Part shown: positions 1 to 52,022 of the stretch, piece by piece
How positions within the stretch are numbered: position 1 is the first letter of the stretch
How the letters are laid out: the number at the start of each line of letters is the position of its first letter
NCBI GenBank assembly: GCA_902793245.1
Contig: CADBCX010000007.1
Span: 1 to 52,022, forward strand
DNA: 52,022 nt
Direction of reading: 5' to 3'
Origin: an uncultured Eubacteriales bacterium
Lineage (GTDB): Bacteria > Bacillota > Clostridia > Christensenellales > Aristaeellaceae
The notes under the pieces: model-generated
Databases searched by the model: none
What the model saw: the letters and a program-made list of their open reading frames with translations, nothing else
What the model was told of the DNA's origin: nothing
Translations under genes and position numbers: made by a program

Positions 1-178
1 CTCGTTTTGATAAACTCGCTTCTCGCTTCCTTGCCTTCGTCCATCTCGCTTGCATCCGTATTCTTCTTGCATAATCCCTGCGGATTTGCATTTAGAAACA
101 CACTCTAGTACCGGTGGCAGTGGCCAGCTGGCATTGATCATTCACAAGCGTCTGCCGAGTCTCAGCACCGGTACAATC

Positions 179-442
179 ATGACCATCTTCGATGGGGTAG
201 TTGTGCTTTTCGACTGGACGCTCGGTGGTTCCCTTCTGTTTTCCGTCATCGCTGTTCTCCTTTGTAGCGGAGCGATCGACCTGATTGATATGCTCTTCAA
301 CAGGAAAGTTGCTCCTGATTGGCTCAACAAATCGATGAACTGGTACAAGCGTATGTCTCCGCAGTTGCGCTATGCAATAGGTATCTTCATTGTCTGTGAG
401 ATTACCATTGTAATGATACTGCATAAGACGTTAATCGTGTAA
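179..442 (+). CDS. Small two-TM membrane protein, hypothetical
   Basis: I do not recognise this short ORF. From the ATG at 179 it encodes about 87 residues with two hydrophobic stretches, one near the N-terminus (GGSLLFSVIAVLLCSGAIDL) and one near the C-terminus (YAIGIFIVCEITIVMIL), joined by a polar linker with two tryptophans. The reading frame also stays open upstream to a TTG at 50, but the upstream 43 residues look non-coding. Neither start has a convincing SD. It lies in an AT-rich, gene-poor region and points away from the minus-strand operon that follows. It may be a real small membrane protein or a fragment of a larger gene cut by rearrangement. Confidence 0.35.
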   Translation: MTIFDGVVVLFDWTLGGSLLFSVIAVLLCSGAIDLIDMLFNRKVAPDWLNKSMNWYKRMSPQLRYAIGIFIVCEITIVMILHKTLIV

Positions 443-727
443 GCCTCTTAGGAGTCGGCGTAGGCCGGCTTCCCAGACTGTCGACAGAGTCCAAGGTCAA
501 CACATCGGACTCTATCATATAAAAATGTAGTAAAGTCAAAGGAATCAGATATTTATGATTAACAATACACATAACATAATCGTGTTCCTCGATACTATTC
601 ATGAGTTGCCTAAAACTCGCCTAATAAGCAAGGTCGGTATATAGATATCTCCCATACCATTTACTTCACAGGTTTTCTACATTCTCTGCGAGGAAAGGGG
701 GTAAAAGAAAAACTAAGCAAGCGATCT
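443..727. other. Gene-less stretch downstream of the metalloprotease operon
   Basis: This is AT-rich DNA between the small plus-strand ORF and the stop codon of the minus-strand HEAGH-protein gene. I see no credible ORF, RNA gene or strong hairpin terminator here. Confidence 0.5.
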
Positions 728-3565
728 TCAAGGTTGGTTTTTAGGAACTGGTGTTTCTTCTTCATGATTTTCGTACAAGCATCGCAGCACTTCTACGTGA
801 GAGTATGCCTTATCGCTTGATCCGCACGCCATTTCATAAATTCTCTTTATTTCATCTCTGCGTCGTGCAATAGTAACAGTAAACCCATCAGGTGGATCAA
901 TGACTTCATTGGAAGCATGTAAGCTATCATCCATTGCCACTTCACGCTTCTTATCCCAATAGGTGTAGCGTCTGTCATGATATATCAACCAAGCATATTC
1001 AATCACTGTCTCCGTGGGATTGGCTACTTTCTGAAGAGTCGAAATCCATGATCTTTCCCGCACTGTCTTGTAGTTCCAATACAGGTTTTCATGTACAAAA
1101 GTGATAAAGTTGTCATAATAACTTCGATTGAGCTTCTCATCACACTTGAACTCATCCATAATCTTCTGTTTTTCTCTGACCAGTATTTCTTGGAGCGTGT
1201 CCAACCCAATTGTCTCAAAAGCTTCTTTCAAGCGGCGACGCGCTTCCCCCCGGCGAAGGTTTTGGGAGCCTGTATTCAAAAGTCCCTTCAGCTCTTCAAA
1301 ACTTTCAGCATATTCCGAAAATAAGATCGCGGCATATACGGCTGTCACTTGCACGCTTGCGAATAAGGTTACCTTGTATTTCGCGAGGTGCTCGCGATTC
1401 TTTCCCACATACTGCTCGAAGCGAAGCCGCAAATAAGCTCTGGAACTCATGCCGCACACCCGAACCATAAATACGTCTGCCGCCACCTCTCCAAATACCA
1501 TTTCTTTTCCAGACAGGAAGCTTTTCGCGCTGCGATCCTGATCCTGATCATCCAATCCAGCTCTGACAGTCAAAATGGCGTTTTGGGCATAGGACAACAA
1601 TTTATCGTTATAGCGTAGCAAGGACTCTCGCCTCAAAGGCTGGAATTCCAGCCAGTTGGCAATGTGAGCCCTAAAAATGTCAAGAATAAAGTCTGGAGAG
1701 CCTGTCAACAATTCAATGAATACTCTGCGGACTATAATGTCCATTTCATCGAAAAAATCATTCGCAATCGCCATTTGCCAGTCTTCATTCATCAAAGTTA
1801 TGCATTTCTCCCTGAATAACTCGTAATCTTCCTTAATTCTGCCGCATATTTTTTCAAATCCCTCGGACAGGGCAAAAAAGGCGTGAATTATCAAAACGCC
1901 ATCTTTATCCTCCTCCGGTTTGCGCAACAGGTACAACAGCCTTCTGTAATTCTTATTGAACATTTCCTTCAGCAGTCTTTGGCAAAACTTTTGCACCGCT
2001 AGCTCGATATAATAATCAACGCGCACCTTTCTCTTCCTGACTCCCACAGAATGGCCCGCCTCGTGAACCAGCATGGGCAAAAGCATTTCAGGTTGACACG
2101 CCTGCTCCAGAGGAACATCGATGCTGACGATTCGTTTATCCGGCGGCAAATGAGAGAAAAACATATACGCGCGCATTGATGAACCGCCCTGCCCATGCAG
2201 AAAAAAAATGTGCTTTCTGTCCGATTTCCTGTATTGGGCATCCCACGCAAGAACCAACTGATTGATTTTTTTCTGATAGCATAACAGCAGTCGCGGCAGG
2301 TAATTATCTACGATCTTGGGATAGCTGGGAGAAATCGTCATTTTTGCGCTTGTATTTAACAGAGATTCCAGCATATGATTCAGCAGATCGCAAAACTTTT
2401 GCGTATCGTCCAGTATTTTATTGTTATCCCCGTTGGCGCATGCCCCGTCCGGATTACTGGATTTCAAAAGCTCCTCCAACAAATCCACAATGTCAATATA
2501 ATGATGATAGACCCATCTGGTATACTTCGATCGTCTCAATGAATCAAACGCGCCAATGCCTTTTACAATCTTCTGAATCGCTCTGTGTTCTTTATAACCT
2601 CTCCCTGAAATTATGCCTTGGTCTTCATCATCCCTGTCATGCTCGTCTCCTTCAACACAGGTTCTTACAGGAAAGCATAACGAGGTTAAGGTAGAATCGC
2701 AATAATCGCCATACCATGTTTTATCTGGTATCGGCTTTTTCGAGGCCAAAATCCCATTGCTTCTGTACAAAGACACCAACTTTGACATCTGTACGTCATA
2801 CGCGAATATGAAATAGTCATTGGTTCCGGGTAGCGTACCTGATTTGAAGCCGCCTGCGGCCAACTCTTTTTCGATCGCGTCGAACAGAATACTGACGTTT
2901 TCTTTACTCTTATCATTCCGGGAAAACGTGATCAAGACACTGTCCAGCTTCTGCGGATTATCGCTTTCCGCGGCATTGAATTCATCAGGTTTCAGGAACA
3001 TTATTGTGTATGAATAGACCTGCCACCTGTTTTGGAGGGCCATTGCCTGCAGCTTATCAATATATTCCTTATACGCTGGCACTGATTCAGCGACATTTTG
3101 GCTCAATCCTATCAATGCTATAGCGCTGGAACCCATTGTAACATAAGCTTTGGTGCCAATAGAGTCATGAAAAGAAGGGCCGTGTATCCCGTTTGCTCCA
3201 GATTCGTAGGTGTTCATTTTCTCCTCCACCCTTTGAGCATAGGAAAAGAGATCGATATCGCGCTTCTCGTCTATCAGAAAAAAACTGATTGCACCAAATT
3301 TGCTCTTCCTGAAATCATCAGCGACAAATCCGTCTATCGCAGGAATCAGAACGCTTTGTTCCATGCTGACGGCCGTATTTTCTATGGTTTCCGCAAGCTT
3401 CTCCATGCTGGCGGCAAGTTCAAAATCAATATAGTCGTAATCCCCAAACGCATCAAATCGAATCGCGTTGGATACCGGCGCGACGGTGCGCTTCTCCTCT
3501 TCCACAGAATTCTTAAAGAGCTTGACGATCACAATATCGTTTCCAACCCTGGACTCCACAGACAC
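728..3565 (-). CDS. Large putative zinc metalloprotease (HEAGH motif), unknown system
   Basis: This 945-residue protein has no signal peptide or membrane segment, so it is probably cytosolic. Near residues 501-505 it carries HEAGH, a classic HExxH zincin motif, preceded by a hydrophobic helix (LLPMLV) and followed by a basic stretch. A second motif, GEVAAD around residues 692-697, resembles the ExxxD third-ligand helix of gluzincins; E693 would be the third zinc ligand. The roughly 190 residues between them are helical and charged, an unusually long insert for known gluzincins. The first 340 residues look alpha/beta but match nothing I recognise. The GTG start follows directly on the TGA of the upstream membrane-protein gene (no gap) with SD GAAGGA inside the end of that gene, so the two are translationally coupled. 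Protease function is inferred from motifs. Confidence 0.85.
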   Translation of the reverse strand: MSVESRVGNDIVIVKLFKNSVEEEKRTVAPVSNAIRFDAFGDYDYIDFELAASMEKLAETIENTAVSMEQSVLIPAIDGFVADDFRKSKFGAISFFLIDEKRDIDLFSYAQRVEEKMNTYESGANGIHGPSFHDSIGTKAYVTMGSSAIALIGLSQNVAESVPAYKEYIDKLQAMALQNRWQVYSYTIMFLKPDEFNAAESDNPQKLDSVLITFSRNDKSKENVSILFDAIEKELAAGGFKSGTLPGTNDYFIFAYDVQMSKLVSLYRSNGILASKKPIPDKTWYGDYCDSTLTSLCFPVRTCVEGDEHDRDDEDQGIISGRGYKEHRAIQKIVKGIGAFDSLRRSKYTRWVYHHYIDIVDLLEELLKSSNPDGACANGDNNKILDDTQKFCDLLNHMLESLLNTSAKMTISPSYPKIVDNYLPRLLLCYQKKINQLVLAWDAQYRKSDRKHIFFLHGQGGSSMRAYMFFSHLPPDKRIVSIDVPLEQACQPEMLLPMLVHEAGHSVGVRKRKVRVDYYIELAVQKFCQRLLKEMFNKNYRRLLYLLRKPEEDKDGVLIIHAFFALSEGFEKICGRIKEDYELFREKCITLMNEDWQMAIANDFFDEMDIIVRRVFIELLTGSPDFILDIFRAHIANWLEFQPLRRESLLRYNDKLLSYAQNAILTVRAGLDDQDQDRSAKSFLSGKEMVFGEVAADVFMVRVCGMSSRAYLRLRFEQYVGKNREHLAKYKVTLFASVQVTAVYAAILFSEYAESFEELKGLLNTGSQNLRRGEARRRLKEAFETIGLDTLQEILVREKQKIMDEFKCDEKLNRSYYDNFITFVHENLYWNYKTVRERSWISTLQKVANPTETVIEYAWLIYHDRRYTYWDKKREVAMDDSLHASNEVIDPPDGFTVTIARRRDEIKRIYEMACGSSDKAYSHVEVLRCLYENHEEETPVPKNQP

Positions 3566-5458
3566 TCAAATTCCTTCTTTCTTTGCCCGCAAGCTTGTTT
3601 GCGCCGAAACGCTCTGTTTTTTTCCTTTTCCTTGGTTTTTTATAGGTGACTTCGCGCGTTTTTTCCCTGCCGCTGCCATTTTCCCCTGAAAGGGTGTATT
3701 GTCAAATTCTTTGCTGTTCAAGTCCGCAGGCGTCGTAACAGTCGGATCCGATTCCGATCTCGGCACAAAACGATTGCGTATTGTGTCAAACGCTCGTTGA
3801 GCATTCAAATAATCCATCTTATTTGTATCTATATAGTTAAACGTCAGGTACAGCTTCCACAGACTGTCTGCCAAATCAAAGCATGGTTTCTTCCATAGCT
3901 CATCACTTGTGTCTTTCAACTCGTTCACATTGATGTATTTGAGATGCAACTCATAACTACAGTTTGGAATACGTGCCACGATCATATGGTAAATCCACAT
4001 CTTCAATAATTTTTTACCATCGGGTTGAGTCTCAAAAATGTCATTCCATGGTGTACCTAAAGCGTATTCGACGTCTTCGATGCAGAAGCGAATATTCTGT
4101 GCATATTGCTTTTCATCGTCATTCGTGCTTTCCGCCCCGGTATCCTGTTGGATGCCTTCTTTCTTTTCTCGCAGGACAGGTCGATAGGCCTCCAGCAAGC
4201 GAGCCGCTATCATCCCACGCATCAACACATTCGTAAGCGTCACGCTGCTTTCGTTATTCTCTTTGAGTTCTTTGAACATAAAGCGAAAATAGTTCCTTTG
4301 CAATTCGTCCTTTACGCCATATGCCGGAGCCCCGAGCAAAAGACCCATGGCAAAAGAGAAATAGGACCATGCGTCTTCCTTTTCATTGGACAACACGGAA
4401 GGTATTTTTTTGCATGCTCTTTCCAACGCTAGCGCGTGATATTTGGCCTGAGCATAAAGGGAGTCGCCCAACGTTGTCCCCTGCGCGTTCTGCATCAATT
4501 GCCGCTTCCACAAAGTCATATCTTTCATAATCGATAAAAAGTCTGGATCCATTGGCCACCTTTTATAATACTGTTCATTATTCTGTGGTCTCTTGTGTCT
4601 TTTCAGGTTCTTGACCTTTTTCAGCAACACGTCCGCCATTTGATAAGCAATATGCTGCGGCGTATGCAGCACATGAAAAAAAACGGGAATCGCCACGCAT
4701 ATCGAGACATGAATCACAGTCGCGACCAGCATCAGCGAGAACAACCGCACCGTCATGAAATAAATTAAAGCCATCAGGACAAACAGCAGCGCGCAAAGAA
4801 AAGGAAGGACCGGAAAATATTCCTGCAGCGTATATGGATTCAAATTAGAACGATGTCTGTCATTTGACAGGCTCAGAACAAGAAGACCCGTCCCCAAAAA
4901 AGAAGTTACAATGGATATGACATTGAGTTCCTGCCTGCACTGGGCAAGAAAGGCCGCCATATCGGTTCTCCATTCCGCGGAAAAAAAGATCATGGCATCG
5001 ACCAGGGTCCTGTTCAGATTTGTCCACACGCCGATATGATAAAGAGAGGAAAGCAGAAAAAACGACCCGAGCAAAAAGAGGAAAAGATAAAAAATGGTCC
5101 AACTGAATTTGAGCCGCGTCTCGTTCTTATCCAAGCTGTAGATGGCCAGCTTCAGATAAGACCAACTGATCGACCAAAGGCCAAAGCAAAGCGAAAGAAG
5201 GAAGTAGAACCACTTAATCCACCTTGCGGAAGGGGACGTCACCGCCCAAAAAATGTTGTGCGGTGAATGGGTGGTCATCATACAAGCCACCACAATGGTG
5301 ACAATACAAATTGTAGATATTGCGTTGATTACTGCCGTAATCCGTCCATACAGCTCCAAATCCCCTTTGATTCCCTGCAAAAGCGTTCCAAAGATGCTGT
5401 TTTTTATTATGCTCCAAAGTGTCCCCGTTCCGTTCTTTTCGTTCGTTTTTTCATGCAT
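3566..5458 (-). CDS. Six-TM membrane protein with large cytosolic C-terminal domain
   Basis: This 630-residue protein is not a recognised family. Six hydrophobic segments sit in the first 262 residues (about 41-61, 83-103, 119-140, 178-197, 216-236, 239-262). A long soluble, mostly helical region with several Trp and Tyr residues follows. The last 35 residues are strongly basic and low in complexity (KKRAKSPIKNQGKGKKQ), which could bind nucleic acid or acidic lipid. The ATG at 5458 has a GGAAGG SD about 11 bases upstream. The gene is second in a three-gene minus-strand operon, between a 78-residue protein and the HEAGH metalloprotease, whose start touches this stop codon. That coupling suggests a membrane-anchored complex; the function is unknown. 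Confidence 0.85.
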   Translation of the reverse strand: MHEKTNEKNGTGTLWSIIKNSIFGTLLQGIKGDLELYGRITAVINAISTICIVTIVVACMMTTHSPHNIFWAVTSPSARWIKWFYFLLSLCFGLWSISWSYLKLAIYSLDKNETRLKFSWTIFYLFLFLLGSFFLLSSLYHIGVWTNLNRTLVDAMIFFSAEWRTDMAAFLAQCRQELNVISIVTSFLGTGLLVLSLSNDRHRSNLNPYTLQEYFPVLPFLCALLFVLMALIYFMTVRLFSLMLVATVIHVSICVAIPVFFHVLHTPQHIAYQMADVLLKKVKNLKRHKRPQNNEQYYKRWPMDPDFLSIMKDMTLWKRQLMQNAQGTTLGDSLYAQAKYHALALERACKKIPSVLSNEKEDAWSYFSFAMGLLLGAPAYGVKDELQRNYFRFMFKELKENNESSVTLTNVLMRGMIAARLLEAYRPVLREKKEGIQQDTGAESTNDDEKQYAQNIRFCIEDVEYALGTPWNDIFETQPDGKKLLKMWIYHMIVARIPNCSYELHLKYINVNELKDTSDELWKKPCFDLADSLWKLYLTFNYIDTNKMDYLNAQRAFDTIRNRFVPRSESDPTVTTPADLNSKEFDNTPFQGKMAAAGKKRAKSPIKNQGKGKKQSVSAQTSLRAKKEGI

Positions 5459-5560
5459 CGCTTATTTGCCTTCCGGATAATGCAGTTTGTAGTGTATCCA
5501 TAATAAAAAGGCCATAGCTGTTAAAATAGGATAACTATGGCAAGAAAACCGCTCTGTGCG

Positions 5561-5797
5561 CTAATCGTCTTTGTTCAGCGCCTCCAGCATTTCAGCTGTG
5601 GGGATGGCGAATACAAACTTCGCTTCAGGGCCTTCGGGAGTATCGCCTTCTTCATATTCATAATCATACAAATTGCAGTTAAATGTACGATATGACCCAG
5701 GAACCAGCCTGAGATTATCAAAGTCTTTTTTCAATCGGTCTGTAATGATCTTTAATTCCTGCTCGGAATAGCGATTGGGTTTTTGCAGATTTTTCAT
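5561..5797 (-). CDS. Small acidic protein, first gene of the metalloprotease operon
   Basis: A 78-residue soluble protein with a strong SD (GGAG, 8-9 bases before the ATG). The N-terminal half is a charged helix (EQELKIITDRLKKDF); the C-terminal half has a tyrosine-rich acidic patch (YDYEYEEGD) and a short hydrophobic strand-helix. I see no known domain. It lies 102 bases upstream of the six-TM gene on the same strand and probably heads that transcript. Its size and charge would fit an adaptor or inhibitor of the downstream proteins, but that is inference only. Confidence 0.65.
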   Translation of the reverse strand: MKNLQKPNRYSEQELKIITDRLKKDFDNLRLVPGSYRTFNCNLYDYEYEEGDTPEGPEAKFVFAIPTAEMLEALNKDD

Positions 5798-6344
5798 ATA
5801 AATATCTCCTCAATGTTTTGTCGGATACGCCCGGAACTTTAATGAAACCAATCGTCGCCCCCGACGCACAGGTTAACCCAGTCTTGGGGATAAACGATCT
5901 GCAACAACGCTTTCTTTGCGCGCCAGAGGCAATTCGCTTTTCTTAACCTCCCGGCCAATTAGTTTCTCTCTGCAATAACCATCCTATGCGAACTCGAGCC
6001 GAAGTGAACCGCTCTTGCCAAAAGCAGACCGACTCAATTTCCTGCCAATACTCCATACAGACCGACGAGAACGATCTGAATTCTTCCTCCGCTATCATAT
6101 CAAATCACATGATACTTTACAAGCCGGATCACAATGAAGCCTTAGCATCTCCCCATCCAAAAAATAGAATCGTCACAGTCTCGTCATGATTTATGCCATT
6201 ACTCTTGTAATTTTCTCGTTGTTCATCAAAAATCCTTTCAAAAGTCTAATTGTCATTAAATTTAACATTTGCCATCCTTGCGATCCACCTGGACTATTGG
6301 CTCTGTCCTCAAAGCATTGTTTTTCGAAGCATAAATCGTTTCAT
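5798..6344. other. AT-rich intergenic region, no supported gene
   Basis: About 550 bases between two minus-strand genes. A 67-codon plus-strand ORF at 5986-6189 has no SD and no protein-like composition. I see no RNA gene or clear promoter for the downstream operon, although one must lie here. Confidence 0.5.
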
Positions 6345-6929
6345 TCATATCCCATCGAAATTGAGCGATGCGCCCTTGGAGATTAGATCCACTAACCCGC
6401 CGTTTACGTATACAACGTCGACCCAGTCATCGCCCAGCCGGTCCTCGCTTTTCATTGCAACAATAAGCGTACTGTCGGATAATTCCCACTGCACGCCCTC
6501 CGCGATATAAATACCGCCCCCATAAAAATGTCCAAATCCTCTTTGGGCCTTATCAATAAAATCCTCCCATACCAACGGACCGGGCTCTCCGTATTTCCCA
6601 GTCAATGCTCTGTTAAGTGTTTCAAAGGTTTCATCATAGTCAATTTCGTTGAAAAAATCATAACTCACCATAAACAACTGACCGTCTACAAAATAGAAAC
6701 ACATTAAGCTTGCATTGATCCCGCAAGCCTGAATTTGGTCATATTCCAATACTTCAATATTACCAAGACTCTTTTTATCCCTTGCCTTTCCTTCCAGCGC
6801 TTGAAGATCATTGATAGTGCTCCTCCATGTAATCCCGGAACGGATGGAAAAATCATCCGCTTTCGAAACTCTGGCAAGACCTCCGAGAAAGAGGAACAAC
6901 AGCACCGTAACCCAGATTTTCTTTAGCAA
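6345..6929 (-). CDS. Secreted protein, hypothetical
   Basis: This 194-residue protein begins with a typical signal peptide (KK, then VTVLLFLFLGGLA, probable cleavage near SKA/DD). The mature part (about 170 residues) alternates short strands and helices, with motifs such as SGITWRSTINDLQALEG, WEDFIDKAQ and WELSDSTLIVAM. It resembles exported bacterial proteins in which a conserved beta domain measures 'ITW..S..ef...', but I cannot name a family. The start is TTG; a strong GGAGGG SD 7 bases upstream fixes it. No partner lies within 500 bases, so it is probably monocistronic. Confidence 0.75.
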   Translation of the reverse strand: MLKKIWVTVLLFLFLGGLARVSKADDFSIRSGITWRSTINDLQALEGKARDKKSLGNIEVLEYDQIQACGINASLMCFYFVDGQLFMVSYDFFNEIDYDETFETLNRALTGKYGEPGPLVWEDFIDKAQRGFGHFYGGGIYIAEGVQWELSDSTLIVAMKSEDRLGDDWVDVVYVNGGLVDLISKGASLNFDGI

Positions 6930-7326
6930 AGATCAGCCCTCCATCTTAATCAGAACACATATATAGATTAAAGTATTACGGAAAATAGAATTTGGTTCTA
7001 TTTTCTCCAATATATTGTTATAAATATAGACATCAAGCAAGAATGAAAATGCAAATATTCAAGGTATATATTTCCATAATCATAACATATACACCGCTAC
7101 ATAAAAGGCAGATGCCCCAAATCTCTCATCACAAAATATCTGTGTCATCATTCTGTTGTTTTCGTCCAAACTTCCATCCGAAATAATTCGTGCCCGAAAA
7201 TTTCTCTCCTGTTATCTACTTAGCTGGATTTAGGTGGATTCAGGTTCTAGTTGTCACTGCGATTCGTACAGGTATAAATCCTTTTTCTGAAACGCCAAGA
7301 GTGTTTTAGTGAATAATATTAAGAAG

Positions 7327-7355
7327 TCCGTCCGAAGACTGTGTATTCGGATGGA
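7327..7355. repeat. Hairpin copy 1 (duplicate of the tRNA-Val 3' hairpin)
   Basis: An imperfect inverted repeat, TCCGTCCGAA / TTCGGATGGA, with a short loop. About 50 bases around it, from GTGAATAAT on the left to TTTTGGT on the right, match the DNA just 3' of tRNA-Val at 8542-8595. It is a divergent direct repeat of that region. Confidence 0.6.
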
Positions 7356-7834
7356 TTTTGGTCAGACTATCCGAAAACATACACAGATCTCATAGAGAGC
7401 CATCAACGGTCCTTGTTCAAAGGTTTTATCTGGGAAATGATTTTCAAAGGTAAGCGCCCAATAATCCCCGTAGTGCGCAGAGTGCACAATTATGACAATA
7501 GAGATCTGGCTTGGAAGAGGTGTTGTTCATGGCTGGTCTTGGCAAAGCGTTGGGATATGTAGGATCGCAGGGCATATATACAGGTGTTTTTCATGACTGG
7601 TTCTTCCCCCTCTTTCGTCACTTGCGACTGTCCAGAAAGCCCAAACAGCCCAAGCAGCCGCTCCTTTTATTGTAACGAAATCAGAGGGCACATGCCATAA
7701 GGCAAACACCCTATTTGGGAATTCGCCTTCAAAAAGGGGTTGAAATCAGGCTAAATCCATGAAAACCAAAAGGATTTTGCTCCGTTCATGTCGAATTATA
7801 TAGGTGAATGAGAGCGAGGAAGGTAGTGAGCGGC

Positions 7835-8183
7835 ATGGAGGAAGCGAAGGTACTGCGCATAGCTCTGGAGGCTCTCCAGGAGCAAATGACCATGCTGCAA
7901 AAAACGCTGGAACGGCTGACAAAACCAAAATAAGCAGAAGAACGAGCAGATAGAAGAACTGACACAGAGGTATACCATGGACGAAAAGCCAAAAATGAAG
8001 CAACGGTGCCTGTGCCCCATGAGATTCTACACAAACATAGAAGCCAGTGGCGGCACATGCACTGTCTCTACACGCCACAAGTTGATAGTCTTCCGATCTT
8101 ACCAGTTAATAACTAAACATACCCCTACTGTAGCAGTGAAAACGATGCAGCCACACACCATTTTTGATGATTTATATAAATAA
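7835..8183 (+). pseudogene. Frameshifted transposase N-terminus, IS66 TnpC-like relic
   Basis: The frame from ATG 7835 gives a leucine-zipper helix (LEALQEQMTMLQKTLERL) and stops after 32 codons. The next frame continues the coiled coil without interruption from 7932 (KQKNEQIEELTQ), then degenerates. A coiled coil rich in Q, E and L at the start of an ORF is the usual beginning of IS66-family TnpC, and a single frameshift would rejoin the halves. No catalytic region, tnpB or terminal inverted repeats are visible. The family call is tentative; a fragment of another coiled-coil gene is possible. Confidence 0.3.
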
Positions 8184-8560
8184 TGAGCGAAATGATGTGA
8201 GTAATATAGAAATTGAGGCTGTTTTAAAATGGCTTATTATGATATTCTTGAAACAAGTCTCTTCATGTTGCAATATGTTTTGAGCATTTAACCGACTGAT
8301 AGCAATCCCCTATCTTCGGATTATTGCGTCGACCTGGGATTGTTAGGAAAGGGGGGTATGAAAAGTATATAAGGGATCTTAAAGGATTGAGGTAACAACA
8401 GCGCAATAGTGGCGTGTCTCGCGGTAAAATGCACTCACGACACAAACTATAACACAGACATCTGAAAATGCCAAATTTCCAATGAATTTTACTCTACCGA
8501 ATACGGTTCAATTCCTGTTTCTACAGCATCAAAGGCAATTTTGTGAATAATGTACAAACA

Positions 8561-8588
8561 TCCGTCCGAAAACTGTGTTTTCGGACGG
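8561..8588 (-). terminator. Hairpin 3' of tRNA-Val
   Basis: Perfect 11-base arms (TCCGTCCGAAA / TTTCGGACGGA) with a 6-base loop lie 3 bases beyond the encoded CCA end of tRNA-Val. Only a weak T-rich tail follows in the direction of transcription, so it may be a processing signal or a weak terminator. Confidence 0.5.
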
Positions 8589-8591
8589 ATT

Positions 8592-8667
8592 GTGGTGCAC
8601 CGTGCTGGACTCGAACCAGCGACCCCCGCGATGTGAACACGATGCTCTACCGACTGAGCCAACGGTG
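8592..8667 (-). tRNA. tRNA-Val (anticodon CAC)
   Basis: A complete 76-base cloverleaf with encoded CCA: acceptor GCACCGT/ACGGTGC with discriminator A, D arm GCTC-AGTCGGTA-GAGC, anticodon stem around loop TTCACAT (anticodon CAC, reads GUG) and a T arm with loop TTCGAGT. It is third in a short transcript behind two broken tRNA copies and a consensus promoter at 8883-8911. It marks the boundary between the AT-rich island and the GC-rich chromosome, which is a common position for integration. Confidence 0.95.
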
Positions 8668-8729
8668 CATATTGGGTAATTTTGTCACATGACTATTCAG
8701 TTTTAGTTGGCCAATCTGGTCAGTGGGCT

Positions 8730-8753
8730 CTACCAACTGAGCCATGCGACCAT
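8730..8753 (-). pseudogene. tRNA 5'-half relic, copy 2
   Basis: On the minus strand this reads GGTCGCATGGCTCAGTTGGTAG followed by AGC: a tRNA 5' acceptor strand, U8-type linker and full D arm. The anticodon arm, T arm and 3' acceptor strand (TGCGACC) are absent downstream. The same 24 bases recur exactly 100 bases upstream. Confidence 0.6.
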
Positions 8754-8829
8754 GATAACCGGGACTTGATATTTAGTTTTTCTGATCTCATGTCCCGGCT
8801 GACGTTCCATGCAGAGGAACCAGTATGGA

Positions 8830-8853
8830 CTACCAACTGAGCCATGCGACCAT
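8830..8853 (-). pseudogene. tRNA 5'-half relic, copy 1
   Basis: Identical 24-base tRNA 5' segment (acceptor strand plus D loop), but here the 3' side of the D stem is already broken (GTCC instead of GAGC). It lies about 23 bases downstream of the inferred transcription start of the tRNA-Val transcript. Confidence 0.6.
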
Positions 8854-8882
8854 ATGAAGCTGTTGTCTTGACGACAAGGGTT

Positions 8883-8911
8883 ATTATAGCACGTTCGGGG
8901 AGGGTTGTCAA
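8883..8911 (-). promoter_or_regulatory. Consensus sigma-A promoter of the tRNA-Val transcript
   Basis: On the minus strand, TTGACA and TATAAT are separated by exactly 17 bases, a perfect match at both hexamers. It directs transcription through both tRNA relics and tRNA-Val. Confidence 0.9.
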
Positions 8912-9002
8912 GGTTTTGGGAGAAATTTTTGGGAAGAGCGGGGGCGACGGCCTCCGCCGACCCTGGCGGGGCGCTGGAAGGGGCTTACCCACGGGGGAAC
9001 CA

Positions 9003-9240
9003 GACGCCATAAATGGCATCCCTACGGATGAGCACAGAGGTTGCAAGGGACATTCCCCGACAACGCGGATGCCATGAATGGCGTCCCTACGGATGGGCGC
9101 AGGGCTTGCAAGGGGGCTTCACCGGCGACGCGGACGCCATAAATGGCGTCCCTACGGATGGGCACAGGGCTTGCAAGGGGTTGATTCCTCGGCGACGCGG
9201 ACGCCATATATGGCGTCCCTACGGATGGGCGCGTTGCATA
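9003..9240. repeat. Four tandem palindromic REP-like units, period about 65 bp
   Basis: Units start at 9003, 9068, 9133 and 9200. Each begins with a palindrome of the type GACGCCATAAATGGCGTC, followed by CCTACGGATGGGC and a CAGGGCTTGCAAGGGG spacer. Central bases of the palindrome vary (AA, GA, TA) while the arms are kept. Single related palindromes occur near 23613 and at 25116-25135, so this is a dispersed family. The cluster lies 3' of the sensor kinase gene. Confidence 0.85.
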
Positions 9241-9260
9241 CCGCCCATCCACCGGCATCC

Positions 9261-10367
9261 CTAGGGGCGCGGCTCGAGGGGCAGGCGCACGGCGAAGGTG
9301 GCGCCCCGGCCGGGGGCGCTGTCCACGGTCACGTCGCCGCCGCAGAGGTCCACGATGCGGCGCACGAGGGCGAGGCCCAGGCCGTTGCCCTCGGTGGCGT
9401 GGGCGGTGTCGCCCTGGTAGAACTTTTCAAACACCCGCGCACGGGTGGCCGCGTCCATGCCGGGGCCGGCGTCGGCGACGGTCGCCACCGCGGCACCGCC
9501 CTCCCGGCGCAGGCGCACGGTGAGGGGCGCGCCCTGGGGGGAGAACTTGATGGCGTTGCCCAGCAGGTTCACCCACACGTGGTTCAGCATCTCCTCGTTG
9601 CCGAAGTACTCGATTTCCTCCAGGTCCACGTCCAGCTCCAGCGCCTTCTCGCTCCACTTGCTCTCCAGCAGCAGGATGGCCCGGCGCAGCTGCTCGTCCA
9701 GGGGGAAGGCGGCCTTGTCGGTGACGATGGTCTGGTTCTCCAGCTTGGACAGCAGCAGCACGTTGCTGGCCATGTTGGCCAGGCGGTCGGACTCGGAGAC
9801 GATGATGTCCAGGTATTCCCGGCGCTGTTCGTCGGTGAGGTCGTCCCGCTCCAGCTGCTTGGCGAAGCCCCGGATGGACACGATGGGGGTCTTGAACTCG
9901 TGGGAGAAGTTGTTGATGAAGTCCTTGCGGAACATCTCCAGGCCGCCCAGCTCCTCGGCCATGTCGTTGAAGGAGCTGGCCAGCGCGCCCATGTCGCCGG
10001 GCACGTTCTCGTCGTCCACGCGCACGGAGAAGTCGCCCTTGCTCACCGCGTCCATGGCGTGCACCAGGTCGTCGATGGGCCGCAGCTTGCTGCGCCCGCG
10101 CCCCGCCGCCAGCATCAGTATGAACACCATCAGCAGCGTGGGCATGGCCAGCGTGCGATAGAAGGGATTCACCAGCAGCCCGAAGAACACCAAAAAGCCG
10201 TAGGCGGCCGCGGCCATCAGCCCCGCCGTCAAAATCACGCCGCAGAGGAAGGTCCACAGCGTCATGTACAGGCTCTCCCGCCGGGGAAGGTTTCGCCGCC
10301 AGGGGCGCGCCTCCTCCCGCGGGGCGGGCAGGTTCGCCGCCTCCCGCCGCTTGAAGGGATGCTTCAA
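9261..10367 (-). CDS. Sensor histidine kinase (HAMP-HisKA-HATPase)
   Basis: A 368-residue membrane kinase. Two TM helices (about 36-62 and 73-89) are separated by only about 10 residues, so there is almost no extracytoplasmic domain. A HAMP linker (about 91-142), HisKA with H-box FSHEFKTP (phospho-acceptor H156), N-box HVWVNLLGNAIKFSP, G1 ADAGPGMD and G2 GNGLGLALV follow. It should phosphorylate the response regulator encoded immediately upstream. The start is TTG, overlapping the regulator's TGA (TTGA), so the two are translationally coupled. The minimal sensor loop suggests sensing within the membrane or through a partner protein. The signal is unknown. Confidence 0.93.
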   Translation of the reverse strand: MKHPFKRREAANLPAPREEARPWRRNLPRRESLYMTLWTFLCGVILTAGLMAAAAYGFLVFFGLLVNPFYRTLAMPTLLMVFILMLAAGRGRSKLRPIDDLVHAMDAVSKGDFSVRVDDENVPGDMGALASSFNDMAEELGGLEMFRKDFINNFSHEFKTPIVSIRGFAKQLERDDLTDEQRREYLDIIVSESDRLANMASNVLLLSKLENQTIVTDKAAFPLDEQLRRAILLLESKWSEKALELDVDLEEIEYFGNEEMLNHVWVNLLGNAIKFSPQGAPLTVRLRREGGAAVATVADAGPGMDAATRARVFEKFYQGDTAHATEGNGLGLALVRRIVDLCGGDVTVDSAPGRGATFAVRLPLEPRP

Positions 10368-11038
10368 TCCTTCTTCACCGCCTTGTAGCCCAGGCCGCGC
10401 ACGGTGACGATCTCAAAGTCGTCACTGCCCCGGAAGTGGTCCCGCAGGCGGTTGATGTGCACGTCCACGGTGCGCTCGTCCGTGTCGGAGTCCATGTCCC
10501 AGATCTCGTCCATCAGCTGCCGCCGGGTGAAGATCTTGCCGGGATAGGAAAGCAGCTTGAACAGCAGCATGAACTCCTTCTTCGGCAGGGTACGCTCCCC
10601 CGCCGAGTTCTTCACCGACAGGGCATCGTAGTCCAGCACGGTATTCCCCACGGTGAGCCGGTGCTCGTTGACGATGCGGCTTCGGCGCAGCAGCGCCGCG
10701 ATGCGCAGGATCATCTCCTCCTCGTCCACGGGCTTGACCATGTAGTCGTCGGTGCCGATCATGAAGCCCTTGTGCTTGTCGGCGGGCTTCTCCTTGGCCG
10801 TGACCATCAGGATCGGCAGGTCGCAGCCGGATTCCCGCAGGGTCCTCGTGAACTCATAGCCGTCCATGCGGGGCATCATGATGTCCAGCACGATCAGATC
10901 CACGTGCTTGCGATCCAGCACCTCCAGGGCCTCCACGCCGTCCGCGGCCAGGATGGGCTGGTAGCCGTGCTGGGTCAGCACCGCCTCCATCAGCTTGCGG
11001 GTATTCGCGTTGTCCTCGACGACCAGTATGTGGAACAT
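10364..11038 (-). CDS. OmpR/PhoB-family response regulator
   Basis: A 224-residue regulator. The receiver domain has acidic pocket VVEDN, phospho-acceptor D52 in LDIMMPRMDG, T80 (MVTA) and K102 (VKP). The winged-helix DNA-binding domain (about 125-222) has the usual transactivation loop and RLRDHF...TVRGLGYK recognition region. The SD GGAGGTG precedes the ATG. It is co-transcribed with the downstream kinase. OmpR-family regulators bind direct repeats with 11-base periodicity, and one such repeat (11173-11191) lies directly upstream of the divergent gene at 11250, a likely target. Confidence 0.95.
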   Translation of the reverse strand: MFHILVVEDNANTRKLMEAVLTQHGYQPILAADGVEALEVLDRKHVDLIVLDIMMPRMDGYEFTRTLRESGCDLPILMVTAKEKPADKHKGFMIGTDDYMVKPVDEEEMILRIAALLRRSRIVNEHRLTVGNTVLDYDALSVKNSAGERTLPKKEFMLLFKLLSYPGKIFTRRQLMDEIWDMDSDTDERTVDVHINRLRDHFRGSDDFEIVTVRGLGYKAVKKD

Positions 11039-11088
11039 GTTGCACCTCCGGAAATGGATGGAATCACAGGCACGCTGTCACGCGCTCC

Positions 11089-11150
11089 CCAAGGCGACCT
11101 CATCCGTCTTGCCTCTGCGCGTCAATCCACCTTCCCCTGAAGGGGAAGGC
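11089..11150. repeat. Dispersed GACCTCATCCG / CCTTCCCC element
   Basis: Contains GACCTCATCCGTCTTGC and the hairpin CCTTCCCCTGAAGGGGAAGG. The same modules recur at 31474-31530 and 38975-39153. It separates the two-component operon from the divergent promoter. Confidence 0.6.
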
Positions 11151-11172
11151 ATGGTTATTTTCCCACCCTCAC

Positions 11173-11191
11173 ATGAACCCATTATGAACCC
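11173..11191 (+). promoter_or_regulatory. PhoB/OmpR-type direct repeat
   Basis: ATGAACCC-ATT-ATGAACCC: two identical 8-mers with an 11-base period, ending at the base before the -35 hexamer TTGCCA. That spacing and position are typical of an activator box for an OmpR-family regulator, such as the one encoded divergently. Confidence 0.6.
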
Positions 11192-11220
11192 TTGCCAAGT
11201 TTCCGCTGAAATGGTACAAT
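11192..11220 (+). promoter_or_regulatory. Promoter of the 11250 membrane gene
   Basis: -35 TTGCCA, 17-base spacer, -10 TACAAT. It lies 29 bases before the start codon of the gene. Confidence 0.8.
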
Positions 11221-11249
11221 CAAGGCAGTATACTATGGAGGATGAGACC

Positions 11250-11819
11250 ATGGACCAGCAGAACCCGAAGCGCGTCTACACCGCGGAGGAGATCGCCCGG
11301 CTGGAGGCCGAGGCGGTGGCCGCGCTGCAAAAGGGGGAAACGCCCTCGAAAACGGAAGCGCCCTCTCCCGCCGAAGCGCCGTCGGTTCCCGGCTTCGTGC
11401 CCTATGTGGACGACGTGCCGGAAGTGCCGCAGGCCGCCCCGGCCCAAATCGAACCGGCCGTCGAGCCGGAGGGCGACGCCCCGGATGACGACGGGGACTA
11501 CGTGCCCGGGCCCTGGGAGGAGCGGGTGAACCGGCTGACGGATCAGCAGTGGAAGCTGGCGCAGATCATCGGCGGGGCGCTGCTGGGGGCCGTCGCCATC
11601 GGCCTTTTGTTCATCGGCGGCGAGGAGCTGGCCACCTATCGGCTCATCATCGCGGCGCTGGCGGCGCTGCTGGTGCCCCGGTACCTGGAGCGGGTGCTGC
11701 GCCGGGAATTGAACGTCGCCCGCAAGGCCATGATCGTCGCGATGCTCGTCTGCCTGGTGGCCGCGTTCCTGATCATCGGCATCCGCACCGGGTTCAACTT
11801 CTCCAAGGCGCCGCAATAA
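11250..11819 (+). CDS. Membrane protein with acidic Pro-rich N-terminal tail
   Basis: A 189-residue protein of no family I can name. An N-terminal cytosolic region (about 1-100) is rich in Glu, Pro and Ala, with a predicted helix (YTAEEIARLEAEAVAAL). Three hydrophobic segments follow near 112-130, 137-150 and 165-182, with a basic cytosolic loop (RYLERVLRRELNVARK). The start is ATG 11250, with SD GGAGGATGAG just upstream; upstream in-frame starts precede the promoter. It is divergent from the two-component operon and has a PhoB-type box against its -35, so it is probably a regulated target, perhaps of the envelope. The tail recalls protein-docking linkers. Confidence 0.8.
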   Translation: MDQQNPKRVYTAEEIARLEAEAVAALQKGETPSKTEAPSPAEAPSVPGFVPYVDDVPEVPQAAPAQIEPAVEPEGDAPDDDGDYVPGPWEERVNRLTDQQWKLAQIIGGALLGAVAIGLLFIGGEELATYRLIIAALAALLVPRYLERVLRRELNVARKAMIVAMLVCLVAAFLIIGIRTGFNFSKAPQ

Positions 11820-11918
11820 GCTGGAAAGCCGGATTGCCACGTCGACCCTTCGGGCCTCCCCGCAATGACGCATCGAGCATTGCGAAGGCCGAAGCGACGT
11901 GGCAATCTTTGTGTGTCC

Positions 11919-13061
11919 TCAGCCCTCCACCCGGTCCAGGGCCTTGACCACCTTGCGGGACCGCTGCTCCAGGCCGTCCAGCTCCGCCTCGGCCTGGTTC
12001 AGCCGCTGGCGCATCCGCTGGATGGCCTCGTCAAAGCGGGCGAAGTCCTGTTTCATGCCGGAGAGCATGGTGAGCACCTCGCCGCTGCGCTGTTCCAGCG
12101 TCACGGTGCGCAGGCCCATTTGCAGACTCGTGAGCAGCGCGCACAGCGTGGCCGGGCCGGAGATCAGCACCCGGTACTTCTCCTGCACCCGCTCGATCAG
12201 GCCGTCCCGGCGGGCCACCTCGGCGTAGAGGCTCTCGGTGGGCAGGAACATCACGGCGAAGTCGGTGGTCTGGGGCGGCTGGATGTACTTGTCGTGGATG
12301 CGTTTCGCCTGCTCCAGCACGGCCCGCTCCAGCTGGGCGGCGCACTTTTTCACGCCCTCCGCGTCCCCGGCCTCGGCGGCCTCCACCAGGCGCAGGTAGT
12401 CCTCCTGGGGAAACTTCGAGTCGATGGGCAAAAGGGGCGCTTCCTCTCCCGCCGTGGGCATCCGCAGGGCGAACTCCACCCGGTTTTGCGACAGGGCCGG
12501 GATGGCGCAGTTCTCCACCAGCTGGTCCGGCGCGTAGAGCTGCGCAAGCAGCGCCTTCAGCTGCACCTCGCCCCAGATGCCGCGGGTCTTCACCCCGCCC
12601 AGCATCTTTTTGAGGTCCGTCACGCCCAGGGACAGCTGGCGCAGCTCGCCCAAGCCCCGGTGCACGTTGGCCAGCTCGCCGTTGACCACCTTGAAGGACT
12701 CGGTCAGCCGCCCGTCCAGCTTGCCGGACACCAGCTCTTGCATCTGCTCCAGACGGCGCTCGTTGGCCTGGTTCATCAGCTCCATCCGCTCGTCCAGCGT
12801 GCGGCGCATCCGATCCTGCCGGTTCTCCATGGAATCCGACAGGGTCTCCATCTGCCTGAGGGCCGCGTTCAAATTCTCCCCCAGCCGCAGCATGGCCTCG
12901 GCCTGCTGGGTGGAATCGTGGCGCAGACGGCCCAGCGAGCGCGCCTGCCGCTTCTCCACGCGCCTGGAAAACAGCGCCGCGGACAGCACCGCCAGAGCGA
13001 TGGCCAGCGCCAGCAGGATCAGCGCCGCGAGGGCGAAGTGTTCGCTCAGGAATTCATTCAT
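11919..13061 (-). CDS. rmuC: DNA recombination protein RmuC homologue
   Basis: A 380-residue protein with one N-terminal TM anchor (about 8-30), a long coiled coil (about 38-130) and the RmuC core. Hallmarks are LGGVKTRGIWGEVQL, PIDSKFPQEDYLRLV and TTDFAVMFLPTESLYAE, followed by a C-terminal coiled coil. RmuC limits inversions at short inverted repeats and is related to PD-(D/E)XK nucleases. That role is of interest here because the window is rich in inverted repeats. Its ATG overlaps the stop of proC by four bases (ATGA), so the two are coupled. Confidence 0.93.
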   Translation of the reverse strand: MNEFLSEHFALAALILLALAIALAVLSAALFSRRVEKRQARSLGRLRHDSTQQAEAMLRLGENLNAALRQMETLSDSMENRQDRMRRTLDERMELMNQANERRLEQMQELVSGKLDGRLTESFKVVNGELANVHRGLGELRQLSLGVTDLKKMLGGVKTRGIWGEVQLKALLAQLYAPDQLVENCAIPALSQNRVEFALRMPTAGEEAPLLPIDSKFPQEDYLRLVEAAEAGDAEGVKKCAAQLERAVLEQAKRIHDKYIQPPQTTDFAVMFLPTESLYAEVARRDGLIERVQEKYRVLISGPATLCALLTSLQMGLRTVTLEQRSGEVLTMLSGMKQDFARFDEAIQRMRQRLNQAEAELDGLEQRSRKVVKALDRVEG

Positions 13062-13867
13062 TTCTTGCCCAGCTCCAGCGTCTTTTCATAGGCGGCGATG
13101 ACCGCCTCCATGGCCGCGCTCCTGAAGCCCCGGGCCTCCAGCGCCCGCACGCCCTGGATGGTGGAGCCGCCGGGGCTGCACACCGCGTCCTTCATCGCGC
13201 CGGGATGCGCGCCGGTCTCCAGCGCCAGCGCCGCCGTGCCCAGCAGCATCTGGGCGGCGAATTGCTGGGCGTCGGCGCGGGGCAGCCCGCAGGCCACGCC
13301 GCCGTCCGCCAGGGCTTCGATCAGCATGGCTGCGAAGGCCGGGCCGCAGCCGGAGATGGCGCTGGCGGCGTCGATCTGCTTCTCCTCGATGAAGCCCAGC
13401 AGGCCCGCGCCCGCCATGGCCCCGGTAAAGGTCGACAGGGCCTCGTCGCTCACGCCGTCGGAGCAGCAGAGCAGCACGCCCTTGCCGATGGCCGCCGGGG
13501 TGTTGGGCATGACCCGGATCACCGGGAAGTCCACCCCCGCCAGCTCCCGGATGGCCTGCATGGACAGCCCCGCCGCCATGGTCACCAGCACGCAGGGCGT
13601 TTCGCGGCCTTGCAGCGCCTCACGGATGCCCGAGAGCATCCCGGCCATCATCTGGGGCTTCACGCCCAGGAACAGGTAGTCGCTCTTCTGCGCGGCCACG
13701 GCGTTGTCCACCGCCGTCGCGCCCAGCTTCTCCGCCAGCGCCCGCGCCTTGTCGGGCGTGCGGTTTGCCAGCAGGATGTTCTCCCCCGGCAATGCCTTGC
13801 GCGCCGCCGAAGCCAGCGCCGAGCCCATGTTGCCGCAGCCGATGAAGCCAAAGACGGGTTTCGTCAT
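13058..13867 (-). CDS. proC: Pyrroline-5-carboxylate reductase
   Basis: A 269-residue enzyme, the usual length. The N-terminal Rossmann motif GFIGCGNMG (residues 7-15) binds NAD(P)H. VMPNTPAAIGKG and the C-terminal SPGGSTIQGVRALE signature of P5C reductases are intact. It catalyses the last step of proline synthesis. The SD is GGGGG nine bases before the ATG. It is the first gene of a two-gene operon with rmuC (four-base overlap). A paired inverted repeat at 13898-13962 lies just upstream and could shield it from the division/sporulation operon behind. Confidence 0.95.
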   Translation of the reverse strand: MTKPVFGFIGCGNMGSALASAARKALPGENILLANRTPDKARALAEKLGATAVDNAVAAQKSDYLFLGVKPQMMAGMLSGIREALQGRETPCVLVTMAAGLSMQAIRELAGVDFPVIRVMPNTPAAIGKGVLLCCSDGVSDEALSTFTGAMAGAGLLGFIEEKQIDAASAISGCGPAFAAMLIEALADGGVACGLPRADAQQFAAQMLLGTAALALETGAHPGAMKDAVCSPGGSTIQGVRALEARGFRSAAMEAVIAAYEKTLELGKK

Positions 13868-13897
13868 CTGTGTTTCCCCCTTAGTATAATAAGCAAA

Positions 13898-13962
13898 GAT
13901 CCTTCGCTTCGCTCAGGATGACGGCAAACGTACGTCTGTCATCCTGAGCGAAGCGAAGGATC
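13898..13962. repeat. Inverted-arm repeat (GATCCTTCGCTTCGCTCAGG family)
   Basis: Arm GATCCTTCGCTTCGCTCAGG is followed after a short spacer by its reverse complement, CCTGAGCGAAGCGAAGGATC. The pair could form a long hairpin between divIC and proC. Related pairs occur at 16510, 22731, 25831, 43093 and 51712. Confidence 0.9.
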
Positions 13963-14021
13963 TGTAACATCGCGATTCAGCCGACATCCGGCGTCTGTTG
14001 TCACCGCAATCCTGTCTGTTG

Positions 14022-14300
14022 TCACCGTGCGCCGTTCACGTAGCGCACCTCGCCGGGCATGATCATGCCCAGTTCGTCCCGCGCCGTGCGGATCACGTAG
14101 TCGTCGGTTCGGGCGAAGGCCAGCTGGTCGGACAGAGCGTTGACCTCCAGGATCAGCTTGTCCCGCTCCCTCCGGGCCTTCTCCAGCCGGGCCGCGCCCT
14201 GGCTGTAGCGGGCCTGGCTCACCAGGTAGCTGGCGCCGAAGACCAGCAGCGTCACGGCGATCATCAACAGCCAAAACCGGGGCTTCACTCTGCGCCGCAT
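14022..14300 (-). CDS. divIC: Septum formation initiator, DivIC/FtsL-like
   Basis: A 92-residue bitopic protein: basic cytosolic N-terminus (RRRVKPR), one TM helix (FWLLMIAVTLLVFGASYLV), then an extracytoplasmic coiled coil (ARLEKARRERDKLILEVNAL) and a conserved tail, DDYVIRTARDELGMIMPGE, typical of DivIC/FtsB. The start is ATG 14300 with SD GAGGTGAGG; a longer in-frame reading upstream lacks an SD and overlaps an AT-rich spacer. It follows yabP and yabQ in the order seen across spore-forming Firmicutes. It is a divisome component partnering FtsL. Confidence 0.9.
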   Translation of the reverse strand: MRRRVKPRFWLLMIAVTLLVFGASYLVSQARYSQGAARLEKARRERDKLILEVNALSDQLAFARTDDYVIRTARDELGMIMPGEVRYVNGAR

Positions 14301-14367
14301 CCCTGCCTCACCTCGAATCCTAAATAAATCCACTTGGCTTAATTCGACGTTATATCTTTGTTTCCTG

Positions 14368-14736
14368 TCAGCGAAATATGACTTTAATCCAACGAAATGA
14401 CCGAATTTTGACAAAAATATGACGGACCACCCGCCCCAGCGCCCGGGCCGACGCCCGCGCCGCCGGAAACACCCCCACAGCGAACAGCCCGAACCCCAGC
14501 GCCGCGGCCAGGAAATCGTAGATCCGCGCCCGCCCGTCGTCCGCCAGCACCAGCGCCCCGCAGAAGATCACCGCCGCGCCCGCGCCGAAGGCCAAATCCG
14601 CCGCCAGGGACAGCCAGAAGCCCGCGGACAGCAGGCGCCGAAGCGCCGCCATCAGAGCGTACCAGGCCCCGATCAGCGCCCCCGCGGCCACCATGCCCAG
14701 GAACACCCATCCCTGGCCCGCCGTTGAAAACAGCAT
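14368..14736 (-). CDS. yabQ: Spore cortex biosynthesis protein YabQ
   Basis: A 122-residue integral membrane protein with four hydrophobic segments (about 8-30, 38-60, 64-85 region). The short basic C-terminus (IFVKIRSFRWIKVIFR) matches YabQ. The assignment rests strongly on order: it follows yabP with a one-base overlap (TGATG) and precedes divIC. In Bacillus, YabQ is a mother-cell protein required for cortex formation. Its presence indicates a sporulation-competent lineage. Confidence 0.85.
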   Translation of the reverse strand: MLFSTAGQGWVFLGMVAAGALIGAWYALMAALRRLLSAGFWLSLAADLAFGAGAAVIFCGALVLADDGRARIYDFLAAALGFGLFAVGVFPAARASARALGRVVRHIFVKIRSFRWIKVIFR

Positions 14737-15008
14737 CAGCGCAGCAGGCGGCCCAGGAAGCCGCCCTTCTTCTTCCCGCCGCTGTATTCCAGGGCGTCCA
14801 CCTGACCCTCTACCTCCACCCGGCCGTCCTCCAGGCTCAGCCGCGACACGTTCAGCCCCGCCCCGGCCACCGTCAGAGTGCCCTGGGACGTGCGCAGCAC
14901 CACCAGCTGCTCGTTGAAGCAGTCCACGTCCTCCACCCCGGTCAGGCAGAGGCGCTTGCGATCCGTCAGCGCCACGCTGTGCTCCCGCGCCTGCTCGTTG
15001 TTTGGCAT
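14736..15008 (-). CDS. yabP: Sporulation protein YabP
   Basis: A 90-residue soluble protein with the YabP/YqfC fold signature: EHSVALTDRKRLCLTGVEDVDCFNE, then short beta strands (LVVLRTSQGTLTVAG, LNVSRLSLEDGRVEVEGQVD). The C-terminus is Gly/Lys-rich (GGKKKGGFLGRLLR). The start is ATG 15008, six bases after a run of seven G that serves as SD. It is the first gene of yabP-yabQ-divIC. YabP acts in spore development alongside YabQ. Confidence 0.9.
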   Translation of the reverse strand: MPNNEQAREHSVALTDRKRLCLTGVEDVDCFNEQLVVLRTSQGTLTVAGAGLNVSRLSLEDGRVEVEGQVDALEYSGGKKKGGFLGRLLR

Positions 15009-15525
15009 GGCCATCCCCCCCGTTCTGGACGAGTGTATGACGGAGAGGAAAGGGATATGAATGAGGAATGAGGAATGAGGAATGCGGAATGAGGAGTGAG
15101 GAGTGAGGAGTGAGGAATTCAGGGAGAAATCCTTCGGATTTCTTCGATTCAAAGATTGCCACGGCCTGCGGCCTCACAACGACGGGGCGCGGGAATGAAA
15201 AAGGGAAAATGGAGAATGACGACTGCCGCGCGGTTGTAGGGGCGCCGTTGCGGCGCCCGCCCCAAACCCGGACCCGGATTGCCACGTCGGGCTAAAGCCC
15301 TCCTCGCAATGACGTAAAACGAGGGTGATTTGAAACATTCCTACAGGAGTACTATTATTCAGCCTGCACCACGTCATTGCGAGGCCCGCAGGACCGTGGC
15401 AATCCGGTTCCCTTGAATCAAACAAATCCCGAAGGGATTTGCACCGTCATTCCTCATTCCTCACTCCTCATTCCTCACTCCACTCTCCACTCTCCCCACT
15501 CCACTCTCGCCCCAAGGAGGCACGC
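15009..15525. repeat. Composite inverted element bounded by GAATGAGG-type short repeats
   Basis: There is no gene in this 517-base stretch. The left end (15059-15117) is a short tandem repeat of GGAATGAG and GGAGTGAG units followed by the hairpin AAATCCTTCGGATTT. The right end (15424-15510) has AAATCCCGAAGGGATTT followed by TCATTCCTC/CACTCC units, in inverted orientation. The interior holds another dispersed repeat pair (GATTGCCACGTCGGGC ... GTCATTGCGAGG). The same end structure in a shorter form lies at 26647-26802. Confidence 0.8.
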
Positions 15526-16491
15526 ATGATTCCTACTCCCGAAATCGCCCTCATCGGCGCGGCCATCGTGGACATTCCCCTGGCCCCGGTGGGGCCGGAG
15601 GTGTTCGCCCGTCCCTCCACGCCCGTGGAGCGCATCGCCATGGGCGCGGGCGGCGATGCCCTGAACGAAGCCCTGGCCCTGTCGAAGCTGGGCCTCGCAC
15701 CGATGCTGGTGAGCGTGATCGGCGAGGACCCCGCCGGGGACTTCGTGCTGAAAACCCTCGAACGCGCCGGGGTGGACGCCTCCTGCGTCCGCCGGGAGCC
15801 GGGGCTGGACACCGGCATCAACATCGTGCTGGTGGGGCCGGACGGCGAGCGCCGGTTCGTCACCAGCCGCACGGGCAGCCTGCGAAGCCTCGGCCCGGAG
15901 CACATCCTCCCGGCTCTGGAAAGCCCGGCGTTTTCAGGGGTGAAAATCGCCTGCCTGGCCAGCCTGTTCGTCTCCCCGCGGCTGACCCTTTCGGACACGG
16001 AGGCTCTCCTGGACGCATTGAAGGCTCGGGGCGTCACGCTCTGCGCGGACACCACCCGGCCCAAAAACAACGAGACCCTCCGGGACGCCGCGCCCGTCCT
16101 CTCCCGGCTGGACTACTTCTTTCCGAACCGGGACGAAGCCGCGGCCCTCACCGGCGAGGCGGACCCGGAGGCCGCCGCCGACGCCCTGCTGGAGTGCGGG
16201 GTGAAGCACGCGGTCATCAAGCTGGGCGGCGAGGGCTGCCTGCTGAAAAGCGCCAGTGAGCGCCACCGCATCCCCGCCATCCCCGGCATCATCCCCGTGG
16301 ACACCACCGGCGCGGGAGACACCTTCGCCGCCGGCTTCCTGGCCGCGCTGCTGGAGGGCCGCTCCTTCGCCGACTGCGGCCGCTTCGCCTGCGCCGCCGC
16401 CTCCCTGTGCGTGGAGGGGGTGGGCACCAGCGGCGTATGGACGCGGGAGGATGTGGAAGCGAGGCTTAAGGGATTAGGGACTAGGGATTAG
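15526..16491 (+). CDS. PfkB-family carbohydrate kinase
   Basis: A 321-residue ribokinase-fold sugar or nucleoside kinase. The N-terminal substrate-binding motif is GAGGDALNEALALSKLG; the C-terminal PfkB signature 2, DTTGAGDTFAAGFLAAL, contains the catalytic aspartate. The region FPNRDEAAALTGE and the KLGGEGCLL strand are also typical. The substrate cannot be read from sequence; fructose, ribose and 2-keto-3-deoxygluconate kinases share this layout. The start is ATG 15526 with SD AAGGAGG; longer upstream readings run through repeats. The gene stands alone between repeat clusters. Its last four residues (GLGTRD) overlap the beginning of a GGGATTA-type short repeat. Confidence 0.93.
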   Translation: MIPTPEIALIGAAIVDIPLAPVGPEVFARPSTPVERIAMGAGGDALNEALALSKLGLAPMLVSVIGEDPAGDFVLKTLERAGVDASCVRREPGLDTGINIVLVGPDGERRFVTSRTGSLRSLGPEHILPALESPAFSGVKIACLASLFVSPRLTLSDTEALLDALKARGVTLCADTTRPKNNETLRDAAPVLSRLDYFFPNRDEAAALTGEADPEAAADALLECGVKHAVIKLGGEGCLLKSASERHRIPAIPGIIPVDTTGAGDTFAAGFLAALLEGRSFADCGRFACAAASLCVEGVGTSGVWTREDVEARLKGLGTRD

Positions 16492-16509
16492 GGATTAGGA
16501 ATAGTGAAC

Positions 16510-16572
16510 GATCCTTCGCTCCGCTCAGGATGACAGGTATTGTCGTTGTCATCCTGAGCAAAGCGAAGGATC
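16510..16572. repeat. Inverted-arm repeat, second copy
   Basis: GATCCTTCGCTCCGCTCAGG and its near-complement CCTGAGCAAAGCGAAGGATC. It lies between the PfkB gene and gyrA and is flanked by short tandem repeats of the GGGATTA (16471-16500) and CCTATTGCCTATTCC (16615-16676) types. Confidence 0.85.
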
Positions 16573-16671
16573 TTTACTATTGCCTGGGAAAGCCATCAGG
16601 AGTGAGAGCAAACCCTATTGCCTATTCCCTATTGCCTATTCCCTATTGCCTATTCCCTATTGCCTATTCCC

Positions 16672-19152
<2,481 letters not shown>

Positions 19153-19185
19153 GGTCGTGCCTCCATTTCTTTGAGAGGTGATTCA

Positions 19186-19217
19186 AAGGGAACAGGGAAC
19201 AGGGAACAGGGAACAGG
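19186..19217. repeat. GGGAACA short tandem repeat, left boundary of S23 element
   Basis: About four units of GGGAACA/GGGAACAGG. The inverted counterpart (CCTGTTCCCTGTTCCC) is at 19653-19692 on the other side of the S23-type gene. Confidence 0.8.
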
Positions 19218-19246
19218 AATAGCTGATTCCCAACCTCGTTTCCGTC

Positions 19247-19618
19247 TCATCCATTCCCGATTTTTGTAAGGATCGCAGTCAGCATTTTGGAAACCTCCTT
19301 GCCCAGACATAGGGTATGGACAGTTTCCTCTTCTTTGAAATACCCCAAGTCAACGCAGAGAAGTATCTGCGTTTCTAGTTCATAGCCGGAACCGCGGGCA
19401 ATGGAAAGAAAACGCGCATATTCTTTGGTCGTGGTCCTGCCGTAGCCTTCGGCGATGTTGGATGGAATGGAAACCGCAGAACGTCGAATTTGATCCGCCA
19501 ATGCGTAATTCTCTTCCCTGGGAAGCCGCTTTGTCAGCGCATAGGCAGCCTTCGCCAATTCCATGGACCGTTTCCAGACAATCAGTTCCTTGAAATCGTC
19601 AACTCTGTTGTCTGCCAT
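19247..19618 (-). CDS. Four-helix-bundle protein (S23/IVP family)
   Basis: A 123-residue protein of the 23S rRNA intervening-sequence (S23) four-helix-bundle family. Family hallmarks are visible: FKELIVWKRSMELA near the start, RRSAVSIPSNIAEGYGR in the middle and the EYARFLSIARGSGYELETQ helix. Members form pentameric bundles with a basic surface, and relatives (Avd) serve diversity-generating retroelements; no reverse transcriptase or variable repeat is visible here. The SD is AGGATGAT. It interrupts the gyrB-gyrA pair and is bracketed by inverted GGGAACA tandem repeats, so it looks like the cargo of a small repeat-bounded element. The cellular role is unknown. Confidence 0.9.
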   Translation of the reverse strand: MADNRVDDFKELIVWKRSMELAKAAYALTKRLPREENYALADQIRRSAVSIPSNIAEGYGRTTTKEYARFLSIARGSGYELETQILLCVDLGYFKEEETVHTLCLGKEVSKMLTAILTKIGNG

Positions 19619-19652
19619 ATCATCCTACATCCTTCCGCATCGCTTTGCGGCA

Positions 19653-19692
19653 ACCACACTTCCTGTTCCCTGTTCCCTGGGCCCTGTTCCCT
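19653..19692. repeat. CCTGTTCCC short tandem repeat, right boundary of S23 element
   Basis: Units of CCTGTTCCC (one variant GGGCCCTG), inverted relative to the block at 19186-19217. It lies between the gyrB stop and the S23 start. Confidence 0.8.
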
Positions 19693-19702
19693 TGAACTCC
19701 TG

Positions 19703-21640
<1,938 letters not shown>

Positions 21641-21697
21641 CTAGCCTTTCCCCACGCCGGAAAACCCGGCGCTGAAAATATTTTTCTTCCTATAGTA

Positions 21698-21706
21698 ATT
21701 ATACCA
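21698..21706 (-). promoter_or_regulatory. Extended -10 promoter of gyrB
   Basis: On the minus strand, TGGTATAAT matches the extended -10 form (TGN-TATAAT), about 60 bases before gyrB. No good -35 hexamer is present, as expected for this class. Confidence 0.6.
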
Positions 21707-21798
21707 CTTTTCGCCCCTTTCAGACTTGCATAAACAGGTTAAAGAAGCGCATGAAATATACATTTAACGCGAATGCCAAAAATGAAGGTGCGCCACGC

Positions 21799-21820
21799 AA
21801 AAAGCAGCCCATAGGGCTGC
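21799..21820 (-). terminator. Rho-independent terminator of tRNA-Arg
   Basis: GCAGCCC-TAT-GGGCTGC on the minus strand, followed by five T. It starts eight bases beyond the tRNA 3' end. Confidence 0.85.
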
Positions 21821-21827
21821 TCATGCG

Positions 21828-21904
21828 TGGCGCACCCAAAGGGATTCGAACCCCCGGCCTACCGCTTAGGAGGCGGTCGCTCTATCCTGCTGAGCTATGG
21901 GTGC
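21828..21904 (-). tRNA. tRNA-Arg (anticodon CCT)
   Basis: A 77-base cloverleaf with encoded CCA: acceptor GCACCCA / TGGGTGC with discriminator G, D arm GCTC-AGCAGGATA-GAGC, anticodon stem ACCGC/GCGGT around loop CTCCTAA (anticodon CCT, reads AGG), and T loop TTCGAAT. It is a single tRNA between gyrB and the VanZ-like gene. Confidence 0.96.
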
Positions 21905-22077
21905 ATAGCGGTTCCCCGCGGGGAACAATATGTATTATGGCACGAAGCCCGCCGATTGTCAAGGGAAGAAATGCGACAATCCTCCCTCTGCTCCGGGACG
22001 ACAGTGATCGTGCCCGCCCCGACTCCCCTTCCAAGGGGAGCTGTCGGACCGCAGGGACGACTGAGGGGTTGCGCCGC

Positions 22078-22106
22078 TTGCCAAGCGCCCCTTCAGGCGC
22101 TATAAT
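22078..22106 (+). promoter_or_regulatory. Promoter of the VanZ-like gene
   Basis: -35 TTGCCA, 17-base spacer, -10 TATAAT. The spacer and -35 lie inside the end of a dispersed CCCCTTCAGG-type repeat. Confidence 0.75.
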
Positions 22107-22136
22107 AATAGCAACCACCGGAAAGGAACCCACCCC

Positions 22137-22676
22137 ATGAAACATCGAACGTTCTGGACGCGCTTCTTCCTGGCCGCGGCGATCCTCACGGCGGCGCTGA
22201 TCTTCTATTTCTCCACCCAGGCGGGGCCGGAGTCGGCGGAGCTCAGCGACGGCGTGACGCTGGCGGTAGCGAAGGTGGTGCGCCCGAATTACGAGGCCCT
22301 GCCCAGCGTCCAGAGGCTGAGCTTCCTGGAGACGCTGAGCCTGATCGTGCGCAAGTGCGCCCACTTCGGCGAGTTCGCGCTGCTGGCCTTCAACCTGATG
22401 GGCTGGCTGCGGCTGCGGCGCTGGGACAGGCCCCGCGTCGCCGCCCTGCCCTGGGCCTGGCTGCTCGCCACGCTCTACGCCGCCACCGACGAGTGGCACC
22501 AGAGCTTCGTGGAGGCCCGCGGCCCCGCTCTGCTGGACGTGGGCATCGACTCCGCCGGGGCGCTCACCGGGGCAGTCGTCATGCTGCTTTTGTTGATGAT
22601 TGTCGAGAAAACAGGGAACAGGGAACAGGATAGAGGGCCCAGGGAACAGGGAACAGGGAACAGGAATGGCGGCTGA
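22137..22676 (+). CDS. VanZ-family membrane protein
   Basis: A 179-residue protein with the VanZ-like pattern: an N-terminal TM ending in FYFSTQAGPESAELS, then VRKCAHFGEFALLAFNL, then YAATDEWHQSFVEARGPALLDVGIDSAGALTGA, with four TM segments in all. VanZ-like proteins are widespread; the founder gives low-level teicoplanin resistance, but most have unknown roles. SD GGAAAGGA supports ATG 22137. The last 22 residues (from EKTGNREQDRG onward) are encoded by a GGGAACAGG short tandem repeat. The natural stop was apparently displaced by repeat insertion, giving a hydrophilic Gly/Arg/Asn/Gln tail. Confidence 0.85.
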   Translation: MKHRTFWTRFFLAAAILTAALIFYFSTQAGPESAELSDGVTLAVAKVVRPNYEALPSVQRLSFLETLSLIVRKCAHFGEFALLAFNLMGWLRLRRWDRPRVAALPWAWLLATLYAATDEWHQSFVEARGPALLDVGIDSAGALTGAVVMLLLLMIVEKTGNREQDRGPREQGTGNRNGG

Positions 22677-22965
22677 CGCGCACGCATCGGATTTCGCCGG
22701 TTTCCAGGTTCCCCATATAGACAATGTACAGATTCTTCGCTTCGCTCAGAATGACAAACATCGCAAACCTGTCATCCTGAGCAGAGCGAAGGATCTGTAC
22801 ATTTTGGTTGAGGGGACATGGGAATAAAAGTCACCGTTGGGTTGCGCGCCAGCGGCACTTCCTGTTCCCTGGGCCTCCCGGCCCCATCTCGCTAAAAACA
22901 GTCCACCGGACTGTTTTCCGGGCGCTCGATGTCCCTGTTCCCTGTTCCCTATTCCCTAATAATTC
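22607..22965. repeat. GGGAACA-bounded inverted element without gene cargo
   Basis: Left boundary (22612-22669) is GGGAACAGG units overlapping the VanZ 3' end. Right boundary (22856-22963) has inverted CCTGTTCCC units running up to the rubrerythrin stop. Between them lies a GATTCTTCGCTTCGCTCAG inverted-arm pair (22731-22795). This accounts for the whole gap between the two genes. Confidence 0.75.
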
Positions 22966-23495
22966 TCCGCCTTGATCTGGAAATAGCTCTGGGGATGGTT
23001 GCACACCGGGCAGACCTCCGGAGCCTTCTTGCCGATGCAGATGTGACCGCAGTTGCTGCACTGCCAGATCATGTCGCCGTCGCGGCTGAACACAAGGCCC
23101 TCCTCGATGTTCTTCAGCAGCTTGCGATAGCGTTCCTCGTGCTCCTTCTCGATGGCGGCCACGCCCTCGAACTGCCTGGCGATGTCCTCAAAGCCCTCCT
23201 CGCGGGCCTCCTGGGCGAACCTGGCGTACATGTCGGTCCACTCGAAGTTCTCGCCGTCGGCGGCGTCGGAGAGGTTCTGGGGGGTGGCGGGCACCTTGCC
23301 GCCGTGGAGCAGCTTGAACCACAGCTTGGCGTGCTCCTTCTCGTTCTTCGCGGTCTCCTCGAAGATCGCGGCGATCTGCACGTAGCCGTCCTTCTTGGCC
23401 TGGGAAGCGTAGTAATCGTACTTGTTGCGGGCCTGGCTCTCGCCGGCAAACGCCGCCATCAGATTGGCCTCGGTTCTTGAACCCTTGAATTCCAT
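22956..23495 (-). CDS. rbr: Rubrerythrin
   Basis: A 179-residue non-haem di-iron peroxidase. The four-helix domain carries the ligand motifs FAGES (E19), NEKEH (E52/H55), EAREE, and IEKEH (E116/H119). A C-terminal rubredoxin domain has CSNC and CPVC knuckles (C146, C149, C162, C165). It reduces hydrogen peroxide in the cytosol of anaerobes. The start is ATG 23495 with SD GGAGGTG; a longer reading upstream crosses the promoter region. It is monocistronic. A small dyad, ATTATA-CCG-TATAGT, 43-57 bases upstream could be a PerR-like operator, but this is tentative. Confidence 0.97.
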
Positions 23496-23537
23496 AAAGC
23501 ACCTCCATGGGATTATTCTGTACGCATGGTAGCATGG

Positions 23538-23552
23538 ATTATACCGTATAGT
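23538..23552 (-). promoter_or_regulatory. Dyad upstream of rubrerythrin, possible operator/promoter
   Basis: ATTATACCGTATAGT is an imperfect palindrome (5 of 6 pairs) that also contains a TATAAT -10 on the gene's strand. PerR commonly controls rubrerythrin in Clostridia through AT-rich dyads, but this site only loosely fits its consensus. Confidence 0.35.
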
Positions 23553-23659
23553 CAATGATAACTTGCCGCTGCCAAGCGGCTCACGCACGAATTACAAATA
23601 TGTTTCAAACGCATGAATGGCGTCCCTGCGGCGAACGGCCATAGCCCTGCAAAGCAATG

Positions 23660-23873
23660 GTCATTCATGCGTTTGCCCTGCCGCCCTGCCAAAACGCAGA
23701 TTTCCCGCCCTTGAATCTATGGGGCGGGAAATCGTCTCCAGAAGGGCGGCAGCGAGAGGCTCCCGGTCATTCGTGCGTTTGCCCTGCCGCCTCGCCAAAA
23801 CGCAGATTTCCCGCCCTTGAATCAGTGGGGCGGGAAATCGCCGCCAGAAAGGCGGCAGCGGTTAACTCCGGTT
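23660..23873. repeat. Two tandem 107-bp units carrying conserved-loop hairpins
   Basis: Units begin at GTCATTCATGCGTTTGCC (23660) and GTCATTCGTGCGTTTGCC (23767). Each contains CCAAAACGCAG followed by a hairpin with 12-base arms GATTTCCCGCCC / GGGCGGGAAATC (23699-23733 and 23805-23839) and loop TTGAATCTATG or TTGAATCAGTG. The gap 23496-23873 between rubrerythrin and ilvE holds only these repeats and a REP-type half site near 23613. Confidence 0.85.
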
Positions 23874-24947
23874 TTACCGGTCTGCGCGCACGCGCCAGCC
23901 GAACTCGTCCGCGAGCTTGCCGGTCTGGATGCCGGTGATGGTGTCGTAGAGCTTCTGGGTCACGGGGCCGATGGAGCCGTCGCCGATGGTCATGACCTCG
24001 TCCATGTAGCGCAACTTGCCCACGGGGCTGATGACGGCGGCGGTACCGGTGCCGAAGACCTCCTCCAGCTTGCCGGACTTCTGGGCCTCGATCAGCTCGT
24101 CCACGGACACCTTGCGCTCCTCCACCTCCATGCCCCAGTGGCGGCACAGGTGCAGCACGCTGTTGCGGGTGATGCCGGGCAGGATGGAGCCGTTCAGCAT
24201 GGGCGTGACGATCTTGCCGTCGATCTTGAACATGATGTTCATGGCGCCCACTTCCTCGATGTACTTGCGCTCCACGCCGTCCAGCCACAGCACCTGGCTG
24301 TAGCCGCCGTCATGGGCCTTCACCTGGGCGATCAGGGACGCGGCGTAGTTGCCGCCGGTCTTGGCGAAGCCGATGCCGCCGCGCACGGCGCGCACGTACT
24401 CGTCCTCGATCCAGATGCCCACGGGGGCCAGGCCGCTCTCGTAGTAGGCGCCGGAGGGGCTGAGGATGACGATGAACAGATAGGTCTTGCTGGGGGCCAC
24501 GCCCAGGAACTCATCCGTGGCGATGATGAACGGGCGGATGTACAGGCTGGTGCCCGGCTCGGTGGGGATCCAGTCCTTGTCGATGGCCACGACGGCCTTG
24601 ATGGCCTCCACGAAATCCTCCTCGGGGATCCGGGGGATGCACAGGCGGTCGTTGGAGTTGTTGGCGCGCTTGGCGTTCATGTCCGGGCGGAACAGGTAGG
24701 CTTCGCCGTTGGCGCCGCGATAGGCCTTCAGGCCCTCGAACATGGTCTGGCCGTAGTGGAACACCATGGCGGAGGGATCCAGCTCGATCTTCTGATAGGG
24801 CACGATGCGGGCGTCATGCCAGCCCTTGCCCTCGGTGTAGTTCATCACAAACATGTGGTCGGTGAAGATGTGACCGAAGCCCAGCTTCTGGCCCTTCTCG
24901 GGCTTGGCCTTAGGCGCGGTGGTTCTCTCAACGCGGATGTTCAGCAT
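23874..24947 (-). CDS. ilvE: Branched-chain amino acid aminotransferase
   Basis: A 357-residue PLP enzyme of fold type IV, the long (eukaryote-like BCAT) form. K196 in FAKTGGNYAAS is the Schiff-base lysine by comparison with human BCATm; HYGQTMFEGLKAYRG, QVLWLDG, GTGTAAVISPVG and the phosphate-binding region are intact. It transfers amino groups between Leu/Ile/Val and 2-oxoglutarate, the last step of branched-chain synthesis or first of degradation. The ATG at 24947 is preceded by a weak SD (GGAGCG). Its own promoter lies at 24994-25022; I see no T-box leader. Monocistronic. Confidence 0.97.
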   Translation of the reverse strand: MLNIRVERTTAPKAKPEKGQKLGFGHIFTDHMFVMNYTEGKGWHDARIVPYQKIELDPSAMVFHYGQTMFEGLKAYRGANGEAYLFRPDMNAKRANNSNDRLCIPRIPEEDFVEAIKAVVAIDKDWIPTEPGTSLYIRPFIIATDEFLGVAPSKTYLFIVILSPSGAYYESGLAPVGIWIEDEYVRAVRGGIGFAKTGGNYAASLIAQVKAHDGGYSQVLWLDGVERKYIEEVGAMNIMFKIDGKIVTPMLNGSILPGITRNSVLHLCRHWGMEVEERKVSVDELIEAQKSGKLEEVFGTGTAAVISPVGKLRYMDEVMTIGDGSIGPVTQKLYDTITGIQTGKLADEFGWRVRADR

Positions 24948-24993
24948 TGCGATCGCTCCATTTCTGCAATTTTATAGGGGATAACTTGCATTT

Positions 24994-25022
24994 ATGATAC
25001 CGCGCTAACTCGCGAAAATCAA
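24994..25022 (-). promoter_or_regulatory. Promoter of ilvE
   Basis: -35 TTGATT, 17-base spacer, -10 TATCAT on the minus strand. Confidence 0.7.
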
Positions 25023-25071
25023 GCCCCAAGGGGCAGTTATAGCGTTTTCTTTACAATTATGGAACAAAAAC

Positions 25072-25178
25072 GGGGCTGCCTCAAAACGACACCCCGCGCC
25101 CGATTCCAACCGCAGGGACGCCATTCATGACGTCCGCGGGCGGGAATACAATGCGACGAGTTGTTCTGAGACAGCCCC
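25072..25178 (-). terminator. hsp20 terminator with a REP palindrome in its loop
   Basis: Arms GGGGCTGCCTCA (25072-25083) and TGAGACAGCCCC (25167-25178) pair across an 83-base loop, and T-rich tails follow on both strands. Inside the loop lies the palindrome GGACGCCATTCATGACGTCC (25116-25135), a member of the REP family found at 9003-9240. The REP seems to have inserted into an originally tight hairpin. Confidence 0.7.
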
Positions 25179-25191
25179 TTTTGCGTTTCGT

Positions 25192-25644
25192 TTAGCCTTC
25201 GATCATGATGACCTTTTTCTCGGGAAGCTTCCGGGCTTCCGGCTTGGGCAGGTTCAGGCTGAGCACGCCGTTTTCAAACCGGGCGGACACGTCCGTCTCG
25301 GTGAGTCCGTCGCCCACATAGAAGGTGCGCTGCATGGATCCGGCGTAACGCTCCTGGCGAATCAGCTTGCCCTTCTTGTCCTTTTCCTCCTTGTCCATGC
25401 CCTTGGCCGCGTTCACGGTCAGGTAGCCATTCTCCAGGCTCAGGGTGATCTCGTCCTTCTTGAAGCCCGGCAGATCGATATCCACTTCGTAGTGATCCTC
25501 GTGCTCGTGCACGTCCGTCTTCATTTCGCGGGCGGCGTTCTTGCCGTAGAGCCTGCGGTCAACGTTCCGGAACTCGCGGGGCATCGGGAAATCCTCGAAA
25601 AAATCATCAAACAGGTTCTCACCAAAGATACTCGGCATCAACAT
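25192..25644 (-). CDS. Small heat shock protein Hsp20
   Basis: A 150-residue alpha-crystallin-domain chaperone. The core runs from about residue 40 (MKTDVHEHEDHYEVDIDLPGFKKDEITLSLENGYLTV) to the signature ARFENGVLSLNLPK, with a short N-terminal arm (LFDDFFEDFPMP) and C-terminus. It holds unfolding proteins as ATP-independent oligomers. SD AGGAGG precedes the ATG. Upstream is a CIRCE operator overlapping a near-consensus promoter, so it is almost certainly under HrcA control. Confidence 0.97.
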   Translation of the reverse strand: MLMPSIFGENLFDDFFEDFPMPREFRNVDRRLYGKNAAREMKTDVHEHEDHYEVDIDLPGFKKDEITLSLENGYLTVNAAKGMDKEEKDKKGKLIRQERYAGSMQRTFYVGDGLTETDVSARFENGVLSLNLPKPEARKLPEKKVIMIEG

Positions 25645-25759
25645 AATTCATACCTCCTTTGACGCTGCGGTCCACGGGGCCGTTCGCCTTATGTTGTACC
25701 CATTGGGCGGCGGTTTCATTCCCCTGGGGGGAACCTCCTTTCCCCTCCGTCCGAATATT

Positions 25760-25787
25760 ATTATACTCTTTTTGTTAGCACTGTCAA
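25760..25787 (-). promoter_or_regulatory. Promoter of hsp20
   Basis: -35 TTGACA, 16-base spacer, -10 TATAAT on the minus strand; the -35 lies within the CIRCE element. Confidence 0.88.
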
Positions 25788-25801
25788 GAGGTGAGTGCTA
25801 A
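25775..25801. promoter_or_regulatory. CIRCE element (HrcA operator)
   Basis: TTAGCACTG-N9-GAGTGCTAA, one mismatch from the consensus TTAGCACTC-N9-GAGTGCTAA. It overlaps the hsp20 -35, as expected for repression by HrcA and heat-shock release. Confidence 0.95.
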
Positions 25802-25830
25802 TTTTTTCGATGAATTTTCTGTGAACAAAA

Positions 25831-25930
25831 GATCCTTCGACTTCGCACGCCTGCGGCGCCCTCCGCTCAGGATGACACGGTTCCAAAACCCGGTCATTCT
25901 GAGCGGAGGTAAAGCCGAAGTCGAAGAATC
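25831..25930. repeat. Inverted-arm repeat, long variant
   Basis: GATCCTTCGACTTCGCACGC...CCGCTCAGGATGAC and its inverted partner GTCATTCTGAGCGGAGG...CGAAGTCGAAGAATC. It lies between hsp20 and the XRE-cupin gene, with longer arms than the other copies. Confidence 0.8.
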
Positions 25931-26019
25931 TTTCTCCCCGCAAGTCAGTTCAATAATACTCAACTTTCCCGCCTATAATTTAATCACATACATTTAACGC
26001 ATTCAGGGCCCCATATATA

Positions 26020-26048
26020 TTGACATAACGGCGGAAAGATGGTTTAAT
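26020..26048 (+). promoter_or_regulatory. Promoter of the XRE-cupin regulator
   Basis: -35 TTGACA, 17-base spacer, -10 TTTAAT. Confidence 0.8.
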
Positions 26049-26060
26049 ATATTTCGCCCA

Positions 26061-26083
26061 AAAGTTCAGTAATCTTAAACTTT
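26061..26083 (+). promoter_or_regulatory. Operator-like dyad downstream of the regulator promoter
   Basis: AAAGTTCAG-TAATC-TTAAACTTT, nine-base arms with two mismatches and a five-base centre, lies 13 bases past the -10, over the likely transcription start. This is a plausible autoregulatory site for the encoded XRE protein. Confidence 0.5.
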
Positions 26084-26104
26084 CGCTGAAATGGAGGCGG
26101 GAAC

Positions 26105-26644
26105 ATGCAAATTGGCGACAAGCTGCGCAGGCTGCGCCTGCAGCGGGGGCTGACCCAGGAGGAGCTGGCGGACCGGTGCGAGCTGTCCAAGAGCTTCATA
26201 TCGCTGCTGGAGCGGGACCTCACCTCCCCCTCCCTGGACACCCTGGCAGACCTGCTGGAATCCCTGGGCAGCGACCTGCCCACCTTCTTCCGGGAGAAGG
26301 ACGAAAAGCTGGTCTTCGGCGGCGAGGACATCTTCGTCAAGGAGGACCCGGAGCTGATGAAGGGCATGATCCGCTGGCTGATCCCCTCGGCCCAGAAGAA
26401 CCAGATGGAGCCGATCCTGGTGGAGATGGGCCCCGGCGGCGAAACCGCCGAGGATGACCCCCACGAGGGCGAGGAGTTCGGCTACGTGCTCAGCGGCACG
26501 ATCCGAATCGTGCTGGGCGACCGGGCCGAGCGCGTCCGCAAGGACGAGAGCTTCTACTTCCGCCCCACTGCCCCCCACAAGCTGGTCAACGCCGGCAAGG
26601 GCGTCTGCCGGGTGCTGTGGGTGTCCACGCCGCCCTCGTTCTAA
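26105..26644 (+). CDS. XRE-cupin transcriptional regulator (PuuR-like)
   Basis: A 179-residue regulator with an N-terminal XRE helix-turn-helix (IGDKLRRLRLQRGLTQEELADRCELSKSFISLLERDLTSPSLDTL, residues 3-47) and a C-terminal cupin barrel (about 105-175: GPGGETAEDDPHEGEEFGYVLSGTIRIVLG and FYFRPTAPHKLVNAG). The architecture matches regulators of polyamine and amino-acid metabolism such as PuuR, whose cupin binds the small-molecule effector. It sits directly upstream of potABCD on the same strand, so it probably senses polyamine and controls uptake. SD GGAGG. The 193-base gap to potA is filled by an inverted repeat element. Confidence 0.92.
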   Translation: MQIGDKLRRLRLQRGLTQEELADRCELSKSFISLLERDLTSPSLDTLADLLESLGSDLPTFFREKDEKLVFGGEDIFVKEDPELMKGMIRWLIPSAQKNQMEPILVEMGPGGETAEDDPHEGEEFGYVLSGTIRIVLGDRAERVRKDESFYFRPTAPHKLVNAGKGVCRVLWVSTPPSF

Positions 26645-26646
26645 TT

Positions 26647-26802
26647 TGGAATCAGGAATGAGGAATGAGGAATTGCGGAGGAAATCCTTGCGGATTTCTG
26701 TTTTATACAGAGGAATCATCGTTTTGGGGCCAAATGGGAACAAATCCCGAAGGGATTTGCACCTTCATTCCTCACTCCTAATTCCTCATTCCTCATTAAT
26801 AC
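26647..26802. repeat. Short GAATGAGG-bounded inverted element
   Basis: Left: GAATGAGGAATGAGGAATT plus AAATCCTTGCGGATTT. Right: AAATCCCGAAGGGATTT plus TCATTCCTCACTCC and CCTCATTCCTCATT, inverted. It is a shorter sibling of the element at 15059-15510 and separates the regulator from potA. Confidence 0.8.
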
Positions 26803-26837
26803 AAGAAGAATCTCCCCCCAATAGGAGTTGATCGAAT

Positions 26838-27956
26838 ATGGTCCAGTATACCCGCCTCATCGAGCTGAAGGGCGTGTGCAAGAACTTCGGGGACACCCAG
26901 GTGCTGCACGACGTCGACCTGTACATCCGCAAGTGCGAGTTCATCACGCTGCTGGGGCCCTCCGGCTGCGGCAAGACCACGCTGCTGCGCATCATCGGCG
27001 GGTTCGAGATGCCCTCCAGCGGCGAGGTGCTGTTCGAGGGAAAGGACATGACCGGCATTCCCCCCTACAAGCGCCGCATCAACACGGTGTTCCAGAAGTA
27101 CGCCCTGTTCAACCACCTGAACGTGTTTGACAACATCGCCTTCGGCCTGAATCTGAAGACGCCGGAGCAGCTGGGCGCGAAGACCAAGAAGGAAAAGAAG
27201 GAAGAGATCGCCCGCCGGGTGAACCGGATGCTGAAGCTGGTGAAGATGGAGGGCTATGAGAAGCGGTCCATCGACGCGCTGTCCGGCGGCCAGCAGCAGC
27301 GCATCGCCATCGCCCGCGCCCTGGTGAACGAGCCGGAGGTGCTCCTGCTGGACGAGCCCCTGGGCGCGCTGGATCTGAAGCTGCGCAAGGAGATGCAGCT
27401 GGAATTAAAGGCCATGCAGCAGCAGCTGGGCATCACCTTCATCTACGTCACCCACGACCAGGAGGAAGCCCTGACCATGTCGGACACCATCGCCGTGATG
27501 AACGGCGGGCGCATCCAGCAGATCGGCGACCCCAAGCGCATCTACGACGAGCCCAACAACGCCTTCGTGGCGGACTTCATCGGCGAGAGCAACATCGTGG
27601 ACGGCATCATGCTGGAGGACGACCTGGTGGAGTTCTGCGGCACCGAGTTCCAGTGCGTGGACGAAGGCTTTGACACCAACGAGCCCGTGGACGTGGTCAT
27701 CCGCCCGGAGGACATCATGATCGTGGGCGAGGACGTGGGCATGCTCACCGGCACGGTGCAGAGCGTGATCTTCAAGGGCGTCCACTACGAGATGATGATC
27801 GAAGCCTCGGACCGCCGCTGGAAGGTGCACTCCACCACCATGCAGCCCGTGGGCACCCGCGTGGGCATGACCATCGTGCCCTACAACATCCACATCATGC
27901 GCAAGGCGACCACCGCCGACGCGGCGCCGGTCCAAGAGGCCAGGAAGGAGGCGTAG
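26838..27956 (+). CDS. potA: Spermidine/putrescine ABC transporter ATP-binding protein
   Basis: A 372-residue ATPase. Walker A is GPSGCGKTT (40-48), Q-loop FQKYALF, signature LSGGQQQR (148-155), Walker B LLLDEP (169-174), H-loop YVTHDQEEA. The C-terminal TOBE-type regulatory domain contains VVIRPEDI and [15 protein letters not shown]. PotA energises uptake through PotB and PotC. It opens a compact potABCD operon; potB begins three bases after its stop. The start is ATG 26838, though the nearby SD is weak (AGGAG 11-12 bases before). Confidence 0.96.
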
Positions 27957-27959
27957 AGC

Positions 27960-28784
27960 ATGAAGCGTTCCTGGTATGCCTCCCCCTACGCGCTGTGGAT
28001 GCTGCTGTTCGCGGTGGTGCCGCTGCTGTTCGTGTGCTGGTATGCCTTCACCACCCCCCAGGGGGCCTTCACCCTCTCCAACTTCCAGGAGTTCACCAAG
28101 CCCCGCTACCTGGGGGTGATCCTGCGCAGCCTGAAGCACGCGCTGTACTGCACGGTGCTGTGCCTGATCCTCGGCTATCCCACGGCCTACTTCCTGGCCG
28201 GCCGCGGCTTCAACCACACCCAGAGCCTGGTGGTGCTGATCCTGCTGCCCATGTGGATGAACCTGCTGCTGCGCACCTACGCCATGATGAGCCTGCTGGA
28301 CGACAACGGCGTGCTGAACGCGGCGCTGCAGGCCATCGGCCTGGGCAAGGTCAAGGTGATCGGCACCGAGGGTGCCGTGGTGATGGGCCTGGTGTACAAC
28401 TACCTGCCCTTCATGGTGCTGCCCATCTACACGGTGCTGAAGAAGATGGACTATTCCGTCATCGAGGCCGCGGAGGACCTGGGCTGCAACCCCTTCCGGG
28501 TCATCACCCGGGTGGTGATCCCCATGTCCCTGCCGGGCATCGTCTCCGGCATCACGATGGTGTTCATGCCGGCGGTCACCTCCTTCGCCATCTCCACGCT
28601 GCTCTCCAACGGCAAGATCCGCCTGGCGGGCGATTTGATCGACTACATCTTCAACCAGTCCTCGAACCCCACCCGCTGGAACATCGGCAGCTCCTTCTCG
28701 CTGATCATGCTGGTGCTGATCCTGATCTCCATCGGCTTTTTGCGCAAGGTGGACCCGGACAGTGAAGGAGGTGGCATGTGGTGA
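27960..28784 (+). CDS. potB: Spermidine/putrescine ABC transporter permease PotB
   Basis: A 274-residue permease with six TM helices. The cytoplasmic coupling (EAA) loop reads IEAAEDLGCNPFRVITRVVIPMSLPG, the site that docks on PotA. SD AGGAGG lies at the end of potA. The C-terminal end overlaps potC by a few bases, giving translational coupling. It forms the translocation channel with PotC. Confidence 0.95.
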   Translation: MKRSWYASPYALWMLLFAVVPLLFVCWYAFTTPQGAFTLSNFQEFTKPRYLGVILRSLKHALYCTVLCLILGYPTAYFLAGRGFNHTQSLVVLILLPMWMNLLLRTYAMMSLLDDNGVLNAALQAIGLGKVKVIGTEGAVVMGLVYNYLPFMVLPIYTVLKKMDYSVIEAAEDLGCNPFRVITRVVIPMSLPGIVSGITMVFMPAVTSFAISTLLSNGKIRLAGDLIDYIFNQSSNPTRWNIGSSFSLIMLVLILISIGFLRKVDPDSEGGGMW

Positions 28785-29566
28785 GAAATACCCGCGCAAC
28801 CAAGACCTTCCGCACCCTCTGGATGGCGCTGATCCTGCTGTTTCTGTACGCGCCGATCCTGATCATGATCGCGCTGTCCTTCAACGCCTCGGTGTCCCGC
28901 AGCCAGTGGACCGGCTTCACCCTGGACTGGTACGTGAAGCTGTTTCATGACCCGGCGATCCTGGGCGCGCTGAAGACCACCATCGAAGTGGCCGTGATCG
29001 CCACGATCGTCTCCACCATCATCGGCACCCTGGGCGCCATCGGCATCCACTCCATGAACAGCGGCATGGCGGGCCTGCTGATCGACGTGTCCTACCTGCC
29101 CATGACCACCCCGGACATCGTCACCGGCGTGTCGCTGATGCTGATGTACCTGTTCTGCCACGTGCCGCTGGGCAAGTGGACCATGATCTTCGCCCACATC
29201 GCCTTCGACATCCCCTACGTGCTGTTCTCGGTGATGCCCAAGCTGCGGCAGATGAACCCGAACCTCTACGAGGCGGCGCTGGATCTGGGCTGCCACCCGA
29301 TCAAGGCCCTTTACAAGGTGATCGTGCCGGAGATCATGCCCGGCATCTTCACCGGCGCGCTGCTGGCCTTCACCATGTCCCTGGACGACTTCGTCATCTC
29401 CTATTTCACGTCCTCGGACATGTACCCGAACCTGAGCCGCATCGTGTACTCCTCCACCAAGCTGGGGGTCAAGCCCACGATGTATGCCCTGTCCACGCTG
29501 ATGTTCGTCACGATCCTGCTCCTGCTGGTGCTGGTCAACAAGCGCACGAAGCTGGAGAACCTGTGA
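28778..29566 (+). CDS. potC: Spermidine/putrescine ABC transporter permease PotC
   Basis: A 262-residue permease with six TM helices and an EAA loop, YEAALDLGCHPIKALYKVIVPEIMPG. The start is GTG at 28778 (a second GTG follows at once), inside the end of potB and served by SD AAGGAGG. It pairs with PotB. The conserved N-terminal helix ends in LSFNASVSRSQWTGFTLDWY, typical of PotC proteins. Confidence 0.95.
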   Translation: MVRNTRATKTFRTLWMALILLFLYAPILIMIALSFNASVSRSQWTGFTLDWYVKLFHDPAILGALKTTIEVAVIATIVSTIIGTLGAIGIHSMNSGMAGLLIDVSYLPMTTPDIVTGVSLMLMYLFCHVPLGKWTMIFAHIAFDIPYVLFSVMPKLRQMNPNLYEAALDLGCHPIKALYKVIVPEIMPGIFTGALLAFTMSLDDFVISYFTSSDMYPNLSRIVYSSTKLGVKPTMYALSTLMFVTILLLLVLVNKRTKLENL

Positions 29567-29717
29567 TTGGGCGCGCAGTGAGGCATCAGGAATGAGGAAT
29601 TGCGGTTCCCCTGCATTCTTAAACTCCTAACTCCTAACTCCTGACTCCCCTCCCCACCGCACCCCCCTTCGGGGTTTGCACATACAACACTACTTGAAAA
29701 TCTGGAGGATGCTGCAC
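29567..29717. repeat. GGAATGAGG / CTCCTAACTCC short repeats between potC and potD
   Basis: GGAATGAGG near 29590 and repeated CCTAACTCC/CTGACTCC units at 29624-29650, then a CCCCTTCGGGGT hairpin (29667-29679). This is repeat insertion within the operon. Confidence 0.6.
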
Positions 29718-30779
29718 ATGAAGAAACTCGCTATCGTTCTGCTGGTCGCGCTGCTGGCCGCCGCGCTACCCGTCGCCTGTCTGGCCGAGGCCGACAAGCC
29801 CTTCGCCGGCGCGGAGATCAAGGTCTACAACTGGGAAGACTACATCGACCGCGAAGTGTTGAATATCTTTGAGGAGGAGACCGGCTGCCACGTGAACTAC
29901 GTCACCTTCTCCCAGAACGAGGACATGTACACCAAGCTGTCCACCGGCGCGGAGAGCTATGACGTGGTCATCCCCTCCGAGTATATGATCGAGCGCCTCA
30001 TCAAGGAAGACCTGGTGGAGGAGCTGAACCTGGACAACATCCCCAATATGGCCAATGTGGTGGACAACCTGCTGGACCCCATCTACGATCCCGGCAACGC
30101 CCACTCCATCCCCTACATGTGGGGCACCCTGGGCATCGTCTACAACACCGAGATGGTGGAAGAGCCCGTCACCAGCTGGAACGCGCTTCTGGATGAAAAG
30201 TACGCCGGCGAAATCTTCATGATGGACTCCATGCGCGACACCGTGGCCATCGGCCTGATCATGAACGGCTACTCCGTGAACAGCGACAGCGAGGAAGAGC
30301 TGGAGGCCGCCCGGGAGTGGCTGCTGGCCCAGAAGGACTCCAACGTGCTGGGCGGCTACATCCTGGACCAGGCCAAGGACATGATGGCCGGCAACGAGGC
30401 CGCCATGGCCGTGATGTACTCCGGCGACGCCCTGTACGCCATCGAGAAAAACGATGCCCTGGCCTACGTCATCCCCGACGAGGGCAGCAACATCTGGGTG
30501 GACGGCATGTGCGTGCCCAAGTCCGCCAAGAACAAGGAAGCCGCCGAGTGCTTCATCAACTTCATGTGCCGTCCCGACATCGCCCAGATGAACATGGACT
30601 ACATCTACTATTCCTCCCCCATCAAGCAGGTCGTGGAGGGCCTCGACGAGGAGGAGCTGGCCAGCATCGCCATGAACCCCACCGACGAGATGGTGGCCCG
30701 CTGCGAATACTACGTGGACATCTCCACCTTCGACAACGCCTGGCTGTATGACGACGTCTGGATGGACGTACTGATGTGA
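29718..30779 (+). CDS. potD: Spermidine/putrescine-binding protein PotD
   Basis: A 353-residue extracytoplasmic binding protein. The signal peptide is MKKLAIVLLVALLAAALPVACLAE; a cysteine after PVA gives only a poor lipobox, so lipid anchoring is uncertain. The mature start EIKVYNWEDYIDREVLNIFEEETG is the PotD/PotF signature, followed by YDVVIPSEYMIERL, PYMWGTLGIVYN and NIWVDGMCVPKSAKNKEAA. The start is ATG 29718 with SD GGAGG; in-frame ATG upstream lacks one. It delivers polyamine to PotBC. Confidence 0.96.
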   Translation: MKKLAIVLLVALLAAALPVACLAEADKPFAGAEIKVYNWEDYIDREVLNIFEEETGCHVNYVTFSQNEDMYTKLSTGAESYDVVIPSEYMIERLIKEDLVEELNLDNIPNMANVVDNLLDPIYDPGNAHSIPYMWGTLGIVYNTEMVEEPVTSWNALLDEKYAGEIFMMDSMRDTVAIGLIMNGYSVNSDSEEELEAAREWLLAQKDSNVLGGYILDQAKDMMAGNEAAMAVMYSGDALYAIEKNDALAYVIPDEGSNIWVDGMCVPKSAKNKEAAECFINFMCRPDIAQMNMDYIYYSSPIKQVVEGLDEEELASIAMNPTDEMVARCEYYVDISTFDNAWLYDDVWMDVLM

Positions 30780-30858
30780 GTCGGCAGGGCCGACAGCCAA
30801 CTGCTGCCGCCCGGAAAATGGGATGCTTCATCTCATTCACCGCGCCCGGCAAAAACAC

Positions 30859-30893
30859 GATTCCCCGCGCCACTGATTCAAGCGCGGGGAATC
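30859..30893 (-). repeat. Conserved-loop hairpin, third copy
   Basis: Read on the minus strand: arms GATTCCCCGCGC / GCGCGGGGAATC and loop TTGAATCAGTG. The loop and the flank CCAAAACGAAG match the copies at 23699 and 23805, but the stem sequence differs in compensating ways. Confidence 0.8.
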
Positions 30894-30908
30894 TTCGTTT
30901 TGGAAAAA

Positions 30909-31364
30909 CGTGAAACGGGGACGGTTCTCTTTTCACGTTTCACTCGCTAAAATGTGAAATGGGGACGGTTCTCATTTCACACTTCCTGCCTGCAGGGCAA
31001 GGGCCGAGGGGAATCTCAAGGCACTTTTATCAAGCTGCCAATCCCTTTCCCAATTCCAAACGTGAAACGGGGACGGTTCTCTTTTCACGTTTTACTCGCT
31101 GAAATGTGAAATGGGGACGGTTCTCTTTTCACGTTTCGCGCCTGCAGGGCAAGGGCCGAGGGGAATTTCAAGGCACTTTTATCGAGCGGCCAATCCTTTT
31201 TCCAATTCCAAACGTGAAACGGGGACGGTTCTCATTTCACGTTTTACTTGCTAAAATGTGAAATGGGGACGGTTCTCATTTCACACTTCCTGCCTGCAGG
31301 GCAAGGGCCGAGGGGAATTTCAAGGCACTTTTATCGAGCGGCCAATCCTTTTTCCAATTCCAAT
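30909..31364. repeat. Three tandem 152-bp units with GGGGACGGTTCTC palindromes
   Basis: Units start at 30909, 31061 and 31213. Each has two palindromes of the form GTGAAA(C/T)GGGGACGGTTCTC...TTTCAC, then CTGCAGGGCAAGGGCCGAGG and a common tail. The GTGAAA...TTTCAC palindrome with GGGGACGGTTCTC core is a REP-like module; an inverted pair lies at 34171-34238. No RAYT-type transposase is present in the window. Confidence 0.9.
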
Positions 31365-31473
31365 CATGAATTGGCCGCGAGATACTTGCGCCGGGAATTC
31401 CCCCTCGGCCCTGTCCGCAGCGCGTGAAATGCTGTTTTCACCCCCCAACGCGGAGATCCACCGCCCCGTTCAG

Positions 31474-31600
31474 GGGACGACCTCATCCGGCGCTGCGCGC
31501 CACCTTCCCCTAAAGGAGAAGGCAATTCGGGATTGCGGTTGACAACCCCTCAGGCACTTCGCGCCACCTCCCCTTACACAGGGGAGGCTTTTGGGGGAGG
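31474..31600. repeat. GACCTCATCCG / CACCTTCCCC element copies
   Basis: GACGACCTCATCCGGCGC, CACCTTCCCCTAAAGGAGAAGG, then CACCTCCCCTTACACAGGGGAGG. These are modules shared with 11089-11150 and 38975-39153. Confidence 0.6.
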
Positions 31601-31613
31601 TGGAAGGACAAAG

Positions 31614-31646
31614 AAATCCCGCGCTGGAATCAGTGGCGCGGGATTT
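31614..31646 (+). repeat. Conserved-loop hairpin, fourth copy
   Basis: Arms AAATCCCGCGC / GCGCGGGATTT and loop TGGAATCAGTG. A third stem sequence around the same loop. Confidence 0.8.
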
Positions 31647-31697
31647 CGTCGATATTATCGCGGCAACGCTTGGGATGGAGCATTCCATGTTCCGCGC

Positions 31698-31764
31698 GGC
31701 AGCAGTTGGGGTTGAGCGCCCTGCGCTCCACGTGGCAGCAGTTGGGGTTGAGCGCCCTGCGCTC
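31698..31764. repeat. 31-bp direct repeat, period 36
   Basis: GGCAGCAGTTGGGGTTGAGC followed by GCCCTGCGCTC, twice (31698-31728 and 31734-31764). The second copy runs into the stop codon of the SH3 gene. Confidence 0.85.
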
Positions 31765-32509
31765 ACTTGTGGGCCCACTTGTAGGCGCGCTCGATGGACT
31801 TCTGGTGATGCTCGTTCTCCTGCTCGGAGCCGTGGGTGATGCTGCCCACCATGTGCAGGCAGAACTGGCCGTCGTAGTTGTTGTTCTTGATGGTCTGGTC
31901 GCCGTGGGGCTCGGTGTTGATGCCGCAGGCCACGTACTTGTCGCCGGCCTTCAGGATCACGGCGTGGCTCTTCCAGGAGAAGTGGCCGCCCGCCACCCGC
32001 AGCAGCTTGGCGGTGTCGGCGGCGCTGGCAGGCTCCACGTCGGCGTGATTGTGGCCGCCCATGCGCTTGATCTTCAGCTCGATGCCGGTGTCGATGTCGT
32101 AGATGTAGCCGTACTTGCCCTTCTTCAGGACGTTCTTGCCGTCGCCGAACCACTCCATCTTCACGACCTTGCTCTTCCAGGAGCTGCTGCTGGCGGCCTT
32201 CTTGGTCTTCGAGGAGGATTTCGAGGAAGACTTCGAGGAGCTCTTCTTGCTCAGGTACTTGACGGGCATGTAGCCGGTCTTGCCGCTCACCTTCACCTTC
32301 GCCCACTTGCCCTTCACCGCCGTCACCGTCACGGTGGTGCCCTTCGGCATCTTCACATGCTTGGCGGAGGAGGAGGCCGACTTGTAGATCTTCGCGGAGG
32401 AGGACGACACGCTCGCCTTCACCGACTCGGCCATTGCCGGAGCCGCCGCGGAAACCAGGAGCACTGCAATCAGCATCGCGCAGAAAAGCTTTTGTATACG
32501 CCGCAACAT
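31763..32509 (-). CDS. Secreted SH3-domain protein with conserved His-rich C-terminal domain
   Basis: A 248-residue exported protein. Signal peptide (about 1-27, AMA/ES), bacterial SH3 domain (about 28-88: AKIYKSASSSAKHVKMPKGTTVTV...GYMPVKYL), Ser/Lys linker (about 89-115), then a C-terminal domain of about 130 residues. The latter has HNHADVEPASAADT, GGHFSWKSHAVIL, NTEPHG and GQFCLHMVGSITHGSE...HHQKSIERAYKWA. The pattern of conserved His, Asp, Glu and Cys occurs in exported Clostridia and Paenibacillus proteins with SH3 or copper-amine-oxidase-like domains; no activity is known to me. SD AAAGGTG. SH3 suggests binding to peptidoglycan. Confidence 0.85.
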   Translation of the reverse strand: MLRRIQKLFCAMLIAVLLVSAAAPAMAESVKASVSSSSAKIYKSASSSAKHVKMPKGTTVTVTAVKGKWAKVKVSGKTGYMPVKYLSKKSSSKSSSKSSSKTKKAASSSSWKSKVVKMEWFGDGKNVLKKGKYGYIYDIDTGIELKIKRMGGHNHADVEPASAADTAKLLRVAGGHFSWKSHAVILKAGDKYVACGINTEPHGDQTIKNNNYDGQFCLHMVGSITHGSEQENEHHQKSIERAYKWAHK

Positions 32510-32683
32510 TTTGTTTCACCTTTTCCTGGAAATTTTAATTACTGATTGCATTATATTACAAAATTATTTCAATGTGTTCGATTTCCTTAAAAAGTCCTCC
32601 CCTTTCCTAAATAACGTCGCAATATTTCCAATTCTCGACCATTTTCGGAATTTAGACTTTTTCTCGAAATCCTTCCCCAGCAT

Positions 32684-32712
32684 TTGACGCGCCGCGTCGG
32701 GACATGTATAAT
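32684..32712 (+). promoter_or_regulatory. Promoter of the 32778 membrane gene
   Basis: -35 TTGACG, 17-base spacer, -10 TATAAT. Confidence 0.8.
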
Positions 32713-32777
32713 AGATGTGTATATGAACGCCCTGAGCGGCCGCAAGCGCGGCCATGTCCCAAGAGAGGAGCATCACC

Positions 32778-33065
32778 ATGGCGAAATTGAGCAAAAAACA
32801 GCCCTCCATCCTGAACTGGATGGGCACGCTGTTCCTGTACGGCATTCCCGGCGTGAACCTGATCTTCCTGATCGTCTCCGCGATCTTCGCGAAATCCGCC
32901 AGCAAGCGCAGCTTTGCCATCGCGGGCATCCTGCTGATCGTTGTGCTCGCGGTGCTGGTGTTCGCCGCCTTTGCCATCTTCCCGGATTTCTTCAACCGGC
33001 TGACGGAGGCCATGCGCAACGTGGTGCACCCCGTCCCCGTGGGCGAGGTCATCCCGGTGGCCTGA
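32778..33065 (+). CDS. Small two-TM membrane protein
   Basis: A 95-residue protein with two hydrophobic helices (WMGTLFLYGIPGVNLIFLIVSAIF and FAIAGILLIVVLAVLVFAAFAIF) joined by a basic loop (AKSASKRS). The basic N-terminus predicts cytosolic ends. The layout 'P.ILNWMGTLFLYGIPGVNLIFLI' recurs in small Clostridia membrane proteins of unknown role. SD AGAGGAG decides ATG 32778. It has its own promoter and a downstream terminator, so it is monocistronic. Confidence 0.75.
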   Translation: MAKLSKKQPSILNWMGTLFLYGIPGVNLIFLIVSAIFAKSASKRSFAIAGILLIVVLAVLVFAAFAIFPDFFNRLTEAMRNVVHPVPVGEVIPVA

Positions 33066-33079
33066 CGTCGCACGGAAAA

Positions 33080-33110
33080 GGAGCCATCCGATCTCGGATG
33101 GCTCCTTCTC
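33080..33110. terminator. Bidirectional terminator
   Basis: GGAGCCATCCG-ATCT-CGGATGGCTCC, with T-rich sequence on both strands, sits between the convergent genes at 32778-33065 and 33125-34096. Confidence 0.85.
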
Positions 33111-33124
33111 ATATTCTATATTCC

Positions 33125-34096
33125 CTATTCTCCCTCAACCTCCAGCGCCTCGGCCGTCTCCTTCCGGCGATAGAGCTTCCGGTCCAGGGACCAGATGCGC
33201 TCGGTGAACCCGCCGGGCGTGGCCACCTTCAGGGCGCGGTTCATCTCGAAGATGCGGGCGTCCAGCAGGTCCAGCACGTGCAGCACCTCCGCCTCCGGGA
33301 ACATGGGCGGCTTGGGGCTGCCGAACTCCGGCAGGTCGTGGTGGGACAGGATCATGTGCTCCAGCATCATCAGCAGCTCCGGGCGCACGTTCAGCTCCCG
33401 CCCGCAGCGGTCCAGCTCCGCCACGCCCATCACCAGGTGACCGATGAGCATGCCCTCGGCGGTGTAGTCGCTCACCATGCCGATCTCGTCGGCATCCATC
33501 TCCGCGATCTTGCACAGGTCATGGAGGATCACTCCCGCCGACAGCAGCTCCGCGTCCAGCGTGGGATAGATCTCGCAGATGGCGGCGGCGCTTCTGAGCA
33601 TGGTGCTGGTGTGGTGCAAGAGGCCCGCGCGCTCGGCGTGGTGCAGCTTCGAGGCCGCCGGGTAGTAGGTCAGCTTGTCGCCGCACTCCTCCAGCCGCTT
33701 CAGCACCAGCGCCTTCAACTGGACGTCCGTGAAAGCGTCCACCCGGTTCAGGATGTAATCCAGCATCTCTCCCGGCGGATAAGGGGCGCAGGGCGTCAGC
33801 GCGTCCATGTCGAAGTCGTCCGTCTCCGCCGACGGGCGCATCTTGTCCACCCGCAGCTGGGGCCGGCCATTGTATTCCAGCATCATGCCCCGCACCCGGA
33901 TCACCTGGGCCACGGGCGGTGGCGGGGTCAGCCCGTCCCACATCTTGGCGTTCACCTCGCCGGAGATGTCGCAAAGCGTCATGTCCAGGTATTTCCCGCC
34001 GTTGGAGCTGGTCCGCTGTGCGGCGGCCCGCACCAGCAAAAACCCGTCGAAAACTTGTCCCTTGATCATGTTGGCCAGCTGCGGCTGCGGCTTCAT
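33125..34096 (-). CDS. YhaM-like 3'-5' exoribonuclease (OB-fold plus HD domain)
   Basis: A 323-residue protein. An N-terminal OB-fold (about 8-90: DGFLLVRAAAQRTSSNGGKYLDMTLCDISGEVNAKMWD) precedes an HD phosphohydrolase domain with metal ligands HH (161-162) and HD (192-193, ILHDLCK), then SHHDLPEFGSPKPP. This order is that of YhaM, a Firmicutes 3'-5' exonuclease acting on RNA and DNA ends. The start is ATG 34096 with SD GGGGGG; a longer reading passes through the promoter. Promoter at 34131-34159. Monocistronic. Confidence 0.92.
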   Translation of the reverse strand: MKPQPQLANMIKGQVFDGFLLVRAAAQRTSSNGGKYLDMTLCDISGEVNAKMWDGLTPPPPVAQVIRVRGMMLEYNGRPQLRVDKMRPSAETDDFDMDALTPCAPYPPGEMLDYILNRVDAFTDVQLKALVLKRLEECGDKLTYYPAASKLHHAERAGLLHHTSTMLRSAAAICEIYPTLDAELLSAGVILHDLCKIAEMDADEIGMVSDYTAEGMLIGHLVMGVAELDRCGRELNVRPELLMMLEHMILSHHDLPEFGSPKPPMFPEAEVLHVLDLLDARIFEMNRALKVATPGGFTERIWSLDRKLYRRKETAEALEVEGE

Positions 34097-34130
34097 GCCA
34101 TCGCCCCCCGTCCCGTTATTTCTACATAAC

Positions 34131-34159
34131 ATTGTAGACGCTCAGCGCGAGGCTGTCAA
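34131..34159 (-). promoter_or_regulatory. Promoter of the YhaM-like gene
   Basis: -35 TTGACA, 17-base spacer, -10 TACAAT on the minus strand. Confidence 0.85.
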
Positions 34160-34170
34160 GGGCGAAAAAC

Positions 34171-34238
34171 GTGAAATGGGGACGGTTCTCATTTCACATT
34201 TTTGCTATTATGTGAAATGAGAACCGTCCCCATTTCAC
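34171..34238. repeat. Perfect inverted pair of 27-bp GGGGACGGTTCTC palindromes
   Basis: Arms at 34171-34197 and 34212-34238 are exact reverse complements around a 14-base loop. Each arm is itself framed by GTGAAAT/ATTTCAC. It sits between two divergent promoters and belongs to the family at 30909-31364. Confidence 0.92.
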
Positions 34239-34249
34239 ATATTTTGTGG

Positions 34250-34278
34250 TTGCCGAGTTCACAAAATTCGATTATAAT
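34250..34278 (+). promoter_or_regulatory. Promoter of the 34309-35455 gene pair
   Basis: -35 TTGCCG, 17-base spacer, -10 TATAAT. Confidence 0.78.
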
Positions 34279-34308
34279 GGTCTATATCATTCCCAATGGA
34301 GGCATCCC

Positions 34309-34989
34309 ATGCCCGACACGAAGTTTTCATTCGCCGCCCTGAAGGAGCATCTGCGCAAGTATTTCTGGGTGTACCTGATCGGCATCGCGGCCTGCCTGCT
34401 GGGCACGAACCTGCTCTGGACCACCACCGCGCCCCGGCCCACCAACGAGCAGACCGTGACCGTGTTCCTGGCGGACGTGTACACGAATCCCGAGCCCCTC
34501 TCGGACGTGGCCGACGCCATGCTCAAGGCCACCCAGCCCTATGACGAAAACCTGAAGCTGGTGGAATTTTCCAGCCTGCAATACAACGAGAACGAGTACA
34601 CCAGCAGCATGCTGCTGATGACCCGCCTGGCCGTGGGCGAGGGCGACGCCTTCCTGGCCTCCCAGAGCGTGATGGACGCGCTGGTGCAGTCCCAGGCCCT
34701 GGAGCCGCTGGACGCGTACGTGGCCGACGGCTGGCTGGCCGAGTACGACCTGGAGCCCTACTACGCCACCTACACCGACGAGGAGGAGGGCATCAGCGAG
34801 ACCTTCCTGGCGGCCCTGAAGCTGGACAACTACCCGATCCTGATGGAGAAGGGCGCGTTCATCAGCGAGGGCGGCTACCTGTGCGTCACCTCGAACGGCG
34901 GCAACGTGGACACCACGATGAAGGCGCTGGAGGCCATGATGGCGGCGCTGACGGAGGAACAGAATGCTCAGTCAGAAACTGCAAAATAA
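34309..34989 (+). CDS. Membrane-anchored protein resembling a solute-binding lobe
   Basis: A 226-residue protein with one TM helix (about 19-37) and an extracytoplasmic domain of about 185 residues. The strand-helix pattern TVTVFLADVYTNPEPLSDVADAML, then LAVGEGDAFLASQSVMDALVQSQALEPLDAYV, resembles one lobe of type-1 solute-binding proteins, in which a ligand-binding loop precedes 'G.aD..l....l..L...g.L.pLd'. No permease or ATPase lies nearby, so transport is unlikely to be direct. SD GGAGG selects ATG 34309. The 3' end overlaps the next gene by 26 bases, so the two products probably act together. Confidence 0.75.
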   Translation: MPDTKFSFAALKEHLRKYFWVYLIGIAACLLGTNLLWTTTAPRPTNEQTVTVFLADVYTNPEPLSDVADAMLKATQPYDENLKLVEFSSLQYNENEYTSSMLLMTRLAVGEGDAFLASQSVMDALVQSQALEPLDAYVADGWLAEYDLEPYYATYTDEEEGISETFLAALKLDNYPILMEKGAFISEGGYLCVTSNGGNVDTTMKALEAMMAALTEEQNAQSETAK

Positions 34990-35455
34990 GCAGCCCACCC
35001 CGCTGCAGGGCGTGGGCCTGGTGCTGGTCATCGCGCTGGCGGCGGTGGCGGGCTCGGCCTTCTTCACGAGGCTGGCCCCCCGGCTGGGCAACCTCGCCTC
35101 GCTGCTGTTCATCGCCTACGGCTGCGCCATCGCCTATTTCCTGCTGAACTGGTACGGCATGAGCTTCCTCTACACCGCCACCGACGACTGCCTGCGCCTG
35201 TGCCGCGCCTACGGCAAGCGGGAGCGGTTCATGGCCGACGTGTGGCTGAACCAGGTGGTGGCCTACGGCACGCCGGAGGAGATCAAGCAGAAGCATCCCG
35301 ACGCCCCCGTCACCCGCGCCACCCGCACCCAGTGCGAATACGCGCCCCTGGCCCTGGCCTACCGGGAGGGCGGCAGGGTCCGCACGGCCGTCATCCAGCC
35401 GGATGATGCCATGCGGGAGCACCTGATCCGGAAGATCCGGGAATACATGAAATAA
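34964..35455 (+). CDS. Two-TM protein, partner of the anchored binding-like protein
   Basis: A 163-residue protein with TM helices near 16-34 and 42-62 and a cytosolic C-terminal domain of about 95 residues (DDCLRLCRAYGKRERFMADVWLNQVVAYGTPEEIKQKHPDAPV). No family recognised. The start lies within the upstream gene, with SD GGAGG, so translation is coupled. A MITE begins at the last base of its stop codon. Confidence 0.75.
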   Translation: MLSQKLQNKQPTPLQGVGLVLVIALAAVAGSAFFTRLAPRLGNLASLLFIAYGCAIAYFLLNWYGMSFLYTATDDCLRLCRAYGKRERFMADVWLNQVVAYGTPEEIKQKHPDAPVTRATRTQCEYAPLALAYREGGRVRTAVIQPDDAMREHLIRKIREYMK

Positions 35456-35589
35456 TACTAAATTCCTTCTAAAACATGTACAAATGCGGAGTGGATTTTT
35501 TGTTCTGGCAAAGCTGAGCGGAGGGAGGCGATGCAGCGCATCGTTGACCGAAGCCCGCAGATGTACATGGATTAGATGGAATTTAGTAT
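35455..35589. mobile_element. MITE with 28-bp terminal inverted repeats
   Basis: The 135-base element begins ATACTAAATTCC and ends GGAATTTAGTAT. The outer 28 bases at each end are inverted repeats matching at 25 positions, down to CATGTACA/TGTACATG. No ORF inside. TA at each outer edge is compatible with a Tc1/IS630-type target duplication. A second copy starts at 51894. It abuts the stop of the upstream gene. Confidence 0.85.
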
Positions 35590-35683
35590 CATCCCTCAAC
35601 TGTCCATGATAAGCCTGAAACAATCCCTCAGCCTTCCCCTTCAGGGGCGTCGAGCGCCTGGAAAACAGCACAGAGTGCTGTTT

Positions 35684-35944
35684 TCAGTGAGACGGGGACG
35701 ACAGTCCCGTGGAACGGTGGCACGGCGAAGCCGTGACGGATAAGGTCGTTCCTCCCTCCACATACCGCTCCGCCACCCAGGCGACGCGGTCCTGATAGTC
35801 GACCGGCACCCAGCCCTCCCGGGCCTCCCCGGCGCAGGCCAGCGCCATCCCCCGCTTGCCCAGCCCCACCGGCAGGCCCGACGCCCGGGGCCATTCCCTA
35901 AGCAGGCAGTCGGCGTTCAGGCGCACGCTCTCCCCGGCGTTCAC
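35684..35944 (-). CDS. SH3-like protein, phage-patch partner
   Basis: An 86-residue protein with an SH3b-type core: VRLNADCLLREWPRASGLPVGLGKRGMALACAG...GWVPVDYQDRVAWVAERYV. The start is GTG, overlapping the TGA of the tail-chaperone gene by four bases (GTGA), with GGAGGC just upstream. The last 18 residues (from TTLSVTASP) are poorly conserved in character and may be read into flanking repeat DNA. In phages, SH3-like proteins accompany tail or lysis modules; here it follows a tail-chaperone-like gene with no other virion genes. Confidence 0.65.
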   Translation of the reverse strand: MNAGESVRLNADCLLREWPRASGLPVGLGKRGMALACAGEAREGWVPVDYQDRVAWVAERYVEGGTTLSVTASPCHRSTGLSSPSH

Positions 35945-36258
35945 GCCTCCGCCTCCTCGCGGCCGAAGAAGCCCGCCTCCCGCAGGCCGTCGGCGCAGAG
36001 CTCCACGATGTCCTCCAGGCTGCCGCCCCGGGCGATGTGCTCTCCGATCAGCGCGCCCACGTCCCGCACGGTCAGCTCCGGCTGCAGCTCCGCCAGGCCC
36101 GCCCAGAGCAGCAGCCGCGTGGCGCTGAACTGCCGGTCCATCAGCCGGTCGATGGACATGCCCGCCCGGTCCTCCAGGGCGCACAGGCTGTTCACTGTAT
36201 AGCGCAGGTTCCATTCCCTGCCCGCGACGCGCACCGTCTTCATCTCGTTTTCATTCAT
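35941..36258 (-). CDS. Phage tail assembly chaperone-like protein (GTA gp10 type)
   Basis: A 105-residue protein with the pattern of GTA-gp10/tail-assembly-chaperone proteins: RVAGREWNLRYTVNSLCALEDRAGMSIDRLMD, then ATRLLLWAGLAELQPELTVRDVGALIGEHIARGGSLEDIVELCADGLREAGF. SD GGAGGAGATAAG precedes the ATG. It is divergent from the S24 repressor and followed by the SH3-like gene. No capsid, tape-measure or other tail gene is present, so this is either a domesticated fragment or a remnant of a prophage. Confidence 0.7.
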   Translation of the reverse strand: MNENEMKTVRVAGREWNLRYTVNSLCALEDRAGMSIDRLMDRQFSATRLLLWAGLAELQPELTVRDVGALIGEHIARGGSLEDIVELCADGLREAGFFGREEAEA

Positions 36259-36300
36259 CTTATCTCCTCCCCCTCACAGGTTTTCCACAGTTTATTCACC

Positions 36301-36380
36301 GTTTCCGGTTAATCCTTATATGGTCCGTATCCGGTTAATTCTCTCCGTTTGCGGAAAATTTAAACCCGTGTTCGGTTAAT
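36301..36380. promoter_or_regulatory. Four operator-like repeats, GTNTCCGGTTAAT
   Basis: GTTTCCGGTTAAT (36301), GTATCCGGTTAAT (36327), GTTTGCGGAAAAT (36347) and GTGTTCGGTTAAT (36368) in direct orientation, spaced 26, 20 and 21 bases, i.e. about two helical turns. They lie between the divergent tail-chaperone and repressor genes and are likely binding sites of the repressor. Confidence 0.7.
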
Positions 36381-36386
36381 CCCACC

Positions 36387-36415
36387 TTGTATTACAGCCC
36401 CGGTTCTGCTATAAT
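36387..36415 (+). promoter_or_regulatory. Promoter of the S24 repressor
   Basis: -35 TTGTAT, 17-base spacer, -10 TATAAT, immediately after the operator cluster. Confidence 0.65.
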
Positions 36416-36444
36416 TCCGGTAGCATTATCAAGGAGGGGTCTGG

Positions 36445-37104
36445 ATGACGCTGAGCGCGAAGCTGAGCCGCCTGAAGGCGGAGCATGGCCTGACCACCGA
36501 GGCGCTGTCCCAGCGGTCGGGGGTCCCGAAAGGGACGATCAACAAGATCCTCAACGGCGAGACCCGCAACCCCACCGTCGCCACGCTCTCGGCCCTGGCG
36601 GAGGCGCTGCGCTGCCCGCTGAGCGCGCTGTGCGGCGAGGCCCCGGCCCTGCCGGAGCAGATCCCCGGCGTGCAAAAGGGCCCCTGGTCGAATCTCAAAA
36701 ACGCCGCCAGCCTGCTGCCCGTCACGAGAAAGAAGGTGCCGCTGCTGGGGGCCATCGCCGCCGGACGGCCCATCTTCGCCGAGGAGACCACCGCCGACGC
36801 CGCGGACTGCGACGGCGCGCTGCACTGCGACTTCGCCCTGCGGGTGAAGGGCGACAGCATGGTGGGCGCGCGCATCCTGGACGGCGACATCGTGTTCATC
36901 CGCCGCCAGGACGACGTGGACGACGGCCAGATCGCCGCCGTGATCGTCGAGGACGAGGCCACGCTGAAGCGGGTCTACCACATCAAGAACGGCCTGCAGC
37001 TGCTGTCGGAGAACCCGAAGTACCCGCCGATGGTGTTCACGCTGGAGGACTACGCCTCCATCCGCATCCTGGGCCTGGCCGTGGGCTTCACCAGCCGGCT
37101 GTAA
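36445..37104 (+). CDS. XRE-S24 phage-type repressor (LexA/CI-like)
   Basis: A 219-residue repressor. The N-terminal XRE helix-turn-helix (LSRLKAEHGLTTEALSQRSGVPKGTINKILNGE, about 8-40) is linked to a C-terminal S24 peptidase. The self-cleavage site LGAIAAGRP holds the Ala-Gly bond (A106-G107), nucleophile S138 (VKGDSMVG) and general base K175 (ATLKRVY); all are present, so RecA-stimulated autocleavage is plausible. SD AAGGAGG. It faces the tail-chaperone/SH3 pair across four operator-like repeats and probably represses them. Confidence 0.93.
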   Translation: MTLSAKLSRLKAEHGLTTEALSQRSGVPKGTINKILNGETRNPTVATLSALAEALRCPLSALCGEAPALPEQIPGVQKGPWSNLKNAASLLPVTRKKVPLLGAIAAGRPIFAEETTADAADCDGALHCDFALRVKGDSMVGARILDGDIVFIRRQDDVDDGQIAAVIVEDEATLKRVYHIKNGLQLLSENPKYPPMVFTLEDYASIRILGLAVGFTSRL

Positions 37105-37131
37105 TCTGTACGAAAGAAAGAGGTGCCCCCC

Positions 37132-37614
37132 ATGTCCATTGCCCACGTCCGCGAATATCTGCGCCCCCTCGGCCTGGAGGGCCGCATATTGGAGTTCCCC
37201 GTGTCCAGCGCCACCGTGGAGCTGGCCGCCCAGGCCGCCGGGGTGATCCCCGCCCGCATCGCCAAGTCCCTGGGATTCATGCTGCCCGACGGGCCGATCC
37301 TGGTGGTGGCCGCCGGGGACGCCAAGGTGGACAACCCCCGCTTCAAGGCCCAATTCCACGTGAAGGCCAAAATGCTGGGCCACGACGACGTGGGCGCGCT
37401 GATCGGCCACGACGTGGGCGGCGTGTGCCCCTTCGCGCTGAACGACGGCGTGCGCACCTACCTGGACGCCTCCCTGAAGCGTTTCGACACCGTGTTCCCC
37501 GCCTGCGGCAGCGCCAACAGCGCCATCGAGCTCACCCCCGACGAGCTCGCCGCCGCCGCCCAGGGCTTTGAGGGCTGGGTGGACGTGTGCAAGGGGTGGC
37601 GGGAAAAGGAATAA
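37132..37614 (+). CDS. YbaK/EbsC-type aminoacyl-tRNA deacylase
   Basis: A 160-residue editing-domain protein: ILEFPVSSATVELAAQAAGVIPARIAKSLGF (lysine of the active site in IAKS), VVAAGDAKVD, and GHDVGGVCPFAL, all YbaK/ProX signatures. Such proteins hydrolyse mischarged aminoacyl-tRNA such as Cys-tRNA-Pro in trans. The start is ATG 37132, six bases after SD GAGGTG; an upstream GTG lies inside that SD. It follows the repressor by 27 bases and may share its transcript; a terminator follows at 37629. Confidence 0.93.
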   Translation: MSIAHVREYLRPLGLEGRILEFPVSSATVELAAQAAGVIPARIAKSLGFMLPDGPILVVAAGDAKVDNPRFKAQFHVKAKMLGHDDVGALIGHDVGGVCPFALNDGVRTYLDASLKRFDTVFPACGSANSAIELTPDELAAAAQGFEGWVDVCKGWREKE

Positions 37615-37628
37615 AACGGGATATATAG

Positions 37629-37657
37629 CCTTCCCCTCTGGGGAAGGTTTTTCTTTT
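37629..37657 (+). terminator. Rho-independent terminator
   Basis: CCTTCCCC-TCT-GGGGAAGG followed by TTTTTCTTTT, just after the YbaK-type gene. Confidence 0.88.
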
Positions 37658-37686
37658 GCCACATATTTTGATTTTGTGAACACATA

Positions 37687-37715
37687 TTGACAAAGTATTG
37701 CGTAGATGGTATAAT
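37687..37715 (+). promoter_or_regulatory. Promoter of the SH3/lysozyme gene
   Basis: -35 TTGACA, 17-base spacer, -10 TATAAT; consensus at both hexamers. Confidence 0.9.
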
Positions 37716-37771
37716 TATTACAAATTTATGACTATAAGCCCTGAAATCACGGCATTTTGGAGATTGATACC

Positions 37772-38965
37772 ATGAATACGCAATGCAAACCATCGAAACT
37801 GCTGCTTCTTCTGCTCCTGGCGCTGGCCCTGCTGCCGGCGGCCATCCCCCATGCGTGGGCGGAGGGAAGCTTCCAGGCCGTGGTGTCGGTGGATTCCATG
37901 AAGGTCTACGCGAAGGAAGCCCCCCACGGCTATCTGGGCGCGCTGCCCAGGGGCACCGAGGTGACCGTGCAGGCCACCGCCGGGAACGCCGCGCTGATCA
38001 GCTACGCAGGCCGGACGGGCATCGCCCAGACCTCCGATCTTTCCCGGGTGGAGGCCGCCGCAGAGGCGACCCTGGAGCGGGCCATGACGGCCACCCGGGA
38101 GACCCGCATCTACAAAAAGCCCTCCACCTCCGCCAGCTACGCCTCCGTGGCCGCGGGCACGAACGTGACCCTGCTGGCCCTCAACGGCAACTGCGCCAAG
38201 GTGCGCTACGGCGGCAAGGTGGGCTACATGCCCTACAACCACCTGGGCGAGCCCGGCAGCGCCACCGTGGAGACCCCCGCGGCGGTGGACACCACCCCCG
38301 TGCAGACCGGCAACGCGCCGGTGGCCGTCAGCCGCGCCTCTCGCGTCTACGCCGACGCCGCCCTCTCCGGCGAGAGCATCTCCGTGAGCAAGGGCACGAA
38401 GCTGACGCTGCTGGCCATCCGCGGCGACTGCGCCATGGTGGAAAAGGGCGGGGCCATCGGCTATATGGCCCTGGGCGACCTGGAGAAGAGCACCGCCTCC
38501 TCCTCCACCCCCGCCAAGAGCAGCAATCCCTTCGCCTCCGGCAGCAACGAAGCCGTCATCTACGCCTTCCTCACCGGCGAGATGGGCTACAACCGCGCCG
38601 CAGCCATGGGCGTGGTGGCGAACATGAAGTATGAGTCCGGCTACCGCCCGGTGTGCGACGGCGACCGCGGCACCAGCTACGGCATCTGCCAGTGGCACGC
38701 GGGCCGCAAGGACAACCTGATCAACTACTGCATGGAAAACGGCCTGGATGTGGACACCCTGGAGGGCCAGCTGCAGTTCTTCCGCTACGAGATCACCACC
38801 CGCTATTCCTCCGTGCACGCCTACCTGAAGGGCGTGGAGAACACCGCCGAGGGCGCCTACGACGCGGGCTACTACTTCTGCTTCAACTACGAGGCCCCCG
38901 CCGCCCGCACCAGCCAGTCCACCAAGCGCGGCACCTATGCCCGGGACACGCTGTTTGTGATGTAA
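37772..38965 (+). CDS. Secreted SH3 x3 protein with phage-tail-lysozyme domain
   Basis: A 397-residue exported protein. Signal peptide (about 1-31, ending AWA/EG), then three SH3-like repeats (about 35-90, 102-165, 190-245), a Ser-rich linker, and a C-terminal domain of about 145 residues. That domain (AVIYAFLTGEMGYNRAAAMGVVANMKYESGYRP...GTSYGICQWHAGRKDNL) matches the phage tail lysozyme family, with a likely catalytic Glu in MKYESG. It should bind and cut peptidoglycan outside the cell. The start is ATG 37772 with GGAG upstream. It has its own consensus promoter. It may be a domesticated phage enzyme for wall remodelling. Confidence 0.9.
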   Translation: MNTQCKPSKLLLLLLLALALLPAAIPHAWAEGSFQAVVSVDSMKVYAKEAPHGYLGALPRGTEVTVQATAGNAALISYAGRTGIAQTSDLSRVEAAAEATLERAMTATRETRIYKKPSTSASYASVAAGTNVTLLALNGNCAKVRYGGKVGYMPYNHLGEPGSATVETPAAVDTTPVQTGNAPVAVSRASRVYADAALSGESISVSKGTKLTLLAIRGDCAMVEKGGAIGYMALGDLEKSTASSSTPAKSSNPFASGSNEAVIYAFLTGEMGYNRAAAMGVVANMKYESGYRPVCDGDRGTSYGICQWHAGRKDNLINYCMENGLDVDTLEGQLQFFRYEITTRYSSVHAYLKGVENTAEGAYDAGYYFCFNYEAPAARTSQSTKRGTYARDTLFVM

Positions 38966-38974
38966 AAAAGAAAA

Positions 38975-39153
38975 GCCTTCCCCTTTGGGGAAGGTGGCCG
39001 AGCAGGCGGCTTGCCGCCATCGCGAGGTCGGATGAGGTCTTTGACGATGGGCTTCGCGCCTTTCTCATAACAAAGGCGCAAGACATATTGTTCGAGGACC
39101 TCATCCGTCTTGCTTCGCTTCGCTCGCAATCCACCTTCCCCAGAGGGGAAGGC
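38975..39153. repeat. Composite element with GCCTTCCCC / GGGGAAGGC ends
   Basis: Begins GCCTTCCCCTTTGGGGAAGG and ends CCACCTTCCCCAGAGG plus GGAAGGC. In between are GGATGAGGTC and its complement GACCTCATCC. It fills the gap between convergent genes and could terminate both. Confidence 0.75.
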
Positions 39154-39162
39154 TTATTTCTT

Positions 39163-39681
39163 TCACTCCTCCACCGTAAACCGCCAGGCGCAGTTGCAGC
39201 TGTCGTCGGTGATGTGGGGATAGCAGCTGACCCGCTCACAGCGGATGCGGTCGTCGATGGCACGGGCAAACTCCCCGAACTCCACCTCGCCCACCTGCTC
39301 GCAGGGGTGCAGCGGCATGCCCTTGCGGGCGCGGGTGTCCTGGACCCGGCAGTACACCGTGCGGAATACCACGGCGTTCTCGCCCTCCCGCACGAACTCG
39401 TGCCGGTTGTGATGGGCGTTGAAGCGCAGGTCCATAGCCCGCATCAGGCCCTCCAGCCCGGGACGCTCCGCGAGGCCCAGGAACTGCTTCAGCCGCCGGG
39501 CCTCGATGGCCGTGTACACCCGCCACACATCCACATCGTGGCGCATGGCGGCGTCCATGCCCTGCTCCTTCTCCACGGACTGGAACCACAGCCCGTCCAG
39601 GGCCAGCCAGTTCTTGGAATAGACGTTCACCAGGTCCATCAGCTGCTGGCGGCTCAGGTGCTCCAAATGCTCGTTGCCCAT
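39163..39681 (-). CDS. DUF6125-like cytosolic protein
   Basis: A 172-residue soluble protein resembling the DUF6125 family: HLSRQQLMDLVNVYSKNWLALDGLWFQSVEK, MRHDVDVWRVYTAIEARRLKQFLGL, and FRTVYCRVQDTRARKGMPLHPCEQVGEVEFGEFARAIDDRIRCERVSCYPH. Conserved Cys and His residues in the second half suggest metal or ligand binding. No function is established to my knowledge. Its ATG lies one base after the stop of the GH127 gene, so it is translationally coupled to it. Confidence 0.8.
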   Translation of the reverse strand: MGNEHLEHLSRQQLMDLVNVYSKNWLALDGLWFQSVEKEQGMDAAMRHDVDVWRVYTAIEARRLKQFLGLAERPGLEGLMRAMDLRFNAHHNRHEFVREGENAVVFRTVYCRVQDTRARKGMPLHPCEQVGEVEFGEFARAIDDRIRCERVSCYPHITDDSCNCAWRFTVEE

Positions 39682-39682
39682 G

Positions 39683-41623
39683 CTATTGCCGGTCTCCCTT
39701 GCCCCGTCCGATGGGGAACTGTCCGATGCGCAGCGCCGTGCCGCCGAAGGGCACCAGCTCGATCACTTTTTCTTCGCTCTCCCGGATGGCGGGCACCATG
39801 GGCACGCTGGCGGCGCTGCCGCCGTCCATGCCCCAATCCACCGGCGCGGCCTTCACCAGCACCTTCACCGGCGCCTCGCCCTTGCCGAAGGCGGCGGGTT
39901 CGCCCTTGCCGTAGACGGCCTTCATGGGCTCGTCCCGCACCAGCGCCCAGTTCCAGGGCGTCTGGGTGGTCACCTGCCAGCTGCCATCCGGAAGCCTCTC
40001 CCAGTCCTCCTTGGGCTGGAAGGCCATCAGCAGCGGGCCCAGCTCCACCGCGCCGGACTGGTGATACCACTTCGTCACCCGCGGCACCGTGGGCAGCTCC
40101 ACCCTTAGCACGTCCCCGGAGCGCCACCTCCGCCGCACGCAGGTGGTGTCCCCGGCGCGCACCTGCATGATCTCGCCGTCGGGCAGGAACACCATGGGCT
40201 GGCGGGTCCAGAAGGGCATCCGCAGGTACAGCGGGAACTCGCAGGGCTGCTTCACGGACACCTGGATCTCCACCGACTGCCCGAAGGGATAGCCGCCGGA
40301 CACCCTGAGCCGCACCGGCACCCCGTCCAGCGTCGCGCGCACCGTGCAGGGCGCGTAGCTGACGGCCTGCAGGCCGCCGTCGCTGGTGGCGTACCACAGG
40401 GAGGCGGTGAACCGCGGCCAGGCCTGCTGGCTGCTGGCCAGGCAGCAGCCCTCGTTGGGCGCGAAGGCGTACAGGTTGGCGTCGTCCGAGTGGTTGTACC
40501 ACTTGCGCTTCTCCCGGCTCACCTTCACCTGGTTCACCTGCTCGTCGCCCTGGTGGGCGGTCATGTCGGCGGTGAAGGCCGCGGGCAGCGCGTTGTAGGC
40601 CAGCTTTTCCAGGATGTCGGCGTATTCCTGGCTGAAATCGCCCAGGCCCAGCAGGGCCTCCAGGGTGCTCATCAGCTCCACCACGGCGCAGAGTTCGCTG
40701 CCCTGGGTGGGGCTGTTGCCGTTCAGGTGTTCGTCGCAGATGAACATGCCGCTGGCCACGCCGTGGTGCTTCACCAGCTTGGCCCAGCCAAACTTGAAGC
40801 CGCCCTGCTCCTTGAAGCCGCTCTTGAACAGGTTCATCACGCCGGGGGCCTTCAGGCCCATGGCCAGGTTCACGCCGTGGGAAAAGTGATACTGCGTATG
40901 GAAATAGGGCCGCTTTTCGCCGATCAACGGCTCGTTCTTCTCCTCGCCCAGGGCCTCCTTGAGCCGGTCCCACTTGAGGGACTTGCTCATGGGCACGGTG
41001 TTGGCAAAGGTGTGGAAGTAGTTCGGCCAGTCCAGGGTCTGCCCCCGCAGCTTCCGGCAGAGCTCGATCAGGTGCTTCTGGCCGGTGATATTGTACAGCC
41101 ACAGCGCCAGCTCCATGTTCTCGCCGCCGCGGGCCACCGCCCACTCCTTCAGGGGATGTTCCTTCAGATTCGCGTACTGATACTTGAAGAACCGGTCCAT
41201 CAGCACCAGCACCCGCTTGTCGCCGGTGGCGGTGAAGTACAGCCGCAGCGCCCGCAGCGCCAGGATCAGCGGCCAGTAATCCTCATTTCCCTCCGGGCCG
41301 AACCACCCGTCCTCCCTCTGGCTGGCGAGGATCCACTCCACGTACCGCTGGGCCTTCGCCTTCAGCGCCTCGTCATCCAGCGTCCAGGCCAGGGCCACCA
41401 GGCCGTCCAGGTAATAGGGCGCGTGCTCGCCCCTGTCGCCCTCGCCGCCCAGCCAGCCGCAGGCGTCGCCCACGTTGGCCCAGACCTCGTCCAGCTTCGC
41501 GGTCAACCCGTCGCGCTGGGTGCGCAGCTGGTCCGCCAGCCAGTCCTCCGGCCGGATGCTGCCCAGGGGCAGCGGGGAGAGGGTGTTGGGCGTCAGGGGA
41601 GCCCGGTTGAAGATGGGTTTCAT
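39683..41623 (-). CDS. Glycoside hydrolase family 127 (beta-L-arabinofuranosidase-like)
   Basis: A 646-residue protein of the GH127/DUF1680 family. The (alpha/alpha)6 barrel carries the cysteine-zinc active site: E310 and C312 in GSELC, and C393-C394 in NEGCC, matching HypBA1 of Bifidobacterium (E338, C340, C417, C418), where the second-group Cys is the nucleophile. WFGPEGNEDYWP, RGGENMELALWLYNITG and PYFHTQYHFSHGVN are family motifs. No signal peptide, so it acts in the cytosol on imported oligosaccharides, probably removing terminal L-arabinofuranose. The start is ATG 41623 with SD GAGGTG. No sugar transporter lies near. Confidence 0.92.
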   Translation of the reverse strand: MKPIFNRAPLTPNTLSPLPLGSIRPEDWLADQLRTQRDGLTAKLDEVWANVGDACGWLGGEGDRGEHAPYYLDGLVALAWTLDDEALKAKAQRYVEWILASQREDGWFGPEGNEDYWPLILALRALRLYFTATGDKRVLVLMDRFFKYQYANLKEHPLKEWAVARGGENMELALWLYNITGQKHLIELCRKLRGQTLDWPNYFHTFANTVPMSKSLKWDRLKEALGEEKNEPLIGEKRPYFHTQYHFSHGVNLAMGLKAPGVMNLFKSGFKEQGGFKFGWAKLVKHHGVASGMFICDEHLNGNSPTQGSELCAVVELMSTLEALLGLGDFSQEYADILEKLAYNALPAAFTADMTAHQGDEQVNQVKVSREKRKWYNHSDDANLYAFAPNEGCCLASSQQAWPRFTASLWYATSDGGLQAVSYAPCTVRATLDGVPVRLRVSGGYPFGQSVEIQVSVKQPCEFPLYLRMPFWTRQPMVFLPDGEIMQVRAGDTTCVRRRWRSGDVLRVELPTVPRVTKWYHQSGAVELGPLLMAFQPKEDWERLPDGSWQVTTQTPWNWALVRDEPMKAVYGKGEPAAFGKGEAPVKVLVKAAPVDWGMDGGSAASVPMVPAIRESEEKVIELVPFGGTALRIGQFPIGRGKGDRQ

Positions 41624-41731
41624 GAAATACACCTCGTCCGTATTCTAAGGGTTGCAGTGCAATGAGGAATTAGGAATTAGGAATGGAAAAAGCAAATCGC
41701 CATTCATTCCTCATTCCTCATTTCTCACTCC
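41624..41731. repeat. GAATTAGGAATT / ATTCCTCATT short repeats
   Basis: GAGGAATTAGGAATTAGG (41662-41680) and CATTCCTCATTCCTCATT (41703-41722) form an inverted short-tandem-repeat pair between the methyltransferase stop and GH127. Confidence 0.65.
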
Positions 41732-42865
41732 TCATTCAAAAATGTGGTATTCGCACTCGATCCGCCCGTTGTAGTAGCGGCGGCGGCGGTTGGCGCGGCG
41801 GCCGTATTCCTTTTCAAAGCCGGTGTCGGCGCTGAACGCGCAGAGCTTCCAGCCGGGGAACCGCTTTTGCAGCGCGCCCAGCTGCTTGGCCACGGCGTGG
41901 GCGGCGCGCATGTTGTCCAGGCGCTCGCCGTAAGGCGGGTTGGCGATGAACACGCCCTGCCCGTCCCCTGCCATGTCCGTCGGCATCACGTCCCGCATGT
42001 CCTTCACGGACAGCCGGATGCGCCCGGCCAGCCCCGCCTGCTTCACGTGGCGGGTCGCCAGCTCGATGGCCTCGGGGTTGATGTCGCTGCCGGAAACGTT
42101 CAGGCTGCGGCGGCTGCCCTCCTCGAACTTCTTCCGCGCCTCGGCCCGGATGGCCTCCAGCTCCTCATGGGGCGCGCAGGGCCAGGTCTCCATGGCGAAT
42201 TTGCGCGTCAGGCCGGGGGCGCGGCCCAGGGCGATGAACGCCGCCTCAATGAGAATCGTGCCCGTGCCGCAGCAGGGGTCGTACAGCGGCTGCCAGGGGT
42301 GCCACCCGCTCTGCAGCACCAGCGCCGCCGCCAGGGTCTCCCGCAGGGGCGCTTCGCCGTTCCAGGTGCGGTAGCCCCGCTTGGACAGCGGTTCGCCGGA
42401 GGCGTCCACCGCCACGGTCACCTGGTCGTTCCGAATGGAGATGTCCACCTGGAAGATGGCGCCGGTCTCGGAAAACCAATCCGCGCCGTAGGCGCTCTTC
42501 ATCCGCTCCACCATGGCCCGCTTGGCGATCTTCTGCACGTCGGAGGGGCTCATCAGCTGGGACTTCACGCATTTGGCGCGGACGGGAAAGCCCGCGTCCA
42601 TGGGCAGCAGCTTTTCCCACTGGATGGCCTTCACGCCCTGAAACAGCTCCTCATAGCTCCTGGCCTCGAACTGGCCCATCACCAGCAGGATGCGGTCGCA
42701 GGTGCGCAGCCACAGGTTGGCCTTGAAAGCGTCGGCAAAGCCGCCCTCGAACATGGCCCCGCCCACGTCCATCACGCGCACTTTCTCCATGCCCAGGTGC
42801 TTCAAATCCCGGCCGGTCATGCCCTCCATGCCGAAAGCCGCGCTCGCAATCCACTTCATCGCCAT
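41732..42865 (-). CDS. THUMP-domain 23S rRNA guanine-N2 methyltransferase, RlmL/YpsC type
   Basis: A 377-residue RNA methyltransferase. An N-terminal ferredoxin-like/THUMP region (about 1-160) precedes the UPF0020 Rossmann domain: DPCCGTGTILIEAAF (SAM-binding motif I, 196-210), GSDINPEAIELA, and catalytic NPPYGERL (309-316) of N2-guanine methylases. Firmicutes members (YpsC) are taken to modify G2445 of 23S rRNA. The promoter at 42920-42948 places the transcription start near 42913, so the upstream in-frame start at 42916 is excluded and ATG 42865 is preferred, although its SD is weak (GGGG). Monocistronic. Confidence 0.92.
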   Translation of the reverse strand: MAMKWIASAAFGMEGMTGRDLKHLGMEKVRVMDVGGAMFEGGFADAFKANLWLRTCDRILLVMGQFEARSYEELFQGVKAIQWEKLLPMDAGFPVRAKCVKSQLMSPSDVQKIAKRAMVERMKSAYGADWFSETGAIFQVDISIRNDQVTVAVDASGEPLSKRGYRTWNGEAPLRETLAAALVLQSGWHPWQPLYDPCCGTGTILIEAAFIALGRAPGLTRKFAMETWPCAPHEELEAIRAEARKKFEEGSRRSLNVSGSDINPEAIELATRHVKQAGLAGRIRLSVKDMRDVMPTDMAGDGQGVFIANPPYGERLDNMRAAHAVAKQLGALQKRFPGWKLCAFSADTGFEKEYGRRANRRRRYYNGRIECEYHIFE

Positions 42866-42919
42866 TAACCCCGTCGCGCCTCCAAAGGGAAACACTTCTC
42901 CCCTATTGTTCCACATTCC

Positions 42920-42948
42920 ATTATAAATGAAAAAAGCCCATACTGCAA
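42920..42948 (-). promoter_or_regulatory. Promoter of the RlmL-type gene
   Basis: -35 TTGCAG, 17-base spacer, -10 TATAAT on the minus strand. Confidence 0.82.
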
Positions 42949-43092
42949 GGCTTCCGGGGGCTGCACGAATATTTAACGGGGGTGAAAAAACAGCGTCACT
43001 TTATGCACGAGGATATAAAAAAGGCGAGCGGCGCATCGCCGCCCCCGCTACGGTGTAACCAATCATCGCGTTGAGAATAATCGATTCGTACA

Positions 43093-43158
43093 GATTCTTC
43101 GCTGCGCTCAGAATGACAACCATGCGCAACCGTGTCATCCTGAGCAAAGCGAAGGATC
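43093..43158. repeat. Inverted-arm repeat
   Basis: GATTCTTCGCTGCGCTCAG and partner CTGAGCAAAGCGAAGGATC; same family as 13898-13962. Confidence 0.85.
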
Positions 43159-43227
43159 TGTACAGTGCGATTGCATTCAACCTTTCATTATCCAGACTTA
43201 GCTGTTCCAGCGTCCTGCCCTGCCGCA

Positions 43228-44235
43228 CTATCCGTTCCGACCGTCGTTGTCGATCTTCCCGTCGAAATAGTCCAATATCTCATGCCACCAGGGGAACAGC
43301 ACGTCGTCCGGCGAGCGATAGATCTCGTGCCTGGCCCACTTCACCAGGGTGCGCTGGCCGTCCTTCAGCCGGGCCGTGAAGGCCTTCTGGGGCTCGGGCA
43401 TCACGGAGCCGTCGTGCTCCGCGGTGTAGATGCGCACCGGCGTCTGAATGCGCTCCACCGCCCCCGGCTCCAGCAGCATCCGGGAGGCCCGCAGGGCCTG
43501 GCCGGTCCAGCCGTAGGTGGGGCCGTTGTTCTGGAAGGCCGGGGTGGCGGCCTTCAGGGCGTCGTACCAGTCGAATCGCTCCTTGCCGCTGGCGGCGGAG
43601 GTGGCGAAGTTCTCCGGGCCGGAGTAGGGCCGGGAGGCGAAGATGCGCTGCTTCGACTTCCCCAGCTTCGCCGCGCCCGCGCACATGGCCCGCGCCAGGC
43701 CCACCGGCAGGCCACTGAGGTTCGGCGCCACCATCGGCGCGCACATGGCCGCCCGTTCAAACACGCCGCTGTGCCGCTCCAGGAACAGCAGGCTCACTGC
43801 CCCGCCCATGGAGTGGCCGAACAGGAACCAGGGCTTCGGCATGGCCGAGAGCCGCGTCTTGACGATGATCTCCAGGTCCCGCACGTACTCGTCGAAGTCG
43901 TCCACATGGGTCACGGAATGCTCCGCCAGCCCCGGCGCGCGCCAGGACCGCCCGTGGCCCCGATGGTCGTAGGCCAGCACGCTGTAGCGCCGGGTGAGCA
44001 GCGAATGGATGAGCTCGGCAAACTTGTCCGCGTTCTCGGTGAAGCCGTGGACGATCACCACGGTACCCACCGCATCCTCGGCGTCGAACCGGCTGGTGAA
44101 GATCGGCCGGCCGCCGTCCCCCGCCACCGTCTCGTCGCTGCGCCGGGCGTTGATCGCGGGCAGCACGATTTCGTTCATCGTCTCGGCATAGCGTTCGGAC
44201 AGCGCCAGCCCGTCGGGATTGAAGCGGTCGCTCAT
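43228..44235 (-). CDS. Alpha/beta hydrolase (monoacylglycerol lipase/S33-like)
   Basis: A 335-residue serine hydrolase. Nucleophile S142 in FGHSMGGAVSLL; oxyanion HGFTENADKF; YDHRGHGRS. Acid D in IYTAEHDGSV and His in WARHEIYRS complete the triad. The pattern is that of cytosolic lysophospholipase/monoacylglycerol lipases; substrate unknown. SD AAGGAGG. Promoter at 44266-44294. It is separated from the exported-protein operon by a repeat cluster, so it is probably an independent unit. Confidence 0.92.
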   Translation of the reverse strand: MSDRFNPDGLALSERYAETMNEIVLPAINARRSDETVAGDGGRPIFTSRFDAEDAVGTVVIVHGFTENADKFAELIHSLLTRRYSVLAYDHRGHGRSWRAPGLAEHSVTHVDDFDEYVRDLEIIVKTRLSAMPKPWFLFGHSMGGAVSLLFLERHSGVFERAAMCAPMVAPNLSGLPVGLARAMCAGAAKLGKSKQRIFASRPYSGPENFATSAASGKERFDWYDALKAATPAFQNNGPTYGWTGQALRASRMLLEPGAVERIQTPVRIYTAEHDGSVMPEPQKAFTARLKDGQRTLVKWARHEIYRSPDDVLFPWWHEILDYFDGKIDNDGRNG

Positions 44236-44445
44236 GGGGATGCCTCCTTGACGTGTGCTGGTTTTATTTTAATCAAGGAAACGCACAATGTCAAGGGACG
44301 AAAGAAGCGCCCCATCGCCCCTTCGGGGTACTTCCCCATTGCGACGGGGAAGCTTTTGGCGGCCTCGCAGCCTTTCCAAAAGCCTCCCTGCCGCAGCGGG
44401 GAGGTGCCTGCGAAGCAGGCGGTGGGGCACTTTCAGGTCGGTCGG
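44236..44445. repeat. Promoter plus CCCCATCGCCCC / GAGGTGCC element
   Basis: After the hydrolase promoter, 44309-44440 is an inverted composite: GCGCCCCATCGCCCCTTCGG and CCCCATTGCGACGGGGAAGC, then AAAAGCCTCCCTGCCGCAGC, GGGGAGGTGCC and GGTGGGGCAC. It probably ends the exported-protein operon. Confidence 0.6.
44266..44294 (-). promoter_or_regulatory. Promoter of the alpha/beta hydrolase
   Basis: -35 TTGACA, 17-base spacer, -10 TAAAAT on the minus strand. Confidence 0.82.
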
Positions 44446-44865
44446 CTAGTTCACAAACAAGTACTCCCTCTCATGATAATACCTGTACAGCACAAACGTC
44501 CACAGCGCGACGATGATGCCCGTGCCCACATCCCTGGCGTACACGTCCTCGGCGGACATGTAGATCAGCAGCTGGGTGAGCAGCAGGATCGCCGCCGCCG
44601 CGCCGCCCACGATGGCGATGGCCTTCGGCGTGCCCGTGCGGAGCTTCGCCAGATCGAAGCGCACCTTGATCAGGGCCAGCCCGTCCACGGCCAGCAGCGC
44701 GCCCAGGATCACGAACAGCGCGGTGTTGGGCATGCCGTTTTCGATGGAATCGGAGATTTGCATGACGCCGCTGTACACCGCGATGGCCGCAAAGGCCCAG
44801 AAGAAGAAGTAGATCAGGGCGTTGTGGAACCAGGTGTCCAGCCTGGGCTGCTTCTTTTCAGACAT
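44446..44865 (-). CDS. Four-TM membrane protein, sixth gene of the exported-protein operon
   Basis: A 139-residue integral membrane protein with four hydrophobic segments: about 13-32, 46-65, 80-102 and 108-126, with a basic connector (KVRFDLAKLRTGTPK). No family recognised. The start is ATG 44865 with SD GAGGTG, ten bases after the stop of the preceding gene. It closes the six-gene unit and may anchor or export its secreted products. Confidence 0.8.
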   Translation of the reverse strand: MSEKKQPRLDTWFHNALIYFFFWAFAAIAVYSGVMQISDSIENGMPNTALFVILGALLAVDGLALIKVRFDLAKLRTGTPKAIAIVGGAAAAILLLTQLLIYMSAEDVYARDVGTGIIVALWTFVLYRYYHEREYLFVN

Positions 44866-44875
44866 GCCGTTCACC

Positions 44876-46489
44876 TCATTCCGCCTGGAAGCCGCGGATG
44901 GCGGTGTCCAGGGCCGCCAGCGTGGCGTCGCCCATGCCCTGCTCATACTTGGCCGTGTAGGTCACGGTGTGCTCGCCGGTGGAGTCGTAGATGCGCAGCA
45001 TGTCCACCACATGGCCCTGCACCTTATAGGTGTACAGGCCCGCCGGGAGGGACTTGCCGCCGATGTCGTAGAACTCGTACTCCACGTAGCCCACCAGGTC
45101 GTCACCGTACTTCGCCTGGATGCGGGGGGTGTACTGCTCCTTGATGTACTCCAGCGGCTCGGCCAGCCAGTCCTCGGACTGGAACACGATCACGTAGGGG
45201 ATGCGCCCGCCCGCCTCGGTGTAGATGGTGATGCCGGTGCCCTCCTGATAGTCCCACTCATAGGCCGGGTCGGCCAGGGTGGTGAAGCCCTGCTCCGGGC
45301 ACTCGATGACCGCCAGGTTTTCCGTGTCCGGCACCTGCGCGTCGGGTTCCTGGCCCTCGGGCGCGCTTTCCGTCAGCTCGGTGGAAACGCCCGCGAAGTC
45401 CGCGATCTCCATGGCCTCGGCCAGCAGCGCCGCGTCGTAGCCCTCGACGCCCTTCTCCGGCACGTCCACCGCGCCGTAGTCGGCGTGATTGCCCTCGGCG
45501 TCCCAGCTGCACAGGAGTGCGGTCTCGCCCAGCAGGTTTTCATACTCGATGGTGTAGAAGGCCGCGAACTGAGTGCCGGGATTGTAGAGCATGTAGATGC
45601 GGTAGCACTGCGGCGGCACCTCCGGCTGGGGCAGATCCAGCTGCAACAGCTGCGTGCCGTCGGCGGCGGTGTACAGGCGCTGTGGGAAGTCTTCGGCGGT
45701 GTAATCGTATTCCACCCCGTTCTCGTCGCCCAGGGAGGCGAACAGCGTGTACGCGCCCACCCGGTTCAGAACATCCAGCATGTTGGCGGGGTCGTCGAAG
45801 AAGTAGCGCGGCAGGGCGCTGTGCTCAAAGTGATAGCGCAGCCGCTCCAGCGTCGCGCCGGTGGGCGCGGCGGCCCCCTCCTCCACCGCCTCGGCGTCGG
45901 TGGTCATGGTTCCCGTGCCGCCGGCTTCGTACTGGCCCGTTCCGTCCTCCGGCTCCTCGGCCAGGCCGTTGCCGTCCACCGCGACCACATCGTCGCCCAG
46001 GCCGTTGCCGTCCTCCACGATCACGTTGCCCGGGAACACCGCGCTGGCGGCGATGGCGTCGATCTGTGCGTACATCGCGTCATATTCGGCGCGGATGGCC
46101 TCGTCGCCCATCCAGGCCGGGTAGTCGCTGGGCAGCTGCATGTAATAGTTCATGGCGGAGCTCTCGCTGAACCCCAGATACTTGAAGGCCGGGAGTTCGG
46201 AGAAGCTGCCGTTCACGCTGGCGCCCAGCCGGAACAGGAAGCCGCCGCCCTCGATGTCCTCCTCCAGGTACTTCATGTAGCTCGCCGCGTGATAAAAGCT
46301 CAGGCCGTCGTCGCCGTCCACCATCAGCGCCTTGTCCTCCCAGCCCGCGGGCAGGGTGAGGTCGAAGTCCTCAAAGTGGCAGATCACGCTGCCGTCGCTC
46401 TGACCCTCCTCCCGGAAGCCGAAGTCCGCCAGGGCGGGCAGCGCGCAGGCGATCAGCATCGCCAGCGCCAGTGCCAGGATACGCTTCAT
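44876..46489 (-). CDS. Large secreted protein, fifth gene of the exported-protein operon
   Basis: A 537-residue exported protein. Signal peptide about 1-21 (ALPALA/DF). The N-terminal domain (about 30-160) has CHFEDFDLTLPAGWEDKALM and FYHAAS, typical of an exported 'LP.GW' fold. An acidic Gly-rich linker follows. The C-terminal domain (from IECPEQGFTTLADPAYEWDY, about 390-537) is paralogous to the whole mature product of gene two (VTCEEQGFSTLCKPEYDYDF), ending in TLAALDTAIRGFQAE versus DALKALAVAAGNFQPD. ATG 46489 is used: SD AGGAGG lies seven bases before it and overlaps the alternative ATG. Function unknown. Confidence 0.85.
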   Translation of the reverse strand: MKRILALALAMLIACALPALADFGFREEGQSDGSVICHFEDFDLTLPAGWEDKALMVDGDDGLSFYHAASYMKYLEEDIEGGGFLFRLGASVNGSFSELPAFKYLGFSESSAMNYYMQLPSDYPAWMGDEAIRAEYDAMYAQIDAIAASAVFPGNVIVEDGNGLGDDVVAVDGNGLAEEPEDGTGQYEAGGTGTMTTDAEAVEEGAAAPTGATLERLRYHFEHSALPRYFFDDPANMLDVLNRVGAYTLFASLGDENGVEYDYTAEDFPQRLYTAADGTQLLQLDLPQPEVPPQCYRIYMLYNPGTQFAAFYTIEYENLLGETALLCSWDAEGNHADYGAVDVPEKGVEGYDAALLAEAMEIADFAGVSTELTESAPEGQEPDAQVPDTENLAVIECPEQGFTTLADPAYEWDYQEGTGITIYTEAGGRIPYVIVFQSEDWLAEPLEYIKEQYTPRIQAKYGDDLVGYVEYEFYDIGGKSLPAGLYTYKVQGHVVDMLRIYDSTGEHTVTYTAKYEQGMGDATLAALDTAIRGFQAE

Positions 46490-46500
46490 GTTCATTCCTC

Positions 46501-47187
46501 CTATTCTATTTCCTTCTGCGAGCGCATTCTCGCCTTCTCCGAAACCCGCGCCAGGATGAAATCCCGCACGTATTCATAGTCCTCTCTGGGCACGTAGATC
46601 TGGTTCATGCCGAACCACTCCCGCAGATCCAGCACGTCGTACTTGCGAATCCGCTTCACCCGGCGGGTGGACTCGAAGCGGCTGGTGCCGGTGTTGTTGG
46701 CCATGGCCAGGGTGCCGCCGACCCGCAGCGCCTCCCCCGGCTTCCCGGCGATCACCCCGAGGATGCCGGCCACCGCGCCCAGGGTGTTCAGCGTCTCCAT
46801 GGTGCCGGGGTTGCGCACCAGGGCCACGGCGCTGTCGTCCATCTCGAAGCGAATCCGCCACTGGCCGTGCATCGCCAGCGCGCAGATCGCGTAGATGATC
46901 TCCGTGAGCAGCAGGATGCCCGCCAAGATGCCGCCCACCACGTAGAGCGCGATCATATCGCCCCGCATGTAGAACATCAGCTTCTCCGCTGCGATGCCCT
47001 GCTGCATCAGGTAGGCAGCGTTTTTCAGCCCCATCACCCCGATGAGCAGCAGCGGGATCCCCAGCAGGGGGACGATGATCTTCCACACCAGGCGGATCAT
47101 GTAGCGGTTTCTCCACATGTCCATCACGTAGCACCAGCGGTACACGCCGTCTTCATACAGCGTCACCCGTTCGGGATAATCGTTCAT
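46501..47187 (-). CDS. Two-TM membrane protein with cytosolic C-terminal domain, operon gene four
   Basis: A 228-residue protein. N-terminal basic segment, TM1 about 33-54 (VWKIIVPLLGIPLLLIGVMGL) and TM2 about 79-104 (ALYVVGGILAGILLLTEIIYAICAL), then a soluble domain of about 120 residues. The soluble part (WRIRFEMDDSAVALVRNPGTMETLNTLGAVAGILGVIAG...RVKRIRKYDVLDLREWFGMNQIYVP) has the strand order of a PH-like membrane domain, but this is only a resemblance. It lies 29 bases after gene three and 11 bases before gene five. Role unknown. Confidence 0.82.
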   Translation of the reverse strand: MNDYPERVTLYEDGVYRWCYVMDMWRNRYMIRLVWKIIVPLLGIPLLLIGVMGLKNAAYLMQQGIAAEKLMFYMRGDMIALYVVGGILAGILLLTEIIYAICALAMHGQWRIRFEMDDSAVALVRNPGTMETLNTLGAVAGILGVIAGKPGEALRVGGTLAMANNTGTSRFESTRRVKRIRKYDVLDLREWFGMNQIYVPREDYEYVRDFILARVSEKARMRSQKEIE

Positions 47188-47216
47188 GCCTTCAGCGTCC
47201 TTTCAGCGCGCCGCGG

Positions 47217-48407
47217 TCAGTTGTACCTGCCGATCGAGCACTCGTAGAAGATGATGTCGTTGAAGGGCGTCTCGCGCACCTCGCCGTCATCGAGCACCAC
47301 CTTCCAAACCCCAACGAAAACGGAGTAGGTGTTATAGTACTTCGGAACCCCGCAGCTGACAAAGTCCCTGTAGTGGCCGGGTTCAACATAGAAGGCACAC
47401 GGCACTTCGCTGTAGTACAGCTCCTGCCCGGGGATGTAGGAGGTGGCAATGCCCTCGATCTTGTTGTTGTACATGTCCGTCTGGTAAGTGACCAGCGTGA
47501 AGCCGCGGATGCCCCGGGTGGAGGAGCGGTTGACGACCTGCAGATTGATAAAGCCAAAATTGTCCAGGCCGGTTTCCCTGGGGCTTTCCATTGTAAAGTC
47601 TGAACATATCTTCAGCGGGACAACGTCCTCCACCCAATACCTGGCGTTGGAGGAGTACAACAGCGCCTGCATCTCCGGCGTGGCTTCAGTGCCAATGCGT
47701 AGGTCGTTCTGCTCGCAGAACGAGCGCACCGCCGTCAGGGTGTTCCGCCCAAACGAGCCGTCCACCCTGTCGTTCAGGTAGCCCAGGTCGGTCAGCCGCT
47801 GCTGCAGATCCCGCACGGCCTGGCCCTTGCTGCCCTTTTTCAGCGGCTTGTAGTCGGTGGACGCCGGGGTGTAGGCCGGGGCGTAGGAGGCGCTGGAGGC
47901 CCCGCCGTGGCCGAAGTCGGCGGGCGTGTCGTCGCTGTAATCCGTGGAACCGCCGCTGCCGGACAGGTCGTACAGGTTGACGCTCACGCTCTGGCGATAC
48001 AGCTCTTCATAGCTGTCGTGGTCCACCACGCGCATCGTCATGTCGATCTGGGAGCCGGTGCTGATGGCCCCGCTGCCGCCCGTCGGGTTCTCCTCGGTGG
48101 GAGAGAAGAGCATCCAGTCCGTATTGGTCGAGCCGGGCTCGTCGTTGCTGACGCCCGCGCCATTGATCTCCGTCCCGTCGATCTGCACGTCGTTCAAGAG
48201 CACCAATATCCTGTGATCGGTGTTGTTGACGACGCGCACATCCATGCGAAGGGTGGTCTTGCCATCGGTGTGCTCGTTATAGCTGTAATCCGTCGCCCAA
48301 ATCTCGAAGCCGTTCCAGCTCAGCAGCCTGGATTCCGCCAGGGCGGGAACGGAGAGCGCGCCCAGCAGCAGCGCCAGGGTCAGCAGTACGATCAGCAGTT
48401 TCTTCAT
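47217..48407 (-). CDS. Secreted protein with peptidoglycan-binding domain, operon gene three
   Basis: A 396-residue exported protein with signal peptide about 1-24 (PALA/ES). The first domain (about 26-150: GFEIWATDYSYNEHTDGKTTLRMDVRVVNNTDHRILVLLNDVQID) is beta-rich, like FxLYD/DUF4352-type surface domains. A PG_binding_1 helical repeat follows (about 190-245: LKKGSKGQAVRDLQQRLTDLGYLNDRVDGSFGRNTLTAVRSF). The second beta domain (about 255-396) repeats the 'F..LQVVNRS' pattern of the first. It would hold the complex at the cell wall. Gaps to neighbours are 29 and 18 bases. Confidence 0.88.
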   Translation of the reverse strand: MKKLLIVLLTLALLLGALSVPALAESRLLSWNGFEIWATDYSYNEHTDGKTTLRMDVRVVNNTDHRILVLLNDVQIDGTEINGAGVSNDEPGSTNTDWMLFSPTEENPTGGSGAISTGSQIDMTMRVVDHDSYEELYRQSVSVNLYDLSGSGGSTDYSDDTPADFGHGGASSASYAPAYTPASTDYKPLKKGSKGQAVRDLQQRLTDLGYLNDRVDGSFGRNTLTAVRSFCEQNDLRIGTEATPEMQALLYSSNARYWVEDVVPLKICSDFTMESPRETGLDNFGFINLQVVNRSSTRGIRGFTLVTYQTDMYNNKIEGIATSYIPGQELYYSEVPCAFYVEPGHYRDFVSCGVPKYYNTYSVFVGVWKVVLDDGEVRETPFNDIIFYECSIGRYN

Positions 48408-48425
48408 TCTCGTGTCCTCCTGTCC

Positions 48426-48977
48426 TTAGTGGGAATAGTAGTTCGCGTCCGGCTGGAAGTTGCCCGCGGCCACGGCCAGCGCCTTGAGGGCGTCCTCGAT
48501 GGCGATGTCCTCGCCCGCGCAGCGCGCCTCGTAGCGCACGAAGTAATCCGGCTGGAGGTCGTAGGCGCAGATGCTGTAGCGGCTCTCGCCGTCCGTCACA
48601 TAGAGCGTCATCAGCGCCGTCAGGGTCTTTCCGCCCAGGGTGATCTCGGTGACCTCGCCCGTGTTCACCACCTGGTCCGCGCTGCCCGCGATCTGCTGGC
48701 TGTAGATATTGGCCAGGTAGTATTCGGCGTCAAAGTCCGCGCCGGGGGCGTCGGTCTTGAACACGGACACCCAGGGATCGCCGATCTCCGTCCCCAGCGC
48801 GATGGTCACGCCGCCGTCGGGCGTGAAGTCATAGTCATATTCCGGCTTGCAGAGCGTGGAAAAGCCCTGCTCCTCGCAGGTGACGATCCGCATCGCCACC
48901 TTCTCCTCCTCGGCCAGGGCCGCGCCGCAGGCGATCAGCAGCGCCAGGGCCAGAAGGAGCGCCCATGCTTTCTTCAT
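48426..48977 (-). CDS. Small secreted protein, operon gene two
   Basis: A 183-residue exported protein with signal peptide about 1-23 (GAALA/EE). The mature part is a single domain: RIVTCEEQGFSTLCKPEYDYDFTPDGGVTIALG, then VSVFKTDAPGADFDAEYYL and TEITLGGKTLTALMTLYV. It is paralogous to the C-terminal domain of gene five. The start is ATG 48977, seven bases after SD AGGAGGG; an ATG six bases earlier is too close to the SD. Function unknown. Confidence 0.85.
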   Translation of the reverse strand: MKKAWALLLALALLIACGAALAEEEKVAMRIVTCEEQGFSTLCKPEYDYDFTPDGGVTIALGTEIGDPWVSVFKTDAPGADFDAEYYLANIYSQQIAGSADQVVNTGEVTEITLGGKTLTALMTLYVTDGESRYSICAYDLQPDYFVRYEARCAGEDIAIEDALKALAVAAGNFQPDANYYSH

Positions 48978-48992
48978 ATTCATTCCCTCCTG

Positions 48993-50090
48993 TTACCGGT
49001 TCGGTGTGAGCTCGGTGCTGCCGCCGGGCTGGGCGAAGGCGCTGTCGGAGTAGTACACCACGCCGTTGTCGCCCTCGTACACATAGTCGTAGGCCGTGGA
49101 CACCTTCACGTGGCTGCCGTCGGACAGGGTGTAGTCGTTGGCGTCGAAGAGATAGTCCGAATAGCGGTCGGTGTAGTCGTCGCCGGAGGCGGCCTCCTCA
49201 CCCAGCACCCTTTCACTGTAGGTCTGCCCGCCGGTCAAGGGGCCCCCGGCGATGATGTTCACCAGCTCGGTGGTCAGCCGCTCGTTCGTCGCCTCAAACT
49301 GATCGCTGGCGGCGCTGTTCTCGATGAACTGGTCGAAGATCGCGCTGCCCCGGTCCCAATTCTCGACGGGGCAGATCATTGTGTAGGTGAAGGGGGCCTT
49401 CCAGGAGATGGTCTGGATGACGAGGTCCGCGTAGATGCCCGGCACCTTTCCGGTGGACTGCACGCCCTCGACGCCCGCCATCACGCACAGGTAGCTGGGC
49501 ACGCCCGCCACCTCCGTGGCATAGCGGCGCATGCACACGGTGCAGTCCACCCAGTCCACGCTCACGTTGGAGAGGCCGGAGAGGGCGTTCCCCTTTTTCA
49601 GAAGCTCCCGCTCCTTCCGCTCCAGCAGCGCCGTCGCCTGGGGATACTGCTCGTCCGCCACCGGCGTTCCGGGCGCCCTGCCCAGGATCTGCGCGGCGAT
49701 ATGGTCGCAATAGGCCGGGGCGCTCTTATAGTGGAGCATGTCCGCGTGGAGCTGGGCGTTGTGCTGGCCGTCCTGGTGGCCGGTGCCGCCGTCCCAGCGC
49801 AGGATATCCAAATAGGGCATCCCGGAAAAATAGGACATCAGTCCGATCTCCCCGTTGGTCGGCTTGGCCTGCAGCATCAGCAGCCAGGCATCCTCGATGT
49901 TGTCCCCGAAGGACACCGTGCCGGAGGCCTCCCAGCCCGCAGGCACGGAGACGCGGCCCACCGTCTGCCCGCCATACTGGATGTCGGTGACGGTGAAGGA
50001 CAGGGGCTCGCCTTCCCCCATCGCCGGCACGGCCAGCAGCATCGGCAGGATGAGCAGCAGCGCCAATGTCCACAGTGCGAATCTGCGCAT
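48993..50090 (-). CDS. Secreted protein, first gene of the exported-protein operon
   Basis: A 365-residue exported protein. Signal peptide about 1-25 (AVPAMG/EG). The N-terminal domain SFTVTDIQYGGQTVGRVSVPAGWEASGTVSFGDNIEDAWLLMLQAK carries the same VPAGW motif as gene five, suggesting a shared PsbP/Mog1-like fold (inference). A central region has CTVCMRRYATEVAGVPSYLCVMAGVEG; the C-terminus is acidic and Tyr-rich. SD AGGAGGG. Promoter at 50134-50163. It heads six genes with gaps of 10-29 bases. Confidence 0.85.
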   Translation of the reverse strand: MRRFALWTLALLLILPMLLAVPAMGEGEPLSFTVTDIQYGGQTVGRVSVPAGWEASGTVSFGDNIEDAWLLMLQAKPTNGEIGLMSYFSGMPYLDILRWDGGTGHQDGQHNAQLHADMLHYKSAPAYCDHIAAQILGRAPGTPVADEQYPQATALLERKERELLKKGNALSGLSNVSVDWVDCTVCMRRYATEVAGVPSYLCVMAGVEGVQSTGKVPGIYADLVIQTISWKAPFTYTMICPVENWDRGSAIFDQFIENSAASDQFEATNERLTTELVNIIAGGPLTGGQTYSERVLGEEAASGDDYTDRYSDYLFDANDYTLSDGSHVKVSTAYDYVYEGDNGVVYYSDSAFAQPGGSTELTPNR

Positions 50091-50133
50091 TCGTTCTCCC
50101 TCCTTTGGTCATATGTGTGATTACCTAATGTTA

Positions 50134-50163
50134 ATTATATGAAAAACAGTAGGCTTTGCGCAA
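50134..50163 (-). promoter_or_regulatory. Promoter of the exported-protein operon
   Basis: -35 TTGCGC, 18-base spacer, -10 TATAAT on the minus strand, 44 bases before the first gene. Confidence 0.6.
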
Positions 50164-50251
50164 GGCTTAAAGCCAATTCAGGGCCCAAAAGGGTGGGTTA
50201 GTTTTGGGTCAGGTGGCCATTTTGACGGCTTTTTGGGGGCTTGAGGGGGGC

Positions 50252-50280
50252 TTTTCGAGGGGTTTCCCATATGTTATACT
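50252..50280 (+). promoter_or_regulatory. Possible promoter of the MFS-LuxR gene
   Basis: -10 TATACT with a poor -35 (TTTTCG) at 17 bases. The -10 is clear; the weak -35 suggests an activator. Confidence 0.4.
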
Positions 50281-50309
50281 ATACGGGCGACGAGAAAGGA
50301 TTTGATCGG

Positions 50310-51704
50310 ATGGGCAAGTGGCGACAGGCGATGAAAAGCCGCGACTTCATGTGCGCGGCCTGGGTGGGGCTGTGCTTCGCGCTGACCTCGGCGGTGTACC
50401 TGTCCTGGCTGCACCGGCTGGTGACCCTGGCGGGCAGCGCCGGGGCGGACTGGCTGAGCATGGTGGCGGGCTACCTGATGCAGGCGGCGGGCATGGGCCT
50501 GGTGAGCCTCTGGCTGCACCGGCGTCCGGACGCCGACCTGCGCCGGGGCTTCACCCTGGCGGCGGCGCTGTTCGCGGCGGTCTGCGCCCCGGCGCTGCTG
50601 GCGGACACCCTGCTGGGCGTGATCGCCTTCGGTCTTCTGATGAACCTGCTCTGCGGCCTCATCGCCGGGTTCTACCTCTTGGGCATCGGCCTGAGCGCCG
50701 ACGCGGGCCATCGCGGCCGGGTGTTCGGCGGCGGCTATGCCCTGGCCACGGTGGCGGTAGGCCTGCTCTCTCTGGCGGGCGGCGACCTGCTGCACAGCGC
50801 CTGGGCCCTTCTGATCTACATTCCCCTGGCGCTCCTGCTGATCTGGCTCACAGGCCGCCGGGGCCTGCTCCAGCGCCCGGAGGAGGCGACCGCCGCCGAG
50901 CCCGCCCGCGAAGCGCCGCTGGGCCTGGCGCTTCTGGCGGTGGTGCTGCTCAGCGCCGTGAAGGACCTGGGCTTCGTGTTCCCCTCGGCGGACATCGCCG
51001 CCGGGCTCATCCCGGAGCTCTCCCGCCTGCCCTACGCCCTGGGCCTGGCCGCGGCGGGCTTCATCAACGACAAAAACCGCCAGCAGGGCATGCTTTGCAC
51101 CATGGCGGCGCTGATCATCCCCTTCATCATGCTGGGCCTGACCAGCGAGCCGGTGCCCGCCACGATCTGCTGGGGGCTGGACTACCTGTTCTACGGCTTC
51201 TTCTCGGTGTTCCGGGTGGCGCTGTTCCTGGACATCGCCAGCCGCACCCGGCGGCTGGAGCTGGCGCCCTTGGGATTGCTGGCGGGCCGGGTGGGCGACG
51301 CCTGCGGCACGGCGGTGAGCCTGCTGCTGGGCGGCAGCAAGCTGTGGCTGATCGGCGTCACCGCGGCGCTGTTCTTCCCCACGGCCTACCTGTGCCTGCG
51401 GCTCTACCGCCGCCTCTATGAGCCCCAGGCCGCCGTGCAGCAGCGCAGCGAGCAGGAGGTGTTCGAGGCCTTCTGCCTGCACAACGACCTGTCCAGCCGG
51501 GAGAAGGAGGTGCTGCGCATGGTGATCGACAACCGCTCCAACGGCGAGATCGCCGAGGCCCTGTTCATCACCCAGAGCACCGTGAAATACCACGTGCGCA
51601 ACGTGCTGGGCAAGGTGGGCTGCAAGAACCGCAGCGAGTTGCAGCGCAAGTTCACCCTGGCCCTGTACCCCCATCTGGAGAATGCCCAGCCGGAGAAGGA
51701 ATGA
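50310..51704 (+). CDS. Membrane-embedded LuxR-family regulator (MFS-like sensor)
   Basis: A 464-residue protein. The first 390 residues form about twelve TM helices in an MFS-like arrangement. The C-terminus (about 405-464) is a LuxR-type helix-turn-helix: LSSREKEVLRMVIDNRSNGEIAEALFITQSTVKYHVRNVLGKVGCKNRSELQRKF. Such MFS-LuxR regulators are numerous in Eggerthellaceae and some Clostridia, where they often flank the genes they control and are thought to sense ligands at the membrane. The start is ATG 50310 with SD AAAGGA. It is divergent from the exported-protein operon and is its likely regulator. Confidence 0.93.
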   Translation: MGKWRQAMKSRDFMCAAWVGLCFALTSAVYLSWLHRLVTLAGSAGADWLSMVAGYLMQAAGMGLVSLWLHRRPDADLRRGFTLAAALFAAVCAPALLADTLLGVIAFGLLMNLLCGLIAGFYLLGIGLSADAGHRGRVFGGGYALATVAVGLLSLAGGDLLHSAWALLIYIPLALLLIWLTGRRGLLQRPEEATAAEPAREAPLGLALLAVVLLSAVKDLGFVFPSADIAAGLIPELSRLPYALGLAAAGFINDKNRQQGMLCTMAALIIPFIMLGLTSEPVPATICWGLDYLFYGFFSVFRVALFLDIASRTRRLELAPLGLLAGRVGDACGTAVSLLLGGSKLWLIGVTAALFFPTAYLCLRLYRRLYEPQAAVQQRSEQEVFEAFCLHNDLSSREKEVLRMVIDNRSNGEIAEALFITQSTVKYHVRNVLGKVGCKNRSELQRKFTLALYPHLENAQPEKE

Positions 51705-51711
51705 CTGAAAA

Positions 51712-51777
51712 GATCCTTCGTTTCACTCAGGATGACAGCGAATCGAAGTCCCGTCATCCTGAGTGAAACGAAGGATC
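51712..51777. repeat. Inverted-arm repeat with co-varying arms
   Basis: GATCCTTCGTTTCACTCAGG and exact complement CCTGAGTGAAACGAAGGATC. Relative to the family consensus both arms carry the matching changes, so pairing is preserved. Confidence 0.88.
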
Positions 51778-51836
51778 TGTACACTGCGCCAACAGACTGC
51801 GTTATACCATTCCAACTTTTCGAGAAGAACCTGAAA

Positions 51837-51878
51837 CAGCCCCTCCGCTCATTGGAGCGAAGGGGCTGCTTCTTCATT
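51837..51878 (+). terminator. Terminator after the MFS-LuxR gene
   Basis: CAGCCCCTCCGCTC-ATT-GGAGCGAAGGGGCTG with small bulges, followed by CTTCTTCATTTCC. Confidence 0.65.
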
Positions 51879-51893
51879 TCCTTATACTAAATT

Positions 51894-52022
51894 CCTTCTA
51901 AAACATGTACAAATGCGGAGTGAATTTTTCGTTCTGGCAAAGCTGAGCGGAGGGAGGCGATGCAGCGCATCGTTGACCGAAGCGAAGCACAGCCAGGGCG
52001 GAAAAGACGCACGCAGATGTGC
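51894..52022. mobile_element. MITE, second copy, truncated by the window end
   Basis: Starts ATACTAAATTCC and matches the element at 35455 through GATGCAGCGCATCG and TTGACCGAAG. It then has about 30 extra bases (from CGAAGCACAGCC) before GCAGATGT, so the first copy is internally deleted. The right TIR lies beyond the window. Confidence 0.8.

Follow-up and report, generated by a model that had tools for sequence, protein, structure and literature searches.

A giant protein bearing the HExxH motif of zinc-dependent peptidases, encoded directly against a predicted membrane protein, raises the question of what such a pair does, and whether it may belong to a conflict system carried on acquired DNA. 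The pair lies near one end of the 52,022-nucleotide stretch analyzed here (the window), which represents a whole contig, and the view downstream of the HExxH protein gene ends at contig base 1.

Gene layout and genomic setting

Three genes are encoded on the minus strand at positions 728–5797. The HExxH protein gene (728..3565, −) specifies 945 amino acids from a GTG start codon, while the candidate membrane effector gene (3566..5458, −) specifies 630 amino acids from an ATG. The stop codon of the latter ends at 3566 and adjoins the GTG at 3565, confirming the contact between the two genes that had been described from the sequence-only reading. Neither of these open reading frames is a product of chance, since mononucleotide shuffling of window positions 1–9000, repeated 200 times, gave no stop-free run longer than 225 residues; furthermore, GC content is unequal among the codon positions of both. 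The third gene (5561..5797, −), which starts with ATG and has GAGGAG 5' of its start, encodes a protein of 78 amino acids with a net charge of −5, in keeping with the small acidic protein that had been noted ahead of the membrane protein gene.

The proposed three-gene operon is unproven, because the 78-residue gene is parted from the membrane protein gene by 102 nt (5459..5560, −) containing a hairpin, GCCATAG...CTATGGC, followed by CTTTTTATTAT, which is terminator- or attenuator-like. The fold of this spacer is not significant by itself, as 27 of 200 shuffles fold equally well (z −0.99), and the hairpin is absent from the output of a terminator scan whose loop limit was 8.

The three genes are located in an AT-rich region, with a GC content by kilobase of 42–46% across window positions 1–9000 versus 53–68% in the remainder. 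A tRNA-Val gene is present at 8593–8668 and tRNA-like repeat pieces lie at the edge of the region, and the island beside a tRNA proposed earlier is thus borne out.

The two large proteins

Searches of Pfam, NCBIfam, PADLOC, PHROGs and PDB sequences matched neither the 945-residue nor the 630-residue protein significantly, in agreement with the failure of the sequence-only reading to recognize them. The 630-residue protein displays six hydropathy peaks (residues 43–61, 84–102, 121–139, 180–198, 217–235 and 239–257; Kyte-Doolittle, 19-residue windows, at least 1.2), or four at a stricter cut of 1.6 with neighbors merged, and its tail appears by eye to be rich in Lys and Arg, which corresponds to the six-transmembrane (six-TM) protein with a basic tail that had been described. 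No copy was found in plasmids or viral contigs, and among 299 phylum genomes searched at E up to 1, of which 40 returned a match, only its own was credible, the others being judged from the table.

The HExxH protein carries HEAGH at residues 501–505 (2051..2065, −) and EVAAD at residues 693–697 (1475..1489, −), the latter harboring the candidate third ligand Glu 693. The second His and Glu 693 are separated by 187 residues, and both motifs and the long gap of about 190 residues were therefore as first reported. Single-sequence AlphaFold models, built from the window sequence alone, reached a mean pLDDT of 34.6 and 42.8, too poor for site geometry, although a low-confidence model places strands before the helix that bears HEAGH.

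Distant relatives of the HExxH protein

Single-sequence searches with the window HExxH protein returned only itself from 291 class genomes (E 0.001) and nothing from genome contigs, plasmids, phages or viral contigs. When 150 relatives were searched at E 1, seven weak matches besides itself were obtained, two of whose loci (L023 and L025) proved unrelated on reading. A search of 396 order genomes (E up to 0.1) gave matches in nine, among which G000 and G1016 were accepted, G614 was rejected after its locus had been read and six others were judged from the table. Profile A3 matched 6 of 398 phylum genomes (E up to 0.05), only G000 being credible and the other five consisting of frames of at most 123 amino acids; the same profile matched 12 of 291 class genomes, of which G000, G084 and G051 were accepted and nine (E 9e-4 to 0.046) were set aside as judged from the table. 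Two further searches (65 and 66 genomes) merely re-found G084 and G051, plus three weak matches. In total, the genome searches covered 2000 genomes, repeats included, with queries of varied sensitivity, some of them other proteins, and yielded three further members.

Across 41 genomes of its own family, the G1016 protein matched nothing besides itself, and it was absent from viral contigs, plasmids and phages; those of G084 and G051 were absent from plasmids, and that of G051 from phages. The pattern HExGHxxGxRxRxxR occurred in 30 stretches of viral contigs, none of which was recognized as related when the four proteins were compared with them by tblastn (best E 0.036); several of these stretches encode HELGH proteins of approximately 300 amino acids that look ArdC-like. 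Alignments A2 and A5 similarly revealed no confirmed relative in viral contigs.

The family accordingly consists of four members, i.e., the window protein and those of G1016, G084 and G051, the latter three deriving from genomes of the same class and comprising 935–1032 amino acids. The window protein joins the other three through similarity in the HExxH region beyond chance, its length and an adjoining partner gene. Its catalytic segment aligns to the G1016 protein with a score reached by none of 500 shuffles, and against a profile of the three relatives it ranks first of 1001 when compared with its own shuffles (15.9 bits, residues 424–552). Outside this segment the signal fades: the score of the C-terminal half is equaled or exceeded by 39 of 1000 shuffles against the three-relative profile and by 47 of 500 against the G1016 protein, while the N-terminal half is equaled or exceeded by 202 of 500. 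BLASTP of the window protein against those of G084 or G051 returned nothing at E 0.01, and the link between G051 and G1016 is itself short (34 residues, E 7e-4). By these alignments, significant similarity between the window protein and its relatives is confined to about residues 424–552.

A similarity spanning only about 130 residues, with flanking halves that fail shuffle tests and a differing partner gene, would also be expected if the window pair and the pairs of the relatives were separate systems or families alike only in their zincin core. We judge this to be distinctly improbable, given that total length is alike (935–1032 amino acids), that HExxH is positioned at 53–60% of the protein and followed by a distant [E/D]xx[AS]D in all four members, and that the matching segment extends about 75 residues upstream of HExxH and outscores every shuffle.

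Conservation of the candidate zinc site

The HExxH motif is retained in all four members, as HEAGH in the window and as HECGH, HECAH and HECFH in the relatives. A MAFFT alignment of the four sequences contains only 26 invariant columns, which include His 501, Glu 502, His 505 and Asp 697; EVAAD is aligned with DIYSD, DVYSD and ECYAD, such that position 693 is acidic throughout, being Glu in the window and G051 and Asp in G1016 and G084. Glu 693 and Asp 697 are located outside the segment used for finding relatives. The gaps between HExxH and the acidic motif amount to 187, 212 and 248 residues, and to 177 or about 230 in G1016. HExxH is present in 3 of 3 relatives. The gluzincin ligand set that had been claimed for this protein is not established, because the residue at the position of the Glu ligand is Asp in two of four members and the alignment of the C-terminal halves is not significant alone.

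Like gluzincins, the four proteins have HExxH, and [E/D]xx[AS]D follows it as a candidate acidic motif; in the low-confidence model of the window protein, the HEAGH helix comes after strands. In most classical gluzincins the gap between HExxH and the third ligand is a few tens of residues. The present family differs in its gap of 177–248 residues, in the substitution of Asp for Glu in two members and in the lack of a match to any Pfam or NCBIfam peptidase family. PADLOC models match none of the four HExxH proteins, and the few matches in PHROGs, Pfam and NCBIfam (lowest E 0.0011; 18.3 bits versus a cut-off of 550) look like chance.

With a third-ligand position that varies between Glu and Asp and aligns poorly, and a size far beyond the need of a peptidase, the HExxH protein might instead be a large sensor or scaffold whose zincin-like site is structural or degenerate, signaling to an effector by binding rather than by proteolysis. 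This appears unlikely in view of the retention of His, Glu and His in all four members against a background of 26 invariant columns, an argument tempered by the fact that the profile which found two of the relatives contained the HExxH motif and the search therefore favors motif-bearing matches. In the preferred reading, the HExxH protein is most probably a zincin-type, zinc-dependent peptidase in which a large insert separates the HExxH helix from the later [E/D]xxxD.

Partner genes

In all three relatives, the gene directly downstream of the HExxH gene encodes a SIR2_2 domain above the Pfam cut-off, the two genes overlapping by 41 nt or being separated by 17 nt or 3 nt. In the two genomes in which SIR2_2 matches were counted, G084 and G051, this adjacent gene is the sole match, and any SIR2_2 is found in just 2 of 14 control genomes, so that a chance adjacency would be very unlikely. 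The SIR2 partners are mutually homologous and retain GAG[LV]T, [TN]YN[FY]D and HVHG; two of the three match PADLOC models of SIR2 or ThsA, with E values of 0.0012 and 1.2e-8, the stronger match being that of the G084 partner to the Thoeris effector ThsA. Asn 112 and His 152 of ThsA are required for NAD cleavage, according to PMC7272460. In the partners of the relatives, we read Asn in YN[FY]D and His in HVHG as the putative equivalents, and the SIR2 partners are predicted to be NAD hydrolases. In plasmids, the G084 partner was not found and the G051 partner gave two matches, the first being a SIR2 gene with a large opposite-strand neighbor lacking a Pfam match and the second being unannotated.

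The pairing with a six-TM protein does not recur, as such a partner lies beside the HExxH gene in 0 of 3 relatives. Conversely, the neighbors of the window HExxH gene contain no SIR2 match, and the window locus is therefore not classed as a SIR2-effector system; its partner gene encodes the six-TM protein, a candidate effector. Orientation also differs, the six-TM gene being upstream of the HExxH gene and the SIR2 genes downstream. Because all three relatives possess SIR2_2 and none a six-TM protein, which the window possesses, computation reveals an exchange of partners, and this suggests that the HExxH protein is the constant part and its neighbor exchangeable, i.e., a predicted NADase in the relatives and a membrane protein here.

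A candidate small open reading frame is located upstream in all four loci, its start preceded in each case by a purine-rich stretch. Those of the three relatives occupy the equivalent place and have no BLASTP similarity to the 78-residue protein, which was also not found in viral contigs. The C-terminal ends of the four small proteins are ALNKDD, NPDDGV, RRGGGS and ANKIFE.

A modular conflict system as the preferred explanation

It is conceivable, albeit short of probable, that the locus represents a modular conflict system, probably anti-phage and cell-sacrificing, with a toxic effector under the control of the HExxH protein. The earlier suspicion of conflict and of acquired DNA is strengthened by the HExxH motif in 3 of 3 relatives, the SIR2_2 pairing, the ThsA match, the AT-rich region and the tRNA-like pieces; the absence of a six-TM partner from the relatives speaks against that first interpretation, whose proteolysis and tethering to the membrane are hypothetical. 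According to this proposal, the constant protein of 935–1032 amino acids, probably cytosolic, would bind zinc and sense an invader signal, perhaps via its N-terminal part or the upstream small protein, and would then free the toxic activity of the adjacent effector, most simply via cleavage. That effector would be the SIR2-type predicted NAD hydrolase in the three relatives and, in the window, the six-TM protein, which would damage the membrane.

Control might also run in the opposite direction, the HExxH protein acting as a restraint on the effector by binding or continuous degradation, with its loss or inhibition by a phage freeing the effector in the manner of a toxin-antitoxin system. The tight coupling of the two genes in all four loci and the effector-type partner genes in three of them fit such an arrangement, and this direction of control is equally compatible with the data; an antitoxin of 935–1032 amino acids would be out of the ordinary, and we consider the arrangement rather improbable.

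Finally, the surroundings of the relatives do not constitute clear defense islands: the G051 locus adjoins a gene for a class I tRNA synthetase, the G084 locus adjoins a xylose-isomerase-like gene, and a PADLOC-matching ATPase is located 3.4 kb from the G1016 locus, the only one whose neighbors were scanned with PADLOC. Such metabolic or translation genes next to two relatives, together with the six-TM partner in the window, would suit a housekeeping or surface-remodeling membrane protease system without a role in conflict, the SIR2 neighbors then reflecting different biology. This is very unlikely given the patchy occurrence (three further members in 2000 genomes, repeats included), the presence of SIR2_2 partners in all three relatives and the AT-rich, tRNA-flanked region of the window.

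Comparison with known systems and significance

The proposed conflict system resembles Thoeris ThsA and other SIR2-effector systems in that the partner genes of the relatives carry a SIR2-type domain. In Thoeris, the partner of ThsA is a TIR protein, whereas the constant partner here is a giant HExxH protein; the window locus furthermore departs from SIR2-effector systems, since the gene that adjoins its HExxH gene specifies a six-TM protein and no SIR2 gene is next to it. Constant sensors with exchangeable killers are a recurrent theme among defense systems. Among NTP-dependent conflict systems, ‘peptide-processing’ modules combine a zincin with a small fast-diverging protein, as described by Kaur et al. 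(2020, PMC7159879). The loci resemble these modules in that a small diverging protein is encoded close to a zincin-like one. They differ in that none of the four small proteins has an FxSxx-type end, that vWA, MoxR and FtsH ternary genes were not recognized when the open reading frames listed for each locus were read through, and that an effector-like gene is the immediate partner of the zincin-like protein. Literature searches brought up no paper that, judged by its title and the opening of its abstract, describes a pair of a giant HExxH protein and an effector-type protein.

A more doubtful proposition is that the loci define an undescribed class of immune system, in which a long-gap HExxH switch, a small hypervariable substrate or bait, in some loci perhaps behind its own hairpin, and an exchangeable SIR2 or six-TM effector would operate through proteolytic activation. 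A giant zincin-like constant part with an exchangeable SIR2 or membrane partner went unrecognized by the four profile libraries tried, and its description provides a first functional hypothesis for a group of unannotated large proteins. If the proposal is right, these proteins would act in bacteria as an immune switch that operates by proteolysis, one that four defined loci make testable.

Organization of the window locus

Three genes follow one another on the minus strand, in order of transcription encoding an acidic 78-residue protein (5797-5561), a 630-residue protein with six hydropathy peaks within residues 1-257 (the six-TM protein; 5458-3566) and a 945-residue HExxH protein with a GTG start at 3565. 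As the sequence-only reading had it, this GTG touches the stop of the six-TM gene (spacing of 0 nt), and such zero spacing suggests that the two genes are translationally coupled. The proposed three-gene set was found complete and in order, but its first member stands apart: 102 nt separate the 78-residue gene from the six-TM gene, and this spacer contains GCCATAG...CTATGGC followed by CTTTTTATTAT, which looks like an intrinsic terminator. The spacer folds no better than its shuffles do (z -0.99), and the hairpin is absent from the list of the terminator scan.

The locus lies in a region (1-9000) of 42-46% GC, compared to 53-68% beyond, with a tRNA-Val gene (from 8593) at the boundary, bearing out the AT-rich island beside a tRNA. 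The promoter consensus is matched at 12 of 12 positions at 8911-8883, while promoter-like sites overall were not commoner in the scan than in shuffles. This site is followed by two repeat pieces (8853-8821 and 8753-8721) resembling the 5' part of tRNA-Val, the latter at about 70% over 33 nt, and then by the intact tRNA, the only one recognized by Rfam in this region. This arrangement fits recurrent insertion at a tRNA gene, the pieces being possible scars. A direct repeat of 92 nt (73% identical) is also present at 7271-7362 and 8505-8596, both copies carrying a TCCGTCCGAA...-type hairpin and one lying directly after tRNA-Val. Elsewhere in the window, a 194-residue signal-peptide-like protein with a TTG start is encoded at 6345-6929 (minus strand; no Pfam match above cut-off), and a 130-residue ORF near the contig end (50-442, plus strand) matches positions 115-187 of the 205 of a YitT membrane-protein model (1.2e-7), possibly representing a truncated gene.

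Relatives of the HExxH protein

None of the three window proteins has a significant match in Pfam, NCBIfam, PADLOC or PHROGs, in agreement with the earlier failure to recognize either large protein. In searches of PDB sequences, no E value fell below 0.28 with the HExxH protein, 1.2 with the six-TM protein or 0.1 with the four-member HExxH profile. A joined tblastn query of 396 genomes of the same order identified a weak match (E 0.042) in genome G1016, spanning the HEAGH segment within a 958-residue frame. A two-row profile of this segment then matched, among 291 genomes of the class, a 935-residue protein of G084 (E 1.5e-16; length counted from the first start codon) and a 1032-residue protein of G051 (E 2.5e-4); among 398 genomes of the phylum, its sole credible match was the window genome itself. 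The family as defined here has four members, all of one class. The relatives gave only chance-level matches to the profile libraries; the lowest E (0.0011) was to an NCBIfam model whose cut-off is 550 bits and which was matched at 18.3 bits. Contamination is possible for the G1016 contig or that of the window. The latter belongs to a fragmented assembly of 366 contigs totalling 3.48 Mb, with a completeness of 83.75% and a contamination of 5.13%.

Divergence among the four proteins is high. Nearly full-length alignment is seen only between those of G1016 and G084 (28% across 947 columns; E about 1e-96), while G051 and G1016 have 34 residues in common (E 7e-4). The window protein aligns with that of G1016 over 101 residues (E 1.4e-4) and gives no match at E 0.01 to those of G084 and G051. 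The score of its HEAGH segment against the G1016 protein was reached by none of 500 shuffles. Scored with a three-relative profile alongside shuffles of itself, the window protein ranked first of 1001, at 15.9 bits over residues 424-552. Its N-terminal half failed the shuffle test (202 of 500 as good, against G1016), as did its C-terminal half (47 of 500 against G1016; 39 of 1000 against the profile). Several viral contigs (among L171-L198) encode HELGHxTGHxxRLxR...EELVAE proteins of ~300 residues, which have the HExGHxxG pattern in common with the window protein and which we take to be ArdC-like.

Candidate metal site

Of the proposed HEAGH plus ExxxD ligand set, the HEAGH part was sustained: H501, E502, H505, R515 and D697 are invariant in the four-way alignment, but the column of E693, the candidate third ligand, holds Asp in G1016 and G084 (Glu in G051), and lies in the half that failed the shuffle tests. 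The single local match of that half to the relatives' profile starts at VFGEVAADVF, at -0.3 bits. The second His and [E/D]xx[AS]D are separated by 187 (window protein), 212 (G084) and 248 (G051) residues; G1016 has matches at 177 and 228, the latter overlapping the DIYSD used in the alignment. Single-sequence structure models (mean pLDDT 34.6 and 42.8) were too poor to judge the site, though the second places HEAGH on a helix preceded by strands, at a block pLDDT of 48-56.

Partner genes and genomic context

Conserved pairing with the six-TM protein was not borne out. In all three relatives the next gene downstream instead encodes a SIR2_2 protein (43.9, 46.2 and 60.3 bits in G1016, G084 and G051; Pfam cut-off 24.5), overlapping the HExxH gene by 41 nt in G1016 and lying 17 nt (G084) or 3 nt (G051) from it. 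A predicted NADase is therefore encoded downstream there, as opposed to the six-TM protein upstream in the window, and BLASTP detected no similarity between the latter and the SIR2 proteins (best E 1.5). This SIR2_2 match is the only one genome-wide in G084, and likewise in G051, the two genomes counted; two of 14 control genomes contain one. The SIR2 partners are mutually homologous, with common motifs GAG[LV]T, [TN]YN[FY]D and HVHG, the latter two of which, in our reading, would correspond to N112 and H152 of Thoeris ThsA. N112A is reported to abolish both defence and NAD cleavage; H152A is reported to abolish NAD cleavage too, although the authors caution that this substitution also disturbs the oligomer (PMC7272460).

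A candidate small ORF lies just upstream of the HExxH gene in each relative: 72 residues in G1016 (L039:8932-9150), 88 in G084 (L211:4695-4961) and 79, or 67 from an internal ATG, in G051 (L212:11207-11446). The four small products show no BLASTP similarity (best E between two 0.94) and have net charges of -5, -7, +1 and 0, two being acidic. The spacer to the large gene forms a strong hairpin in G1016 (with U-run, z -4.78) and G051 (without, z -4.93), each equalled by 0 of 200 shuffles, and weak folds in the window (27 of 200) and G084 (11 of 200). Zincin-like peptidases in the modules described by Kaur et al. 2020 adjoin small, fast-diverging proteins and cleave them (PMC7159879), and by analogy it is a fair guess, no more, that the small protein is a substrate or bait.

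The genomic context of the relatives gives a mixed picture. In G1016, genes for a DDE transposase and for an AAA ATPase that matches PADLOC models are located no more than about 5 kb upstream of the HExxH gene, while the G051 and G084 loci adjoin a class I tRNA-synthetase gene and a xylose-isomerase-like gene, respectively. The suggested role in conflict or defence is favoured by the SIR2_2 partners and this ATPase, but not by the latter two neighbourhoods. The ATPase (L039:11691-13675, minus strand; AAA_15 1.9e-19, PADLOC PD-T4-4_A 1.6e-22, AriA 6.9e-21) is followed by a 195-residue protein with no Pfam or PADLOC match, and the two possibly form another defence pair.

No paper describing the HExxH-partner pair was found in the open-access literature, a coverage that leaves outside most subscription journals and bioRxiv preprints. 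The HExxH protein might restrain the adjoining effector or sense non-enzymatically, each reading being given a smaller share than control by activation, in which it would activate the effector by cleavage and to which we assign the largest share. Most simply, the locus and its relatives would represent a modular conflict system, with the HExxH protein as the constant component and the effector exchanged.
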